NCBI GenBank assembly: GCA_903828975.1 | Contig: CAIKOD010000154.1 | Coordinates: 1-46,699 of the forward strand | Direction: 5' to 3' | DNA from: an uncultured Methanomicrobiales archaeon | GTDB taxonomy: Archaea > Halobacteriota > Methanomicrobia > Methanomicrobiales > Methanospirillaceae | DNA length: 46,699 bases | Shown: in pieces, positions 1-46,699 of the stretch | How the letters are laid out: each line of letters opens with the position of its first letter | Position numbering within the stretch: position 1 is the first letter of the stretch | Program-made: the position numbers and the translations under genes | Notes under the pieces: model-generated | The model's database searches: none | What the model saw: only the letters and a program-made list of their open reading frames with translations | What the model was told of the DNA's origin: nothing

Positions 1-860
1 CACAGGTCACTGAAGTCAAAGGAGATGCAAAATATCCTCCCACCGGACAAGTCCAATTTATCGATGCCAATCAATTTGTCGGTATGGGGCAGCTTGACAA
101 CAGAGATGGTGAAGGTACAACAACCTTTTCCCGTTATTTAGACTTGGGAAGTCATAGTATCAACGCATATTACTGGGGTGATGGCAGTTACGCACCAAGC
201 TCTTATCTAGGTATCCCGGTACAAGTTCAGAAGGCAATTTCAACGATTAATTTAAAAACGTCAAAAACTCCAACGGTCTTTGGGGAACCGTTTACAATCT
301 GTGCAACCGTAATCAATCCTTCGACATTAGTTGCTAGCCCGACGGGAATTGTCAGTTTCGTCGCTGATGATTCGATTTCGTTGGGTTCAACCAAACTCAT
401 GTCCATTGCCTACCCAGGTTCTGATGGGACGGCTCAGATTCCTATATCTTCACTCGCATCGGGACCCCATAGTATAAAGGCCTCCTATAGTGGCGATAGT
501 AATTATCAGGCTAATTCTACCATCATCACCCAGACGGTAAAAAAAGCAGATACCAGTACGACGATTGAGGCATCGAAAATTAAGGATTTGAAAAAATTGA
601 CATCGATCAGGTTAATAGCCAGAGTCAGTGTTCTCCCTCCTGGGTTGATGGGGAATAAGATGAGGGGGGGTTGGGGAAATGTTAATTTTACTTATAAAAA
701 TACAATCATCGGTTCAGCACCCGTGATCGATGGCGTTGCAACATATACCTATACCACTACCTCACTTATAGAGGCAAGACCCGCAATTAAAGCAGTCTAT
801 CTCGGCTCAGCCAATCTAAACCCAAGCACGAGCGATATTTTGGTCATAAATGCTCCATGA
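1..860 (+). CDS. Ig-like repeat surface protein, 3' end only
   Basis: The frame is open from base 3, so the gene starts outside the window and the first ATG (84) is internal. At least two tandem beta-sandwich repeats of the bacterial Ig-like Big_3 type are visible, with the family signatures 'PTGxVxF', 'LGS', 'SGPHSIKASYSGDSNY' and a closing threonine/valine strand. The last repeat is more diverged (AVYLGSANLNPS). There is no C-terminal membrane anchor or sorting motif, so the protein is either secreted or anchored by its missing N-terminal part. Such repeats occur in large adhesin-like or S-layer-associated proteins of methanogens; the exact role cannot be read from this fragment. The gene ends just upstream of an oligo-T terminator. 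Confidence 0.75.
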   Translation, partial: QVTEVKGDAKYPPTGQVQFIDANQFVGMGQLDNRDGEGTTTFSRYLDLGSHSINAYYWGDGSYAPSSYLGIPVQVQKAISTINLKTSKTPTVFGEPFTICATVINPSTLVASPTGIVSFVADDSISLGSTKLMSIAYPGSDGTAQIPISSLASGPHSIKASYSGDSNYQANSTIITQTVKKADTSTTIEASKIKDLKKLTSIRLIARVSVLPPGLMGNKMRGGWGNVNFTYKNTIIGSAPVIDGVATYTYTTTSLIEARPAIKAVYLGSANLNPSTSDILVINAP

Positions 861-865
861 ATCCC

Positions 866-901
866 CCGAGCTAATCCGGGTTAGAAAATAATCTTTTTTT
901 T
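866..901 (+). terminator. Oligo-T terminator after Ig-like gene
   Basis: Shortly after the stop codon a weak cccg/cggg stem is followed by a run of nine T (893-901), as expected for an archaeal U-tract terminator. Confidence 0.5.
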
Positions 902-2095
902 CACCGGACTCAAATAAAGACTCTCTCCAATGTATCTAAATTTCCCATATCAGTATATCCGAATCGGCAAAAATGAGCGGGAGATCTCAATAGTCGCATG
1001 GGCATGAAGATTCCAAGTTGGTAATTATCGAAGGCTCCCTGATGATCCCCCGACCTACACCCTCACAGTTCAGAGATGTGAAGAAGGCAACCGGCAATTC
1101 ATCATGGCATTTTATACCGATCAGCGCACAGTTCATACCTCTCAAGCAAAAACTGTTTGAAGCTCACTACCTCTTTATATAACACAACCCAAGGGGTTGC
1201 AGAACTCGTTTATAAGCAAAAAAGAAGAATCGGATTCTGGGATCTATTGTATTCGCCGGCCAGAATTTGACCCCCATTAGTCAGAAGATAGATGTCTTGT
1301 TTTATAAAGAAAGTAGGGGTTCGCTATTTGTAGAGGGGATCAGTAATAAATTAAAATGTTTGAGTTGATGGGGCTCGTGCCCCCAAAACCCCCCTGTAAG
1401 ATAGTTCCGCCACCCCAGAAGGACGCCCCAGTGGCGGTTTAATAACGAATCTCAACCTATGGAACGGTTATGCTTCATTAACGGATGCTTTAGTAATTAC
1501 ACTGGAAATAGTGCCTAACTTTATGGATTTGATTCGTTCGTTTGTTATCTATGGAGAATCATCGATAATGTGAGGATCGGAGTATCGTTTTTACAGAAAG
1601 ATCCTTATGCTACCTTGCAACTTTTAGTCCATTATTATTAGAACACAAATGTGGAATCGGGTCTGGTTTATTCATCACTAAAATGAAGCAATATTACTTG
1701 AACGATAGGATAAATCTCCTATAAAGAATATATAGGAAATCACCATCGACCAGAAATTATTAGAAAAAACCAAAAAAACGGGTGTTAGAGTTCTCAAAAA
1801 AGTTGTCAAAATACGTAATATTAACCACGGGTATACGCATGACTTCTCTACGTATCGATCCCTGTTTTGTACTCGAGGAGAGAAAATGCCTAAACCAGCA
1901 AATACCTGTAGAGTAGGTCATGTCTCTGGTATAAGTATAATGGGATAAGTTGAAAATAAGATGATCCGGAGTACCCGTATCCCCTGATCATAGTTCAAGG
2001 TTAGGTGGTGACTCTCCTCTCCCTTCTATTATTATTGCACAATCCCTGAGCACTGGTGAATGAAGGCAGAGAATATTTCCACAATAATACACACC
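902..2095. other. AT-rich gene-free stretch (decayed accessory DNA)
   Basis: About 1.2 kb with no credible reading frame on either strand; stops are frequent in all frames. It contains an old copy of the MITE family described elsewhere (about 1316-1570). The rest shows no tRNA, CRISPR or conserved coding pattern that I can recognise. It ends at the left end of the IS1634-type element. It probably represents decayed mobile DNA. Confidence 0.6.
1316..1570 (+). repeat. Diverged full-length copy of the MITE family
   Basis: The order of landmarks matches the two younger copies at 5665 and 20867: 'ttcgctatt' at 1320, 'ttgatggggct' near 1365, a GC-rich hairpin with loop containing 'gaaggacgcccc' at about 1407-1440, and 'gttatcta' near 1544. 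The total length (about 255 bp) fits the 260-262 bp of the others. The terminal inverted repeats are decayed (ggggttcgct instead of GGCTCTTCGCT on the left, unrecognisable on the right), so the ends are approximate. Confidence 0.55.
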
Positions 2096-3814
2096 CCACA
2101 ATTCGCATTAAATTTTCTAGGTTTGGAATATTAGCTTAACTATATATCTTAGCTCAGAGAATCTATTTTCTAACGATGGCAGACCTCGATGGAGTAATAG
2201 AAGATTCATTCCGGTCGGTTAACCATTTGGGAATCGTGGCCGGGACGATAGATTCGTTGAACATTAGTAACATAATCGATGAGGTTTTACCGAAAAACCG
2301 GCATCATCACATAAGCCACGGCCAGGTAACAAAAGCCATGCTGGTTAATGGTCTCGGGTACGTCGAACGCCGGTTATATTTATATCCAGATTTTTTTGAA
2401 GAGGTTGCCGTAGAACGGATATTAGGGCCAGGAATACAAAGGAAACATTTGACAGATGATACTCTCGGCCGGACCCTTGATGCCATCGCAGCGTACGGTC
2501 CAACCGAACTATTCAACCTGATTGTTGGACGGTGTATCCACGAGTATAGTGAAGAGATTCAGCGGATTCATGTAGATACCACAAGTTTCAGTGTCTACGG
2601 GGACTATGATGACGAAGACCAAACGGAAGAGATCCATATTACGAAAGGTCATCCAAAGGATGGGCGGTGGGATCTCAATCGGTTCGTCTTAGGGATGGCC
2701 ACGAATCAGCATGGAATACCTCTGTTTGTCAAAACATTTTCCGGGAATGAATCTGATAAAAAGACACTTCTTTCCATTATCCAGTCAGTACGAGAAAACC
2801 TTGATTATCATCAGAAAGTATATCATATTGCTGATGCTGCGTTTTACACCGAGGAAAACCTGAAACGTATCGGTACGCATATGTTTTGGATCAGCCGGGT
2901 ACCTGCGACGTGGGGAGAAGCGCAGAAATTGCTTGATCAGGAGATCACGTTTTTACCGTGTACCGACCCCAGATACGCCTGGCATTCGAAGGAAATTGAG
3001 GTTGCAGGGAATCCCCAGAACTGGGTAATGTACCAGTCCACCGAGATGCAGGAACGTACTGAGAAGACTTTTGAAAAGAATCTGGTAAAAGAAACTGAGA
3101 AAGTCAGAAAATCACTTAAACATCTAACCTCCCTTGAATTCGCCTGCGAACCTGATGCAAGGGATGCTGCACAACGGTGGATTCAGAAACAACCACTTTT
3201 CAGATTCCTTGACCTTCGAATCGGGACGGTTATTCATCGAGTAAATCGCAAGAGAGGGCGTCCTGCAATCGATGAATCTTGTATTACCCGGTACATCATA
3301 GAATCCGAAGTAGTGCCAAATGAGGAGGCAATTGCCAATGCAAGAGAGAAATTAGGACGATTCATCCTTGCTACGAACGATCTTAATCTTAACCCCGATG
3401 ATCTCCTGGCTTATTACAAGGGTCAGGGAGCTGTGGAACAGGGTTTCAGATTTCTTAAGGATAAATCTTTCAGGATAGCCGAGATTTTCCTGAAAAAACC
3501 TTCGCGAATTCAGGCTCTTGCTGTAATTATGGTTTTATGCTTGTTTGTATTTTCGCTGACCGAATACCGATTGAGGAAAAAATTGAAGGAAACGGGTGAA
3601 TTTATACTCTCGCAGATCAAGAAACCGACCCAGAAACCGACTCTGAAATGGATATTTTTCAAGTTCAGGGGAGTTATTGAATTCAAAATCAGGGTAAATA
3701 ACTCTGAAGTATCACGGATCGGTAATATGAAGCCCGAATTGGCCAAAATCGTTTCATTGTTGGGGGCGCCATATGAAAAATATTATTTTTGAATTACTAA
3801 CTGCGGAATGTGAG
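2096..3814 (+). mobile_element. IS1634-type insertion sequence, complete
   Basis: A 1.7 kb element surrounds the transposase gene. The outer 6-mer CACACC occurs immediately outside both ends (2090-2095 and 3815-3820), a target-site duplication of the length usual for IS1634 elements. The left end (CCACAATTCGCATTAA) and the reverse complement of the right end (CTCACATTCCGCAGTTA) form an imperfect terminal inverted repeat of about 16 bp with one indel. The transposase occupies almost the whole interior and is uninterrupted, so the copy may still be active. The inverted repeats were found by eye; the duplication is exact. Confidence 0.75.
2176..3792 (+). CDS. IS1634 family transposase (DUF4277 N-terminus)
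   Basis: A 538-residue DDE transposase. The first about 110 residues match the DUF4277 domain that heads IS1634 transposases: 'ISHGQVTKAMLVNGLG', 'LYLYPDFFE', 'LGPGIQ...LTDDTLGRTLDA'. The catalytic core follows: the first Asp in 'IHVDTTSFSVYG' (about residue 131), the second in 'YHIADAAFYTEEN' (about 220), and the Glu in 'GAVEQGFRFLKD' (about 421). The length is normal for the family and the frame is intact. The ATG lies 80 bp inside the left inverted repeat. It cuts and pastes its own element by acting on the terminal repeats; the MITEs in this window have different ends and are not its substrates. Confidence 0.92.
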   Translation: MADLDGVIEDSFRSVNHLGIVAGTIDSLNISNIIDEVLPKNRHHHISHGQVTKAMLVNGLGYVERRLYLYPDFFEEVAVERILGPGIQRKHLTDDTLGRTLDAIAAYGPTELFNLIVGRCIHEYSEEIQRIHVDTTSFSVYGDYDDEDQTEEIHITKGHPKDGRWDLNRFVLGMATNQHGIPLFVKTFSGNESDKKTLLSIIQSVRENLDYHQKVYHIADAAFYTEENLKRIGTHMFWISRVPATWGEAQKLLDQEITFLPCTDPRYAWHSKEIEVAGNPQNWVMYQSTEMQERTEKTFEKNLVKETEKVRKSLKHLTSLEFACEPDARDAAQRWIQKQPLFRFLDLRIGTVIHRVNRKRGRPAIDESCITRYIIESEVVPNEEAIANAREKLGRFILATNDLNLNPDDLLAYYKGQGAVEQGFRFLKDKSFRIAEIFLKKPSRIQALAVIMVLCLFVFSLTEYRLRKKLKETGEFILSQIKKPTQKPTLKWIFFKFRGVIEFKIRVNNSEVSRIGNMKPELAKIVSLLGAPYEKYYF

Positions 3815-3856
3815 CACACCATACATGTTGTAATATTCTAAAAATAGGTTAGTGAA

Positions 3857-4216
3857 TCAGAAGAAATCGCTCACATCAAAACTGTTGCTGTAATGGTAGA
3901 TCGTTCCCGAGACTGAGGAAGATCCTGAATATCCGAAACTACCCGTATCGGAAATACCGGAGTAACTTGTATGGAAACTCGAACTACCGTATGCTGGCAT
4001 AGATCCGAAACTGCTGAATGAAGTTTGTGAATAGCTCCTCGACCAATTTTGTCCACCTGAACTGCCTGTTATTGATGAGAATGAAGAGGAGTGAAAGCCA
4101 CTATGGCTCCCAAACTGGCTGAACGAAGTAATAGAAGAAAAGGCTGAAACAGGCGAAATAAACGTAGCCATCATGATTAATACCGCAATACATCCCATTA
4201 GTTTTTTAAATTCCAT
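3857..4216 (-). CDS. Small secreted Ser/Gly-rich protein
   Basis: I chose the ATG giving MEFKKL because it starts a classical signal peptide (basic n-region, hydrophobic core, cleavage near PVSA-FSS) and has a GGGGTGG ribosome-binding site a few bases upstream; the longer frame adds 12 unlikely residues. The mature part, about 90 residues, is dominated by Ser, Gly, Phe and Tyr in loose repeats (SSFSS, SSFHTSYSG, SGSSSVSG) with no cysteine and no membrane anchor. No family recognised. The composition suggests an extended, possibly glycosylated extracellular protein. It lies between the insertion sequence and another secreted protein on the same strand, but over 240 bp separate them, so it is probably its own transcript. 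Confidence 0.55.
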   Translation of the reverse strand: MEFKKLMGCIAVLIMMATFISPVSAFSSITSFSQFGSHSGFHSSSFSSITGSSGGQNWSRSYSQTSFSSFGSMPAYGSSSFHTSYSGISDTGSFGYSGSSSVSGTIYHYSNSFDVSDFF

Positions 4217-4388
4217 TTTTTCCACCCCAGGGTCAACAGACCTAACTCCCAATACACGCTACAACCTTAAAGACTTTTTCAATATAGCACAGTTTTGCGA
4301 TATTGGGTTGTTATAATCCCTCCGCTGCCGGTATAAGACTGCAAGTGTATGGGATTCCACAGACGTCCGGATTTCGTTGTCGGTGTTT

Positions 4389-4405
4389 ACGAACATTTTG
4401 TTCGT
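4389..4405. other. Perfect 7-bp stem hairpin between two secreted-protein genes
   Basis: ACGAACA-TTT-TGTTCGT is a perfect inverted repeat downstream of the minus-strand TPR gene and upstream of the small Ser-rich gene. On the minus strand it follows an oligo-T stretch. It could be a terminator element of the TPR gene or an operator of the next gene. Confidence 0.35.
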
Positions 4406-4460
4406 CTAATTTTTGAAAAAAACTGAAAATCCGGGGGGAAGTTGTGTATATATCTGGTAT

Positions 4461-5348
4461 CTAACGCCTTCGGAAGACGATTGACAGGATCCCTGGAATC
4501 ATTATTGCTCCAAGCAGGACCGGGAGGGTGGAAGCAGCTTTTGTGGTCCCCGGAACGGCTGAAACAGGCGCGATGGTCGACGGCAGGGTTGTCACGGATA
4601 AAGTGACTGCCGGCAAATCCCTGGTTAAATTCAGGTCAACTGCGCCAACCTGCTCAGTAAGTGTCATATTTGCCTTGATTATCCCGCTGGCAAGCTGTAG
4701 TGCAACCGACCTGTTGGCCTGTATACCTAAAAGCCCCGGGTCCATCGCAATTGCCCGGTCGTAGCTCGCAACCGCCTCCTGGTATTTCCCGGCATTCATC
4801 AATGCGTCTCCCTTCCCTGCTGCTGCAGACCCGTCGGACGGGTCAAGGTGCAGTACCTGATTATAGGCAGCTATTGCCTCATCAAAGCGTTTCATGGCAG
4901 ACAGGACCTTCCCCTTTGTCATCCAGGCCTTTACCGAGTAAGGGTCAACGGAAAGGGACTTATTCAGGGTGCTGAGCGACTGGTTCAGGTCACCCTGCTG
5001 GTAAAGGGCTATTCCCTGGGAAACGAGGGATTTTGCAGAATCAGATACGCTGTCTGAACCACTTATACCTCCAGTGGAACTGTCTCCTGACGAATATGAG
5101 CTGGAAGTAGAACTACCCGAAGAAGAGCTGCTTCCCGAATCGGATGGGCCTGCGCTGTTGTCACCAGGTGTTGACCCTCCACTGCCGCTGTCATGGGTAC
5201 CCGTCCCGTCAGACCCCGGGCTGGTATACGGGCCGTCGAGCATCGACCCCCCGTTCGGGGGACCTGGTTCGAACCCGCCGCAACCACAGTCCTCTGCTGC
5301 AGCGTAAGTCCCAATTAGGAAAACACATAATATTATCCCACTCACCAC
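4461..5348 (-). CDS. Surface-anchored TPR protein
   Basis: Domain order: N-terminal signal peptide (VSGIILCVFLIGTYAAAEDC), a low-complexity Ser/Gly/Thr/Asp linker (about residues 25-105), three tetratricopeptide repeats (about 108-215; 'GDLNQSLSTLNKSLSVDP', 'KRFDEAIAAYNQVLHLDP', 'GKYQEAVASYDRAIAMDP'), a Thr/Pro stalk and a C-terminal hydrophobic segment ending in FRRR, a typical archaeal membrane anchor. TPRs bind protein partners, so this is probably a scaffold on the outer face of the cell membrane. The start is a GTG with a GAGGA-like sequence upstream; the open frame runs 11 codons further without an ATG, GTG or TTG. A Cys pair (CGCGG) just after the signal peptide is notable. Function unknown. 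Confidence 0.7.
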   Translation of the reverse strand: MVSGIILCVFLIGTYAAAEDCGCGGFEPGPPNGGSMLDGPYTSPGSDGTGTHDSGSGGSTPGDNSAGPSDSGSSSSSGSSTSSSYSSGDSSTGGISGSDSVSDSAKSLVSQGIALYQQGDLNQSLSTLNKSLSVDPYSVKAWMTKGKVLSAMKRFDEAIAAYNQVLHLDPSDGSAAAGKGDALMNAGKYQEAVASYDRAIAMDPGLLGIQANRSVALQLASGIIKANMTLTEQVGAVDLNLTRDLPAVTLSVTTLPSTIAPVSAVPGTTKAASTLPVLLGAIMIPGILSIVFRRR

Positions 5349-5523
5349 AATGATACCGGTCCTCTGGATGTTGATACGTCATTCCTCCTGCAACTAACCA
5401 TGTAATCTTCTTTCCCGCATATACATATTCTGACAAGTCTATCGCCCGTTGTCCTGTCCAATTGAATAATACGCTTATTTTCAGGTAACAGAGATCGTCC
5501 AATTAGAATACTACAATAAAAAG

Positions 5524-5539
5524 ACCAAAATATTTTGGT
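5524..5539. promoter_or_regulatory. 16-bp perfect palindrome upstream of TPR gene
   Basis: ACCAAAATATTTTGGT reads the same on both strands. It lies about 175 bp upstream of the minus-strand TPR gene start and is embedded in a larger AAAGACC/GGTCTTT inverted repeat. It may be an operator for a dimeric regulator; nothing proves it. Confidence 0.35.
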
Positions 5540-5664
5540 ATATCTGCATGCCCGGTCTTTTATCAGGTGAATCTTTTTTTTCTGGATTCTTGACTTATGA
5601 GCCTGGTAGGATTACATGATCCCCCAGGTGCCTGCCTGATCTTCCGAAACGATAAAAATCAATC

Positions 5665-5926
5665 GGCTCTTCGCTATTATGAGTGGGTAACTATGAGAGT
5701 GTAAAAAAAATGAATTGATGGGGCTCCGCCCAAAACCCCGATTCAGAGAGTTCCGCCGCCCCCGAAGGACGCCCCGGCGGCGGTTCAGTGCGTGTTGATG
5801 CAATTGTTCATAGTAGTTCCAATATTTAGAGGGCGATTTTCCAATTCTAATGTTTGATTGTCTTTTGATTTCATTTGTTGATATCTGAAGTTCAGGTTAT
5901 CTACCCACACGATTCAGCGAAGAGCC
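5665..5926. mobile_element. MITE copy 1 (262 bp, ISL3-like ends, 8-bp duplication)
   Basis: A non-coding element bounded by perfect 11-bp terminal inverted repeats (GGCTCTTCGCT ... AGCGAAGAGCC) and an exact 8-bp target duplication AATCAATC (5657-5664 and 5927-5934). Ends beginning GGCTCTT and AT-rich 8-bp duplications are characteristic of the ISL3 family, so an ISL3-type transposase supplied in trans is the likely mover. Inside is a GC-rich hairpin (CCGCCGCC...GGCGGCGG) with a conserved loop. A second copy lies at 20867-21126 and a decayed one near 1316-1570. The small reading frames inside are not genes. Confidence 0.85.
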
Positions 5927-5946
5927 AATCAATCGATGCAAGGAAA

Positions 5947-6672
5947 TTACTTGCGTGCCACCGTGATATACCCGCTATGGCAGACACTTGTTGACGGGCG
6001 TGTGCCCCTTTTGGTCCGTGTCATTACCCGCTCGATCAGCTCATAGGCAGTAATCTCGGGGAAGAGCCCCTCCATCGAATCCATTACCACGAACATATGC
6101 TCGAGGAACGGTGTATAACAGGCAAGGTACCCGCCGGGACGAATCAGGCGCTCCGCATGCTGCACGTGCTCCCCGGTCAGCGTCATATCAAGGTGTACCA
6201 CATCATACTCCCCTTCTGCTGCGAGGAAGTCGGCAGCTACAACCCGGACATTATCAAGACCGGCATCCTCAATATTGGACGCGGCAAGTTTTGCAAAGTC
6301 AGGGCGGTGTTCGTAGCTGGTAACTGTTCCCGAAACACCGCCGAAGTATATCGCCGCGATCCCGCTTCCCGTGCCTGCATCAAGGACATCATCCTTCTTG
6401 TTCATCCCCGTGCAGGCGATCACGAGCCCGATATCCTTCGGGAGCATAGGGGCGCCGCTCCGGCGTGCATGTTCAAAAAAGTCGGCAGACCTTGGGATCT
6501 TTATAGCAAATTCATTTCCTTTATGACTTGCTACCATTGTCCCCGGGGTTGCACCCGGCAGAACGCCGAGGTCAATCATACCGAGGTCGGTAGAGAGTTG
6601 TCCCGGCCCGGCACGGACAAAGTACTTCCGGTTGTTGCCGACGAGGAGGACCCGGTCCCCTGGTTCAATCAT
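5947..6672 (-). CDS. trmI: tRNA (adenine-N1)-methyltransferase TrmI
   Basis: Transfers a methyl group from S-adenosylmethionine to N1 of adenine 57/58 in the T-loop of tRNA, acting as a tetramer in archaea. The 241-residue protein has the family layout: a small N-terminal beta domain (GDRVLLVGNNRKYFV), the linker 'FFEHARRSGAPMLPKDIGLVI', then a Rossmann methyltransferase fold with SAM motif I 'DVLDAGTGSGIAAIYFG' (about residue 95), an acidic strand end 'SYEHRP', and 'YDVVHLDMTLTGEHV' with the catalytic-region Asp. The C-terminus 'THTGYI'-like strand is seen as 'SVCHSGYITVARK'. It is last in a tight operon; its ATG overlaps the NAC stop by 4 bp, implying translational coupling. Confidence 0.92.
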   Translation of the reverse strand: MIEPGDRVLLVGNNRKYFVRAGPGQLSTDLGMIDLGVLPGATPGTMVASHKGNEFAIKIPRSADFFEHARRSGAPMLPKDIGLVIACTGMNKKDDVLDAGTGSGIAAIYFGGVSGTVTSYEHRPDFAKLAASNIEDAGLDNVRVVAADFLAAEGEYDVVHLDMTLTGEHVQHAERLIRPGGYLACYTPFLEHMFVVMDSMEGLFPEITAYELIERVMTRTKRGTRPSTSVCHSGYITVARK

Positions 6673-7007
6673 GAGGATGAGAGCCTCATGATCGCTTCTG
6701 CAATATCGCCCTTCGTCTCAGTGAGCACTTTCTTTGCAGCCTCGATCGTCGCACCAGTCTGGTCAGCAACGAGGCGGACATCATCAGCCGGTATTTCCGG
6801 TGCAACCGGTTCGAACCGCGGGTCCCCGATGACCTGGTAGGTAGTGACCCCCTGCATGGTCATCGCCGAGACCTCGGCATTATCAAAAATATAGCGCCCC
6901 TTCGGGGTCGTGATGACAATCTGGCTGACATCTTCAATCTGCTCGACCTGCATCCCGAGCTGTTTCATCATCTGTTTCATCTTTTTCGGGTTCATTCCGG
7001 GTAACAT
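6669..7007 (-). CDS. nac: Nascent polypeptide-associated complex protein (NAC alpha)
   Basis: Archaeal homodimeric NAC, 112 residues, binds near the ribosomal exit tunnel and shields nascent chains. The N-terminus 'MLPGMNPKKMKQMMKQLGMQVEQI' is the family hallmark, followed by the NAC beta-barrel ('QIVITTPKGRYIFDNAEVSAMTMQGVTTYQVIGDP') and a C-terminal UBA domain (about 73-112, 'DVRLVADQTGATIEAAKKVLTETKGDIAEAIMRL'). The ATG overlaps the preceding PUA stop by one base (TAATG) and its stop overlaps the trmI start, so the three genes are translated from one message. Confidence 0.95.
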   Translation of the reverse strand: MLPGMNPKKMKQMMKQLGMQVEQIEDVSQIVITTPKGRYIFDNAEVSAMTMQGVTTYQVIGDPRFEPVAPEIPADDVRLVADQTGATIEAAKKVLTETKGDIAEAIMRLSSS

Positions 7008-7486
7008 TATACTGACCTTCCCTGCCGTACTTTTACGGCTACTCCGTAATTAAATACCAGCATCTCGGCCCCGGAGAGCATCGCTGTACCTGTCGCAAGA
7101 AGAGTATCCTCTCCCGAAACGACCAGCACCTCGTCTCCGGACCGGATCATTGGGTCTGCAGCAATAACGTGTTTTGCAAAGGCGTTCTTTCCGGCTGCTA
7201 CAAACTCGGCTACCTCAGCATTGACTTCTACCCTGTAGGACGGCGGGGGGAGTGCCTTCTGCAGCCTTTCTGCACATTCTATGCTAAGTGTCAGCCTTCC
7301 GTCCTCGGCCCGGACTGTTGCCAGGCGTATCCCACCAAGGAGTACCTGGCGGATACGGCCGGTGGTGGAGAAGCTGAACTCGCAGGAATCAGGGAAGAGC
7401 TCCGCTCCAATGCTCTTACCAAACTGGTAATCAGCAATGACCCGGACTCTCCGGGCTGTGCTGTTCTCCGAGTAACTCGTTGACAC
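7007..7486 (-). CDS. PUA domain protein
   Basis: Archaeal protein of about 159 residues with a C-terminal PUA domain (about 80-155; 'VNAEVAEFVAAGKNAFAKHVIAADPMIRSGDEVLVV', 'LLATGTAMLSGAEMLVFNYGVAVKVR'), an RNA-binding fold found in archaeosine transglycosylases and pseudouridine synthases. The N-terminal part contains the conserved 'RVIADYQFGKSIGAELFPD' typical of this stand-alone archaeal family. I prefer the GTG at 7486 because GAGGT lies nine bases upstream; an ATG at 7528 would add 14 unconserved residues. The start lies inside the 3' end of the RecJ-like gene (about 56-bp overlap), which is strong coupling. Probably acts on tRNA or rRNA; no catalytic domain is visible, so it may guide another enzyme. 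Confidence 0.8.
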   Translation of the reverse strand: MSTSYSENSTARRVRVIADYQFGKSIGAELFPDSCEFSFSTTGRIRQVLLGGIRLATVRAEDGRLTLSIECAERLQKALPPPSYRVEVNAEVAEFVAAGKNAFAKHVIAADPMIRSGDEVLVVSGEDTLLATGTAMLSGAEMLVFNYGVAVKVRQGRSV

Positions 7487-8825
7487 GTATGACAAACCTC
7501 TCTTCACTGCCTCTTGGTATATATGCACCTGCTGCGATTTTATGGCCTCCCCCTGAGCCCCCCAGTTCCGTGGATACCCTGCTCGCGACCTCCTGGAGAT
7601 CGATGCCCCGGGATACTACCCGCTCTGTCGTCCTCATGGACGCCTTTATGAGGGTCTGGTCTTCCGGGAGCTCGCACATGATGAGGATCGGTTTCTGCCA
7701 GTTCAGCTTTGAAAGGGCCATACCGGCCCCTATTCCTACTATGGTATCAGGGAACCTGTTACCGACATGGATATGCTGTAGGTGGGAGATCTCCACCACT
7801 CCTTTATCGAGGATATATTGCAGGAGTTCACGGATCACGGCACGGTGATTGGTGAGCATTTTCCTGGCTTCACGGTACGCAACCGACCGGTCACCACGGC
7901 ATATCGCCCCGCCGATGTCAGGCCGTGCCCATCTTCCGCATGCGTTAAGAACGGTAGCAAACTCCTGTGCATTCCGGAGCGGTTCCCCTGCGGTTTCGTC
8001 GGGAAATAAGTAGGTCTCACAGAACAACCGGTCAAAAGGTTCCCCGTTTGCCATCAGTTGCTCAACGAGGGCACTCATGATCTTCTTTCTGTCCTCAAAA
8101 GGAAGTCCTTCCCAGATCAGGTCTCTCCTGCCATCATTTCCCGGTATGTCAATTTTTTTCAGAAACCTCCGGGCCCCGTTGACATTGTTGCTGATCCCGG
8201 TGATAAAGGGGTCATCGTTGTAACTCAGGCAGACGTGGAGCGGGCGGGTTGAAGTGCCATAGCAGTTCAGGTCATGGGGCCTGACAACGATGCTCCCATG
8301 CGACACCCCGTCATCCACAATTTCTCTTGCAGGCCCGGTAAGGCCGCAATGTTCACGAGCCATCATATCCCCGACGTTTCCAATGACGGCAATTTTTGCA
8401 AGGTCCCGGTTATCGGGATCAAGCCGGCGTGCCACAAGGTATGTGAGCCCTGCTGCGCTCAGTTTTAACAACCCGTGGGGGATGCAGTTTACCTGGAAAT
8501 ACCCGGTTCCACAGGGCTGGCTTACATGGTGATCGATGATGAGGACCTTTTCGCTATCCATTCCCCGCTCTTCAAGAAGGTTCTGCTGCCCGGCGCCAAG
8601 GTCGGTAAAAATTTTAAATGTCCCATCCTCTGGGACCTGGTGCATGGTGAGGGGCTCAAGCTGGCGCACAAAGACCGATTTTGTGGTAATTCCCTGGCGG
8701 GTCAGGGCCTCGGAGAGGATTGCTTCGCAGGAGATACCATCTGCATCGATATGAGAGATGATGGTCACCTCCTGCTGGTTGTGGATGATGTCCGCAGCTT
8801 TCGTGACCTCCTGATCGATCCCCAT
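7431..8825 (-). CDS. RecJ-like DHH single-strand exonuclease
   Basis: A 464-residue DHH phosphoesterase of the archaeal RecJ/GAN type, degrading single-stranded DNA or RNA ends with Mn or Mg; in archaea relatives associate with GINS at the replication fork. Motif I 'SHIDADGISCEAIL' (about residue 24), motif II 'FTDLGAG' (about 75), motif III 'IIDHHVS' (about 97), a 'NVGDM' motif near 149 and the C-terminal DHHA1 signature 'GGSGGGHKIAAGAYI' (about 424-438) are all present. A TATA-like element (ctataatttaaa on the minus strand, near 8850) sits about 25 bp before the ATG, giving a very short leader. It heads the operon with PUA protein, NAC and TrmI. Confidence 0.88.
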   Translation of the reverse strand: MGIDQEVTKAADIIHNQQEVTIISHIDADGISCEAILSEALTRQGITTKSVFVRQLEPLTMHQVPEDGTFKIFTDLGAGQQNLLEERGMDSEKVLIIDHHVSQPCGTGYFQVNCIPHGLLKLSAAGLTYLVARRLDPDNRDLAKIAVIGNVGDMMAREHCGLTGPAREIVDDGVSHGSIVVRPHDLNCYGTSTRPLHVCLSYNDDPFITGISNNVNGARRFLKKIDIPGNDGRRDLIWEGLPFEDRKKIMSALVEQLMANGEPFDRLFCETYLFPDETAGEPLRNAQEFATVLNACGRWARPDIGGAICRGDRSVAYREARKMLTNHRAVIRELLQYILDKGVVEISHLQHIHVGNRFPDTIVGIGAGMALSKLNWQKPILIMCELPEDQTLIKASMRTTERVVSRGIDLQEVASRVSTELGGSGGGHKIAAGAYIPRGSEERFVIRVNELLGEQHSPESPGHC

Positions 8826-9007
8826 CTTACTTCATATTACGCGGTTTAAATTATAGAAACTCTCTGTTAAGGCCCGATTCTCTGTGTGTTAACGCATTTC
8901 TGTTAGTGCCTTATGCATAACCCTCGACCCTGGTCCGGCAGCCGATCATTTGATAGGTCACCGATGAAGAATCCTCTCCATATGACGTTATGCAGGGGGA
9001 GGAACCA

Positions 9008-10420
9008 ATGACCAGGCTGAGGAGAGGTCTTTACGAGTTTCTGGAAACGGGGATGATCACTCCGGCGGGCATGAAAGCGGTTGAAATCAACGCAATTTCA
9101 CTCGGATATTCCGCCGGCCAGATGATGGAGAGCGCAGGCAGGGCACTCGCTGATTTTGCGCGGAAACAAGCCCCTGAAAAAGTCGTGGTGCTTTGTGGAA
9201 AGGGAAATAATGGCGGTGACGGCATGGTGGCGGCCCGTTATCTGGCCCTTGATACTGATGTTGATACCTGGTACTATGACCAGCAACCCGTGAGCCCGGG
9301 CGTCGAGCGCCAGCGCCGCCTGCTCGGGTATTGTGATACCCCGGTATCCCGGTTCCGGTGCCGGAATGATCTCGACCCCCTCCCGGAATGTCTCCGTGAT
9401 TCAGACCTTGTAATAGATGCCCTTCTTGGCACAGGTGGTGACGGCCCCCCCCGCGAACCTCTCGACACCTGCATCGCTATGGCCAATGAGTCCGGCACTC
9501 CGATTATATCAGCAGATCTTCCTACTCCCGGGATCCAGGCCAGATGGATTGTTGCGTTCCACCGGCCAAAAACCAGTGGGTCAGAGGTTGCAGATATTGG
9601 TATTCCCGTTGAAGCCGAAGTATTCACGGGGCCCGGGGAGGTCACTCTTCTTCCCCGGAGGGGTCCTGCAGCACACAAAGGCGAGGGGGGACGCATACTT
9701 GTTATCGGGGGCGGGCCTTACCAGGGGGCCCCCTATCTTGCCGGTCTTGGCGCACTCAGGGCAGGGGCAGATATTGTAAAGATAGCGTCACCTGTCTTCG
9801 AACCGGTCCCTGACTTAATCTACGAACGTCTCAACGGAACCGTCATAAACGGGGACCATATTGCCCGGCTGATTGAACTGGCCTGCCATTCGGATGTCGT
9901 TGTATGCGGCAACGGGCTTGGAGATGCAAGCCACGATGTCGTGTGTGCCGTTGCACCGCACTGCAAAAAAGCGGTGTTTGATGCCGATGCCATCCGCCAG
10001 CCGCTGCCCATTGCCGGGGAGTCAATTTTTACGCCTCATGCGGCGGAATTCACCAGAATGACAGGAAAGGTGGCCCCGGCAGACCTGGCCGGGCGTGGCC
10101 GCATGGTGCAATCTGCAGCGGCAGGATCTACAATTCTCCTGAAAGGTGCAATTGACGTGATATCTGACGGCACCCGGGTAAAATTTAACAGGACCGGGAC
10201 ACCTGCAATGACCGTCGGTGGGACCGGCGATGTCCTTGCCGGGGTTACGGCGGCATTGTTCTGTCACCTGCAGGGATTTGACGCAGCGACAGTTGCCGCA
10301 TATGTAAATGGCATGGCGGGTAGTGCTGCCGAGAAGGCGATCGGCGGAGGTTTACTCGCAAGCGACCTTGTTAATTACATTCCACGCGAACTATTTGGCA
10401 AAGGTGTATCCAATGGTTGA
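9008..10420 (+). CDS. nnr: Bifunctional NAD(P)HX epimerase / dehydratase
   Basis: Repairs hydrated NADH/NADPH: the N-terminal half (about 15-210) is the YjeF_N epimerase ('VVLCGKGNNGGDGMVAARYL', 'VIDALLGTG'), and the C-terminal half (about 225-465) is the ADP-dependent dehydratase of the ribokinase-like carbohydrate kinase fold ('HKGEGGRILVIGGGPYQGAPYLAG', 'FTPHAAEFTRMTG', 'VGGTGDVLAG'). The ATG at 9008 is preferred over the one at 8990 since GGGGGAGG lies just before it. About 470 residues, normal for the fused protein. It is divergent from the RecJ operon and its last codons overlap moaC by 8 bp. Cytosolic. Confidence 0.93.
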   Translation: MTRLRRGLYEFLETGMITPAGMKAVEINAISLGYSAGQMMESAGRALADFARKQAPEKVVVLCGKGNNGGDGMVAARYLALDTDVDTWYYDQQPVSPGVERQRRLLGYCDTPVSRFRCRNDLDPLPECLRDSDLVIDALLGTGGDGPPREPLDTCIAMANESGTPIISADLPTPGIQARWIVAFHRPKTSGSEVADIGIPVEAEVFTGPGEVTLLPRRGPAAHKGEGGRILVIGGGPYQGAPYLAGLGALRAGADIVKIASPVFEPVPDLIYERLNGTVINGDHIARLIELACHSDVVVCGNGLGDASHDVVCAVAPHCKKAVFDADAIRQPLPIAGESIFTPHAAEFTRMTGKVAPADLAGRGRMVQSAAAGSTILLKGAIDVISDGTRVKFNRTGTPAMTVGGTGDVLAGVTAALFCHLQGFDAATVAAYVNGMAGSAAEKAIGGGLLASDLVNYIPRELFGKGVSNG

Positions 10421-10892
10421 CTTTTCCCATATCACGGATTCCCGTGCACAGATGGTTGATATCACTGAAAAAGGTGATGTAACCCGGGAAGCGACGGCAA
10501 AAGGGCGGATTTATCTCAGGAAAGAGACTCTCCTCGCGATACAGGAAGGGGCGGTAATTAAAGGCAATGTGCTTGCTACCGCACGAATTGCAGCAACCCT
10601 TGCGGTAAAAGATACCCCCCGGATCATCCCGATGTGCCACCAGATCCCCATAGGTGCGATAGAGGTAGAATTCAGCGAAGACGTGTCATGGATTGAAGCA
10701 ACAGTCCGGGTGAAGACCGTCGGGAAAACCGGTGTCGAAATGGAAGCCCTTACCGGCGTAAGCGTGGCACTTCTCACAATATGGGACATGGTGAAATCAG
10801 CCGAGAAGGATAGCGGAGGCCAATACCCTGTTACACGAATCGAAGGGATATGCGTAATGGAGAAGAAGAAAGGTGCCGGGAACAGGCAATAA
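10413..10892 (+). CDS. moaC: Cyclic pyranopterin monophosphate synthase MoaC
   Basis: Second step of molybdopterin synthesis: converts the MoaA product 3',8-cyclo-GTP to cyclic pyranopterin monophosphate, needed for the Mo/W cofactor of formylmethanofuran and formate dehydrogenases. The 159-residue protein starts at 'MVDFSHITDSRAQMVDI' and holds the signature 'IPMCHQIPI' (the catalytic-site Cys-His) and 'TGVEMEALTGVSVALLTIWDMVKS' with the family's Glu-Met-Glu-Ala-Leu-Thr-Gly and catalytic Asp/Lys. Longer in-frame upstream sequence belongs to the overlapping nnr gene. AGGTG lies upstream of the ATG. Coupled with nnr by overlap. Confidence 0.96.
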   Translation: MVDFSHITDSRAQMVDITEKGDVTREATAKGRIYLRKETLLAIQEGAVIKGNVLATARIAATLAVKDTPRIIPMCHQIPIGAIEVEFSEDVSWIEATVRVKTVGKTGVEMEALTGVSVALLTIWDMVKSAEKDSGGQYPVTRIEGICVMEKKKGAGNRQ

Positions 10893-10954
10893 TAATTCTG
10901 TCCACCGGTACCCGGTACGGTACAGTCGCGTCCTGCCTGTCACGCTGTAGTTCA

Positions 10955-11030
10955 TTTTATATCCCGTCCCGTTGAATTGTTTAGGAATACGGGATGCGTC
11001 CCGTGTAGGAATGTAGCTCTGAAAAGAGCT
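10955..11030 (+). promoter_or_regulatory. Promoter and structured leader of the rpl15e superoperon
   Basis: TATA box TTTTATAT at 10955-10962 predicts transcription starting near 10985. The leader begins with hairpin ACGGGA-TGCG-TCCCGT (10989-11004), then hairpin AGCTCT-GAAA-AGAGCT (11015-11030) closed by a GNRA tetraloop. Both stems are perfect 6-bp. The second ends 17 bases before the rpl15e ATG and the GGTG ribosome-binding site falls between. Position and structure suggest autogenous control by a ribosomal protein; this is inference. Confidence 0.6.
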
Positions 11031-11047
11031 GAACCTTGGTGAATATC

Positions 11048-11638
11048 ATGTCAAAATCGATGTATGCGTACGTCCGTGACGCATGGAAGAAACCCGATGA
11101 TTCTCCGGTCAGTGCCCTCCAGTGGGAGCGCATGCAGGTCTGGAGACGGGAAGGAAGCGTAGTACGTTGTGACCACCCGACCCGTATTGACCGGGCCCGG
11201 AGCCTCGGTTACAAAGCGAAACAGGGCATTATTGTTGTCCGTGTAACGGTGCGACGCGGAGGCCGCAGACGGTCCCGGTATGTGCGTGCACGAAGGACTG
11301 CAAGAATGGGTGTCAACCGCCTCACCGCGGGAAAGAGTATCCAGAGGATCGCCGAAGAGCGTGCCTCAAGACGGCACCCCAATATGGAAGTCCTCAACTC
11401 GTACTGGGTAGGCCAGGACGGACGACAGAAATGGTATGAGGTAATCCTTGTCGATGGTCACCACCCTTGCGTGAAGAGTGATCGCAACCTCTCGTGGATT
11501 GGCGACGCCGTCCACCGGGGCCGTGCAGAACGTGGTAAGACGAGTGCGGGAAGGAAAGGCCGTGGTATGATGACCCGCGGAAGGGGTACAGAAAAGACCC
11601 GCCCAAGCATCCGGTCCCATGCGAACCAGGGAAAATAA
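11048..11638 (+). CDS. rpl15e: Ribosomal protein L15e
   Basis: Large-subunit ribosomal protein shared by archaea and eukaryotes. The sequence '[19 protein letters not shown]' is the typical start, followed by '[37 protein letters not shown]' and the basic RNA-binding stretch '[23 protein letters not shown]'; the end '[20 protein letters not shown]' is the usual flexible tail in 23S rRNA. 196 residues, normal. ATG chosen over an upstream in-frame TTG because GGTG lies seven bases before it and the protein family starts here. First gene of the long superoperon; its leader carries two hairpins. Confidence 0.97.
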
Positions 11639-11669
11639 TTCCTTCATTTTTTCAGATACGGGCTGCCGG

Positions 11670-12311
11670 ATGATAGCCACAGATGCGACCGTATTTCCAT
11701 CCCCCCTGGGTAATACTTCGGTTCGCCGGATGGTCCTCGAGATCCGGGAGCTTGGTTTTGATAGTATCGTAGCTATCGGCCAGACAGGATGGGAAATAGA
11801 TGGCTTTACCGTGATTGGCGGCACGCTGGTACGCGAGCCGCAGGTGAAAGCAGTAATTAATGCAGCACGGGCGAATTCTTCTGGTACGGGGTTACTCGTT
11901 GTGAATGCTGGTAATAATGGATTTAACCGGGCGATAATCCAGATCAAAGGGGTCCATGTAATCCGGCACCTTCACAAGACGGAAAAAAACTCGTTTGACC
12001 ATATTATTGCAAGGATGTCAGCAGAGAACCATGTTGCCATCGATATAGACCTCCGCCCGCTTGTAATATCACGCGGGATCTGGCGACAGAAAACAATCCA
12101 GCGGTATAAGGATATTATCGGTCTCTGTGAACGGTTCGAGTTTCCGCTCACCCTCTCGAGCAACGCCCGATCGGTTGTTGAGTTAAAATCCGTGAGGGAG
12201 ATGGTGAACCTTGCCTCCCTGGTGGGTATCGCAGAACCTGATGCAAGGGAAGCCCTTGCGGCGATCAGGGGTCTGATTACCCCCTGTGGCCCTGTGCAGG
12301 TGGTCGGATGA
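11670..12311 (+). CDS. rnp3: RNase P protein component 3 (Rpp30)
   Basis: Protein subunit of archaeal RNase P, which removes 5' leaders from pre-tRNA; Rpp30 has a TIM-barrel-like fold and pairs with Pop5 to activate the RNA's catalytic domain. Family features: 'MIATDATVFPSP' start, 'RRMVLEIRELGFDSIVAIG', 'AIDIDLRPLVIS', 'RGIWRQKTIQRYKDIIGLCERFEFPLTLSSNARSV' and 'LRGLITP'-like 'IRGLITP' near the end. 213 residues. The ATG at 11670 fits family length; the longer frame overlaps rpl15e. Its stop overlaps the Pop5 start by 4 bp, matching the known partner pair. Confidence 0.93.
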   Translation: MIATDATVFPSPLGNTSVRRMVLEIRELGFDSIVAIGQTGWEIDGFTVIGGTLVREPQVKAVINAARANSSGTGLLVVNAGNNGFNRAIIQIKGVHVIRHLHKTEKNSFDHIIARMSAENHVAIDIDLRPLVISRGIWRQKTIQRYKDIIGLCERFEFPLTLSSNARSVVELKSVREMVNLASLVGIAEPDAREALAAIRGLITPCGPVQVVG

Positions 12312-12796
12312 AACCCCGCCCCCCGACAATGCGGGATAAAAGACGGTATGTCCTTGCGAGGATAACCCCGTTATGGGTATGTCCTGAAACAAAATCCCTC
12401 TACCTCGTTGTGCAGGAAGCGATCACGTCCCTCTGGGGGGATGCCATGGCAGCCGGCATCCAGATGGCAATTGTGTATGGAGATAACGAATTCTGTATTA
12501 TCCGGTGCAGGAGAGGGTGCGAGGGGTGGCTTGAGACTGCACTCTCTACGGTATCATGCGTGAATGATCAGTGTATTTCCCTCCGGAGTTATGCCGTTTC
12601 CGGCACAATTCATGCTCTGAAACGGAGGATTGAAAAGTGCAGAAAGGGTCCTGTCCCTGATGCCAGAGAGCTAATAATTGGTGAGAGAATATTCGAGGCA
12701 TATTATTTCCCGGGTCAAAAAGTTGATGTATTAGAAAAGGGATTTAAAAGCCGGGAGCTATTGTTCCTCACAGAAACAGATATTGAGGAGATGTAA
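12308..12796 (+). CDS. rnp2: RNase P protein component 2 (Pop5)
   Basis: RNase P subunit of 162 residues with a ferredoxin-like RRM fold, forming the Pop5-Rpp30 heterodimer. Typical elements: 'RDKRRYVLARITP' (start of the fold), 'LYLVVQEAITSLWGDAMAAGIQMAIV', 'FCIIRCRRGCEGWLETALSTVSCVNDQCISLRSYAVSGTIHALKRR'. The ATG overlaps the Rpp30 stop (ATGA) and its own stop overlaps the proteasome gene by one base. The C-terminal 30 residues are variable in the family. Confidence 0.93.
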   Translation: MKPRPPTMRDKRRYVLARITPLWVCPETKSLYLVVQEAITSLWGDAMAAGIQMAIVYGDNEFCIIRCRRGCEGWLETALSTVSCVNDQCISLRSYAVSGTIHALKRRIEKCRKGPVPDARELIIGERIFEAYYFPGQKVDVLEKGFKSRELLFLTETDIEEM

Positions 12797-13518
12797 TGCA
12801 ACCACAGTATCAGATGGGTTACGACCGCGCAATCACTGTATTCAGCCCGGATGGAAGGTTATACCAGGTTGAATATGCCCGTGAAGCGGTCAAACGCGGT
12901 ACTACCGCGGTAGGGATCAAGTGTGTGGAAGGCGTGGTCCTGATTGTTGATAAACGGGTCAGCTCCAGACTGCTTGAAGCATCATCGATAGAGAAGATTT
13001 TCAAGATAGATGAGCATATCGGCGTTGCATCGTCAGGTCTTGTCGGGGATGCCCGGTCACTTGTCGACCGTGCACGAATTGAGTCCCAGATCAACCGGGT
13101 CACCTACGACGAGAAGATCGATGTTGAAGCGCTATCCAAGAAACTCTGTGACCATATGCAGACGTACACACAGTTTGGTGGTGCAAGGCCGTACGGTACG
13201 GCGCTTTTAATCGCCGGTATCAGTGACGGTGAATGCAGGCTCTTCGAGACAGACCCGAGCGGGACTCTCCTTGAATACAAAGCGACGGGTATCGGTATAG
13301 GTCGTCCGGCTGCAATGAAACTCTTCGAGGAGGAATACAATTATGACGCGACCGTTTCTCATGCGATTATACTCGGGCTTAAAGCGCTCCGGGATGCAAC
13401 CGAAGGGAAATTCGATGTTAATACCGTCGAAATTGGGGTTATTGAAATGAAAAACCCGGTGTTCCGTAAGATGAGCAAGGATGAAGTAGCTTCATTCGTT
13501 GAGATATTTGAAAAATAG
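12796..13518 (+). CDS. psmA: Proteasome alpha subunit
   Basis: Outer-ring subunit of the 20S proteasome, gating substrate entry and docking the PAN ATPase. 240 residues with the alpha signature 'GYDRAITVFSPDGRLYQVEYAREAVKRG' at the N-terminus, the gate residues 'MQPQYQMGYDRA', and 'GTALLIAG', 'GIGRPAAMKLFEEEY'. GAGGAG lies a few bases before the ATG, inside the end of Pop5. The C-terminus 'SFVEIFEK' is normal. No beta subunit is in the window. Confidence 0.98.
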   Translation: MQPQYQMGYDRAITVFSPDGRLYQVEYAREAVKRGTTAVGIKCVEGVVLIVDKRVSSRLLEASSIEKIFKIDEHIGVASSGLVGDARSLVDRARIESQINRVTYDEKIDVEALSKKLCDHMQTYTQFGGARPYGTALLIAGISDGECRLFETDPSGTLLEYKATGIGIGRPAAMKLFEEEYNYDATVSHAIILGLKALRDATEGKFDVNTVEIGVIEMKNPVFRKMSKDEVASFVEIFEK

Positions 13519-13530
13519 GAGGCCCATTAC

Positions 13531-14235
13531 ATGATACCACTAGACAAGGCAGTGGTAGCGCGACTTGAGAGCCATGGCGAAAAGTTTGAGATCCTGGTAG
13601 ACCCTGACGAGGCTGTAATATTTCGGCAGGGTGGAGAGATAGACCTTGAAGATGTGGTTGCAGCTCTCAACGTGTTTGAAAATGCAGCACACGGGAAGCG
13701 GGCATCGGATGAATCACTGATGAAGGTCTTTTCTACCACCGAGTTCCCTGTTGTAGCAAGAAGAATTATCGAAAAGGGAGAAATCCACCTCACTGCCGAT
13801 CAGCGCAGGCATATGATTGCCGAAAAAAGAAAGCAGGTAATTACATTCATCAGCCGCAACGCGATTAACCCGCAGACCGGCCACCCTCACCCGCCACACA
13901 GGATAGAAATGGCGATGGAAGAGGCCAGGGTCAATATTGACCCGTTTAAAAATTTTGATGAAAGTGTCAAGGAAACGGTCAAAGCACTCCGTCCACTCCT
14001 GCCGATCCGGTTCGAAGAATTACGTATTGCTATCAGGATCCCGGCGGATTATGCACACCGGGCGTACGGCGAGCTCCACAGCGGAACGGTTATAGAAAAG
14101 GAAGAATGGCAGAAAGACGGCTCCTGGATTGGGGTCATCAGAATTCCTGCGGGTATCCAGGGAGAGTTTTATGGTACGGTAAACCGTCTCACCAAAGGCG
14201 AAGCAGAAGTGAAAGTGCTTGATCAAGTATATTAG
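13531..14235 (+). CDS. Ribosome assembly factor SBDS (Sdo1)
   Basis: Archaeal member of the Shwachman-Bodian-Diamond family that, with the EF-2-like GTPase in eukaryotes, frees the large subunit from its anti-association factor. Three domains: FYSH domain (about 1-88, '[18 protein letters not shown]...[21 protein letters not shown]', '[20 protein letters not shown]'), a helical middle ('[36 protein letters not shown]') and a C-terminal ferredoxin-like domain. 234 residues. GGAGG eight bases before the ATG. In many archaea exosome genes rrp4, rrp41 and rrp42 follow here; in this window they do not. Confidence 0.97.
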
Positions 14236-14281
14236 TCGAGATGACAAATAATATAAGACTGAAATATTTGGGGAATATCAT

Positions 14282-14572
14282 ATGAGCAAGGCAAACCAGA
14301 AAGCGAAAGGAAGAGTCACTGGCAGTGCAGGCCGGTTCGGGTGCAGATACGGAAGATTTGTTCGTAAAAGAGTCGCAGAGATGGAAAAGATCTCACGGGC
14401 ATATCACCGCTGCCCGAGGTGCGATGTAATGGGTGTACACCGCAAAGGTACCGGTATCTGGGAATGCCGCAAATGTGACTTCAAATTTGCAGGTGGCGCA
14501 TACCAGCCGCAGACCCCCATCCTTCGGGTAGCCCTCAGGACGATCGAGCGCTCACTGCAGAAGGAGGCGTGA
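14282..14572 (+). CDS. rpl37ae: Ribosomal protein L37Ae
   Basis: Zinc-ribbon protein of the large subunit, 96 residues. Start 'MSKANQKAKGRVTGSAGRFGCRYGRFVRKRVAEME' and four zinc-binding cysteines in 'CPRCDVMGVHRKGTGIWECRKC' spacing (about 43-65) identify it. A 46-bp AT-rich gap with an ATAATATAAG element precedes it, so it may also have its own promoter. GGGG before the ATG. Followed after six bases by the short rpoP. Confidence 0.96.
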   Translation: MSKANQKAKGRVTGSAGRFGCRYGRFVRKRVAEMEKISRAYHRCPRCDVMGVHRKGTGIWECRKCDFKFAGGAYQPQTPILRVALRTIERSLQKEA

Positions 14573-14578
14573 GGTCTT

Positions 14579-14713
14579 TTGACAGGCTCATATAAGTGTG
14601 CACGGTGCAAGCAGAAGGTGGAGATTGACGTAAATGTCCGCTGCCCCTACTGTGGTCACCGCATCCTCTTTAAGGAGAGAGGCGCGGCGATCAAAGTGCT
14701 GACGGCCAGATGA
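14579..14713 (+). CDS. rpoP: RNA polymerase subunit P (Rpb12-like), TTG start
   Basis: Only 44 residues, easily overlooked. Translation from the TTG: begins [15 protein letters not shown], then [16 protein letters not shown] and a basic end KVLTAR. The Cys-x2-Cys ... Cys-x2-Cys zinc knuckle (residues 7, 10, 22, 25) and the ending are diagnostic of archaeal RpoP, which stabilises the D/L/N/P assembly of RNA polymerase. The frame upstream is closed by a TGA six bases before, and no ATG or GTG exists, so TTG is the only candidate start. GAGGT lies close by. The stop overlaps the next gene's ATG (ATGA). Gene order L37Ae-RpoP-Brix is conserved in archaea. Confidence 0.93.
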
Positions 14714-15144
14714 CAGTTGTCACGACCTCGCGAAAAGCAGCACCCGGAGTCCGGTCTTTTGCAAAAGACCTTGCATTTGCACTTGGGTATTCGTTTTTGA
14801 CCCGGGGCAAAATGGGCCTCCATGAACTGAATTCAATTGATACCTCATTTTTGATTATCTCTACTGAACCTGCAGGAACAAGGATGCAGATCTTTTTATG
14901 CGGGGAACCTGTTGCAGATTACCTCGTAAAAAATCTCACGATCGAAGATCGGACCGGTACGATGAGTAAAGAGGTTTCTGTCACTGACCAATCGGTTTAT
15001 GATGTGATGAAACCATATATACGAGTGGCATTGAGCCGGGAAAAGGGCGGTACCATGATATTTGATGGGACCCGCCGCCGCCGATACCTCCTAGGGCTGA
15101 CCCCCTATGGCGAATCATGCGGGACTTCGGATACCGCGTTATAA
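14710..15144 (+). CDS. Brix domain (IMP4-like) ribosome biogenesis protein
   Basis: Small archaeal Brix-domain protein of 144 residues, related to eukaryotic IMP4/Rpf2 which bind pre-rRNA. Typical: '[38 protein letters not shown]' resembles the sigma70-like RNA-binding motif at the Brix N-terminus, followed by the repeating half '[17 protein letters not shown]'. Located at its conserved position between rpoP and pcc1. ATG overlaps the rpoP stop by 4 bp. Shorter than eukaryotic homologues, as usual for archaea. Confidence 0.85.
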
Positions 15145-15169
15145 TCGTGATATAAGCCGGGATAACCTT

Positions 15170-15430
15170 ATGCAGCATAATGCGGTGTTCCGCTTCACCG
15201 GACCTGATATCGGGCATATATATCAGGCGATTGCACCCGAAACGACCGGCGAAGTCAATGCGAGGTCGCAGGCAGAGTGCTGGGTAGAAGCCCCGGACAC
15301 CCTGGTCCTCGTTGTAAGTGCATCGGATATCGGCGCACTCAGGGCATCGCTCAACATGTGGCTCCGGCTCGTGAATGTTGCAAAGGAAATGCAGGAAATT
15401 ATACCTAACCGTGGTGGTTGCAAACTATGA
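15170..15430 (+). CDS. KEOPS complex subunit Pcc1
   Basis: 86-residue dimerising subunit of KEOPS, the complex making threonylcarbamoyl-adenosine at tRNA position 37. The fold is seen as 'VFRFTGPDIGHIYQAIAPE', 'RSQAECWVEAPDTLVLVVSASDIGALRASLNMWLRLVNVAKEM', matching the Pcc1 pattern of strand-helix-strand-strand-helix with the conserved 'ASDIxALRASLNxWLRL'. I start at the ATG giving MQHNAVF; the longer frame runs back into the Brix gene. Its stop overlaps the prefoldin ATG (ATGA). Confidence 0.9.
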   Translation: MQHNAVFRFTGPDIGHIYQAIAPETTGEVNARSQAECWVEAPDTLVLVVSASDIGALRASLNMWLRLVNVAKEMQEIIPNRGGCKL

Positions 15431-15789
15431 ACCAGATCTCACCAAAAGTCCAGAACCAGCTTGCGATGCTGCAACAGATCCAGCAGCAGATGCAGAATGT
15501 CATGGCACAGAAAACCCAGTATGAAATGGCGCTCCGGGAAGCGAAACGAGCCGTTGAAGAGCTTGCAGACGTCCCTGAGGACGGGAATGTATACATGAGC
15601 GTCGGGACCGTGATGATGCAGAAGAAAAAGGAATATGTTATCCAGAACCTGACGGAAAAACAGGAAACCCTTGACCTTCGTATCAAATCACTTGAAAAAC
15701 AGGAAAAAATGCTCCAGGGAAAATTTGAGCAGCTCCAGGCCCAGATTAAACAGGCTATCGAAGGTCCCGGTACCCCGTCTGCAGCATAA
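15427..15789 (+). CDS. pfdB: Prefoldin beta subunit
   Basis: Beta subunit (120 residues) of the hexameric prefoldin chaperone that hands unfolded proteins to the thermosome. Two long coiled-coil helices frame a beta hairpin: 'ISPKVQNQLAMLQQIQQQMQ...' and 'TEKQETLDLRIKSLEKQEKMLQGKFEQLQAQIKQAI', with 'VPEDGNVYMSVGTVMM' between. ATG preferred to an upstream in-frame TTG because it forms a 4-bp overlap with pcc1 and follows GGTGG. Last gene of the superoperon; an oligo-T terminator follows. Confidence 0.96.
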   Translation: MNQISPKVQNQLAMLQQIQQQMQNVMAQKTQYEMALREAKRAVEELADVPEDGNVYMSVGTVMMQKKKEYVIQNLTEKQETLDLRIKSLEKQEKMLQGKFEQLQAQIKQAIEGPGTPSAA

Positions 15790-15799
15790 TCTCAGGCAT

Positions 15800-15815
15800 T
15801 AACATTTTTTTAAGA
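15800..15815 (+). terminator. Oligo-T terminator of the superoperon
   Basis: Seven T at 15805-15811 just after the prefoldin stop codon, in a region without genes up to 15998; archaeal U-tract termination. The remaining intergenic bases show nothing else. Confidence 0.5.
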
Positions 15816-15998
15816 ATTGCAGGATTGCATCAAGTTTCAGAGATCTTTTTCTCATCTCCCCGTCATATATCCCCCGGATGGCCAGTTGCCGAAAGTCTGG
15901 TGCCCATGTCACAGCGGTATGAAATCACTTGATTTCAAGTAATAAAATGTCCCATTAACCGGTGAAAAACGGGGGATGAACCCATTTTTCCGGACGTA

Positions 15999-17488
15999 CT
16001 ATTTCACATGGTGCAGGAGATTGATCGCATTGATCATCGCCTCTGCAGAAGCGATAACGATATCATCACCTGATGCACTGGCATCAAATATGCGCCCGTG
16101 CTCATCCTCTACGGCGATGGTGACATGTCCGATTGCATCAGAACCCCCTGAAATCGCCTCGATATTGAACTCCTTCAGGGTGATCCGAGCGGCAACAATC
16201 CCGAGAATTGCATTCAGCGCGGCATCAACGGGGCCACTTCCGACACTCGAGTAAACATGCTCCACACCTTTTACTTTTGCCCGGATGCTTGCTGTAGGGA
16301 TTGCATGATTGCCGGTCATTATGGCGAGGTCCTCGAGTTCAATCAGCTTTTCGCCGTTTACAGTACCTGTCACGCTGCCTGCAATCTCGTAGAGGTCCCC
16401 ATCGGTTACCCTCTTTCCTTTTGCCGATATGAACTTGACACGCTCTACAATCTCATCCAACTGGTCGTCCGTTGGGTTCACGTGTGCATCGGTCAGCATC
16501 TGCCGGACTGCATGCCGTCCCACATGTTTCCCAAGTGTAAGCCTCCTTCGGTGGCCAACCATCTCCGGTGTCATTATACCGGGTTCAAAGGTAGCGGAAC
16601 ACGCGATAACCCCGTGGGAATGGATCCCGCTCTCATGCGAGAATGCATTATCCCCTACCACCGGCTGGGTGGGCGGGACGCCAAAACCCCCGTAGCGGGA
16701 TACGAGCCTGGACGTTTCTACCAGTTTTTCCAGTTTAATCCCGGTACCAATACCATAGATTGCCTCAAGGACCATGACGGTCTGCGCGAGGTCAGCATTA
16801 CCGGCACGTTCACCGAGTCCGTTTACCGTCACCTGTACCTGGGACGCCCCTGATTCCACCGCGGCAATGGTATTCCCCACTGCAAGGCCGAAATCATTGT
16901 GGCAATGCACATCAATCGGACAGGAAACTTCGGACGCAATTTTTCGGACAAGGACTTTCATAGCAGAGGGGGTGATCACCCCGACGGTATCGGGGACGTT
17001 TATGACCGTTGCTCCCGCCTCTGCTGCCACCTGGAACACCTTGACGAGGTAGTCCCAGTCAGTCCTGGTTGCATCCATTGCAGAGAACATGCACAGGTCA
17101 CTGTGGTCTCTTACATAACCGACGATCTCTCTCGTGATATCCAGCACTTCTTCGGCACTTTTATGGATCGTGTGGGTACGCTGGACTTCGGAAGTCGGGA
17201 TGAAGACATGGACCATGTCCACGTCACAATCCAGGCAGGTATCCACATCCTCTTTCTTTGACCGCGCAAGGCCGCAGATCCTTGAATCAAGTCCCAGGGC
17301 TGCTATCGCCTTCACGGTCTCACGTTCGGCTTCTGAAGATGCCGGAAACCCTGCTTCAATTGTATGGACTCCGATTGAGGAAAGCTGCCGGGCTATATCG
17401 AGTTTCTGATCAAACTTAAAAGAGATACCGGGCGTTTGTTCACCATCGCGTAGCGTGGTATCGAAAACAGCAATTTTTTTTGGCGCAT
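15999..17488 (-). CDS. 2-isopropylmalate/citramalate synthase, 5' frameshift
   Basis: DRE-TIM aldolase-type synthase condensing acetyl-CoA with a 2-oxoacid (leucine or isoleucine pathway). Seen: catalytic N-terminal signature 'DTTLRDGEQTPGISF', 'HCHNDFGLAVGNTIAAVESGA', 'NGLGERAGNADL' (Zn site) and a C-terminal LeuA-dimer regulatory domain (last about 115 residues), which excludes AksA. LeuA versus CimA cannot be decided by eye. The signature's frame contains no ATG/GTG/TTG; the natural ATG at 17488 (MRQKKIAVFD if one A were added) is out of frame because the run at 17474-17481 has 8 A instead of 9. Without repair, translation from the GTG at 17315 would lack the catalytic motif. TATA (minus strand, 17562-17570). 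Either sequencing error, slippage or a mutant. Confidence 0.85.
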
Positions 17489-17653
17489 GGCTAGCGACAA
17501 AGAAGACAATTCCCCGCAGGGACCGTTCGTTCTATCATGCTTCCCATATTAGGTATCCACTGATATAAAATGAATCCTAAATAAACTCCAAAAGCTACCC
17601 TCAATATCGATACGTTTAATACGATTATTTCCCCTATATAATGAGCGCAAGAC

Positions 17654-17759
17654 CCCGCCTTAACTCAGCCTGGTAGAGTGCGCGGCTGTAGTATGGTTTG
17701 CCGATTGAGGCAACTGCGCGGCTACCGCGATGTCCCCGGTTCGACTCCGGGAGGCGGGA
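17654..17759 (+). tRNA. tRNA-Tyr (GUA) with intron
   Basis: Cloverleaf: acceptor CCCGCCT/AGGCGGG, D-arm with GGTAGAG, anticodon stem CGCGG/CCGCG, T-arm CCCGG-TTCGACT-CCGGG, discriminator A, no encoded CCA. Anticodon GTA at 17688-17690. A 32-base intron (17692-17723) sits at the canonical 37/38 position and contains its own hairpin (TTGCC/GGCAA). An 8-base direct repeat GCGCGGCT lies before the anticodon and at the intron's end. TATA-like cgtttaata near 17615. Confidence 0.93.
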
Positions 17760-17781
17760 TAATTTGTGCGAAAAAACAGAA

Positions 17782-17854
17782 GCCCAGGTAGTGTAGCGGC
17801 CCATCATGTCTGCCTGTCACGCAGACGACTCGGATTCGAATTCCGACCTGGGCG
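17782..17854 (+). tRNA. tRNA-Asp (GUC)
   Basis: 73-nt cloverleaf without intron: acceptor GCCCAGG/CCTGGGC, anticodon stem TCTGC/GCAGA with loop CTGTCAC (anticodon GTC), T-loop TTCGAAT, discriminator G as required for Asp. Only 22 bases after tRNA-Tyr, so probably one precursor. Confidence 0.95.
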
Positions 17855-18030
17855 TTCTTATTTTATGGTTATATCTGATATTGTCCTGTATTTTTTTATA
17901 TCAATACCTGGACGGATCCCGGACCGGGCAGGATCACATCAAGTCTGTTCGTATAATTTGCCAGGCGTCGTTCTTATGGAATTATATAAACCGGATGCCC
18001 AACGTATCATTGGGATAGGAAGAGTGCAAA

Positions 18031-18762
18031 ATGGTGCCTGGGCAAAACGTTCGAATAATTCAGGTAATGGTGGTTATTTTCATTACCTGCTGTTTCATGG
18101 CGGGAACTGTGAGCGCTGCAGACCCAATTGTGACAGGGGTTAGTCCCTCTCCAGGTTGCGATCAAAACCAGTCTGGTTGGGTATTCGGAGGGACCTGCAG
18201 AGGAGGAAGTGCGATGATTACCTTTGGCATGGCGGGAGCCGGTTTCTCCGGGACACCCACGTCAGGCCCGGCCCCCCTGCGGGTGCAATTCAATGCTAAT
18301 TCCGGACCCGGAACCGCCACATGGTCCTGGGATTTCGGAGATGGGTCCTACGGTTCAGGGACGAACCCGGTCCATACCTATACTACCCCGGGTAGCTATA
18401 CGGTGAAACTTACGGTGAGACAGGGCCTGGCAAACGTGGATTACCCGGCTTCTGCGTATTTTTCGGCGGCCGGGGAGAGCACCTGGCAGAAAGAGAATAT
18501 GATCCAGGTAACCGGGCCGATTAGCACGGGTAACCTAGTATCATCAGGTCCGGAAGCGGCAGTTTCCGAGGCGGCCGGGCTTATCCAGGCAGGTACAACC
18601 GGACCGGTCAACCTCGCACTTCTGTACCAACCCGGGACGTACCAGCCGGTAACCCTACGTAAGGCCCATCCTCTTAATTTCCAGGGAATAAAAATATCCC
18701 AGGGGGCACCAGCACCAGTCCTTGCTGTATGGAGAACCGCGTCCCTTGGAAACAGAAGATAA
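18031..18762 (+). CDS. Secreted PKD domain protein
   Basis: 243 residues with an N-terminal signal peptide ('IIQVMVVIFITCCFMAGTVSAAD', cleavage near residue 29) and one PKD domain (about 80-160) recognisable by 'GPAPLRVQFNANSGPGTATWSWDFGDGSYGSGTNPVHTYTTPGSYTVKLTV'. PKD domains are beta-sandwiches common in surface proteins of methanogens and mediate protein or glycan contacts. After it come about 80 residues of unknown character with no anchor, so the protein is probably released or bound to the S-layer. Two Cys (about 43 and 56) may form a disulfide. No enzymatic motif. Confidence 0.75.
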   Translation: MVPGQNVRIIQVMVVIFITCCFMAGTVSAADPIVTGVSPSPGCDQNQSGWVFGGTCRGGSAMITFGMAGAGFSGTPTSGPAPLRVQFNANSGPGTATWSWDFGDGSYGSGTNPVHTYTTPGSYTVKLTVRQGLANVDYPASAYFSAAGESTWQKENMIQVTGPISTGNLVSSGPEAAVSEAAGLIQAGTTGPVNLALLYQPGTYQPVTLRKAHPLNFQGIKISQGAPAPVLAVWRTASLGNRR

Positions 18763-18793
18763 GTGCGGACAATGGTACCACCGGGGTCCAGTC

Positions 18794-19012
18794 ATGAAAG
18801 CAGTTATTGACAGGATTGAGGGTAGTATTGCCGTCCTGGTCCTTTGTGAGGAACGTGGGACTGTTATCAGGTTGCCGGAATTTTTATTGCCTGGTGCACG
18901 GGAGGGTGATATTGTGGATCTGCTGGTCACGAGGGATGTGGCAGGAACGGCGGCTGCAAGGAAAAAGAGCAGTAACATGATCGCAAAACTGGACAAAAAA
19001 AAATCTGCATAA
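18794..19012 (+). CDS. DUF3006 family small protein
   Basis: 72 residues: 'MKAVIDRIEGSIAVLVLCEERGTVIRLPEFLLPGAREGDIVDLLV' is the family pattern (a small beta barrel binding nothing known), then a Lys-rich tail. Function unknown. ATG with GGGGT upstream; the open frame extends further back into unrelated sequence. It follows the PKD gene at 31 bp and may be cotranscribed. Confidence 0.75.
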   Translation: MKAVIDRIEGSIAVLVLCEERGTVIRLPEFLLPGAREGDIVDLLVTRDVAGTAAARKKSSNMIAKLDKKKSA

Positions 19013-19199
19013 GTGCTGCCTGGATGGGGACTTCGGAAAACCCCCGGGATTTTCACTCAATAAAAGATATATGCTGTTGGCGCGTGTACCATAATTATAG
19101 GAATCTACCTGGGCCAGTCATACGAGGATGTCAGGCTGACCCTTTATGAAAACCGTGAAAAGTCCCTTTGAAATATTAAAAAAATGGAGAAAGAATACG

Positions 19200-19814
19200 A
19201 TGGAAATGAGTGGTATGAAAAAAAAAGTCGTGTGTATGGTAGTAGTGGCCCTCATGTGTGTGGTATTGTTGGCGACGGTATCCGCAGCAACCGTGGACTT
19301 TGGAAAGAGTAACCAGCTATTTACCCAGAAGGGGATCGTATCGCAGGTCACCCCGGTATACTTAGGTAATACGGATACGGTAAAGGCGGTGCCTTTCTAT
19401 TTGCATCCGAAATTCTCTCCCATTATCAGACAGTGGGCATATACCCCCTATATCCGAATGCCGGTTTCTTATTCACCTATTACGCCTGTACCTACACCGG
19501 TAAGTTCTACTTCCTCGCTCGGCGGCCTTATCATCCGGGGTGGGGATGCGGGTGGGGAATGGATCAGTTTGAGGTCTAATTTCTATAATCCGAGCATGCC
19601 GATATACGATGGCAAATGGCATATTGATGTCGGGACAACCCCGGCATACTGGGAAAACATGATATTACCCGGCTCTTATACAATAAAGATATCAACGGGC
19701 ATGGGACTAGTCGGTGTCTATTATTGTCAAACGGTGACTGTGGTGGCAGGACAAACGACTGTAGTACAGGCAAACGGCGCGTGCCCGTTTTGTAATGTCA
19801 CTTGTTCATCCTAA
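19200..19814 (+). CDS. Secreted protein of unknown function
   Basis: About 204 residues. Signal peptide 'MKKKVVCMVVVALMCVVLLATVSAATVDFG' is clear; the start could be the ATG at 19200 (GGAG upstream) or the one giving MKKKVV at 19215. The mature part is rich in Pro, Ser, Tyr and Thr ('TPVPTPVSSTSS' hinge at about residue 105) and ends with a beta-rich domain containing 'GGEWISLRSNFYNPSMPIYDG', 'LPGSYTIKISTG' and 'VTVVAGQTTVVQ', similar in feel to PEGA or carboxypeptidase-like beta domains, and a Cys-rich tail (CPFCNVTC). No family recognised. Likely extracellular. Confidence 0.6.
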   Translation: MEMSGMKKKVVCMVVVALMCVVLLATVSAATVDFGKSNQLFTQKGIVSQVTPVYLGNTDTVKAVPFYLHPKFSPIIRQWAYTPYIRMPVSYSPITPVPTPVSSTSSLGGLIIRGGDAGGEWISLRSNFYNPSMPIYDGKWHIDVGTTPAYWENMILPGSYTIKISTGMGLVGVYYCQTVTVVAGQTTVVQANGACPFCNVTCSS

Positions 19815-20866
19815 AAATAATACCTTTTTTATTGATTGATTATATAAAATCGGTTTTTCAAACACTATTACACTGAAATTCAAATAGTGAAATTCTGTAG
19901 ACAGGAGGGGGTTACATCCCCTCCCTGCCCCCACACCCTTTAAGAAATTCATTGGGCAGGGTTAACCTAGGGGACTGTTTAATATTTCCAGAAATTTCAG
20001 ACCTCTCAACCATGGTATTAATCAGCCTGTTTTTATCGCTTATTGCAGATTTCAGGGGTCCAGGTAATTATCCTCCTCCTGTAAGATCAGGCCATTGCCA
20101 GGGGTGCAGCGCTGGTGTCTTGCGCTATGACAGACTGAATGGAAGCTGAAAAACCAACCCCTGCCTTTCAATTCATGAGTTCGACTTGTTGGGCTTGAAA
20201 AATTTCTCTACCTATCTATGGTATCAATGCTAGGGGCAATTCCAGTCACTCAAGCCTCCTATTAATCCTTTTAATATACCTTTGAATTCCGCCATGGGGC
20301 TGTGAATACCCTTTGTCTTGTATATCCTGGTTAAACGTTCTCCAATGAATTATAAACTACATAATGCTATATGTAATCTGAATATTTTCTGGTTGCCAAA
20401 CGTATACCCTTCAAGTTTAACACTCCCATTTTTCATGAAAATTTTTGATCCAACAACGCAGCGGGTGTAAAAAAATGGCCTTTCAAATTTTCATTGCTTT
20501 GGTGCAAAGCCATCTGGCTTCATGAGGTTTTTTTTAGAAAAAAATTACCTCAGGTTTAAGTTTTTATACCTCTCCAAAAATCTACGAGGGGCACTTGGAT
20601 TTGCGGACCTAAGTATTTTTTCTCATTCCCCCTTTGCCCGACTGAGTCCCTCGTATCGATCAAAAGGGGTATTCCTGACCGGGGACGCAAATAGGATAAT
20701 CCCTAGCAATTGCATCCTATCCTGGTTGTCCCGGGAGAGGGCAGGGAAGGTCAACGATCACATTCCATGAATACCGGATCATGATCGGATGAATAGTATT
20801 CTCTTCGAAGAAGAGTGGCGGTGATGTATCCGCCCTTGCCTCCGTAACATTTCGGTAATTTTTTTA
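19815..20866. other. AT-rich gene-free stretch before MITE copy 2
   Basis: About 1 kb without a supported gene. An 82-codon frame at 20522-20770 lacks a ribosome-binding site and family resemblance and is considered chance. The stretch holds several T runs near 19826 (terminator of the secreted-protein gene) and a repetitive AT bias. Nothing else recognised. Confidence 0.5.
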
Positions 20867-21126
20867 GGCTCTTCGCTATTATGAGTGGATAACTATGAGA
20901 GTGTAAAAAAATGAAATGATGGGGCTCCGCCCCTAACCCCGATTAAGAGAGTTCCGCTGCCCCCGAAGTACCCCCCCCAGCGGCGGTTCAGTGCGTGTTG
21001 ACGCAATTGTTCATAGTATCTCCAATATTTAGGGCGATTTTCCAATTCTAATGTTTAATTGTCTTTTAATTTCATTTGTTGATATCTTAAGTTCAGGTTA
21101 TCTACCCAACGATTCAGCGAAGAGCC
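20867..21126. mobile_element. MITE copy 2 (260 bp)
   Basis: Second copy of the element at 5665, same orientation, with perfect 11-bp terminal inverted repeats GGCTCTTCGCT/AGCGAAGAGCC and about 90% identity by eye. Flanking target sequence is T-rich: the last 7 bases before (TTTTTTA) equal the first 7 after, consistent with a 7-8 bp duplication. The internal hairpin is kept (CCGCTGC...GCGGCGG). It lies 128 bp upstream of the HEAT-repeat gene and could affect its promoter. Confidence 0.85.
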
Positions 21127-21253
21127 TTTTTTAATACCTTTCCGTATCCCTTTCAACACCTGCACCCCTGCCCGCGAAAATCGTTTAATTTATCTTCCTT
21201 TCATAACCAATTAGCTGAAAGTATTAGGGTAAGCATTGGAGGATTTGAATGAT

Positions 21254-21877
21254 ATGACAGGGAAAACAGAGGATATAGATAATCAACCGGTGGAAGATAA
21301 TATTGAGAAAGCCAAGGGTGAGATCGCCAGGAGTACGCAGGCCGGGAATGACCCTCAGGTCCGGCTATACGGAACCCTGCTCCTTGGACAATTAAGAGAG
21401 TTTGAAGGGATAGATCCCCTTATTCAGGCCATCCGTGACCCAGATAAAAAAGTGCGGGCCCAGGCAGCGAAAGCACTTGGTGAAATAGGTGATCCGTCTG
21501 TAGATACCCTGACCCGTCTTATGGATGACCCTGACTGGAAAGTCCGCTATCGTGCTGCAGAGGCACTCGGAATGACCGGGTCGGAAAAGGCTGTTCCATT
21601 TCTTATCACTGCGCTTCTTGACCAGAAAGATCATGTTCGTTACATGGCTGCAAAGGCGATTGGTGAAAAGGGGTCCGGGATTGCCGAAAAAGCACTCATT
21701 GCCAGGCTGGGAGATGAAAATGAATTTGTACGAAGAAGTGCGGCAACGGCTCTTGGAAAAACCGGTGGCATTGCCGCGAAGGAAGCGCTACAAAATTCCC
21801 TGGTCAAAGAACCATCGGGAGAGGTCCGCGATGTTATAGGATCTGCGTTAGAACTTCTCGAAAAAAAGGCGGTGTGA
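21254..21877 (+). CDS. HEAT-repeat (PBS lyase-like) protein
   Basis: About 207 residues composed of five to six short HEAT-like repeats of about 31 residues: 'VRLYGTLLLGQLREFEGIDPLIQAIRDPDKK', 'VRAQAAKALGEIGDPSVDTLTRLMDDPDWK', 'VRYRAAEALGMTGSEKAVPFLITALLDQKDH', 'VRYMAAKAIGEKGSGIAEKALIARLGDENEF', 'VRRSAATALGKTGG'. Such arrays are scaffolds for protein contacts; no catalytic motif. ATG at 21254 chosen with GGAGG upstream, though an in-frame TTG at 21236 is also possible. A TATA-like tttaattta lies about 65 bp before. Cytosolic; partner unknown. Confidence 0.85.
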   Translation: MTGKTEDIDNQPVEDNIEKAKGEIARSTQAGNDPQVRLYGTLLLGQLREFEGIDPLIQAIRDPDKKVRAQAAKALGEIGDPSVDTLTRLMDDPDWKVRYRAAEALGMTGSEKAVPFLITALLDQKDHVRYMAAKAIGEKGSGIAEKALIARLGDENEFVRRSAATALGKTGGIAAKEALQNSLVKEPSGEVRDVIGSALELLEKKAV

Positions 21878-21921
21878 GTTTTTTTAACACTTGTTCCAGG
21901 GGGCCCGGGGTAACAATGGGA

Positions 21922-23910
21922 TTACCTGATTTTTGTACCGGGTTCGACAGGGGTTTCCGGTTTCAGGAGGGATGCACGGTCCCCGGCGGCAAGGACCATT
22001 CCCTTGCTTTCAATCCCAAAAATCTTTGCTGTTTTTAAGTTAACAAGTACGACCACTGTTTTTCCTACCAGATCGGCAGGCTTATAAAACTGGGAAATCC
22101 CGCTGACAATCTGCCGTGTCTCGGTGCCGATGTCCACCTGGAGTTTGAGAAGTTTACTCGATTTCGGGACTGCCTCCGCCGAGACAATCGTTCCTGTCCT
22201 GATATCCAGCGCAGAGAAATCTTCGATCGTGATCTCTGGTACCTTTTCCTGCGGTTTTCCGGCGGCAAGGACCCGGCTGGCCAGGAGGGTATCCAGCTCT
22301 TTTAGTAATGCATCATCAATCTTCTCAAACAATGGCTTTGGTGGTTCCAGTTTTCCTGCGGTTAACCCCAGGACTGATTCACTGACCGGGTGATCAGACA
22401 AGTTGTCCTGGTACCCGAGCATTGCCCAGATAGCACCCGCCTTGTCAGGCATTACAGGTTCTATTATCAGTGTCAGTGCTTTCACTATCTGGAGGCAGTT
22501 CCTGATGACCTTCCTTGCTTCATCCGTGTCGGTTTTTATTAATTTCCATGGAGCATTTGTCTGGATGTAGTTATTACCCAGTGCGGCAAGCCCCATCATC
22601 GCATCGACAGCATTTTTAAATTCATACTGGCGGATTGCCACATCGACGGTGGTAAGGCATTTATTAATTTCATCGGTTATCCGGGTATCTGCCTCCCCTT
22701 CGGGAATTCCCCCGTACTCCTTATGGGCGAAATACAGTGTCCGGTAGACGAAATTTCCGAGCGTGTTGACGAGTTCGTTATTTACCCGCTCCTGGAATAC
22801 CTTCCATGAAAAATTGAGTTCTTTTGTGTGGTTGGTATATGAAAGGAGGTAATAACGTAGATAATCGGGAGAAAGGCCTTTATCCAGGTAGTCCTCGTTT
22901 GTCCAGACCACGTAACCCCGTGACTTTGAGAATTTATGGTCATCCACTTTTACCATGCCACTTGCCACGATGGAATGGGGAATACCATATCCAGCTCCTT
23001 TGAGCAAAGCAGGCCAGAAGATACAGTGGTGGTAGATGATGTCCCCGCCGATGAAATGTGTTACCTGTGTGTCACCGCACCAGTAGTCTTTCCAGTCTTT
23101 GCCGTGCCCCTTCGCCCATTCTTCGGTAAACGAGATATATCCAATCGGGGCATCAACCCAGACATAGACCACGAGGTCCTCTCTCCCGGGAAATTTCACC
23201 CCCCAGTCAAGCGTCCGTGTGACACACCAGTCGTGGAGCTCGTCCGTTACCCAGCCAAGGGCATAATTGCGGGCATTGGAAGTCCCTTCGAGGGTATCGA
23301 GGTATGAGAGCAGGAAATCTTTGAATCCGCTCAGTTTGAAAAAATAATGTTCCTGATCCCGGAATTCAGCCCTTGTGCCGCACACGGTGCAGGTCGGCTC
23401 TTTTATTTCCCCGGGTTCCAGGTGGCGGCCGCACCCCTGATCACATTCATCTCCCCGTGCTGGAGTGTTGCAGTGGGGACAGAGGCCCTCAACGTACCGG
23501 TCAGGAAGGAACCGTTTACATTTCGTGCAATAGCTCTGGTGGACTATTTTTGAATAGATATAGCCATTATCAATCAATGTGTTCATTATTGACCGGGTCC
23601 GCTCGTGGTTCGTCGGATTATCCGTCATACCGAAATGATCAAAAATTACATTAACACGCCTGAATGTTTCAAAGAAATGCAGGTGATATTTTTCGGCAAG
23701 GCTTCGCGGTGAAACGCCTGCCTCTTCAGCACTTACTACTACAGGGGTCCCGTGATTGTCGGACCCGCAGACGAATACGACCTCCTCGCCCGCTCTTCGC
23801 AGGTACCGGACATAAAAATCCGCCGGAACATAGGTACGGAGATGCCCGAGGTGACAGGGACCGTTGGTATACGGGAGTCCGCATGTCACCAGTATTGGTT
23901 TCCTGATCAT
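21922..23910 (-). CDS. metG: Methionyl-tRNA synthetase
   Basis: Charges tRNA-Met. 662 residues from the ATG giving 'MIRKPILVTCGLPYTNGPCHLGHLRTYVPADFY'; the longer frame would run into the divergent neighbour. Class I HIGH motif as HLGH (about residue 20), zinc knuckles 'CTKCKRFLPDRYVEGLCPHC' and 'CDQGCGRHL...CTVCG', KMSKS as 'KFSKSRG' (about 335), helical anticodon domain, and an attached C-terminal EMAP/Trbp tRNA-binding domain (about 555-662, 'DIRTGTIVSAEAVPKSSKLLKLQVDIG'). Divergent from the next gene with only 41 bp between, so the two promoters overlap. Confidence 0.97.
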   Translation of the reverse strand: MIRKPILVTCGLPYTNGPCHLGHLRTYVPADFYVRYLRRAGEEVVFVCGSDNHGTPVVVSAEEAGVSPRSLAEKYHLHFFETFRRVNVIFDHFGMTDNPTNHERTRSIMNTLIDNGYIYSKIVHQSYCTKCKRFLPDRYVEGLCPHCNTPARGDECDQGCGRHLEPGEIKEPTCTVCGTRAEFRDQEHYFFKLSGFKDFLLSYLDTLEGTSNARNYALGWVTDELHDWCVTRTLDWGVKFPGREDLVVYVWVDAPIGYISFTEEWAKGHGKDWKDYWCGDTQVTHFIGGDIIYHHCIFWPALLKGAGYGIPHSIVASGMVKVDDHKFSKSRGYVVWTNEDYLDKGLSPDYLRYYLLSYTNHTKELNFSWKVFQERVNNELVNTLGNFVYRTLYFAHKEYGGIPEGEADTRITDEINKCLTTVDVAIRQYEFKNAVDAMMGLAALGNNYIQTNAPWKLIKTDTDEARKVIRNCLQIVKALTLIIEPVMPDKAGAIWAMLGYQDNLSDHPVSESVLGLTAGKLEPPKPLFEKIDDALLKELDTLLASRVLAAGKPQEKVPEITIEDFSALDIRTGTIVSAEAVPKSSKLLKLQVDIGTETRQIVSGISQFYKPADLVGKTVVVLVNLKTAKIFGIESKGMVLAAGDRASLLKPETPVEPGTKIR

Positions 23911-23951
23911 CACACTATTTCTTGAAGTGATGATATAAATAAGATGATACA

Positions 23952-24755
23952 ATGAGCAAAAAGATAAAATTTCAGACCTGTTCTCTTGGATCAGAGCCGG
24001 ATCCAAGCCTGGATAAAGGTGAACTGGTCAGTTGGATCCGGTCAAGGGCCGGTCTTGGCGGAGACCTGGCCCGCTACTGGTTTCAAAAACCCCTGAGCTA
24101 CCAGCGGGAGGCCCAGGTCGACGTTCCCTGTGCCGGGGGGGTATTCTACGGGGAACGCCTGCGGGAATGCCTCGCAGGGCTGGATAATGGAAAAATTGTC
24201 GGAGAGCTGGGGCTTGATCCCGGCCTGTTGAAAACAGATATCGGGGAGGCAGTCAAAAAACCTGATCCCCTGTGGGTCGCAATACCGGGCCCCGGAAAGC
24301 TTGGATTTACCGACAAGTACTATGGGGACCCTGAAGAGGCCTCAAGAAACCTGTATTTCTTGTTCCGGCGGCTGATGCGTGAAATGCGGGATTCAGGGGC
24401 CGATGGTCATGTCCTAATCTGCGACCATGTTGTGGAGGAGGAACTTGAAGCATTATGCGGGAAAAAAATTCTCTTTTATTTATCAGACCCAGATCAGGAA
24501 GGTCTTGAACAGCTCCTTGAACACCAGAGGACGATTGCAGTTTCAGGTGCTGCTATTGACCTGGTCGTGAGTCTCAAAGAGGAATATTCCGTACATAACC
24601 TGATACTCATCGATCCCACAAATACCGGGCTGGAAAAATCGTTAGAACACTGGGAAAAGGACCATATTAAAGCCGGGGGTTACTGTATTGATAATTGTGC
24701 AGAATACTGGAAAAAAATTGTAAATACGGCGAATTTCCAGGCGCCGTCAGAATGA
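23952..24755 (+). CDS. Unrecognised methanogen protein
   Basis: 267 residues, no signal peptide or membrane segment, acidic, not recognised. Notable parts: 'DVPCAGGVFYGERLRECLAGL' (about 57-77), a 'GPGKLGFTDKYYGDPEEASRNLYFLFRRLMREMRDSGADGHVLICDHVVEEELEAL' middle resembling a signalling or nucleotide-handling alpha/beta fold, and a C-terminus with two Cys (GGYCIDNCAEYW). The start is an ATG 41 bp from metG in the opposite direction. Codon use is like that of the neighbours. It converges with and overlaps the DHH gene by 9 bp. Its position beside metG and two DHH genes gives no clear role. Confidence 0.6.
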   Translation: MSKKIKFQTCSLGSEPDPSLDKGELVSWIRSRAGLGGDLARYWFQKPLSYQREAQVDVPCAGGVFYGERLRECLAGLDNGKIVGELGLDPGLLKTDIGEAVKKPDPLWVAIPGPGKLGFTDKYYGDPEEASRNLYFLFRRLMREMRDSGADGHVLICDHVVEEELEALCGKKILFYLSDPDQEGLEQLLEHQRTIAVSGAAIDLVVSLKEEYSVHNLILIDPTNTGLEKSLEHWEKDHIKAGGYCIDNCAEYWKKIVNTANFQAPSE

Positions 24756-25697
24756 TTCGGCAATTTCTGTAAATTTTTCAAAATGATGATTTTTTCCAAA
24801 TAATAAGAATAAAATCCTGTCTTTCCATGTAAAATCGAAATTACCCCCGGCAGCGTGCGGGTGGCCTCCACCCCGGTACTCCCTCGTAATGAGGTGACTT
24901 ACCGGTGGTACAGACCGCAGGGAAAATCTCCCGCCCCGGGAAATTATTACTTCTATGTCGGTACCAAGGGTTTTCCTGATATAGGCCGCGGTCTCACTCG
25001 GGTACCCGAAGAGCGGGGCAAATGCAATGTTATATTTCTTCCCCATTATCACCGCTTTCCGCCGGCTTTTCTCCATCATCTGTTCCATTTCCTGCCGGAT
25101 ATCGTTGTACTCTCTCTCTATCAGGGGATCGGAAAAAACACCGTTTTTAAGACAGTCACGCACATGGGTAAGATTTTCCCGTCTCTGGAGGACCTGGCCA
25201 AGTATCGCCGCTCTCGGGTCTTCGTTTTTCCACAGGTCGTAATCACAGACCACCCTCGCAACTTCCTGTGCAACAGGGTTGTCAGGTTGCAGGTCTCCCG
25301 CACAGATTCCGCACCCGCACCTGTTCGTGTCAATATGGAGGAGGTCTACGCTTTTTTCAACAACGGCGACCTCTTCATCTGTCCAGCGGTGGTGATCACG
25401 CCATTCAACTTTCCAGTTGTTAATTTTTAATTTTTTAACTGACCTTTCTGCGCCCCGTGGAAAGCCGAGATCGCTGATGCTGATAAGGTCACCGTTGCCA
25501 GGGAGATCTGCGATCGCATTCAGCAGGAGTGGAAATTTTCCGACAGATGAAAAAATGGAGTCAATCTCTCCAAATTTCATGCGGTGAATGGCATCGGCAC
25601 CGGCGGCATCAAGGTCGTTATGCGTCAGGTGAATTACATGAGATGACCTGTCCCTGGCAAGGCCGATCTCTGGCATTTCCTCTTCTTTACCCTTCAT
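24747..25697 (-). CDS. DHH superfamily phosphoesterase
   Basis: About 316 residues. Motif I 'HLTHNDLDAAGADAIHRMKFG', motif II 'SISDLGF', motif III 'WRDHHRW', motif 'LHIDTNRCGCGIC' and the DHHA1 end 'YRGGGHPHAAGGNFDF' identify a DHH/DHHA1 enzyme, of the type that cleaves short oligonucleotides or phosphodiester bonds with Mn. A TATA box on the minus strand near 25737 predicts transcription starting near 25711, which rules out the first ATG (25730) and favours the one at 25697; another possible start follows at 25676. Extra cysteines 'CGCGIC' are unusual. Divergent from tRNA-Phe. Confidence 0.85.
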   Translation of the reverse strand: MKGKEEEMPEIGLARDRSSHVIHLTHNDLDAAGADAIHRMKFGEIDSIFSSVGKFPLLLNAIADLPGNGDLISISDLGFPRGAERSVKKLKINNWKVEWRDHHRWTDEEVAVVEKSVDLLHIDTNRCGCGICAGDLQPDNPVAQEVARVVCDYDLWKNEDPRAAILGQVLQRRENLTHVRDCLKNGVFSDPLIEREYNDIRQEMEQMMEKSRRKAVIMGKKYNIAFAPLFGYPSETAAYIRKTLGTDIEVIISRGGRFSLRSVPPVSHLITREYRGGGHPHAAGGNFDFTWKDRILFLLFGKNHHFEKFTEIAESF

Positions 25698-25816
25698 AAA
25701 CCTGATACCCATCCCCAAAGGATCCAGCATGCAGATATAAAAAAGGATAGGATCTCACGTTGTTTTGTCAGAATGCAAATCATTTATTAATCTTTACGTT
25801 AAATATATAATTCCGC

Positions 25817-25890
25817 GCCTTAGTAGCTCAGTTTGGGAGAGCGCCAGACTGAAGATCTGGTTGTCCCCGGTTCAAATCCGGGCTGAGGCA
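25817..25890 (+). tRNA. tRNA-Phe (GAA)
   Basis: 74-nt cloverleaf: acceptor GCCTTAG/CTGAGGC (one U-G pair), anticodon stem CCAGA/TCTGG, anticodon GAA at 25851-25853, T-arm CCCGG-TTCAAAT-CCGGG, discriminator A. Its last 16 bases plus the next two are repeated exactly at 30183-30200. AT-rich promoter directly upstream. Confidence 0.97.
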
Positions 25891-25892
25891 CT
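25875..25892 (+). repeat. Attachment-like direct repeat, tRNA-Phe end
   Basis: AATCCGGGCTGAGGCACT at the 3' end of tRNA-Phe recurs identically at 30183-30200. Such tRNA 3' ends are classic integration sites; the intact gene keeps its function while the distal copy marks the other end of an inserted block. Confidence 0.7.
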
Positions 25893-25962
25893 GTTAATTG
25901 AAGGAATATTTGAGCATATTTTACGAATTAAGGCGTAATTAAAGTTTATTTTATTATTAATT

Positions 25963-26742
25963 TCATCGATCGACCCCCCTACCTTTATACACCAGGGCCC
26001 CAGCAACTGGGCAGACATCTGTGCACCGCCCGCAGAGATAACATTCCGCTTTTCCATCATCCCGCTTTGCTTCATCCGTCGGGCACGCCTTTTCGCATTT
26101 TTTACATTCGATACAGGTACTGGTCCGGTGTATCTTGAACGCGGCCTTCCATGCACCGAGCGATAACAGCACCGCATAAGGACAAATAAGGCGACAGAAC
26201 GGGCGATAAAAGGTCATAGACAGCAACAGTATGATAATGAATACGAATGTCCCTGCAGTCAATGCAAGGTAAAAGAAATCCCTGATGCCAAAAAAGGCGA
26301 GTAATGAGGCTGAAAATAGGAATGCCATCACGAGAAACAGGACAAAGAATACCGCTCTTACTCCCATGAACACCTTCTTCGGCCGCAGGTTGACTTTAGG
26401 AACCGGTGCATGGGAGGCAATCTCCTGTATGGTCCCGACCGGACAGATATATCCACAGAAGAACCTTCCAAAAACGAAGGTCAGCAACAAAACAACAGCC
26501 AGTCCGATAACACCGAAAATGAGCGGTGCACCAAGTCCCTGCACATCACCAAGTACCAGCTGCTGGAACTGCCATGGGGCTACCGGTGAAAATATGAGAA
26601 AACCCAGTGCAACTGAAATAACAAGAAGAAGCCAGGCAATTTTCTGTCGCCATCGTCCGGAATACCAGAGGTAGGCAATAACACCAATCATAACCAGGGC
26701 GTAAATAAACCCTAATGCTTTCGGAATCTGTGAAAATACCAT
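25963..26742 (-). CDS. NapH-like membrane polyferredoxin
   Basis: About 259 residues. Five to six membrane helices, Cys motifs 'FFCGYICPVGTIQE' and 'RPFCRLICPYAVLLS' on the membrane boundary (NapH/MauN/CcoG family), then a C-terminal pair of 4Fe-4S clusters 'CIECKKCEKACP' and 'CYLCGRCTDVCP'. The family passes electrons between quinol or cytosolic carriers and reductases. ATG giving MVFSQIP chosen: GGAGAGA just upstream; the 17 residues before it belong to sequence between genes. It follows the SnoaL-like gene by 28 bp on the same strand. Context suggests supplying or removing electrons for the siroheme protein encoded nearby. Confidence 0.85.
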   Translation of the reverse strand: MVFSQIPKALGFIYALVMIGVIAYLWYSGRWRQKIAWLLLVISVALGFLIFSPVAPWQFQQLVLGDVQGLGAPLIFGVIGLAVVLLLTFVFGRFFCGYICPVGTIQEIASHAPVPKVNLRPKKVFMGVRAVFFVLFLVMAFLFSASLLAFFGIRDFFYLALTAGTFVFIIILLLSMTFYRPFCRLICPYAVLLSLGAWKAAFKIHRTSTCIECKKCEKACPTDEAKRDDGKAECYLCGRCTDVCPVAGALVYKGRGVDR

Positions 26743-26770
26743 AGAGTTTCTCTCTCCGTTTTTTGCCCGC

Positions 26771-27205
26771 TTATGCCGGGACCGGCAAAACACCCAGCTG
26801 CTGCATCAGTCCCATTAAATTCGCTTCACCCCATAGCTCAGTAATCTTCCCTTCTTTTACCCGGAAAATCTCAATGCCTGTCATGGTGATAGCCTTTCCT
26901 GTAGGAGGAAGTCCCATAAATTCTCCTTTGTGCATGCCACGTGCCGTGAAGCGGGCTGTAACCTTATCCCCATCCGCCATAATGTCATCGATAGTCACGT
27001 TCAGACCGTGAAATGCAGCTCGGCAGGTTGTAATGACATTATTCATCGCCTCGATCCCGGGACCGGGCGTCGGCAGGGGAGTATGCAGGGAAAATTCAGG
27101 AGCAAGTATTGCATCTGCTGCGGTAAGGTCGCCTTTCGATGGTCCGACTTCAAAAAATTTGCGGACCATTGCGATGTTCGCTTTTTCGGTTGCTGTTTGT
27201 GTCAT
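26771..27205 (-). CDS. SnoaL-like ester cyclase/NTF2-fold protein
   Basis: 144 residues of the SnoaL-like polyketide cyclase family (NTF2 fold). Typical: 'NIAMVRKFFEVGPSKGDLTAADAILAPEFSLHTPLPTPGPGIEAMNNVI', 'VTIDDIMADGDKVTARFTARGMHKGEFMGLPPTGKAITMTGIEIFRVKEGKITELWGEANLMGLMQQLG'. The family is used for many small-molecule isomerase or hydrolase reactions; the substrate cannot be predicted. It is transcribed divergently from the TrmB gene with 54 bp between and probably shares its operator, and leads the NapH-like gene. Confidence 0.85.
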   Translation of the reverse strand: MTQTATEKANIAMVRKFFEVGPSKGDLTAADAILAPEFSLHTPLPTPGPGIEAMNNVITTCRAAFHGLNVTIDDIMADGDKVTARFTARGMHKGEFMGLPPTGKAITMTGIEIFRVKEGKITELWGEANLMGLMQQLGVLPVPA

Positions 27206-27259
27206 GCATTATGCTTGACAGATAACTATTTAATTATGTTGTCCCTTACAGAGTAACAA
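27206..27259. promoter_or_regulatory. Shared divergent promoter with imperfect inverted repeat
   Basis: 54 bp between the SnoaL and TrmB starts. It contains an AT core (tatttaattat) usable as TATA box and an imperfect inverted repeat GACAgATAA ... TTATgTTGTC, a plausible operator for the TrmB-family regulator encoded next to it. Confidence 0.45.
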
Positions 27260-28132
27260 ATGGATCAAGCAATTGAAAACCTTCTCCAACTCGGACTCAA
27301 AGAATACGAGGCTAAAATTTACGTGGCCCTTGTCGGACTTGGGGAAGCAAATGTCCGCAGTATCCATGAAGTCAGCGGAGTCCCACGCCCGCGGGTGTAT
27401 GATGTCCTTAATGCGCTTGATGCCAGGGGATTCATTGAGATACGTCAGGGAAGTCCGCTGATGTACCAGGCAGTCCGACCGGATATTGTAGTATCCTTCC
27501 TAAAAAAAGATCTCGATACTGCTGCGTTTGAAAGTGTAAAGACACTTGAGGCGTTGTCCGTGAATGTCCGGCAGAATTATTCGCCGATCTGGTACGTTCA
27601 TAGTGACTGGACTATCCAGCGGAACCTTGAGAGATTAGTTGAGGGGGTTACCCGTTCACTCATTGTTCTCTGTTTCAATGCGGAGACCCTTGAAAAATTC
27701 CAGGATCCGATCCTCTCAATCGCAAAAGACCGGGAGATAAGAATCCTGTTCCCTAAAGGTAGTGCAGACGCGGTTTTCATACGTGATGGCATCAGGTATT
27801 TTGAAGTCGGGCAATTCAGGGGCTTTTTCGGTGAGAATATTTTCGAAAAAGTATTTTCCGTACCGATCAACCGTGAAGGTGCGATATTTAGGCTGGAGTG
27901 TATCCTTATTGCTGATGACCAGGAATCGATGCTCATATACTCGCAGGATGGGAACCGTATGGCCGTCATTATTACGTTGCCTTTCATCACCTGTGTTCAG
28001 AGCAGGTTATTTTCAGAGATGATTGAACATGCACACGAAATCGTACAGGATGAGGGGACCCATAGTGAAGGTAGGAAAATGACCGGAAAAAGACAACGAA
28101 AGAAACAAAATCAACGGAGTCGTGAAGCATGA
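27260..28132 (+). CDS. TrmB-family transcription regulator
   Basis: 290 residues. N-terminal winged helix (about 1-75; 'LLQLGLKEYEAKIYVALVGLGEANVRSIHEVSGVPRPRVYDVLNALDARGFIEIRQGSPLMYQAV') is the TrmB type, followed by a coiled linker and a C-terminal effector domain of PLD-like fold (about 110-255). TrmB proteins often sense sugars but others sense redox or sulfur. Strongly basic tail ('KMTGKRQRKKQNQRSREA'). The stop overlaps the Dsr-like ATG by 4 bp, so the regulator is translated together with its target genes and probably controls both divergent units. Confidence 0.9.
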   Translation: MDQAIENLLQLGLKEYEAKIYVALVGLGEANVRSIHEVSGVPRPRVYDVLNALDARGFIEIRQGSPLMYQAVRPDIVVSFLKKDLDTAAFESVKTLEALSVNVRQNYSPIWYVHSDWTIQRNLERLVEGVTRSLIVLCFNAETLEKFQDPILSIAKDREIRILFPKGSADAVFIRDGIRYFEVGQFRGFFGENIFEKVFSVPINREGAIFRLECILIADDQESMLIYSQDGNRMAVIITLPFITCVQSRLFSEMIEHAHEIVQDEGTHSEGRKMTGKRQRKKQNQRSREA

Positions 28133-28821
28133 TGACAGATTCTACAGAAGGAGCGATTCTCCAGCGGGACGGGAAGACCTACGCGGTTACCACGCGGATA
28201 CCTGCTGGCATTATTACGCCCGAACAGCTCGAAACCATTGCCAGAGTCGGGCGAAAGTACCATGTGCCAGTCCTGAAGGTCACATCAGGCCTGAGGGTGC
28301 TACTTGCCGGGATTCAGCCCGAAGATGTTTCCCGGGTATTTGCTGACCTTGGCCCACTTGCCAAACCTGAAACATCCCCCTGTGTCAAGTTTGTCCATGC
28401 CTGTATCGGCACCGATATGTGCAAATACGGGAAACAGGACTCGATTGGACTTGCCAGGACTATTGAAAATCAGTTCAAAGACCAATCCTTCCCGGCAAAG
28501 ATCAAGATCGGGGTTTCCGGCTGTCCCCGCTGTTGCAGTGAAAGCCATACACGGGACATCGGGATCATCGGGACTACAAAAGGCTGGATGGTCTTTTTTG
28601 GTGGTAACGGTGGCACACGACCACGGTTCGGTGATCTTATTGCATGGGACCTTACTGCCAATGAGGCGGCGGATTGTGCACAACGTCTTTCAGAATATTA
28701 CCGTAGCCATGCAAATAAGCATGAACGTACCGCACGGTTTATGGAACGAGTTGGAATCGACACGTTGAAATCGGAATTACTTACGTTAATTCCATACATT
28801 CCTATAGAAAAGGTGAATTAA
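28129..28821 (+). CDS. Small Dsr-like siroheme/Fe-S protein
   Basis: 230 residues. N-terminal ferredoxin-like half domain of sulfite/nitrite reductases (about 25-75), then the siroheme-[4Fe-4S] binding pattern Cys-x5-Cys ('CIGTDMC', about 92-98) and Cys-x3-Cys ('CPRCC', about 131-135) with 'KIGVSGCPRCC'. Matches the small group of dissimilatory sulfite reductase-like proteins found in methanogens, whose physiological substrate is unknown. Only one half of the full reductase is present, so it must act as a homodimer. ATG overlaps the TrmB stop; the cupin follows after 2 bp. Electron donor may be the NapH-like polyferredoxin. Confidence 0.9.
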   Translation: MMTDSTEGAILQRDGKTYAVTTRIPAGIITPEQLETIARVGRKYHVPVLKVTSGLRVLLAGIQPEDVSRVFADLGPLAKPETSPCVKFVHACIGTDMCKYGKQDSIGLARTIENQFKDQSFPAKIKIGVSGCPRCCSESHTRDIGIIGTTKGWMVFFGGNGGTRPRFGDLIAWDLTANEAADCAQRLSEYYRSHANKHERTARFMERVGIDTLKSELLTLIPYIPIEKVN

Positions 28822-28823
28822 AC

Positions 28824-29162
28824 ATGAAAATTACTGAAGTTGCAAATGTTGTATCAGGGCCTAACCCCCACCATGTAGATGCACGTAAGATATACGAGTC
28901 CCCCCATGCAATAGCCGTAGTTATTACACTCCAGCCTGGGGAATCGCTAAAAAGGCATTCTACTCTGGTTGATGTCTTCTTCTATGTGCTCGAAGGCACA
29001 GGTATTGTTGAGATCGGTGATGAGCAAAATACCGTTGGCAAAGATATGCTGGTGGAGAGTCCTGCACGGATCCCACACCGGTGGCTGAATCAGAGTAAGT
29101 TCGTGTTCCGGGTGCTGGTGGTCAAGGTACCTAAACCCACCGAAGAGACAAAACTGCTCTGA
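28824..29162 (+). CDS. Cupin domain protein
   Basis: 112 residues forming a single cupin barrel: motif 1 'LQPGESLKRHSTLVDVFFYVLEGTGIVEIGDE' (metal ligands His, Glu reduced: one His, Asp and Glu) and motif 2 'DMLVESPARIPHRWLNQSKFVFRVLVVKVP' with a His. It may bind a metal or a small ligand and could be a thiol dioxygenase-like or storage protein; the ligand set is incomplete for classic dioxygenases. Starts 2 bp after the Dsr-like stop. Confidence 0.85.
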   Translation: MKITEVANVVSGPNPHHVDARKIYESPHAIAVVITLQPGESLKRHSTLVDVFFYVLEGTGIVEIGDEQNTVGKDMLVESPARIPHRWLNQSKFVFRVLVVKVPKPTEETKLL

Positions 29163-29215
29163 CCGGCCAAGCAGGGGAGTAGGTTTATTCAGCTGCCAGG
29201 AACAAGCGGAGCGTG

Positions 29216-29854
29216 TCACCCATTGAAATTATGGTGATCGTAGCAGTTATGGATAAACTCCTGCTTACGGTGCTGACTTGCGTTCAGCGGCGGTTTGAGG
29301 TACCCGATCTCAGGGGTCTGCAGGGCAGGGCAGAACGGACAGAGGGCAGCATCGACATCGTTTGCCTTCTCCCGGACCGGGCAGTAGTACACCCCGTAAA
29401 TGACCTCGACTTTGTCCCCGCCAGGGAACGGCATCCCGACCGGGTGGCCTGGGAGTCGCTGCACGAACATGCAGAAGCCTGCGAGCAGGAATTTCAAGAA
29501 CCTCAACCGGATGACCTGTTCCTCTCCCCCCGAAGAGCACTGTGCCGCAACCATCTTCCAGTAATCACCCGCATTCACTGCAAGGGATTCCCCCATTTGG
29601 GCGAAATTTTTAAGTTCATGCATTCGCCTGATGGCCTGGTAGGTCCCGTGAAGGTGGCCGGTGATTGTCTCCTCCAGTTTTCTCCGGTAATCCGGGTTGA
29701 AGTCCTGGATCGTATCAGAGAAATTCCACCGCATCTGCTGCAGGTCGCGGGGCGAGTACATCAGGGCGATAGCTGCAATGGCCTGGCCGAGCTCGCCCCT
29801 GGTCTCCTTTGACCTGAGTGTTGAACATTCACCTGCGATCTGTTTGCGGTCCAT
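29216..29854 (-). CDS. DUF2115 (UPF0305) family protein
   Basis: 212 residues. The C-terminal half holds the family signature: 'LAGFCMFVQRLPGHPVGMPFPGGDKVEVIYGVYYCPVREKANDVDAALCPFCPALQTPEIG' with conserved Cys pairs (YYCPV; CPFC) that may bind a metal. The N-terminal half is helical. The family is nearly confined to methanogens and has no known function. The large frame on the opposite strand is its shadow. Convergent with the cupin gene. Confidence 0.85.
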   Translation of the reverse strand: MDRKQIAGECSTLRSKETRGELGQAIAAIALMYSPRDLQQMRWNFSDTIQDFNPDYRRKLEETITGHLHGTYQAIRRMHELKNFAQMGESLAVNAGDYWKMVAAQCSSGGEEQVIRLRFLKFLLAGFCMFVQRLPGHPVGMPFPGGDKVEVIYGVYYCPVREKANDVDAALCPFCPALQTPEIGYLKPPLNASQHRKQEFIHNCYDHHNFNG

Positions 29855-30161
29855 AGTTGGGGGCTCTGTATGTGCGGAAGAGGTTTAATTATATCAGTCT
29901 TATCCGCCAGCCAGATATTTAAAATTTGAACCTGGCAGGTTTTCTCGGTGAAGTAAATTCCACAATCTGGATGGAGACGAGGAAAAAATAATGTGATTTG
30001 AACATCGGTGTTATGAATGCCGGCTGGATAATTGACAACCACCCCCATATCACAACCGGCGCGGAAGATTGACGATGATACCGTATGTTTTATCATTGAA
30101 AACGACTGAAAATGCGAGGTGTCGAAAATAACCAAAAATTGTAAGAGTTGTCATGTCAAGG

Positions 30162-30202
30162 CATTGAACTAGACGTGTCCCCAATCCGGGCTGAGGCACT
30201 TT
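30162..30202 (+). repeat. Decayed tRNA-Phe 3' copy, block boundary 1
   Basis: Contains AATCCGGGCTGAGGCACT identical to the tRNA-Phe end, preceded by TGTCCCC as in the tRNA but missing the six bases GGTTCA of the T-arm. The upstream half (CATTGAACTAGACG) differs from the tRNA but recurs at 37317. It cannot fold into a functional tRNA. Confidence 0.75.
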
Positions 30203-30653
30203 GATTAATTAGGCGAATATTTGGATTTTATTAAGATTTAAGATATAATTTTGGCGTATTTTCTAACTATTTTTCATAATGTTTAACGAAAGAGTAAAAC
30301 CGGCCCGACTATTAATTCCCTATTCAGGAGCTTGGGTTTTACATGTTCCCTGAATTTTTCAGGTAACTTGTCTATCCTCAGGTTGCTCGATTTCAGGGAT
30401 CTGGTCTGGTCCACCCGCTTATCACATCCTGGAGGGGGGTTAAACCTTGCTCCCAGATGCCAGACAGAGTGATGGAAGAATAGTTCCACACTATATAGAA
30501 TTATCTAAATAAACAATGCAAAGACCGCGGATATTCACTCCTTACGATTCATGGAGGTATTTCTGCTGTAATAATAAAAAATGAAAGCCGAATTAATTGT
30601 AATATCAGGATATCTCAAACCTGTGTGAAGGAAAAGATGCCAACGACCAACTA

Positions 30654-30663
30654 GCATATATAC
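30654..30663 (+). promoter_or_regulatory. Probable TATA box of kdp operon
   Basis: GCATATATAC, about 75 bp before the kdpCA start codon, would give a leader of about 50 bases. Confidence 0.4.
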
Positions 30664-30736
30664 AATAACCCGGACACGCTGTATTGGATACTTCCCCCCG
30701 CAGAGCAGCATTGGTTCGTACCCGAGGTTTGGGAAT

Positions 30737-33163
30737 ATGCAACCTGGATCAGTCCCGTCAGCATTCAGGACACAAATAAGACCGGCATTAATTATTTTCC
30801 TCCTGGTAACTGTAGTAACCGGCCTGCTCTATCCAGTACTGATTACCGGCATTGCAGAAGTCGCGTTCCCTGATCAGGCAAACGGTAACCTGATAACACA
30901 TGATGGAAGTGTTGTCGGTTCCGCTTTAATCGGTCAGCCCTTTTCTTCACCCGGTTATTTCTGGGGGCGGCCATCAGCAACAACACCCTACCCTTACAAC
31001 CCGGAACATTCGACAGGATCGAATCTTGGCCCTACAAATCCCGAATTAATCAACGCAGTTTCTGCCCGGGTTACTGCCTTGCGGGCAGCAGATCAAGGTA
31101 ATAACCTCCCGGTACCGGTAGATCTGGTAACTTCCTCGGCAAGTGGTCTTGATCCTGACATCAGCATCGCTGCAGCGCAATACCAAATCAGCAGGGTCGC
31201 GAAGACCAGGAATATGAGTGAAACTGATATCGCCTGGCTTATCGATCAGAATACACAAACACCTCAGTTCTGGCTTTTTGGTGAAGCACAGGTGAATGTG
31301 TTATCATTGAACCTTGCCCTGGACGACCTTGCGGCTCACCGTATTTCCGTTCCAGCCCATAAAACAAGCCTCATCGAACAGGAAATAAGCTCCCCCATTC
31401 CTGGTATCAGTGAAAAAGACGGGTTCCAGTTTATCCTTTACGCGGTTTTCCTTATTCTGTTCCTTGTCCCCTTCGGCCGGTTCATGGCGAAAGTGTATAC
31501 CGGTGAGCATACCATTCTGACCCCGGTTACAGCACCTGTTGAACGCTGGATGTACCGTGTCATCGGGACCAGCCCCGATGAAGAGATGGACTGGAAAACA
31601 TTTGGAATCGCTCTTATAGTCTTTAATATTCTCGGAATCATTGCTGTTTTCCTGGTGCAGCAGGTCCAGCACCTCCTCCCCCTGAACCCCTCCGGGTTCG
31701 GACCGGTACCATGGGACCTTTCCCTTAATACCGCAATCAGTTTCGCTACCAATACCAACTGGCAGGCATATGCAGGGGAAACAACCCTGAGTTACCTTAC
31801 CCAGATGATCGCGCTGACTGTGCAGAATTTTGTTTCCGCAGCGACGGGTATGTCGGTCCTGATTGCCCTTATATACGGACTTTCGCGAAAATCTACTGAT
31901 AAAATTGGTAATTTCTGGGTGCTCCTGACCCGGAGCATCATAGTTCTCCTGCCGATCTGTCTTATCATTTCAGTCATCCTCGTATCTCAGGGTACCATTC
32001 AGACCTTCAACGGACCCGTGACCGTTCCACTTCTTGATCCGGTCAAAGACAGTAACGGGACTCTTATCACAACACAGACCATTCCACTCGGGCCGGCAGC
32101 CTCACAGGTTGCAATCAAGTTGCTTGGGACTAATGGTGGAGGATTCTTTAATACAAACTCCGCTCACCCGTTCGAAAATCCCACACCATTTTCAAACTTC
32201 ATTGAAATCCTTGCTATCCTGTTAATCCCTGTCTGTCTCTGCTACACATATGGGAAGATGGTAGGCTCAGCGAGAAAGGGAATTGCCATCCTTATCGCCA
32301 TGACCATTATTTTTGTCCCACTGCTTGGTCTTGCCATCTGGTCAGAAACCGGGGGAAATCCGGCATTTACTCCGCTTGGAGTAAATCAGACTGCCGGAGC
32401 TCTCCAGCCGGGGGGTAACATGGAAGGAAAAGAGGTGCGTTTCGGCGTACCCTTCGCATCCATGTTCTCAATAGTTACGACGGCAACCTCATGTGGTGCC
32501 GTAAATTCCATGCATGATTCCTTCATGCCACCGGGCGGCTTTGCCCAGATGCTGATGATGCAGTTCGGGGAGGTGGTCTTTGGGGGTGTCGGATCAGGGC
32601 TCTACGGGATGCTCGTCTTTATCATTATTGCTATGTTTATTGCAGGGCTCATGGTGGGAAGGACCCCTGAATATCTTGGTAAGAAAATCGAACCCCGTGA
32701 GATGAAAATAGCGACGATCATCATCATCATCCCCATTGTCCTGATCCTATCCGGCACTGCTGTCGCGGTCCTCTCTGACGCAGGGAAATCCGCCGTATTA
32801 AACCCGGGGGCCCATGGTTTTTCTGAAATCCTCTATGCATTCACATCGGTATCCCAGAACAACGGAAGTGCATTTGCGGGGCTCTCAGTAAACAGCCTGT
32901 TTTATAATATCATCACGTCAGTCATGATGGTGATTGGCCGTTATGCACCGGCAATCCTCACCCTTGCACTGGCCGGTGCGTTTGCGTTGAAAAAGATCGT
33001 CCCGGTCAGCGAAGGGACCCTTCATGACCACCGTCCGCTCTTCATCATCTGGCTTGTATTTGTAATAGTCATTGTCGGCGCACTGAGTTTTCTCCCCGTC
33101 CTCGCACTCGGGCCTGTAGCTGAATATCTCCATATAATTTCCGGGGGTCTGTTCCATGTCTGA
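30737..33163 (+). CDS. KdpC-KdpA fusion, potassium-transporting ATPase
   Basis: 808 residues joining two subunits normally encoded apart. Residues about 10-205 are KdpC: one membrane helix, then '[30 protein letters not shown]', 'GSNLGPTNP', '[12 protein letters not shown]'. Residues about 230-806 are KdpA, the K+ channel-like subunit, with all four selectivity loops: '[11 protein letters not shown]' (337), 'GTNGGGFFN' (462), 'TSCGAV' (584), 'NNGSAFAG' (707). Known topology (KdpC C-terminus outside, KdpA N-terminus outside) makes the fusion possible without an extra helix. The order C-A is opposite to kdpABC. GAGGTTT precedes the ATG; the stop overlaps kdpB. High-affinity K+ import under low K+ or osmotic stress. 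Confidence 0.95.
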
Positions 33164-35246
33164 TCCTGACGCCCGGAAGAACCCGGTCTCCCTTTATAAA
33201 CGGGCAATCATTGATGCATTCCTGAAACTTGACCCCCGGTTAATGGCAAAAAACGTCGTGATGTTCGTCGTGGAAATTGGATCGACCATCACCACCATCC
33301 TCTGGTTGCAGGCACTATCCGGCCAGGGGGAGGCCCCGGCAGCATTCATCGGGGCGATAAGTATCTGGCTCTGGTTCACGGTAATCTTTGCAAATTTTGC
33401 GGAAGCGCTTGCAGAAGGCAGGGGTAAAGCACAGGCTGAATCGCTCCGGAAGATGCGACAGGACACTGAAGCAAAGAAACTGAAGGATGACTACAGGATT
33501 GTCAAAAACAGGATGCCTGAAAATTCAGATTATGCTACTATCCCTTCGTCGAATCTCCGCAGGTCCGACCTCTACTACGTCCGTTCAGGGGATACGATCC
33601 CACTCGATGGTGAAATTGTCGAGGGCGTCGCGTCGGTGAATGAGAGTGCTATAACCGGTGAAAGTGCACCGGTCATCCGGGAGTCAGGTGGTGACCGGAG
33701 TGCCGTTACCGGAGGAACCGCGATCCTTTCAGACTGGCTCATCATCAGGGTGACGGCGAACCCTGGTGAAGGGTTCCTCGACCATATGATCTCGCTTATC
33801 GAAGGAGCAAAGCGGCAGAAGACACCTAATGAAATTGCCCTTAATGTCCTTCTTATTGGCCTCACTGCCATTTTCATTGTCGTATGTGCGACGCTATGGG
33901 CTTTTTCATATTATTCGGTGGAGACCGCAGGGTTCGGACAAGTCATCACGGTCACAACACTCATCGCTCTCCTGGTATGCCTTGCACCGACAACTATCGG
34001 GGGATTGCTCAGTGCTATCGGCATCGCAGGAATGGACCGGTTAATCCGCCGTAATGTCATAACGACCTCTGGCAGGGCAATAGAGGCAGCAGGAGATGTG
34101 GATGTCCTCCTCCTCGACAAGACGGGGACGATTACCCTGGGAAACCGCCAGGCCGTGGAACTGATCCCGGTAGACGGGAATGACATAAACCAGCTCGCGG
34201 AAACGGCCCAACTTGCCTCCCTGGCCGACGAGACACCTGAGGGACGAAGTATCGTTGTACTCATTAAGGAACTGTACGGGCTGCGGGGCCGGAATGTGGG
34301 CGCCAACGAGCAGGACATGGAAATGCAGTTTATCCCATTCTCAAGCCATACACGGATGAGTGGCGTTAACATCGGGCCCGTTTCCATCAGGAAAGGTGCA
34401 GCCGATGCAATTGCTCACTACATGGAAGAGGAGGGAAACAGTGTTTCCCCGGACCTGAAGGTGAAGGTGGCGGCGATTTCCGGCTCGGGAGGTACGCCCC
34501 TGGTCGTTGCGAAGAACGGGAAAGCGCTCGGGGTAATTCACCTGAAAGATGTTGTAAAGGGTGGGATCAAGGAGCGGTTTTCCCAGCTGAGACGTATGGG
34601 GATTAAAACAGTGATGATCACCGGTGATAACAGGCTTACCGCAGCGACCATTGCAGCTGAGGCAGGAGTTGACGATTTCCTCGCGGAGGCAACCCCCGAA
34701 AGCAAACTCCGTATGATCAGGGAATACCAGGCAGGGGGCCGCATGGTCGCTATGACCGGTGATGGTACGAATGATGCACCAGCCCTCGCTCAGGCCGACG
34801 TCGCTGTAGCTATGAATACCGGGACACAGCCGGCCCGCGAAGCGGCAAATATGATCGACCTGGACAGCAACCCCACCAAGCTGATCGAGATCGTGGAGAT
34901 CGGGAAACAATTGCTGATGACGAGAGGGGCATTGACCACGTTTTCAATCGCAAATGACCTGGCCAAGTATTTCGCCATTATTCCGGCGGCCTTCATTACT
35001 ACCTACCCGGCATTAGCAGCCCTGAATGTCCTCGGCCTCCATAATGCCATCCTCTCTGCGGTGATTTTTAACGCAATAATTATTGTACTACTTATCCCTC
35101 TCGCCCTTCGCGGAGTGAAGTACAAGCCGATGACTGCGGAAGAGGCACTGCGAAACAACGTAATCATGTACGGGATTGGTGGAATTATTGCCCCATTCAT
35201 CGGGATTAAAATAATAGACCTCCTCCTCGTCCTCATGGGGGTGTGA
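33156..35246 (+). CDS. kdpB: KdpB, ATPase subunit of K+ pump
   Basis: 696-residue P-type ATPase subunit. Seen: 'ITGESAPV' (actuator, about 165), the phosphorylation motif '[13 protein letters not shown]' (Asp about 320), '[18 protein letters not shown]', hinge '[43 protein letters not shown]' typical of KdpB, and about seven membrane helices. Length equals the bacterial subunit. ATG overlaps the kdpCA stop by 8 bp and the kdpD start overlaps its stop. No separate kdpC or kdpF is present. Confidence 0.97.
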
Positions 35247-37267
35247 ATGATATGGTGCTGAATAGCGAAACAAGACCAGACCCGGACCTCCTCCTTGCCC
35301 GCGTCCTCAATGAAGAGCGGCAAAAGAAGAGGGGCAAACTCAAGATCTTTCTTGGTTACGTGGCCGGGGTTGGAAAGACCTACGAGATGCTGAATGCAGC
35401 ACACCTCAGGAAAAAAGAGGGGGTCAATGTCCAGATCGGGTATATTGAGACGCATGGAAGGGCCGAAACTGAAGCACTCCTTGCTGGCCTGACCATCATT
35501 CCCAGAAAAATAGTCGAGTACCGGGATGTAAGACTGGAAGAGATGGACCTCGATGCAATCATTGCTGCCCGGCCGGACCTCGTGCTCGTTGACGAACTGG
35601 CACACACCAATGCACCCGGTTCACGTCACCTCAAGCGTTACCAGGACGTGGAAGAGCTGCTCGATGCCGGGATAGATGTGTATACCACCCTCAATGTGCA
35701 GCACCTCGAGAGCCTTAATGATGTGATCGCCCAGATAACCAACATAGTCGTCAGGGAAACAATACCTGACGGGGTAATCGATGAAGCGGCAGAGATCGAA
35801 CTTGTCGATCTTGCACCACCCGAACTCTTACAACGGCTGCGTGAAGGGAAAGTCTATGTCCCGGAAATGGCTGCCAGGGCCATTGAGCAGTTCTTCAACG
35901 AGGGAAACCTGTATGCTCTCCGTGAAATCGCCCTCCGCCGTGCTGCAGAGCGGGTTGATGACCAGATGCTCTCGTACATGCAGACCCGTTCTATCCCCGG
36001 TCCATGGCATGCCGGGGAGAGGATACTGGTCTGCGTGGGCCCGAGCCCGCTTTCAGAACGGCTAGTCCGGACTGCAAGGAGGCAGGCAGACCGGATTAAT
36101 GCGAACTGGGACGCAATCTATGTCGAGACCCCGTCCCATCACCGGCTCTCAAAAAATGCGAAGGAGCAGGTCTGGCGTAACCTCCAGCTTGCCGAAAAAC
36201 TCGGTGCAACGACTGCAACCATATTCGGGATAAGTGTAGCCGATACCGCGATCGGGTATGCCAAAAAACATAACATCACGCGAATTATCATCGGGAAAAC
36301 ACTCCGCCCCCGGTGGCAGGAATTTGTTTTTGGTTCAGTCGTGGACACGCTGATCCATAACAGCGGGACGATCGATGTCTACGTAATCAGCGGCCAGGAT
36401 AAAGGGCCGGAAAAGCCCGTTGAAATGGAACCCCTGTTGCCGGCGACTCCGCCGAAAGGATATGCGGGGTGTATAGGGCTTATTATTTTGACAACCCTCG
36501 TAGGATGGCTGCTCAAGCCGTACATATCCCAGACAAACCTCCTGATGTTCTACCTCCTGGTTGTTGTCCTGACGGCGTATCTCTGGGGGCTCCGCCCTGC
36601 GATAGTGAGTGCAATTCTCGGGGTACTTGCTTTTGACTTCTTCTTTGTATCTCCCTATCTGAGTTTTCGGATCTCTGATACAGAGTATATCATCACGTTT
36701 ATCGGCTTGATAGTGGTCGCAGGGGTGATCAGCCTGCTCGTTGCCCGGGCACGTGAACACGCATTTGCAGCACAGGTACGCGAAAAAGAGACAAGCACCC
36801 TTTTTGCATTATCACAGGATCTTACTATTGCTCCGGATATCAGCACGGTAATCAACACCGTCACAAAACATATCGGTGAGATATTCAACTGGGAATGTAT
36901 TTTCCTCATCTTTGAGAACGGCTCACTTGTCCAGCATCCCGGGAGTCCAGGGCTTATGCTTGATGCCGACGAAATCGCTGTAGCAACATGGGCATTTTCA
37001 CACGACACCGTTACAGGCTACGATACCGATACCCTCCACTCATCCCGGTTGAGATATATTCCGCTTCGTACAAACAGGGGAATACTTGGGATTCTCGGGG
37101 TAAAACCTGACGAACCGGACGGTGTAATAAACCCCGAGCAGTCAAGACTCCTGGCAGCATTCGCCAATCAGGTAGCCCTTGCAATCGAACGTGTGAATGT
37201 CACCAGGGTCGATGATGACACGACAGAACGAAATGAAGTGCGGGAATTCTCATCATGGGAACAATAA
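35243..37267 (+). CDS. KdpD-like sensor without kinase domain
   Basis: 674 residues (bacterial KdpD is about 890). Order: KdpD N-terminal domain with Walker A '[12 protein letters not shown]' (about 35-46) and '[47 protein letters not shown]'; a USP-like domain (about 250-380); four membrane helices of the DUF4118 type (about 410-505); and a GAF domain (about 530-655). It ends at 'ALAIERV' plus 20 residues, exactly where the histidine-kinase helices would begin, and no kinase or KdpE response regulator follows. It must signal otherwise, perhaps by binding the pump or a ligand. Start is GTG overlapping kdpB (GTGA); an ATG at 35252 is also possible. Confidence 0.93.
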
Positions 37268-37316
37268 ATTTCCACACATCTATAATTAGGGCGCCCCTGG
37301 CTATGCTGAGTAGAGT

Positions 37317-37357
37317 CATTGAACCAGACATGCCTGAAATCCGAACCAAGGCACTTT
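37317..37357 (+). repeat. Decayed tRNA-Phe 3' copy, block boundary 2
   Basis: Aligns without gaps to 30162-30202 with 31 of 41 identical bases, most differences being transitions; it keeps AATCCG and AGGCACTTT. Together the two copies frame the kdp operon as direct repeats. Confidence 0.65.
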
Positions 37358-37502
37358 ACCATCCAGGTTTTAATTCCTTTTTATCAGCGGGCTCTCTTAC
37401 CTGGTTGTGAAACAGAATTGCTTTTTTTCTACTACTAGGTAGTAACCAACGCTGTTAATTTTTAATACCTGCCCGACACAGGAGGTTTAAGGAGAGAAAC
37501 GA

Positions 37503-38072
37503 ATGAAAAGGCCAGCGCTTCTGATTATTGATATGCAGAATGATTTTGTCCGGGCTGGGGCACCCATGCAGATGCCGGGGGCCATAAGCATTATTGCCAA
37601 TGTAAAAGAGGTGCTGGAGGTGTTCCGCAATCAGGGACTCCCTGTGTTCCATGTCGTACGTGTCCACCGGAGCGATGGCTCAGATGTGGAAATATTCCGG
37701 CGGGAGATTTTTAAAAAAGTTCCTTTTGCCATCGAGGGGGCACCCGGATCAGAGATTATCGATGAACTCAGGCCTGTGCAAGGGGAGTACCATATCAGGA
37801 AAAACCGTATGAGCGCCTTCATGAACACCGATCTCGACCTGTTATTACGTTCATTAGGGATTGATTCGGTGTTTGTCACCGGTATCCAGACTCCGAATTG
37901 CATCCGGACTACCGTGTTTGATGCAGCTGCATTCGGGTATCATACCTTCCTGGTTGAGGATGCTGTAGCTGCCCGGAACTCAACGGTTCACAAGGCCAAC
38001 CTCTCTGACATGGCAAACATAGGGACTGTTATCGTTAAGAAAGACCGTGTCGCGGACCTGATCCGTTGTTGA
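37503..38072 (+). CDS. Isochorismatase-family cysteine hydrolase
   Basis: 189 residues of the nicotinamidase/isochorismatase superfamily. Catalytic triad visible: Asp in 'LIIDMQNDFV' (about 10), Lys in 'RKNRMSAF' (about 99) and Cys in 'GIQTPNCIRTTVFDAAAFGY' (about 133), with the cis-peptide region before the Cys. Substrate (nicotinamide, isochorismate, N-carbamoyl compounds) cannot be told; metal ligands of nicotinamidases are not evident. Strong GGAGG-type site (ggaggtttaaggagag) precedes the ATG. Alone on its transcript, just outside the tRNA-remnant boundary. Confidence 0.9.
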   Translation: MKRPALLIIDMQNDFVRAGAPMQMPGAISIIANVKEVLEVFRNQGLPVFHVVRVHRSDGSDVEIFRREIFKKVPFAIEGAPGSEIIDELRPVQGEYHIRKNRMSAFMNTDLDLLLRSLGIDSVFVTGIQTPNCIRTTVFDAAAFGYHTFLVEDAVAARNSTVHKANLSDMANIGTVIVKKDRVADLIRC

Positions 38073-38283
38073 TGCCAGGATTACCGATGATGTATGGTTA
38101 AACCTTTTACAGAGGTTTAGTTGGTAACAGGACTACTTTTTCCCCAGCGATAAACTCCCCCGGGATTTCCCAGTTCTCGATAGAATAAGGTCACTGGTGC
38201 TATTGTTTCCCGACCTGGACCTCCTGTACAAAGTTACTTATGTGACCGGTAGCTATTCAATTCAAAAGACAATAGGAGTAATA

Positions 38284-39102
38284 ATGGGTATTGTATCGCG
38301 GAACAGGTTATTTCTCGTATGTCTTTGTATGGCACTGGTGGTGTATTCCGGCTATTCTTCAGCTGCGGATATTAATGAAAAAATCGGTAATCGTGTAGAC
38401 CTGAAAGGCACAGCCGTGAGTGCAGATTCCATCTACCTGTTTGTAACAGGTCCCGGACTGCCCTCAGACGGGGTACGACTGGATGCCATGCTAGTCCCGG
38501 TGGTCACCGGTGTTCCTGAGAGTTTCACGGTCACTGATGTTTCAAATGATCGCTGGGGATACACCTGGAACACAGCAAGACAGGGCTTTTCTCTGAAAGA
38601 AGGAATTTACACGGTGTATGCAGCAAAAAAACCAGTTGGGAAATCCAGCGTGAACAGCGCCGTGTATGGCACGATCAGCGTCTCTCTCACGAACAGTGGG
38701 GGGCCGTATCTCTCTTCAGGAACCGTTGATTTTAACACATCACCAGTGGCATCGGAAATTTTCCTGGATGGCCAGTCAGTTGGCCAGACACCCCAGACAC
38801 GTGGCCTGGCCGAAGGGGACCATGAAATAAGATTTGTGCACCCGGGGTATCGGATGGTTATTGAAAAGGTCTCAGTTTCCCCTGGTACATTCATTTCGAT
38901 TCAGAGGACAATGGTCCCTGAACAGGCGCAGTTAATTAATTCGATTGGTACTTCGAGCCCTCTTACCATAGTCCCACCGGTTTCAGTATTATCCGGAACG
39001 GTACCTGCGACGACAAAACGGGCCCCGCTATCAGGTTTCATCATTATAATTTCAATATCTGCTGCCCTGCTTGTCCCGGGGTTAAAAAAAGAGTTCCTGT
39101 AA
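38284..39102 (+). CDS. Surface-anchored PEGA domain protein
   Basis: About 272 residues. Signal peptide 'RLFLVCLCMALVVYSGYSSAAD'; an N-terminal beta domain beginning 'GNRVDLKGTAVSADSIYLFVTGPGLPSDG' that recurs in Methanomicrobiales surface proteins; a PEGA domain (about 155-220, 'SGTVDFNTSPVASEIFLDGQSVGQTPQTRGLAEGDHEIRFVHPGYR'); a Ser/Thr/Pro stalk; and a C-terminal membrane helix followed by KKEFL. ATG at 38284 chosen: AGGAGT upstream and the signal peptide starts here. Function unknown; displayed outside the cell. Confidence 0.8.
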   Translation: MGIVSRNRLFLVCLCMALVVYSGYSSAADINEKIGNRVDLKGTAVSADSIYLFVTGPGLPSDGVRLDAMLVPVVTGVPESFTVTDVSNDRWGYTWNTARQGFSLKEGIYTVYAAKKPVGKSSVNSAVYGTISVSLTNSGGPYLSSGTVDFNTSPVASEIFLDGQSVGQTPQTRGLAEGDHEIRFVHPGYRMVIEKVSVSPGTFISIQRTMVPEQAQLINSIGTSSPLTIVPPVSVLSGTVPATTKRAPLSGFIIIISISAALLVPGLKKEFL

Positions 39103-39193
39103 TAACGCAGGTATGGCAAAAATATGTACAACCTTGGACTGCCCAGGAAACCGCGGGTGTTCTGATTGGGATGCGGGTCTGTTACTAAGACTT

Positions 39194-39706
39194 TTATTCA
39201 CGGGAGTCCCAATGCGCCCGTAATGCCTCATCATACATAATAACGAGGGACAGACTGATCAGGTTCAGTGTGGTCGCTGCATACCAGAGAAATGATTCAA
39301 GCGGGGTAAGCCGGGTTATCCAGCCGGACCAGAGCATAATGCAGATAATTGAAAAGGAGAGCAGGGTATCAAGCGCGAGAAAAGTTCCCGGTGCATGAAA
39401 GTACCTGCCTATCTGCGCGATGGTGCAGTATTCAATAGCATTACTCCGGCCGAAAAGGTCGAGGACCGCCCTGGCCACGTTCATAGTCAGGTCAAGTGCC
39501 GCCCATGCGATAATCAGACCGCCTAGCAAAAATAGGGCCGGTTCCCCCACAATACCGTTCCTGATGGCAAAAGATCCGAATATGAATTTGTAGATACAAA
39601 ATGGTATCCCTATGGTACTGCTCAAAAAAAATGGTGAGTGAAAGAACCGTGATATCCTGTCATCAGGTGCCGGATGGGTTGATGTGCCAGTTTTTCTCAG
39701 GGACAT
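39194..39706 (-). CDS. Small integral membrane protein, unknown
   Basis: About 170 residues with four predicted membrane helices ('SSTIGIPFCIYKFIFGSFA', 'EPALFLLGGLIIAWAALDLTMNVA', 'FLALDTLLSFSIICIMLWSG', 'FLWYAATTLNLISLSLVIMY'). No family recognised. A TATA-like gttttatgc near 39765 (minus strand) implies a start downstream of the first ATG, favouring MSLRKTG. Ends with 'LRAHWDSRE'. Confidence 0.55.
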   Translation of the reverse strand: MSLRKTGTSTHPAPDDRISRFFHSPFFLSSTIGIPFCIYKFIFGSFAIRNGIVGEPALFLLGGLIIAWAALDLTMNVARAVLDLFGRSNAIEYCTIAQIGRYFHAPGTFLALDTLLSFSIICIMLWSGWITRLTPLESFLWYAATTLNLISLSLVIMYDEALRAHWDSRE

Positions 39707-39970
39707 GGGTTCTCTTATACGGTTGATCGGGTTCAATAATGAATAACTCGTTAGCAGGCTGAGCATAAAACCTTGTGAAGAACACTTCGCCCGAATATTT
39801 TTTACCGCCTAAAGGTGGGTAATTGGTAATAATTTCAACACTCCACCTCATACCAGTCAGTGATAACCGGTCCGACAGGTCATGTCTTTCGTATCAACGA
39901 TTTACCATGGGCCCGGGTTTTAGAGATAATCCTCAAAATAAACTAATAGAACGATATCGAACAGGTATAT

Positions 39971-40663
39971 ATGCGCCCACATGTGACTGTCAATTTTGCC
40001 ATGAGTGCAGATGGCAAACTCTCGACAAAAGAGCGGCGACAGGTTAAAATTTCCGGGAACGCTGATTTCACCCGGGTGGACCTGCTGAAAGCCGGGAGTG
40101 ATGCGATCATGGTCGGTATTGGTACCGTTATGGCAGATGACCCGTCACTTACGGTAAAATCCGAAGAACTGAAGCAGGCAAGGGTCTCCCGTGGACTCGA
40201 TGAAAACCCCATCCGGGTGGTCGTGGATAGCAGGGGGCGCATTCCCGTCGATGCAGCGGTTTTATGCAAGGGTCCCGGAAAGCGGGTGATTGGTTGTGCA
40301 GAAGCAATTGATCCCGCGACCCACCGATCCCTGAGATCACGCGCAACAGTGGTTATTGCAGGAAAAGAAGAAGTCGACCTCAAAGAATTACTCTGCCGGC
40401 TGTACGACATGGGGGTCCGGAACCTCATGGTTGAAGGGGGCGGGACCCTGCTCTGGTCTATGTTCGAGCTGGGACTCGTGGATGAGATATTCCAGTATAT
40501 CGGTAACATGGTCATAGGCGGCAGGGATTCTCCCACACCCGTCGATGGCGGGGGATTTTGCATGACCGATCCATTTGTAAGAATGGAACTTATCGGGTGC
40601 ACCCGGATTGATGAAGGGGTACTTCTTCACTGGCGTATAAGACGGCCGAATCAGGCTGTTTAA
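39971..40663 (+). CDS. Diaminohydroxyphosphoribosylamino-pyrimidine reductase (RibD C-type)
   Basis: Archaeal 2,5-diamino-6-ribosylamino-4(3H)-pyrimidinone 5'-phosphate reductase, NADPH-dependent, in the route to riboflavin and the F420 deazaflavin. 230 residues of DHFR-like fold: 'VTVNFAMSADGKLSTKER', 'DAIMVGIGTVMADDPSLTV', 'NPIRVVVDSRGRIP', 'VRNLMVEGGGTLLWSMFELGLVDEI'. TATA-like aaaataaacta about 30 bp before the ATG suggests a leaderless message. Confidence 0.93.
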   Translation: MRPHVTVNFAMSADGKLSTKERRQVKISGNADFTRVDLLKAGSDAIMVGIGTVMADDPSLTVKSEELKQARVSRGLDENPIRVVVDSRGRIPVDAAVLCKGPGKRVIGCAEAIDPATHRSLRSRATVVIAGKEEVDLKELLCRLYDMGVRNLMVEGGGTLLWSMFELGLVDEIFQYIGNMVIGGRDSPTPVDGGGFCMTDPFVRMELIGCTRIDEGVLLHWRIRRPNQAV

Positions 40664-40788
40664 ATTTCCCTAACGATGGGTTCCCTTATTCCCCGGGAAA
40701 TAATAAAGGCAGTTCCCGGACACGTCACAATAACCCCGTGTTGTAGTGGCTGAAAAGTACTGAATATGTAAAACTCCCGGTAAAAACA

Positions 40789-42026
40789 ATGGAACTTGCA
40801 CTAATTATTCTCTTGGCTGTATTTTTGCTCATAGCAGTCCGCCAGGTAGGGCGTTTCCGGTTCCGTATCTGGCAGGTAATGTGTGCAGGTGCTGTGGCTG
40901 TACTTATTACCGGCCAGATATCATTTCCAGATGCGGTCCGGTCCATTAACATCGATGTAATGGTCTTCCTGTTCGGGATGTTTATTGTTGGCGAAGCACT
41001 GTCAGAAAGTGGTTACCTGTTTACCATTTCAAAGCGCCTGGTGTCATATTGCAGTAATTCCTGGCAGTTCATTGTTCTCTTTATTTTCTCGATGGCACTT
41101 CTCTCTGCATTCCTTATGAATGATACCATGGCGATTATCGGGACGCCGTTTGCACTGTATCTCGGTCGTCGCCTTGGATTAAGTATTAAAATGCTCCTTC
41201 TCTCTCTATGTTTTGCGATTACCACCGGGAGCGTGATGAGCCCGATTGGTAACCCCCAGAACCTGCTTATTGCGACAGAATGCGGGTATACAAATCCATT
41301 TGGTACGTTTTTATTGTACCTTGGAATTCCAACGATAATTTCACTTGTGTTGCTTGTTTTCTTTATCCGACTATTCTACCCGCAGGATTCTGGGAAAAAT
41401 CTCTGCATTATGGAAGATGTGCCACTTGCCGACCCGGAGCTTGCCCGGATCCTTATAATTTCTCTCACCCTCATTACATCCTGTATAATCCTGCAGGTCC
41501 TGCTCACCCTTCATCCCTTCGGGGTAGTATACTCCGTACCATTACCCGTGATTGCAATTGCGGGAGCTGCCCCGGTTATTTTGCTTTCCAGGAAACGAGT
41601 TGAAATAATCCGGAAAATTGACTGGCCAACTCTGGTTTTCTTTATAGCTATGTTCGTCCTGATGGCCGCAGTGTTCACAACGGGTTTTTCCAGGCTGCAG
41701 TCCCTGCAGCAGCTGCATCGTCGGTGTTTCTCCTGTACACAATAAGTCTTTTAATCAGCCAGTTCATCTCCAATGTCCCGTTTGTTGCCCTCTTTACCCC
41801 CCTGCTGCAACAGGCCGGAATGTCTGTCAACGAGACGATGGCACTCGCGGCCGGGAGTACCCTCGCTGGTAACCTGACAATCCTCGGGGCAGCAAGTAAT
41901 ATTATTGTAATCCAGAATGCAGAACGGCAGGGTGAGACAATAACCTTCATGGAATTCATCAGGTTCGGTATACCCTTTTCCCTTGTAACCGGTGTGGTAT
42001 TTGTTGTATGGCTCACGTTTGTGTGA
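40789..42026 (+). pseudogene. SLC13/ArsB-type permease split by one frameshift
   Basis: Ten to eleven-helix anion permease (citrate/arsenite/NhaD superfamily) in two frames. Frame A (40789-41745) reads 'DVMVFLFGMFIVGEALSESGYLF', 'FLMNDTMAIIGTPFALYLGRRL', 'SPIGNPQNLLIA'. Frame B carries on with 'FISNVPFVALFTPLLQQAG' and 'LAGNLTILGAASNIIVIQNAE', the second half-repeat motif. Adding one T to the T5 run at 41685-41689 joins them smoothly (GFFQAAVPAAAASSVFLLY). No decay elsewhere, so either a very recent mutation or a sequencing error. Substrate unknown. Confidence 0.85.
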
Positions 42027-42095
42027 GCATCCGGACAACCCGGGGTTCGTTGCAAAGTGAAAATAGCATAAAAACCGGGATAGTATGAAAGAGCA

Positions 42096-42104
42096 ATTTA
42101 AATA
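42096..42104 (+). promoter_or_regulatory. TATA box of copA
   Basis: ATTTAAATA about 29 bp before the ATG at 42129, so transcription would begin at or just before the start codon (leaderless message). Confidence 0.5.
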
Positions 42105-42128
42105 ACCTGGATGTTTTATTTCTACCAT

Positions 42129-44576
42129 ATGCCCGGGGAACAAAAGAAAAAAGCAGAACTGAAGATTTCGGGGATGCATTGCGCGACCTGTGCAATCAAT
42201 ATCGAAGAGTCCCTTTCAAAGGTGGAAAGCGTCTCAAATGCCCAGGTGAATTTTGGGACTGATACTGCGCATGTCGAGTTTGACCCCGGAAAAGTCTCGA
42301 TAAAAGACCTTGAAAAGGCGGTCACCGATGCCGGGTACGAAGTAGTGAACCGTGAGGCGGTTATCAAGGTGGGAGGGATGGTCTGTGCAACGTGTGTCCA
42401 GACTATCGAAGCAGCATTACAGGCACTTCCGGGTGTGGCATCTGCAACGGTCAACCTTGGTACTGAAAAGGCATACGTGATCTATAACCCGTCAGTAACC
42501 GGGATAAGCGAAATGAAATTCGCGATCGAGGATGCAGGGTACCAGTACCTGGGACTGGCCGGGGAAATCAATGAAGAGGCTGAAAAAAAGGCACGGGAAA
42601 AGGACCTTCACGATAAACTCGTTCGCTTCTCAATCGGTTTTGCTGTAAGCATTCCCCTCATGCTCATGATGTGGGTCCCCCTGCCTATTACCATGCAGAC
42701 GATGGCGTATATCATGTTCATCATCGCAACACCGGTTTTCGTGTACGTTGCCTACCCGATATTCCGGGCAGCACATATGGCACTCCGGAACCGTTCGCTC
42801 AACATGGACGTGATGTATGCCATGGGTACCGGGATCGCCTATGGCTCGAGTGTCCTTGGGACTTTTAATATCGTTCTTGACCCGGGGTTCATGTTTTATG
42901 ATGCTGCAATAATGCTCGCATCGTTTCTGATACTTGGTCGTTACCTTGAGGCAAAGGCGAAGGGAAGGACGTCCGATGCAATTAAAAAGCTCGCGGGTCT
43001 TGGGGCAAAAAGTGCGATTGTCCTTCGTAACGGCGTTGAGGAGGAGACCCCTGTCGAGGATGTGGTGCCCGGGGATATCGTTGTTGTCAAACCCGGGGCG
43101 AAAGTTCCTGTGGATGGCGAAGTGGCTGCAGGTGAGAGCTACGTTAATGAGGCGATGATCACTGGAGAGCCGGTTCCACCGCTTAAACGTATGGGGGACA
43201 GGGTTGTTGGGGGCACGATAAACCAGAACAGTGTCCTTAATGTGAAGGTACTGAAGGTGGGAAAAGAGACGGTTCTCGCCCAGATTATCCAGCTCGTTGA
43301 GGACGCGCAAGGGTCCAAACCACCTGTCCAGAGGATTGCGGACGTCGCGGTTACCTATTTTATCCCCGTGGTATTGATAATCGCCGCTGTTACATTCGTT
43401 ACATGGTATTATCTCCTTGGTGGCAGCCTGCTGTTCGCACTTACGGCAATGATTTCCGTACTGGTTGTTGCCTGTCCGTGTGCGCTGGGTCTTGCGACGC
43501 CGACTGCAGTGACGGTAGGGGTGGGACGGGGAGCGGAACTTGGAATTTTAATAAAAAATGGTGAAGCCCTTGAAGTTGCCGAAAAAATTACCACTGTTGT
43601 GTTTGACAAGACCGGCACCCTTACGACAGGTCAGCCTGAGGTGACCGACATCATCGGGTTTGAAATTCCGGAGGCAACGTTGCTTTCCATTACCGCGGCA
43701 TTAGAAACAGGCTCGCAGCACCCTCTTGCCCTGGCAATAGTGCGGGAAGCAAAGCGAAAAGGGGTTTTGCCGGAAACGGCAGACAAATTTGACACGATAA
43801 ATGGAAAAGGAGTCGTTGGCCTGGTGCTTGGGGAAGAAGTGCTGGCAGGTAACCGTGCATTGATGCAGGATAAGGGTGTGCCCGTGGACAGCGGGACCGA
43901 ATCAAAAATCACCCTGATCGAACAGGAAGGAAAGACTGCCGTCCTAATCGCTGCCGGTGGAAGAATGGCGGGAGTGATCGGGATAGCCGACACATTAAAA
44001 GAGTCTGCATACCGTGCGGTATCAAGCCTTGGGGAGATGGGGGTGAACGTCGTGATGATCACCGGTGACAACCGGCGCACGGCTGAAGCAATCGCCAGGC
44101 AGGTTGGGATATCGAAGGTAGTGGCGGAAGTGCTCCCTCAGGACAAGGCGTCTGAAGTCCAGGCCCTGCAGGAAAGGGGTGAGATTGTTGCATTTGTGGG
44201 TGACGGGATTAACGACGCTCCGGCCCTGGCCCGGGCAGATGTAGGCATTGCCATTGGCAGCGGTACGGATGTGGCTATTGAGAGCGGGGATATTGTCCTG
44301 ATAAGGGATAACCTGGTTGATTCAGTTGCTGCAATCCAGCTTTCGAAGAAAGTGATGGGCAGGATCAGGGGAAACATTTTCTGGGCCTTTGCATACAATG
44401 CGGCCCTTATCCCGGTAGCGGCAGGGGTACTCTATCCTTCTTTCGGCATAATGTTCAGGCCGGAACTCGCTGCGTTTGCCATGGCACTGAGCTCGGTTAC
44501 CGTCGTGAGCCTCTCTCTGTTGTTAAAAACCTATATTCCTGAAGCGGAAAAAGGAAAGGTTCCTGCACATCAATGA
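42129..44576 (+). CDS. copA: Copper-translocating P1B-type ATPase CopA
   Basis: About 815 residues. Two N-terminal heavy-metal domains ('[13 protein letters not shown]' and '[13 protein letters not shown]'), eight membrane helices, actuator 'ITGEPVPP', the Cu(I) translocation motif '[11 protein letters not shown]', phosphorylation motif '[11 protein letters not shown]', the P1B 'GSQHPLA' motif and '[28 protein letters not shown]'. Exports cytosolic Cu(I) (or Ag). The ATG at 42129 is preferred since the TATA box lies 25-30 bp before it and no ribosome-binding site is seen; an ATG at 42111 would precede the expected transcription start. No separate chaperone or CopR-type regulator adjoins it. 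Confidence 0.96.
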
Positions 44577-44637
44577 ATAGCTGGGGGCACGGGTGTGATT
44601 CCCGATGAATTAAGGCGGAATAGTGAAAGCGATACGA

Positions 44638-44677
44638 ACGGGATGCAATTGTACCGCTATATCCCGGTCTTTTTTTA
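44638..44677 (+). terminator. Hairpin plus U-tract terminator of copA
   Basis: CGGGAT pairs with ATCCCG around a loop and is followed by TCTTTTTTT. The rest of the 305-base gap to the next gene holds only AT-rich promoter-like sequence (ttataattcaatta near 44817). Confidence 0.6.
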
Positions 44678-44881
44678 TTCAGTCAGAGTTTTTGGCAGGG
44701 AGTGTCCTCATCGAAGAAACTGCCATATACGAATGAAAGACTTATGAGGGATTATGCAGCCTGCCGGGTCTCCCGTTCTTTATCCAATTGGAATATGTTT
44801 TATCTCTCTTCCGGGTTATAATTCAATTATTACCCGGCTCCCGGGATTAACAGAAACCAGTTTTCTTATTGGAGCACTACC

Positions 44882-45994
44882 ATGCCAAAACAAAAAGTCT
44901 ATTTCGCAAACATGAGGGCGAGGGATCCGCGGGATAACACGGTCTCGAAGATTAACCGCCTGTTCGAATCAGCCGGGTTTGGGGAGACGATACGTAAAAA
45001 CGGGCTGACTGCGATAAAATTACATTTTGGGGAACTCGGGAATGATTCCTATATTAACCCGGTTTTCGTCCGCCAGGTTGTCGATAAGGTCAGGGCACAC
45101 GGGGGAAAGCCCTTCGTCACTGATTCAAATACCCTCTACCTCGGGAGCCGTTCAAATGCAGCAGACCATATTGAAACTGCGATCCTCCACGGTTTTGATT
45201 ATTCCGTAGTCGGTGCCCCGGTCATTATTGCAGACGGGCTTTCCGGTGGTAACATAAAAACCGTTGCGATCCATAAAAAACACTTTAAAAATGTAATAAT
45301 TTCGGGAGATATCGCTGCAGCGGAGAGTATGATAGTCCTTTCACACTTCAAAGGGCATGAGGCTGCGGGATTTGGCGGTGCGATAAAAAACCTGGGTATG
45401 GGTTGTGCGTCAGCTGTGGGAAAACAGGCCCAGCACTCTGCCCGGCCCCTCATTATCGAAGAGGCCTGCGTCGGGTGCGGTAAATGTGTACAGGTCTGCC
45501 CTAAAACTGCAATCACGCTCAGAAATGAGAAATCATCAATTGAAAGGTCAAAATGCATTGGTTGCTTTGAATGTATGACTATCTGTCCCGAACGGGCAAT
45601 CGATATTGACTGGGTGACAGAGATCCCACAATTTATCGAGCGCATTGTCGAGTATGCTGTTGGGGCAGTCCAGGGCAAAGAATCTCGTATAGGTTACATG
45701 AATTTCCTGACCCATATTACTCCGGACTGTGACTGTGTCCCATGGAGTGATACCCCGGTCGTCCCTGATATCGGGATCCTTGCATCAAAAGACCCCGTGG
45801 CAATCGATGCTGCAAGCTTCGACCTGGTCAACAGCCAGCAGGGAAATCCCGGGTCACAGCTTCTGCACAATCACCGCAAGGGAGAGGATAAATTCAAAGG
45901 ACTCCGGACAAATACCGATGCGTACCGGCAGATCAGGTACGGAGAGGAGATAGGTCTCGGGTCACCCGGATACCAACTTGTCCCATTGGAATGA
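44882..45994 (+). CDS. DUF362 protein with 2x[4Fe-4S] ferredoxin
   Basis: 370 residues. The DUF362 fold occupies both ends ('GLTAIKLHFGELGNDSYINPVFVRQVVDKVR', 'HFKGHEAAGFGGAIKNLGMGCASAVGKQ', 'ASKDPVAIDAASFDLVN') and a two-cluster ferredoxin domain is inserted at about 190-250: 'CVGCGKCVQVCP' and 'CIGCFECMTICP'. The family is common in anaerobes; its reaction is unknown, possibly electron delivery or nucleotide-dependent activation. Cytosolic. ATG is the family start. Confidence 0.9.
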   Translation: MPKQKVYFANMRARDPRDNTVSKINRLFESAGFGETIRKNGLTAIKLHFGELGNDSYINPVFVRQVVDKVRAHGGKPFVTDSNTLYLGSRSNAADHIETAILHGFDYSVVGAPVIIADGLSGGNIKTVAIHKKHFKNVIISGDIAAAESMIVLSHFKGHEAAGFGGAIKNLGMGCASAVGKQAQHSARPLIIEEACVGCGKCVQVCPKTAITLRNEKSSIERSKCIGCFECMTICPERAIDIDWVTEIPQFIERIVEYAVGAVQGKESRIGYMNFLTHITPDCDCVPWSDTPVVPDIGILASKDPVAIDAASFDLVNSQQGNPGSQLLHNHRKGEDKFKGLRTNTDAYRQIRYGEEIGLGSPGYQLVPLE

Positions 45995-46066
45995 TCTAGG
46001 AAACATCTATCTGCCAGTCCGAGTTCAGAAATAGAAATTCCTAGAGTCCCGCTCTTCCGTGAAGGG

Positions 46067-46612
46067 TTATACGGGTGTTTCCGGGATGATTACCCAGGAT
46101 GCTTCCTCGTTGCCGAACCTGTAGTGAAATACAAGACCTGGAAGGGCCTGGTCTGGGACATTTGCTATTTCAACTGTACCGCTTCGTATCTCTCCGGGTT
46201 TAAGCCCTATCAGGGCTACATGCGTGGGCACACTGTATTGCCTTCCTGATCGATCGGTCGCATATAATTCTGATAATTTTTTCTGGAGATCCGCGACAGT
46301 CACATTACCCACATTTTTTACTGTCAGCTCAAAACTTACAGTCTGCTTTATGGGATCACGGCTCTTGTCCCTGACAGAAAAGACAAGTGATAAATTTCCT
46401 GAATGCAATTCGGCGTTTTCCTGCACCGTAAGGTTAAGTGGCTGTTTGGTGAACTGCATGACACTGGGTGTAACAATGGTCACCGGTGTCTCCGGGATAA
46501 CCGGTGTTGCAGGGCCCGCCTTTCCCTGCCCCGATACGCACCCTGCAACCAGATAGGCAGAGGCAATAATAATCGAGCAGAAAAAAAATGCAGAGATAGC
46601 CCTTTGTAACAT
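46067..46612 (-). CDS. Lipoprotein with DUF4352-like domain
   Basis: 181 residues. Signal peptide with lipobox 'LVAGC' (Cys about 25), a Pro/Thr spacer ('TPVIPETPVTIVTP'), and a beta-sandwich resembling DUF4352: 'NLSLVFSVRDKSRDPIKQTVSFELTVKNVGNVTVADLQKKLSELYATDRSGRQYSVPTHVALIGLKPGEIRSGTVEIANVP'. Probably held by a lipid on the outside of the membrane. Function unknown. The last 87 bases of the window show no gene. Confidence 0.75.
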   Translation of the reverse strand: MLQRAISAFFFCSIIIASAYLVAGCVSGQGKAGPATPVIPETPVTIVTPSVMQFTKQPLNLTVQENAELHSGNLSLVFSVRDKSRDPIKQTVSFELTVKNVGNVTVADLQKKLSELYATDRSGRQYSVPTHVALIGLKPGEIRSGTVEIANVPDQALPGLVFHYRFGNEEASWVIIPETPV

Positions 46613-46699
46613 GATAATTTCCCAGGAGTACTATACTACCCCATCTGGGTTTTCTACCTGTGGTTTATTATACCTTTTGTGAAGGGAAGAGTACGAAGA

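Follow-up and report, generated by a model that had tools for sequence, protein, structure and literature searches.

MITE copies and hairpins in the window

The window analysed here, 46,699 nucleotides long, is contig C154 of a draft archaeal genome (2.58 Mb in 186 contigs) and holds two copies of one MITE with the ends GGCTCTTCGC...GCGAAGAGCC. Copy 1 (262 bp, positions 5665..5926, forward strand) was delimited from the sequence, the inverted repeat I14, the other copies and the alignment; its imperfect terminal inverted repeats lie at 5665-5689 and 5902-5926, and sequence and alignment place an 8-bp target-site duplication, AATCAATC, at 5657..5664 on its left and 5927..5934 on its right. Copy 2, also on the forward strand at 20867..21126, was recognised by its sequence, the other copies and the alignment. 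A search for an empty site of the window MITE gave none, the G003 contig stopping inside the neighbouring gene. Two hairpins follow one another on the forward strand of copy 1: hp0, read from the sequence as a small GGGGC/GCCC hairpin at 5720..5739 with another C-run behind it, and, downstream, hp1, a conserved hairpin of 31 nt at 5753..5783 whose 8-bp stem pairs 5753-5760 with 5776-5783 (CCGCCGCC/GGCGGCGG). In copy 2, hp1 (20954..20986, forward strand) has the stem CCGCTGC/GCGGCGG with one G-T pair and an altered loop with several changes and a 2-nt insertion; as the G-T pair is present in the C179 copy too, it probably reflects one event. At locus L005 (G000:C15:6366-6402) the right half of the MITE occurs with another, shorter GC hairpin, CCGCCGGGACCCCCGCGGCGG, in the place of hp1.

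The 262-bp element combines ISL3-like terminal inverted repeats with an 8-bp target duplication, the two traits by which an ISL3-derived MITE is recognised. A MITE with an ISL3 partner is known from Methanosarcina acetivorans, for which part of PMC3852290 lists one of 179 bp. The window MITE resembles ISL3-family derivatives in its GGCTCTTCG-type ends, its 8-bp duplication and the ISL3 transposases of its relatives (L101 and L102 have the ends GGCTCTTCG/CGAAGAGCC), but differs in that its conserved centre is common to other transposon families. A search of the window's own draft genome of 186 contigs for an autonomous ISL3 partner gave no PF01610 match.

The original prediction held that compensatory stem changes across three copies of this MITE imply selection on structure, as RNA or single-stranded DNA. 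The three stems had all been read correctly, and the stem pairs at all three places in the window; three copies are, however, too few to show selection. The folding energy of hp1 in copy 1 is ordinary for its composition (z of -1.0 and -0.8), no more stable than shuffles. Across five copies of the MITE, four from the window's genome and one from G001, variable columns number 2 of 16 in the stem, 7 of 31 in the hairpin and 66 of 228 elsewhere, the last count being inflated by a few columns because the C38 and G001 rows pass on their right into decayed end or flank, and stem and rest do not differ significantly (p=0.25).

At gathering cut-offs, Rfam matched the window elsewhere than at the hairpin, namely at two tRNAs (17782-17854 and 25817-25890) and at an eL15-Euryarchaeota ribosomal leader (10990-11040, 37.0 bits). 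On sets of 18 and 20 loci it gave nothing on the hairpin at E<=1, and a known RNA family was rejected for want of such a match.

The third hairpin lies in a relic of another element

The third site had been taken for an old copy of the MITE. Its match to the MITE is limited to the two-hairpin core, 82% over 79 nt, which comprises hp0 with the following C-run (1370..1395, forward strand, from sequence) and hp1 (1407..1437, forward strand) with the stem CCGCCAC/GTGGCGG, in which one pair is fully compensated from G-C to A-T. Outside the core, 1254-1437 matches another element, L055 (78% over 186 nt), as well as L037, and 1497-1616 matches L096/L049 (73%), sequences similar to the region downstream of the L029 IS256-type transposase. 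To judge from these matches, the site at 1407-1437 is a relic of a different, mosaic element (1254..1616, forward strand), its left part like L055/L037 and its right part like an IS256-type 3' region, and not of the MITE. The view of the three sites as copies of one MITE thus stands for copies 1 and 2 and falls for the third, which has only the core in common with them and other flanks.

The hairpin is spread through one family

A search with the whole MITE matched 19 of 61 genomes, its own included (E<=0.001), many of them in the hairpin alone and often at 92-100% identity. A 29-letter hairpin pattern with 28 fixed letters matched exactly in 54 stretches among 84,980 genomes, which were placed in one family, with Methanolinea and Methanoregula among them; on sequence grounds, the 31-letter hairpin is not a chance occurrence. 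The exact pattern was absent from the viral contigs searched and the MITE had no blastn match at E<=1e-5 in plasmids and phages, and a viral, plasmid or phage source was rejected on these results.

A covariance model, R1, built from 66 hairpin copies matched 73 of the 108 genomes sampled from the window's family, taken to be Methanoregulaceae, at E<=0.01, with between 1 and at least 150 matches per carrier (at least 150 in G092, 146 in G093, 84 in G021); the other 35 had no match at this threshold, strict filters being prone to lose weak matches. At E<=1e-4 the model matched 72 of the 108 and, in the rest of the order, 1 of 124 genomes (124 by subtraction). In a phylum-wide draw of 392, matches at this threshold came from 24 genomes of the family, from G222 and, as a single weak match apiece, from three more. 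Among the titles and opening lines of abstracts listed for the open-licence literature on archaeal REPs, MITEs, ISL3-linked MITEs and Methanoregula repeats, no report of the hairpin repeat was found.

Unrelated mobile elements carry the hairpin

The same hairpin occurs outside the MITE, in other contexts and in copies without MITE ends, and the original proposal of structure selection as a property of the MITE is not supported. MITEs with ISL3-like ends carry hp1 in the window and in Methanolinea, and in four ISL3 elements (L027, L091, L094 and L086) hp0 and hp1 precede the start of the transposase. L027 (G029) runs from its left end through hp0 and hp1 to the start of a degenerate ISL3 transposase and on to its right end; in the other three the first part of the ISL3 transposase starts about 45-55 nt past the hairpin match, that of L091 comprising zinc-ribbon and HTH domains. 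The hairpin is not general to ISL3, since G015, G063 and G069 have ISL3 transposases but no hairpin match.

In L029 the hairpin follows an IS256-type transposase (PF00872, E 1.8e-105), 22 nt past its stop codon, and L026, whose contig starts there, has the same 22-nt spacing after a similar C-terminal end. A further hairpin-bearing MITE has the ends GGGTATAGTG/CACTATACCC. Strict patterns applied to 174 hairpin copies found both ISL3-like ends in at least 9 and both GGGTATAGTG/CACTATACCC-type ends in at least 4, while an hp0-like motif lay within 60 nt upstream in 66 of the 174 and downstream in none. Loci L068, L069, L074 and L076 represent a MITE family with the ends GGGTATAGTGTCATTGTTACCACC and AT-rich duplications.

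Hairpins also occur without recognised ends, some of those in G016 being tandem at 165-281 nt from one another. Other GC-rich palindromes (e.g. CGCAGCGGCGGGGCGAAGCCCCGGGAGCGTC) lie about 100 nt downstream of several hairpins in the G016 loci L181-L200, in a BIME-like mosaic.

In Methanoregula-type genomes the hairpin is set within a unit of about 260 nt that has a second hairpin, hp2 (CCCCGCC...GGCGGGG), and outer inverted repeats CATGAAAATCG/CGATTTTCATG. By a loose pattern, hp2 follows 41 of the 174 hairpin copies; it is absent from the window MITE. At L274, L281, L293, L294 and other G092/G093 loci the unit, sometimes tandem, comprises hp1, hp2, a 3' GTGAAC...GTTCAT hairpin and, in some cases, hp0. 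At these loci it looks like an undescribed repeat or RNA. A C/D-box or kink-turn (GATGAAC...TTCAATGAC) was considered and dropped, since neither the window MITE nor the G016 copies retain its lower stem.

Conservation and covariation of the hairpin

Ten copies from ten genera, of which the pattern yielded three, the MITE search five and the model one, the tenth being the query, have a mean identity of 0.963 over the 31 hairpin columns versus a chance-level 0.277 and 0.275 in the two 80-nt flanks; the hairpin value is partly ascertainment, since resemblance to the hairpin or MITE was how every copy was found, whereas the chance-level flanks are not. The identity of the hairpin is likewise inflated in alignment A1, where 32 of 66 rows were found by the near-exact pattern. 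Of 160 distinct copies, 136 have GAT in the 8 nt ahead of the stem (the window MITE copy lacks it) and 110 have TCA behind it. The unpaired CGCCCC is intact in 139. Most loops read GAA (100, counted with one pattern), others GAC (22) or GAT (8).

A covariation test over many copies lent support to the suspected paired change in one measure and less so in two others. Two-sided cells exceeded the shuffles (4 in A1, 7 in A2 and 3 in A3, reached by 0, 0 and 1 of 500), but 29, 70 and 1 of the 500 had at least as many pairs with two-sided change, and 213, 71 and 79 at least as many pair types. In these alignments related copies are counted many times, A1 omits the locus match L062 and has 20 distinct rows in common with A2, and A2, like A3, was fitted to the model. 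Pairing in cells reached 87-96% in the hairpin register versus 16-73% in slid controls. The innermost pair fails to form in 49 of the 52 rows of A3, and RNAalifold retained 4 pairs only.

Full compensations could be followed in 155 distinct copies, 5 of the 160 being skipped for a shifted stem register (L210, L211 and L287:150 have an intact shifted stem). Pair 1 changes from C-G to T-A in five copies from two genera, four of them from one genome. Pair 6 changes from G-C to A-T in three, namely the window relic and two G092 copies, so that the exchange noted originally recurs in another genus. One-sided and mismatching changes together outnumber the full compensations, which leaves the expectation that unpaired changes would be scarce in other copies with a mixed answer. 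By a hand tally that ignored misregistered or broken rows (L217, L221 and its duplicate L008, L223, L193:2415 and L276:858), one-sided wobble changes number about 15 on the + strand and 8 on the - strand, which draws no distinction between RNA and DNA (p=0.21). The step from paired change to selection is itself unsupported, as stems can also be made and repaired, and paired changes hence produced, by template switching during replication (PMC8794818, in part).

In the Methanoregula-type alignment A5, 27 of 45 sequences have U-A at the inner pair of hp2 and 15 have C-G. Across the three helices two-sided changes fill 19 cells (0 of 500 shuffles) and touch 4 pairs (43 of 500 shuffles); the seven hp1 pairs are without any two-sided change.

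Position relative to genes

Gene neighbours were taken from 68 matches in 59 loci and the window, of which 66 were examined (L223 and L193:2415 were left out) and 64 had flanking frames. The hairpin lies between convergent genes in 26 cases, tandem genes in 29 and divergent genes in 9, versus 6, 16 and 13 of 35 control gaps, match-free and of at least 100 bp in the same stretches. It is thus commoner between convergent (p=0.024) and rarer between divergent genes (p=0.012) than the control gaps, in a comparison where frames were picked by length (at least 120 aa for controls, at least 90 aa for hairpin neighbours) and the tandem G016 copies are not independent. Its orientation relative to tandem genes is neutral (17 versus 12, p=0.46), and some matches fall within open frames that were judged spurious.

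Within 60 nt downstream, 37 of 174 copies have a run of six A, versus 12 of 161 control windows 300 nt off (p=0.0003); the opposite strand would therefore have a U-run after hp2 where hp2 is present. A U-run behind a hairpin would suit an archaeal terminator.

Discussion

We propose a model in which hp1 is a lineage-specific, REP-like interspersed palindrome of Methanoregulaceae, mostly without a RAYT partner and borne by unrelated transposons, and we lean, by a little, towards accepting it with its function included. The hairpin is a conserved unit of 31-32 nt that occurs in about two thirds of the sampled family, lies mainly between genes and is built into several unrelated transposons and MITEs. 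Transposons would bring hairpin copies to new sites and tandem duplication would add more, and the palindrome may be kept by a putative host factor that recognises it, folded or as a duplex, near transcript ends, where the hairpin would serve as a putative bidirectional transcript end or insulator. The same recognition may make hairpin-bearing insertions tolerable. The window MITE would then be an internal-deletion derivative of an ISL3-type transposon that retained the hairpin from its parent's leader. The palindrome, which in one genome reaches at least 150 copies and mostly lacks the known kind of partner, is nearly confined to one family and yet part of unrelated transposons. If selection keeps it, this points to an archaeal factor that reads it, and the tolerance of transposon insertions would follow a simple rule. 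The case also cautions that what is conserved at the centre of a MITE may be part of something larger than that MITE.

The foremost alternative, possible although we would not back it, is a purely selfish or neutral repeat, functionless transposon baggage whose stem is kept perfect by template switching between its arms. Several mobile elements do carry the hairpin, stems can be created and mended in this manner according to part of PMC8794818, and full compensations are few (five copies at pair 1, three at pair 6) beside many one-sided changes. Such a repeat does not readily explain why the hairpin, its unpaired part included, is about 96% identical over ten genera (a figure partly ascertained) when its flanks are at chance, nor why CGCCCC is intact in 139 of 160 copies, an unpaired stretch that arm-to-arm template switching would not conserve.

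A more far-reaching form of the model, which we consider unlikely, is that ISL3, IS256-type and at least one other transposon each took up the host hairpin and keep it under selection as a cis-acting pass, the factor ending or insulating transcripts and its bearers being tolerated. If true, host intergenic regions and mobile DNA would have a lineage-wide, sequence-specific signal in common.

Less probable again is that hp1 is one helix of a larger structured RNA, the Methanoregula-type unit of about 260 nt with hp2. The exchange of U-A and C-G at the inner hp2 pair and the 19 two-sided cells over three helices would fit such an RNA; hp2, however, is missing from the window MITE and loosely matched after only 41 of 174 copies, Rfam gave no match on it in the loci searched at E<=1, and orientation is neutral to tandem genes. 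A MITE-specific RNA or single-stranded DNA structure under selection, as first proposed, is very improbable: the stem pairs at all three places in the window, but the same hairpin occurs outside the MITE and in copies without its ends, inside the MITE the stem is not significantly more conserved than the rest, and the third site belongs to another element.

REP-like repeats are usually attributed to a dedicated transposase, and RAYT-associated REPs have a conserved GTAG-like tetranucleotide at the 5' foot. The hairpin is a short imperfect palindrome, extragenic and of high copy number, as REPs are, with GAT (136 of 160 distinct copies) and not GTAG shortly before the stem. A classical REP mobilised by a RAYT (Y1 transposase) is the least credible reading, for all the short intergenic palindrome, conserved 5' GAT and many copies, since PF01797 (Y1_Tnp) is found in 5 of the 108 family genomes versus the hairpin in 73, which led us to reject a RAYT of the PF01797 family as general partner; the window's own draft genome has no PF01797 match. 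Bacterial REP/BIME systems with RAYT, as far as part of PMC12306157 describes them, resemble the palindrome proposed here in being short, extragenic and present in many copies, with a short conserved 5' motif and mosaic neighbours; they differ in that most hairpin carrier genomes are without PF01797 and that the hairpins are built into unrelated transposons.

A second comparison is with the recurrent potential G-quadruplex sequences (rPQS) of Methanomicrobiaceae, which the consulted portion of PMC8044849 describes as all intergenic, about half tail-to-tail and 11% head-to-head, with unbiased orientation. Both are near-identical, GC-rich, hairpin-capable repeats scattered in one family of the same order with a similar pattern of gene positions. 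The rPQS differ in having another sequence, belonging to the sister family and being defined by four G-runs with a C-rich partner on the 3' side, and the word stem 'transpos' has no occurrence in the main text of that paper. Within the window, hp0 together with its C-run is similar in design to the published Methanomicrobiaceae G-quadruplex/triplex repeats.
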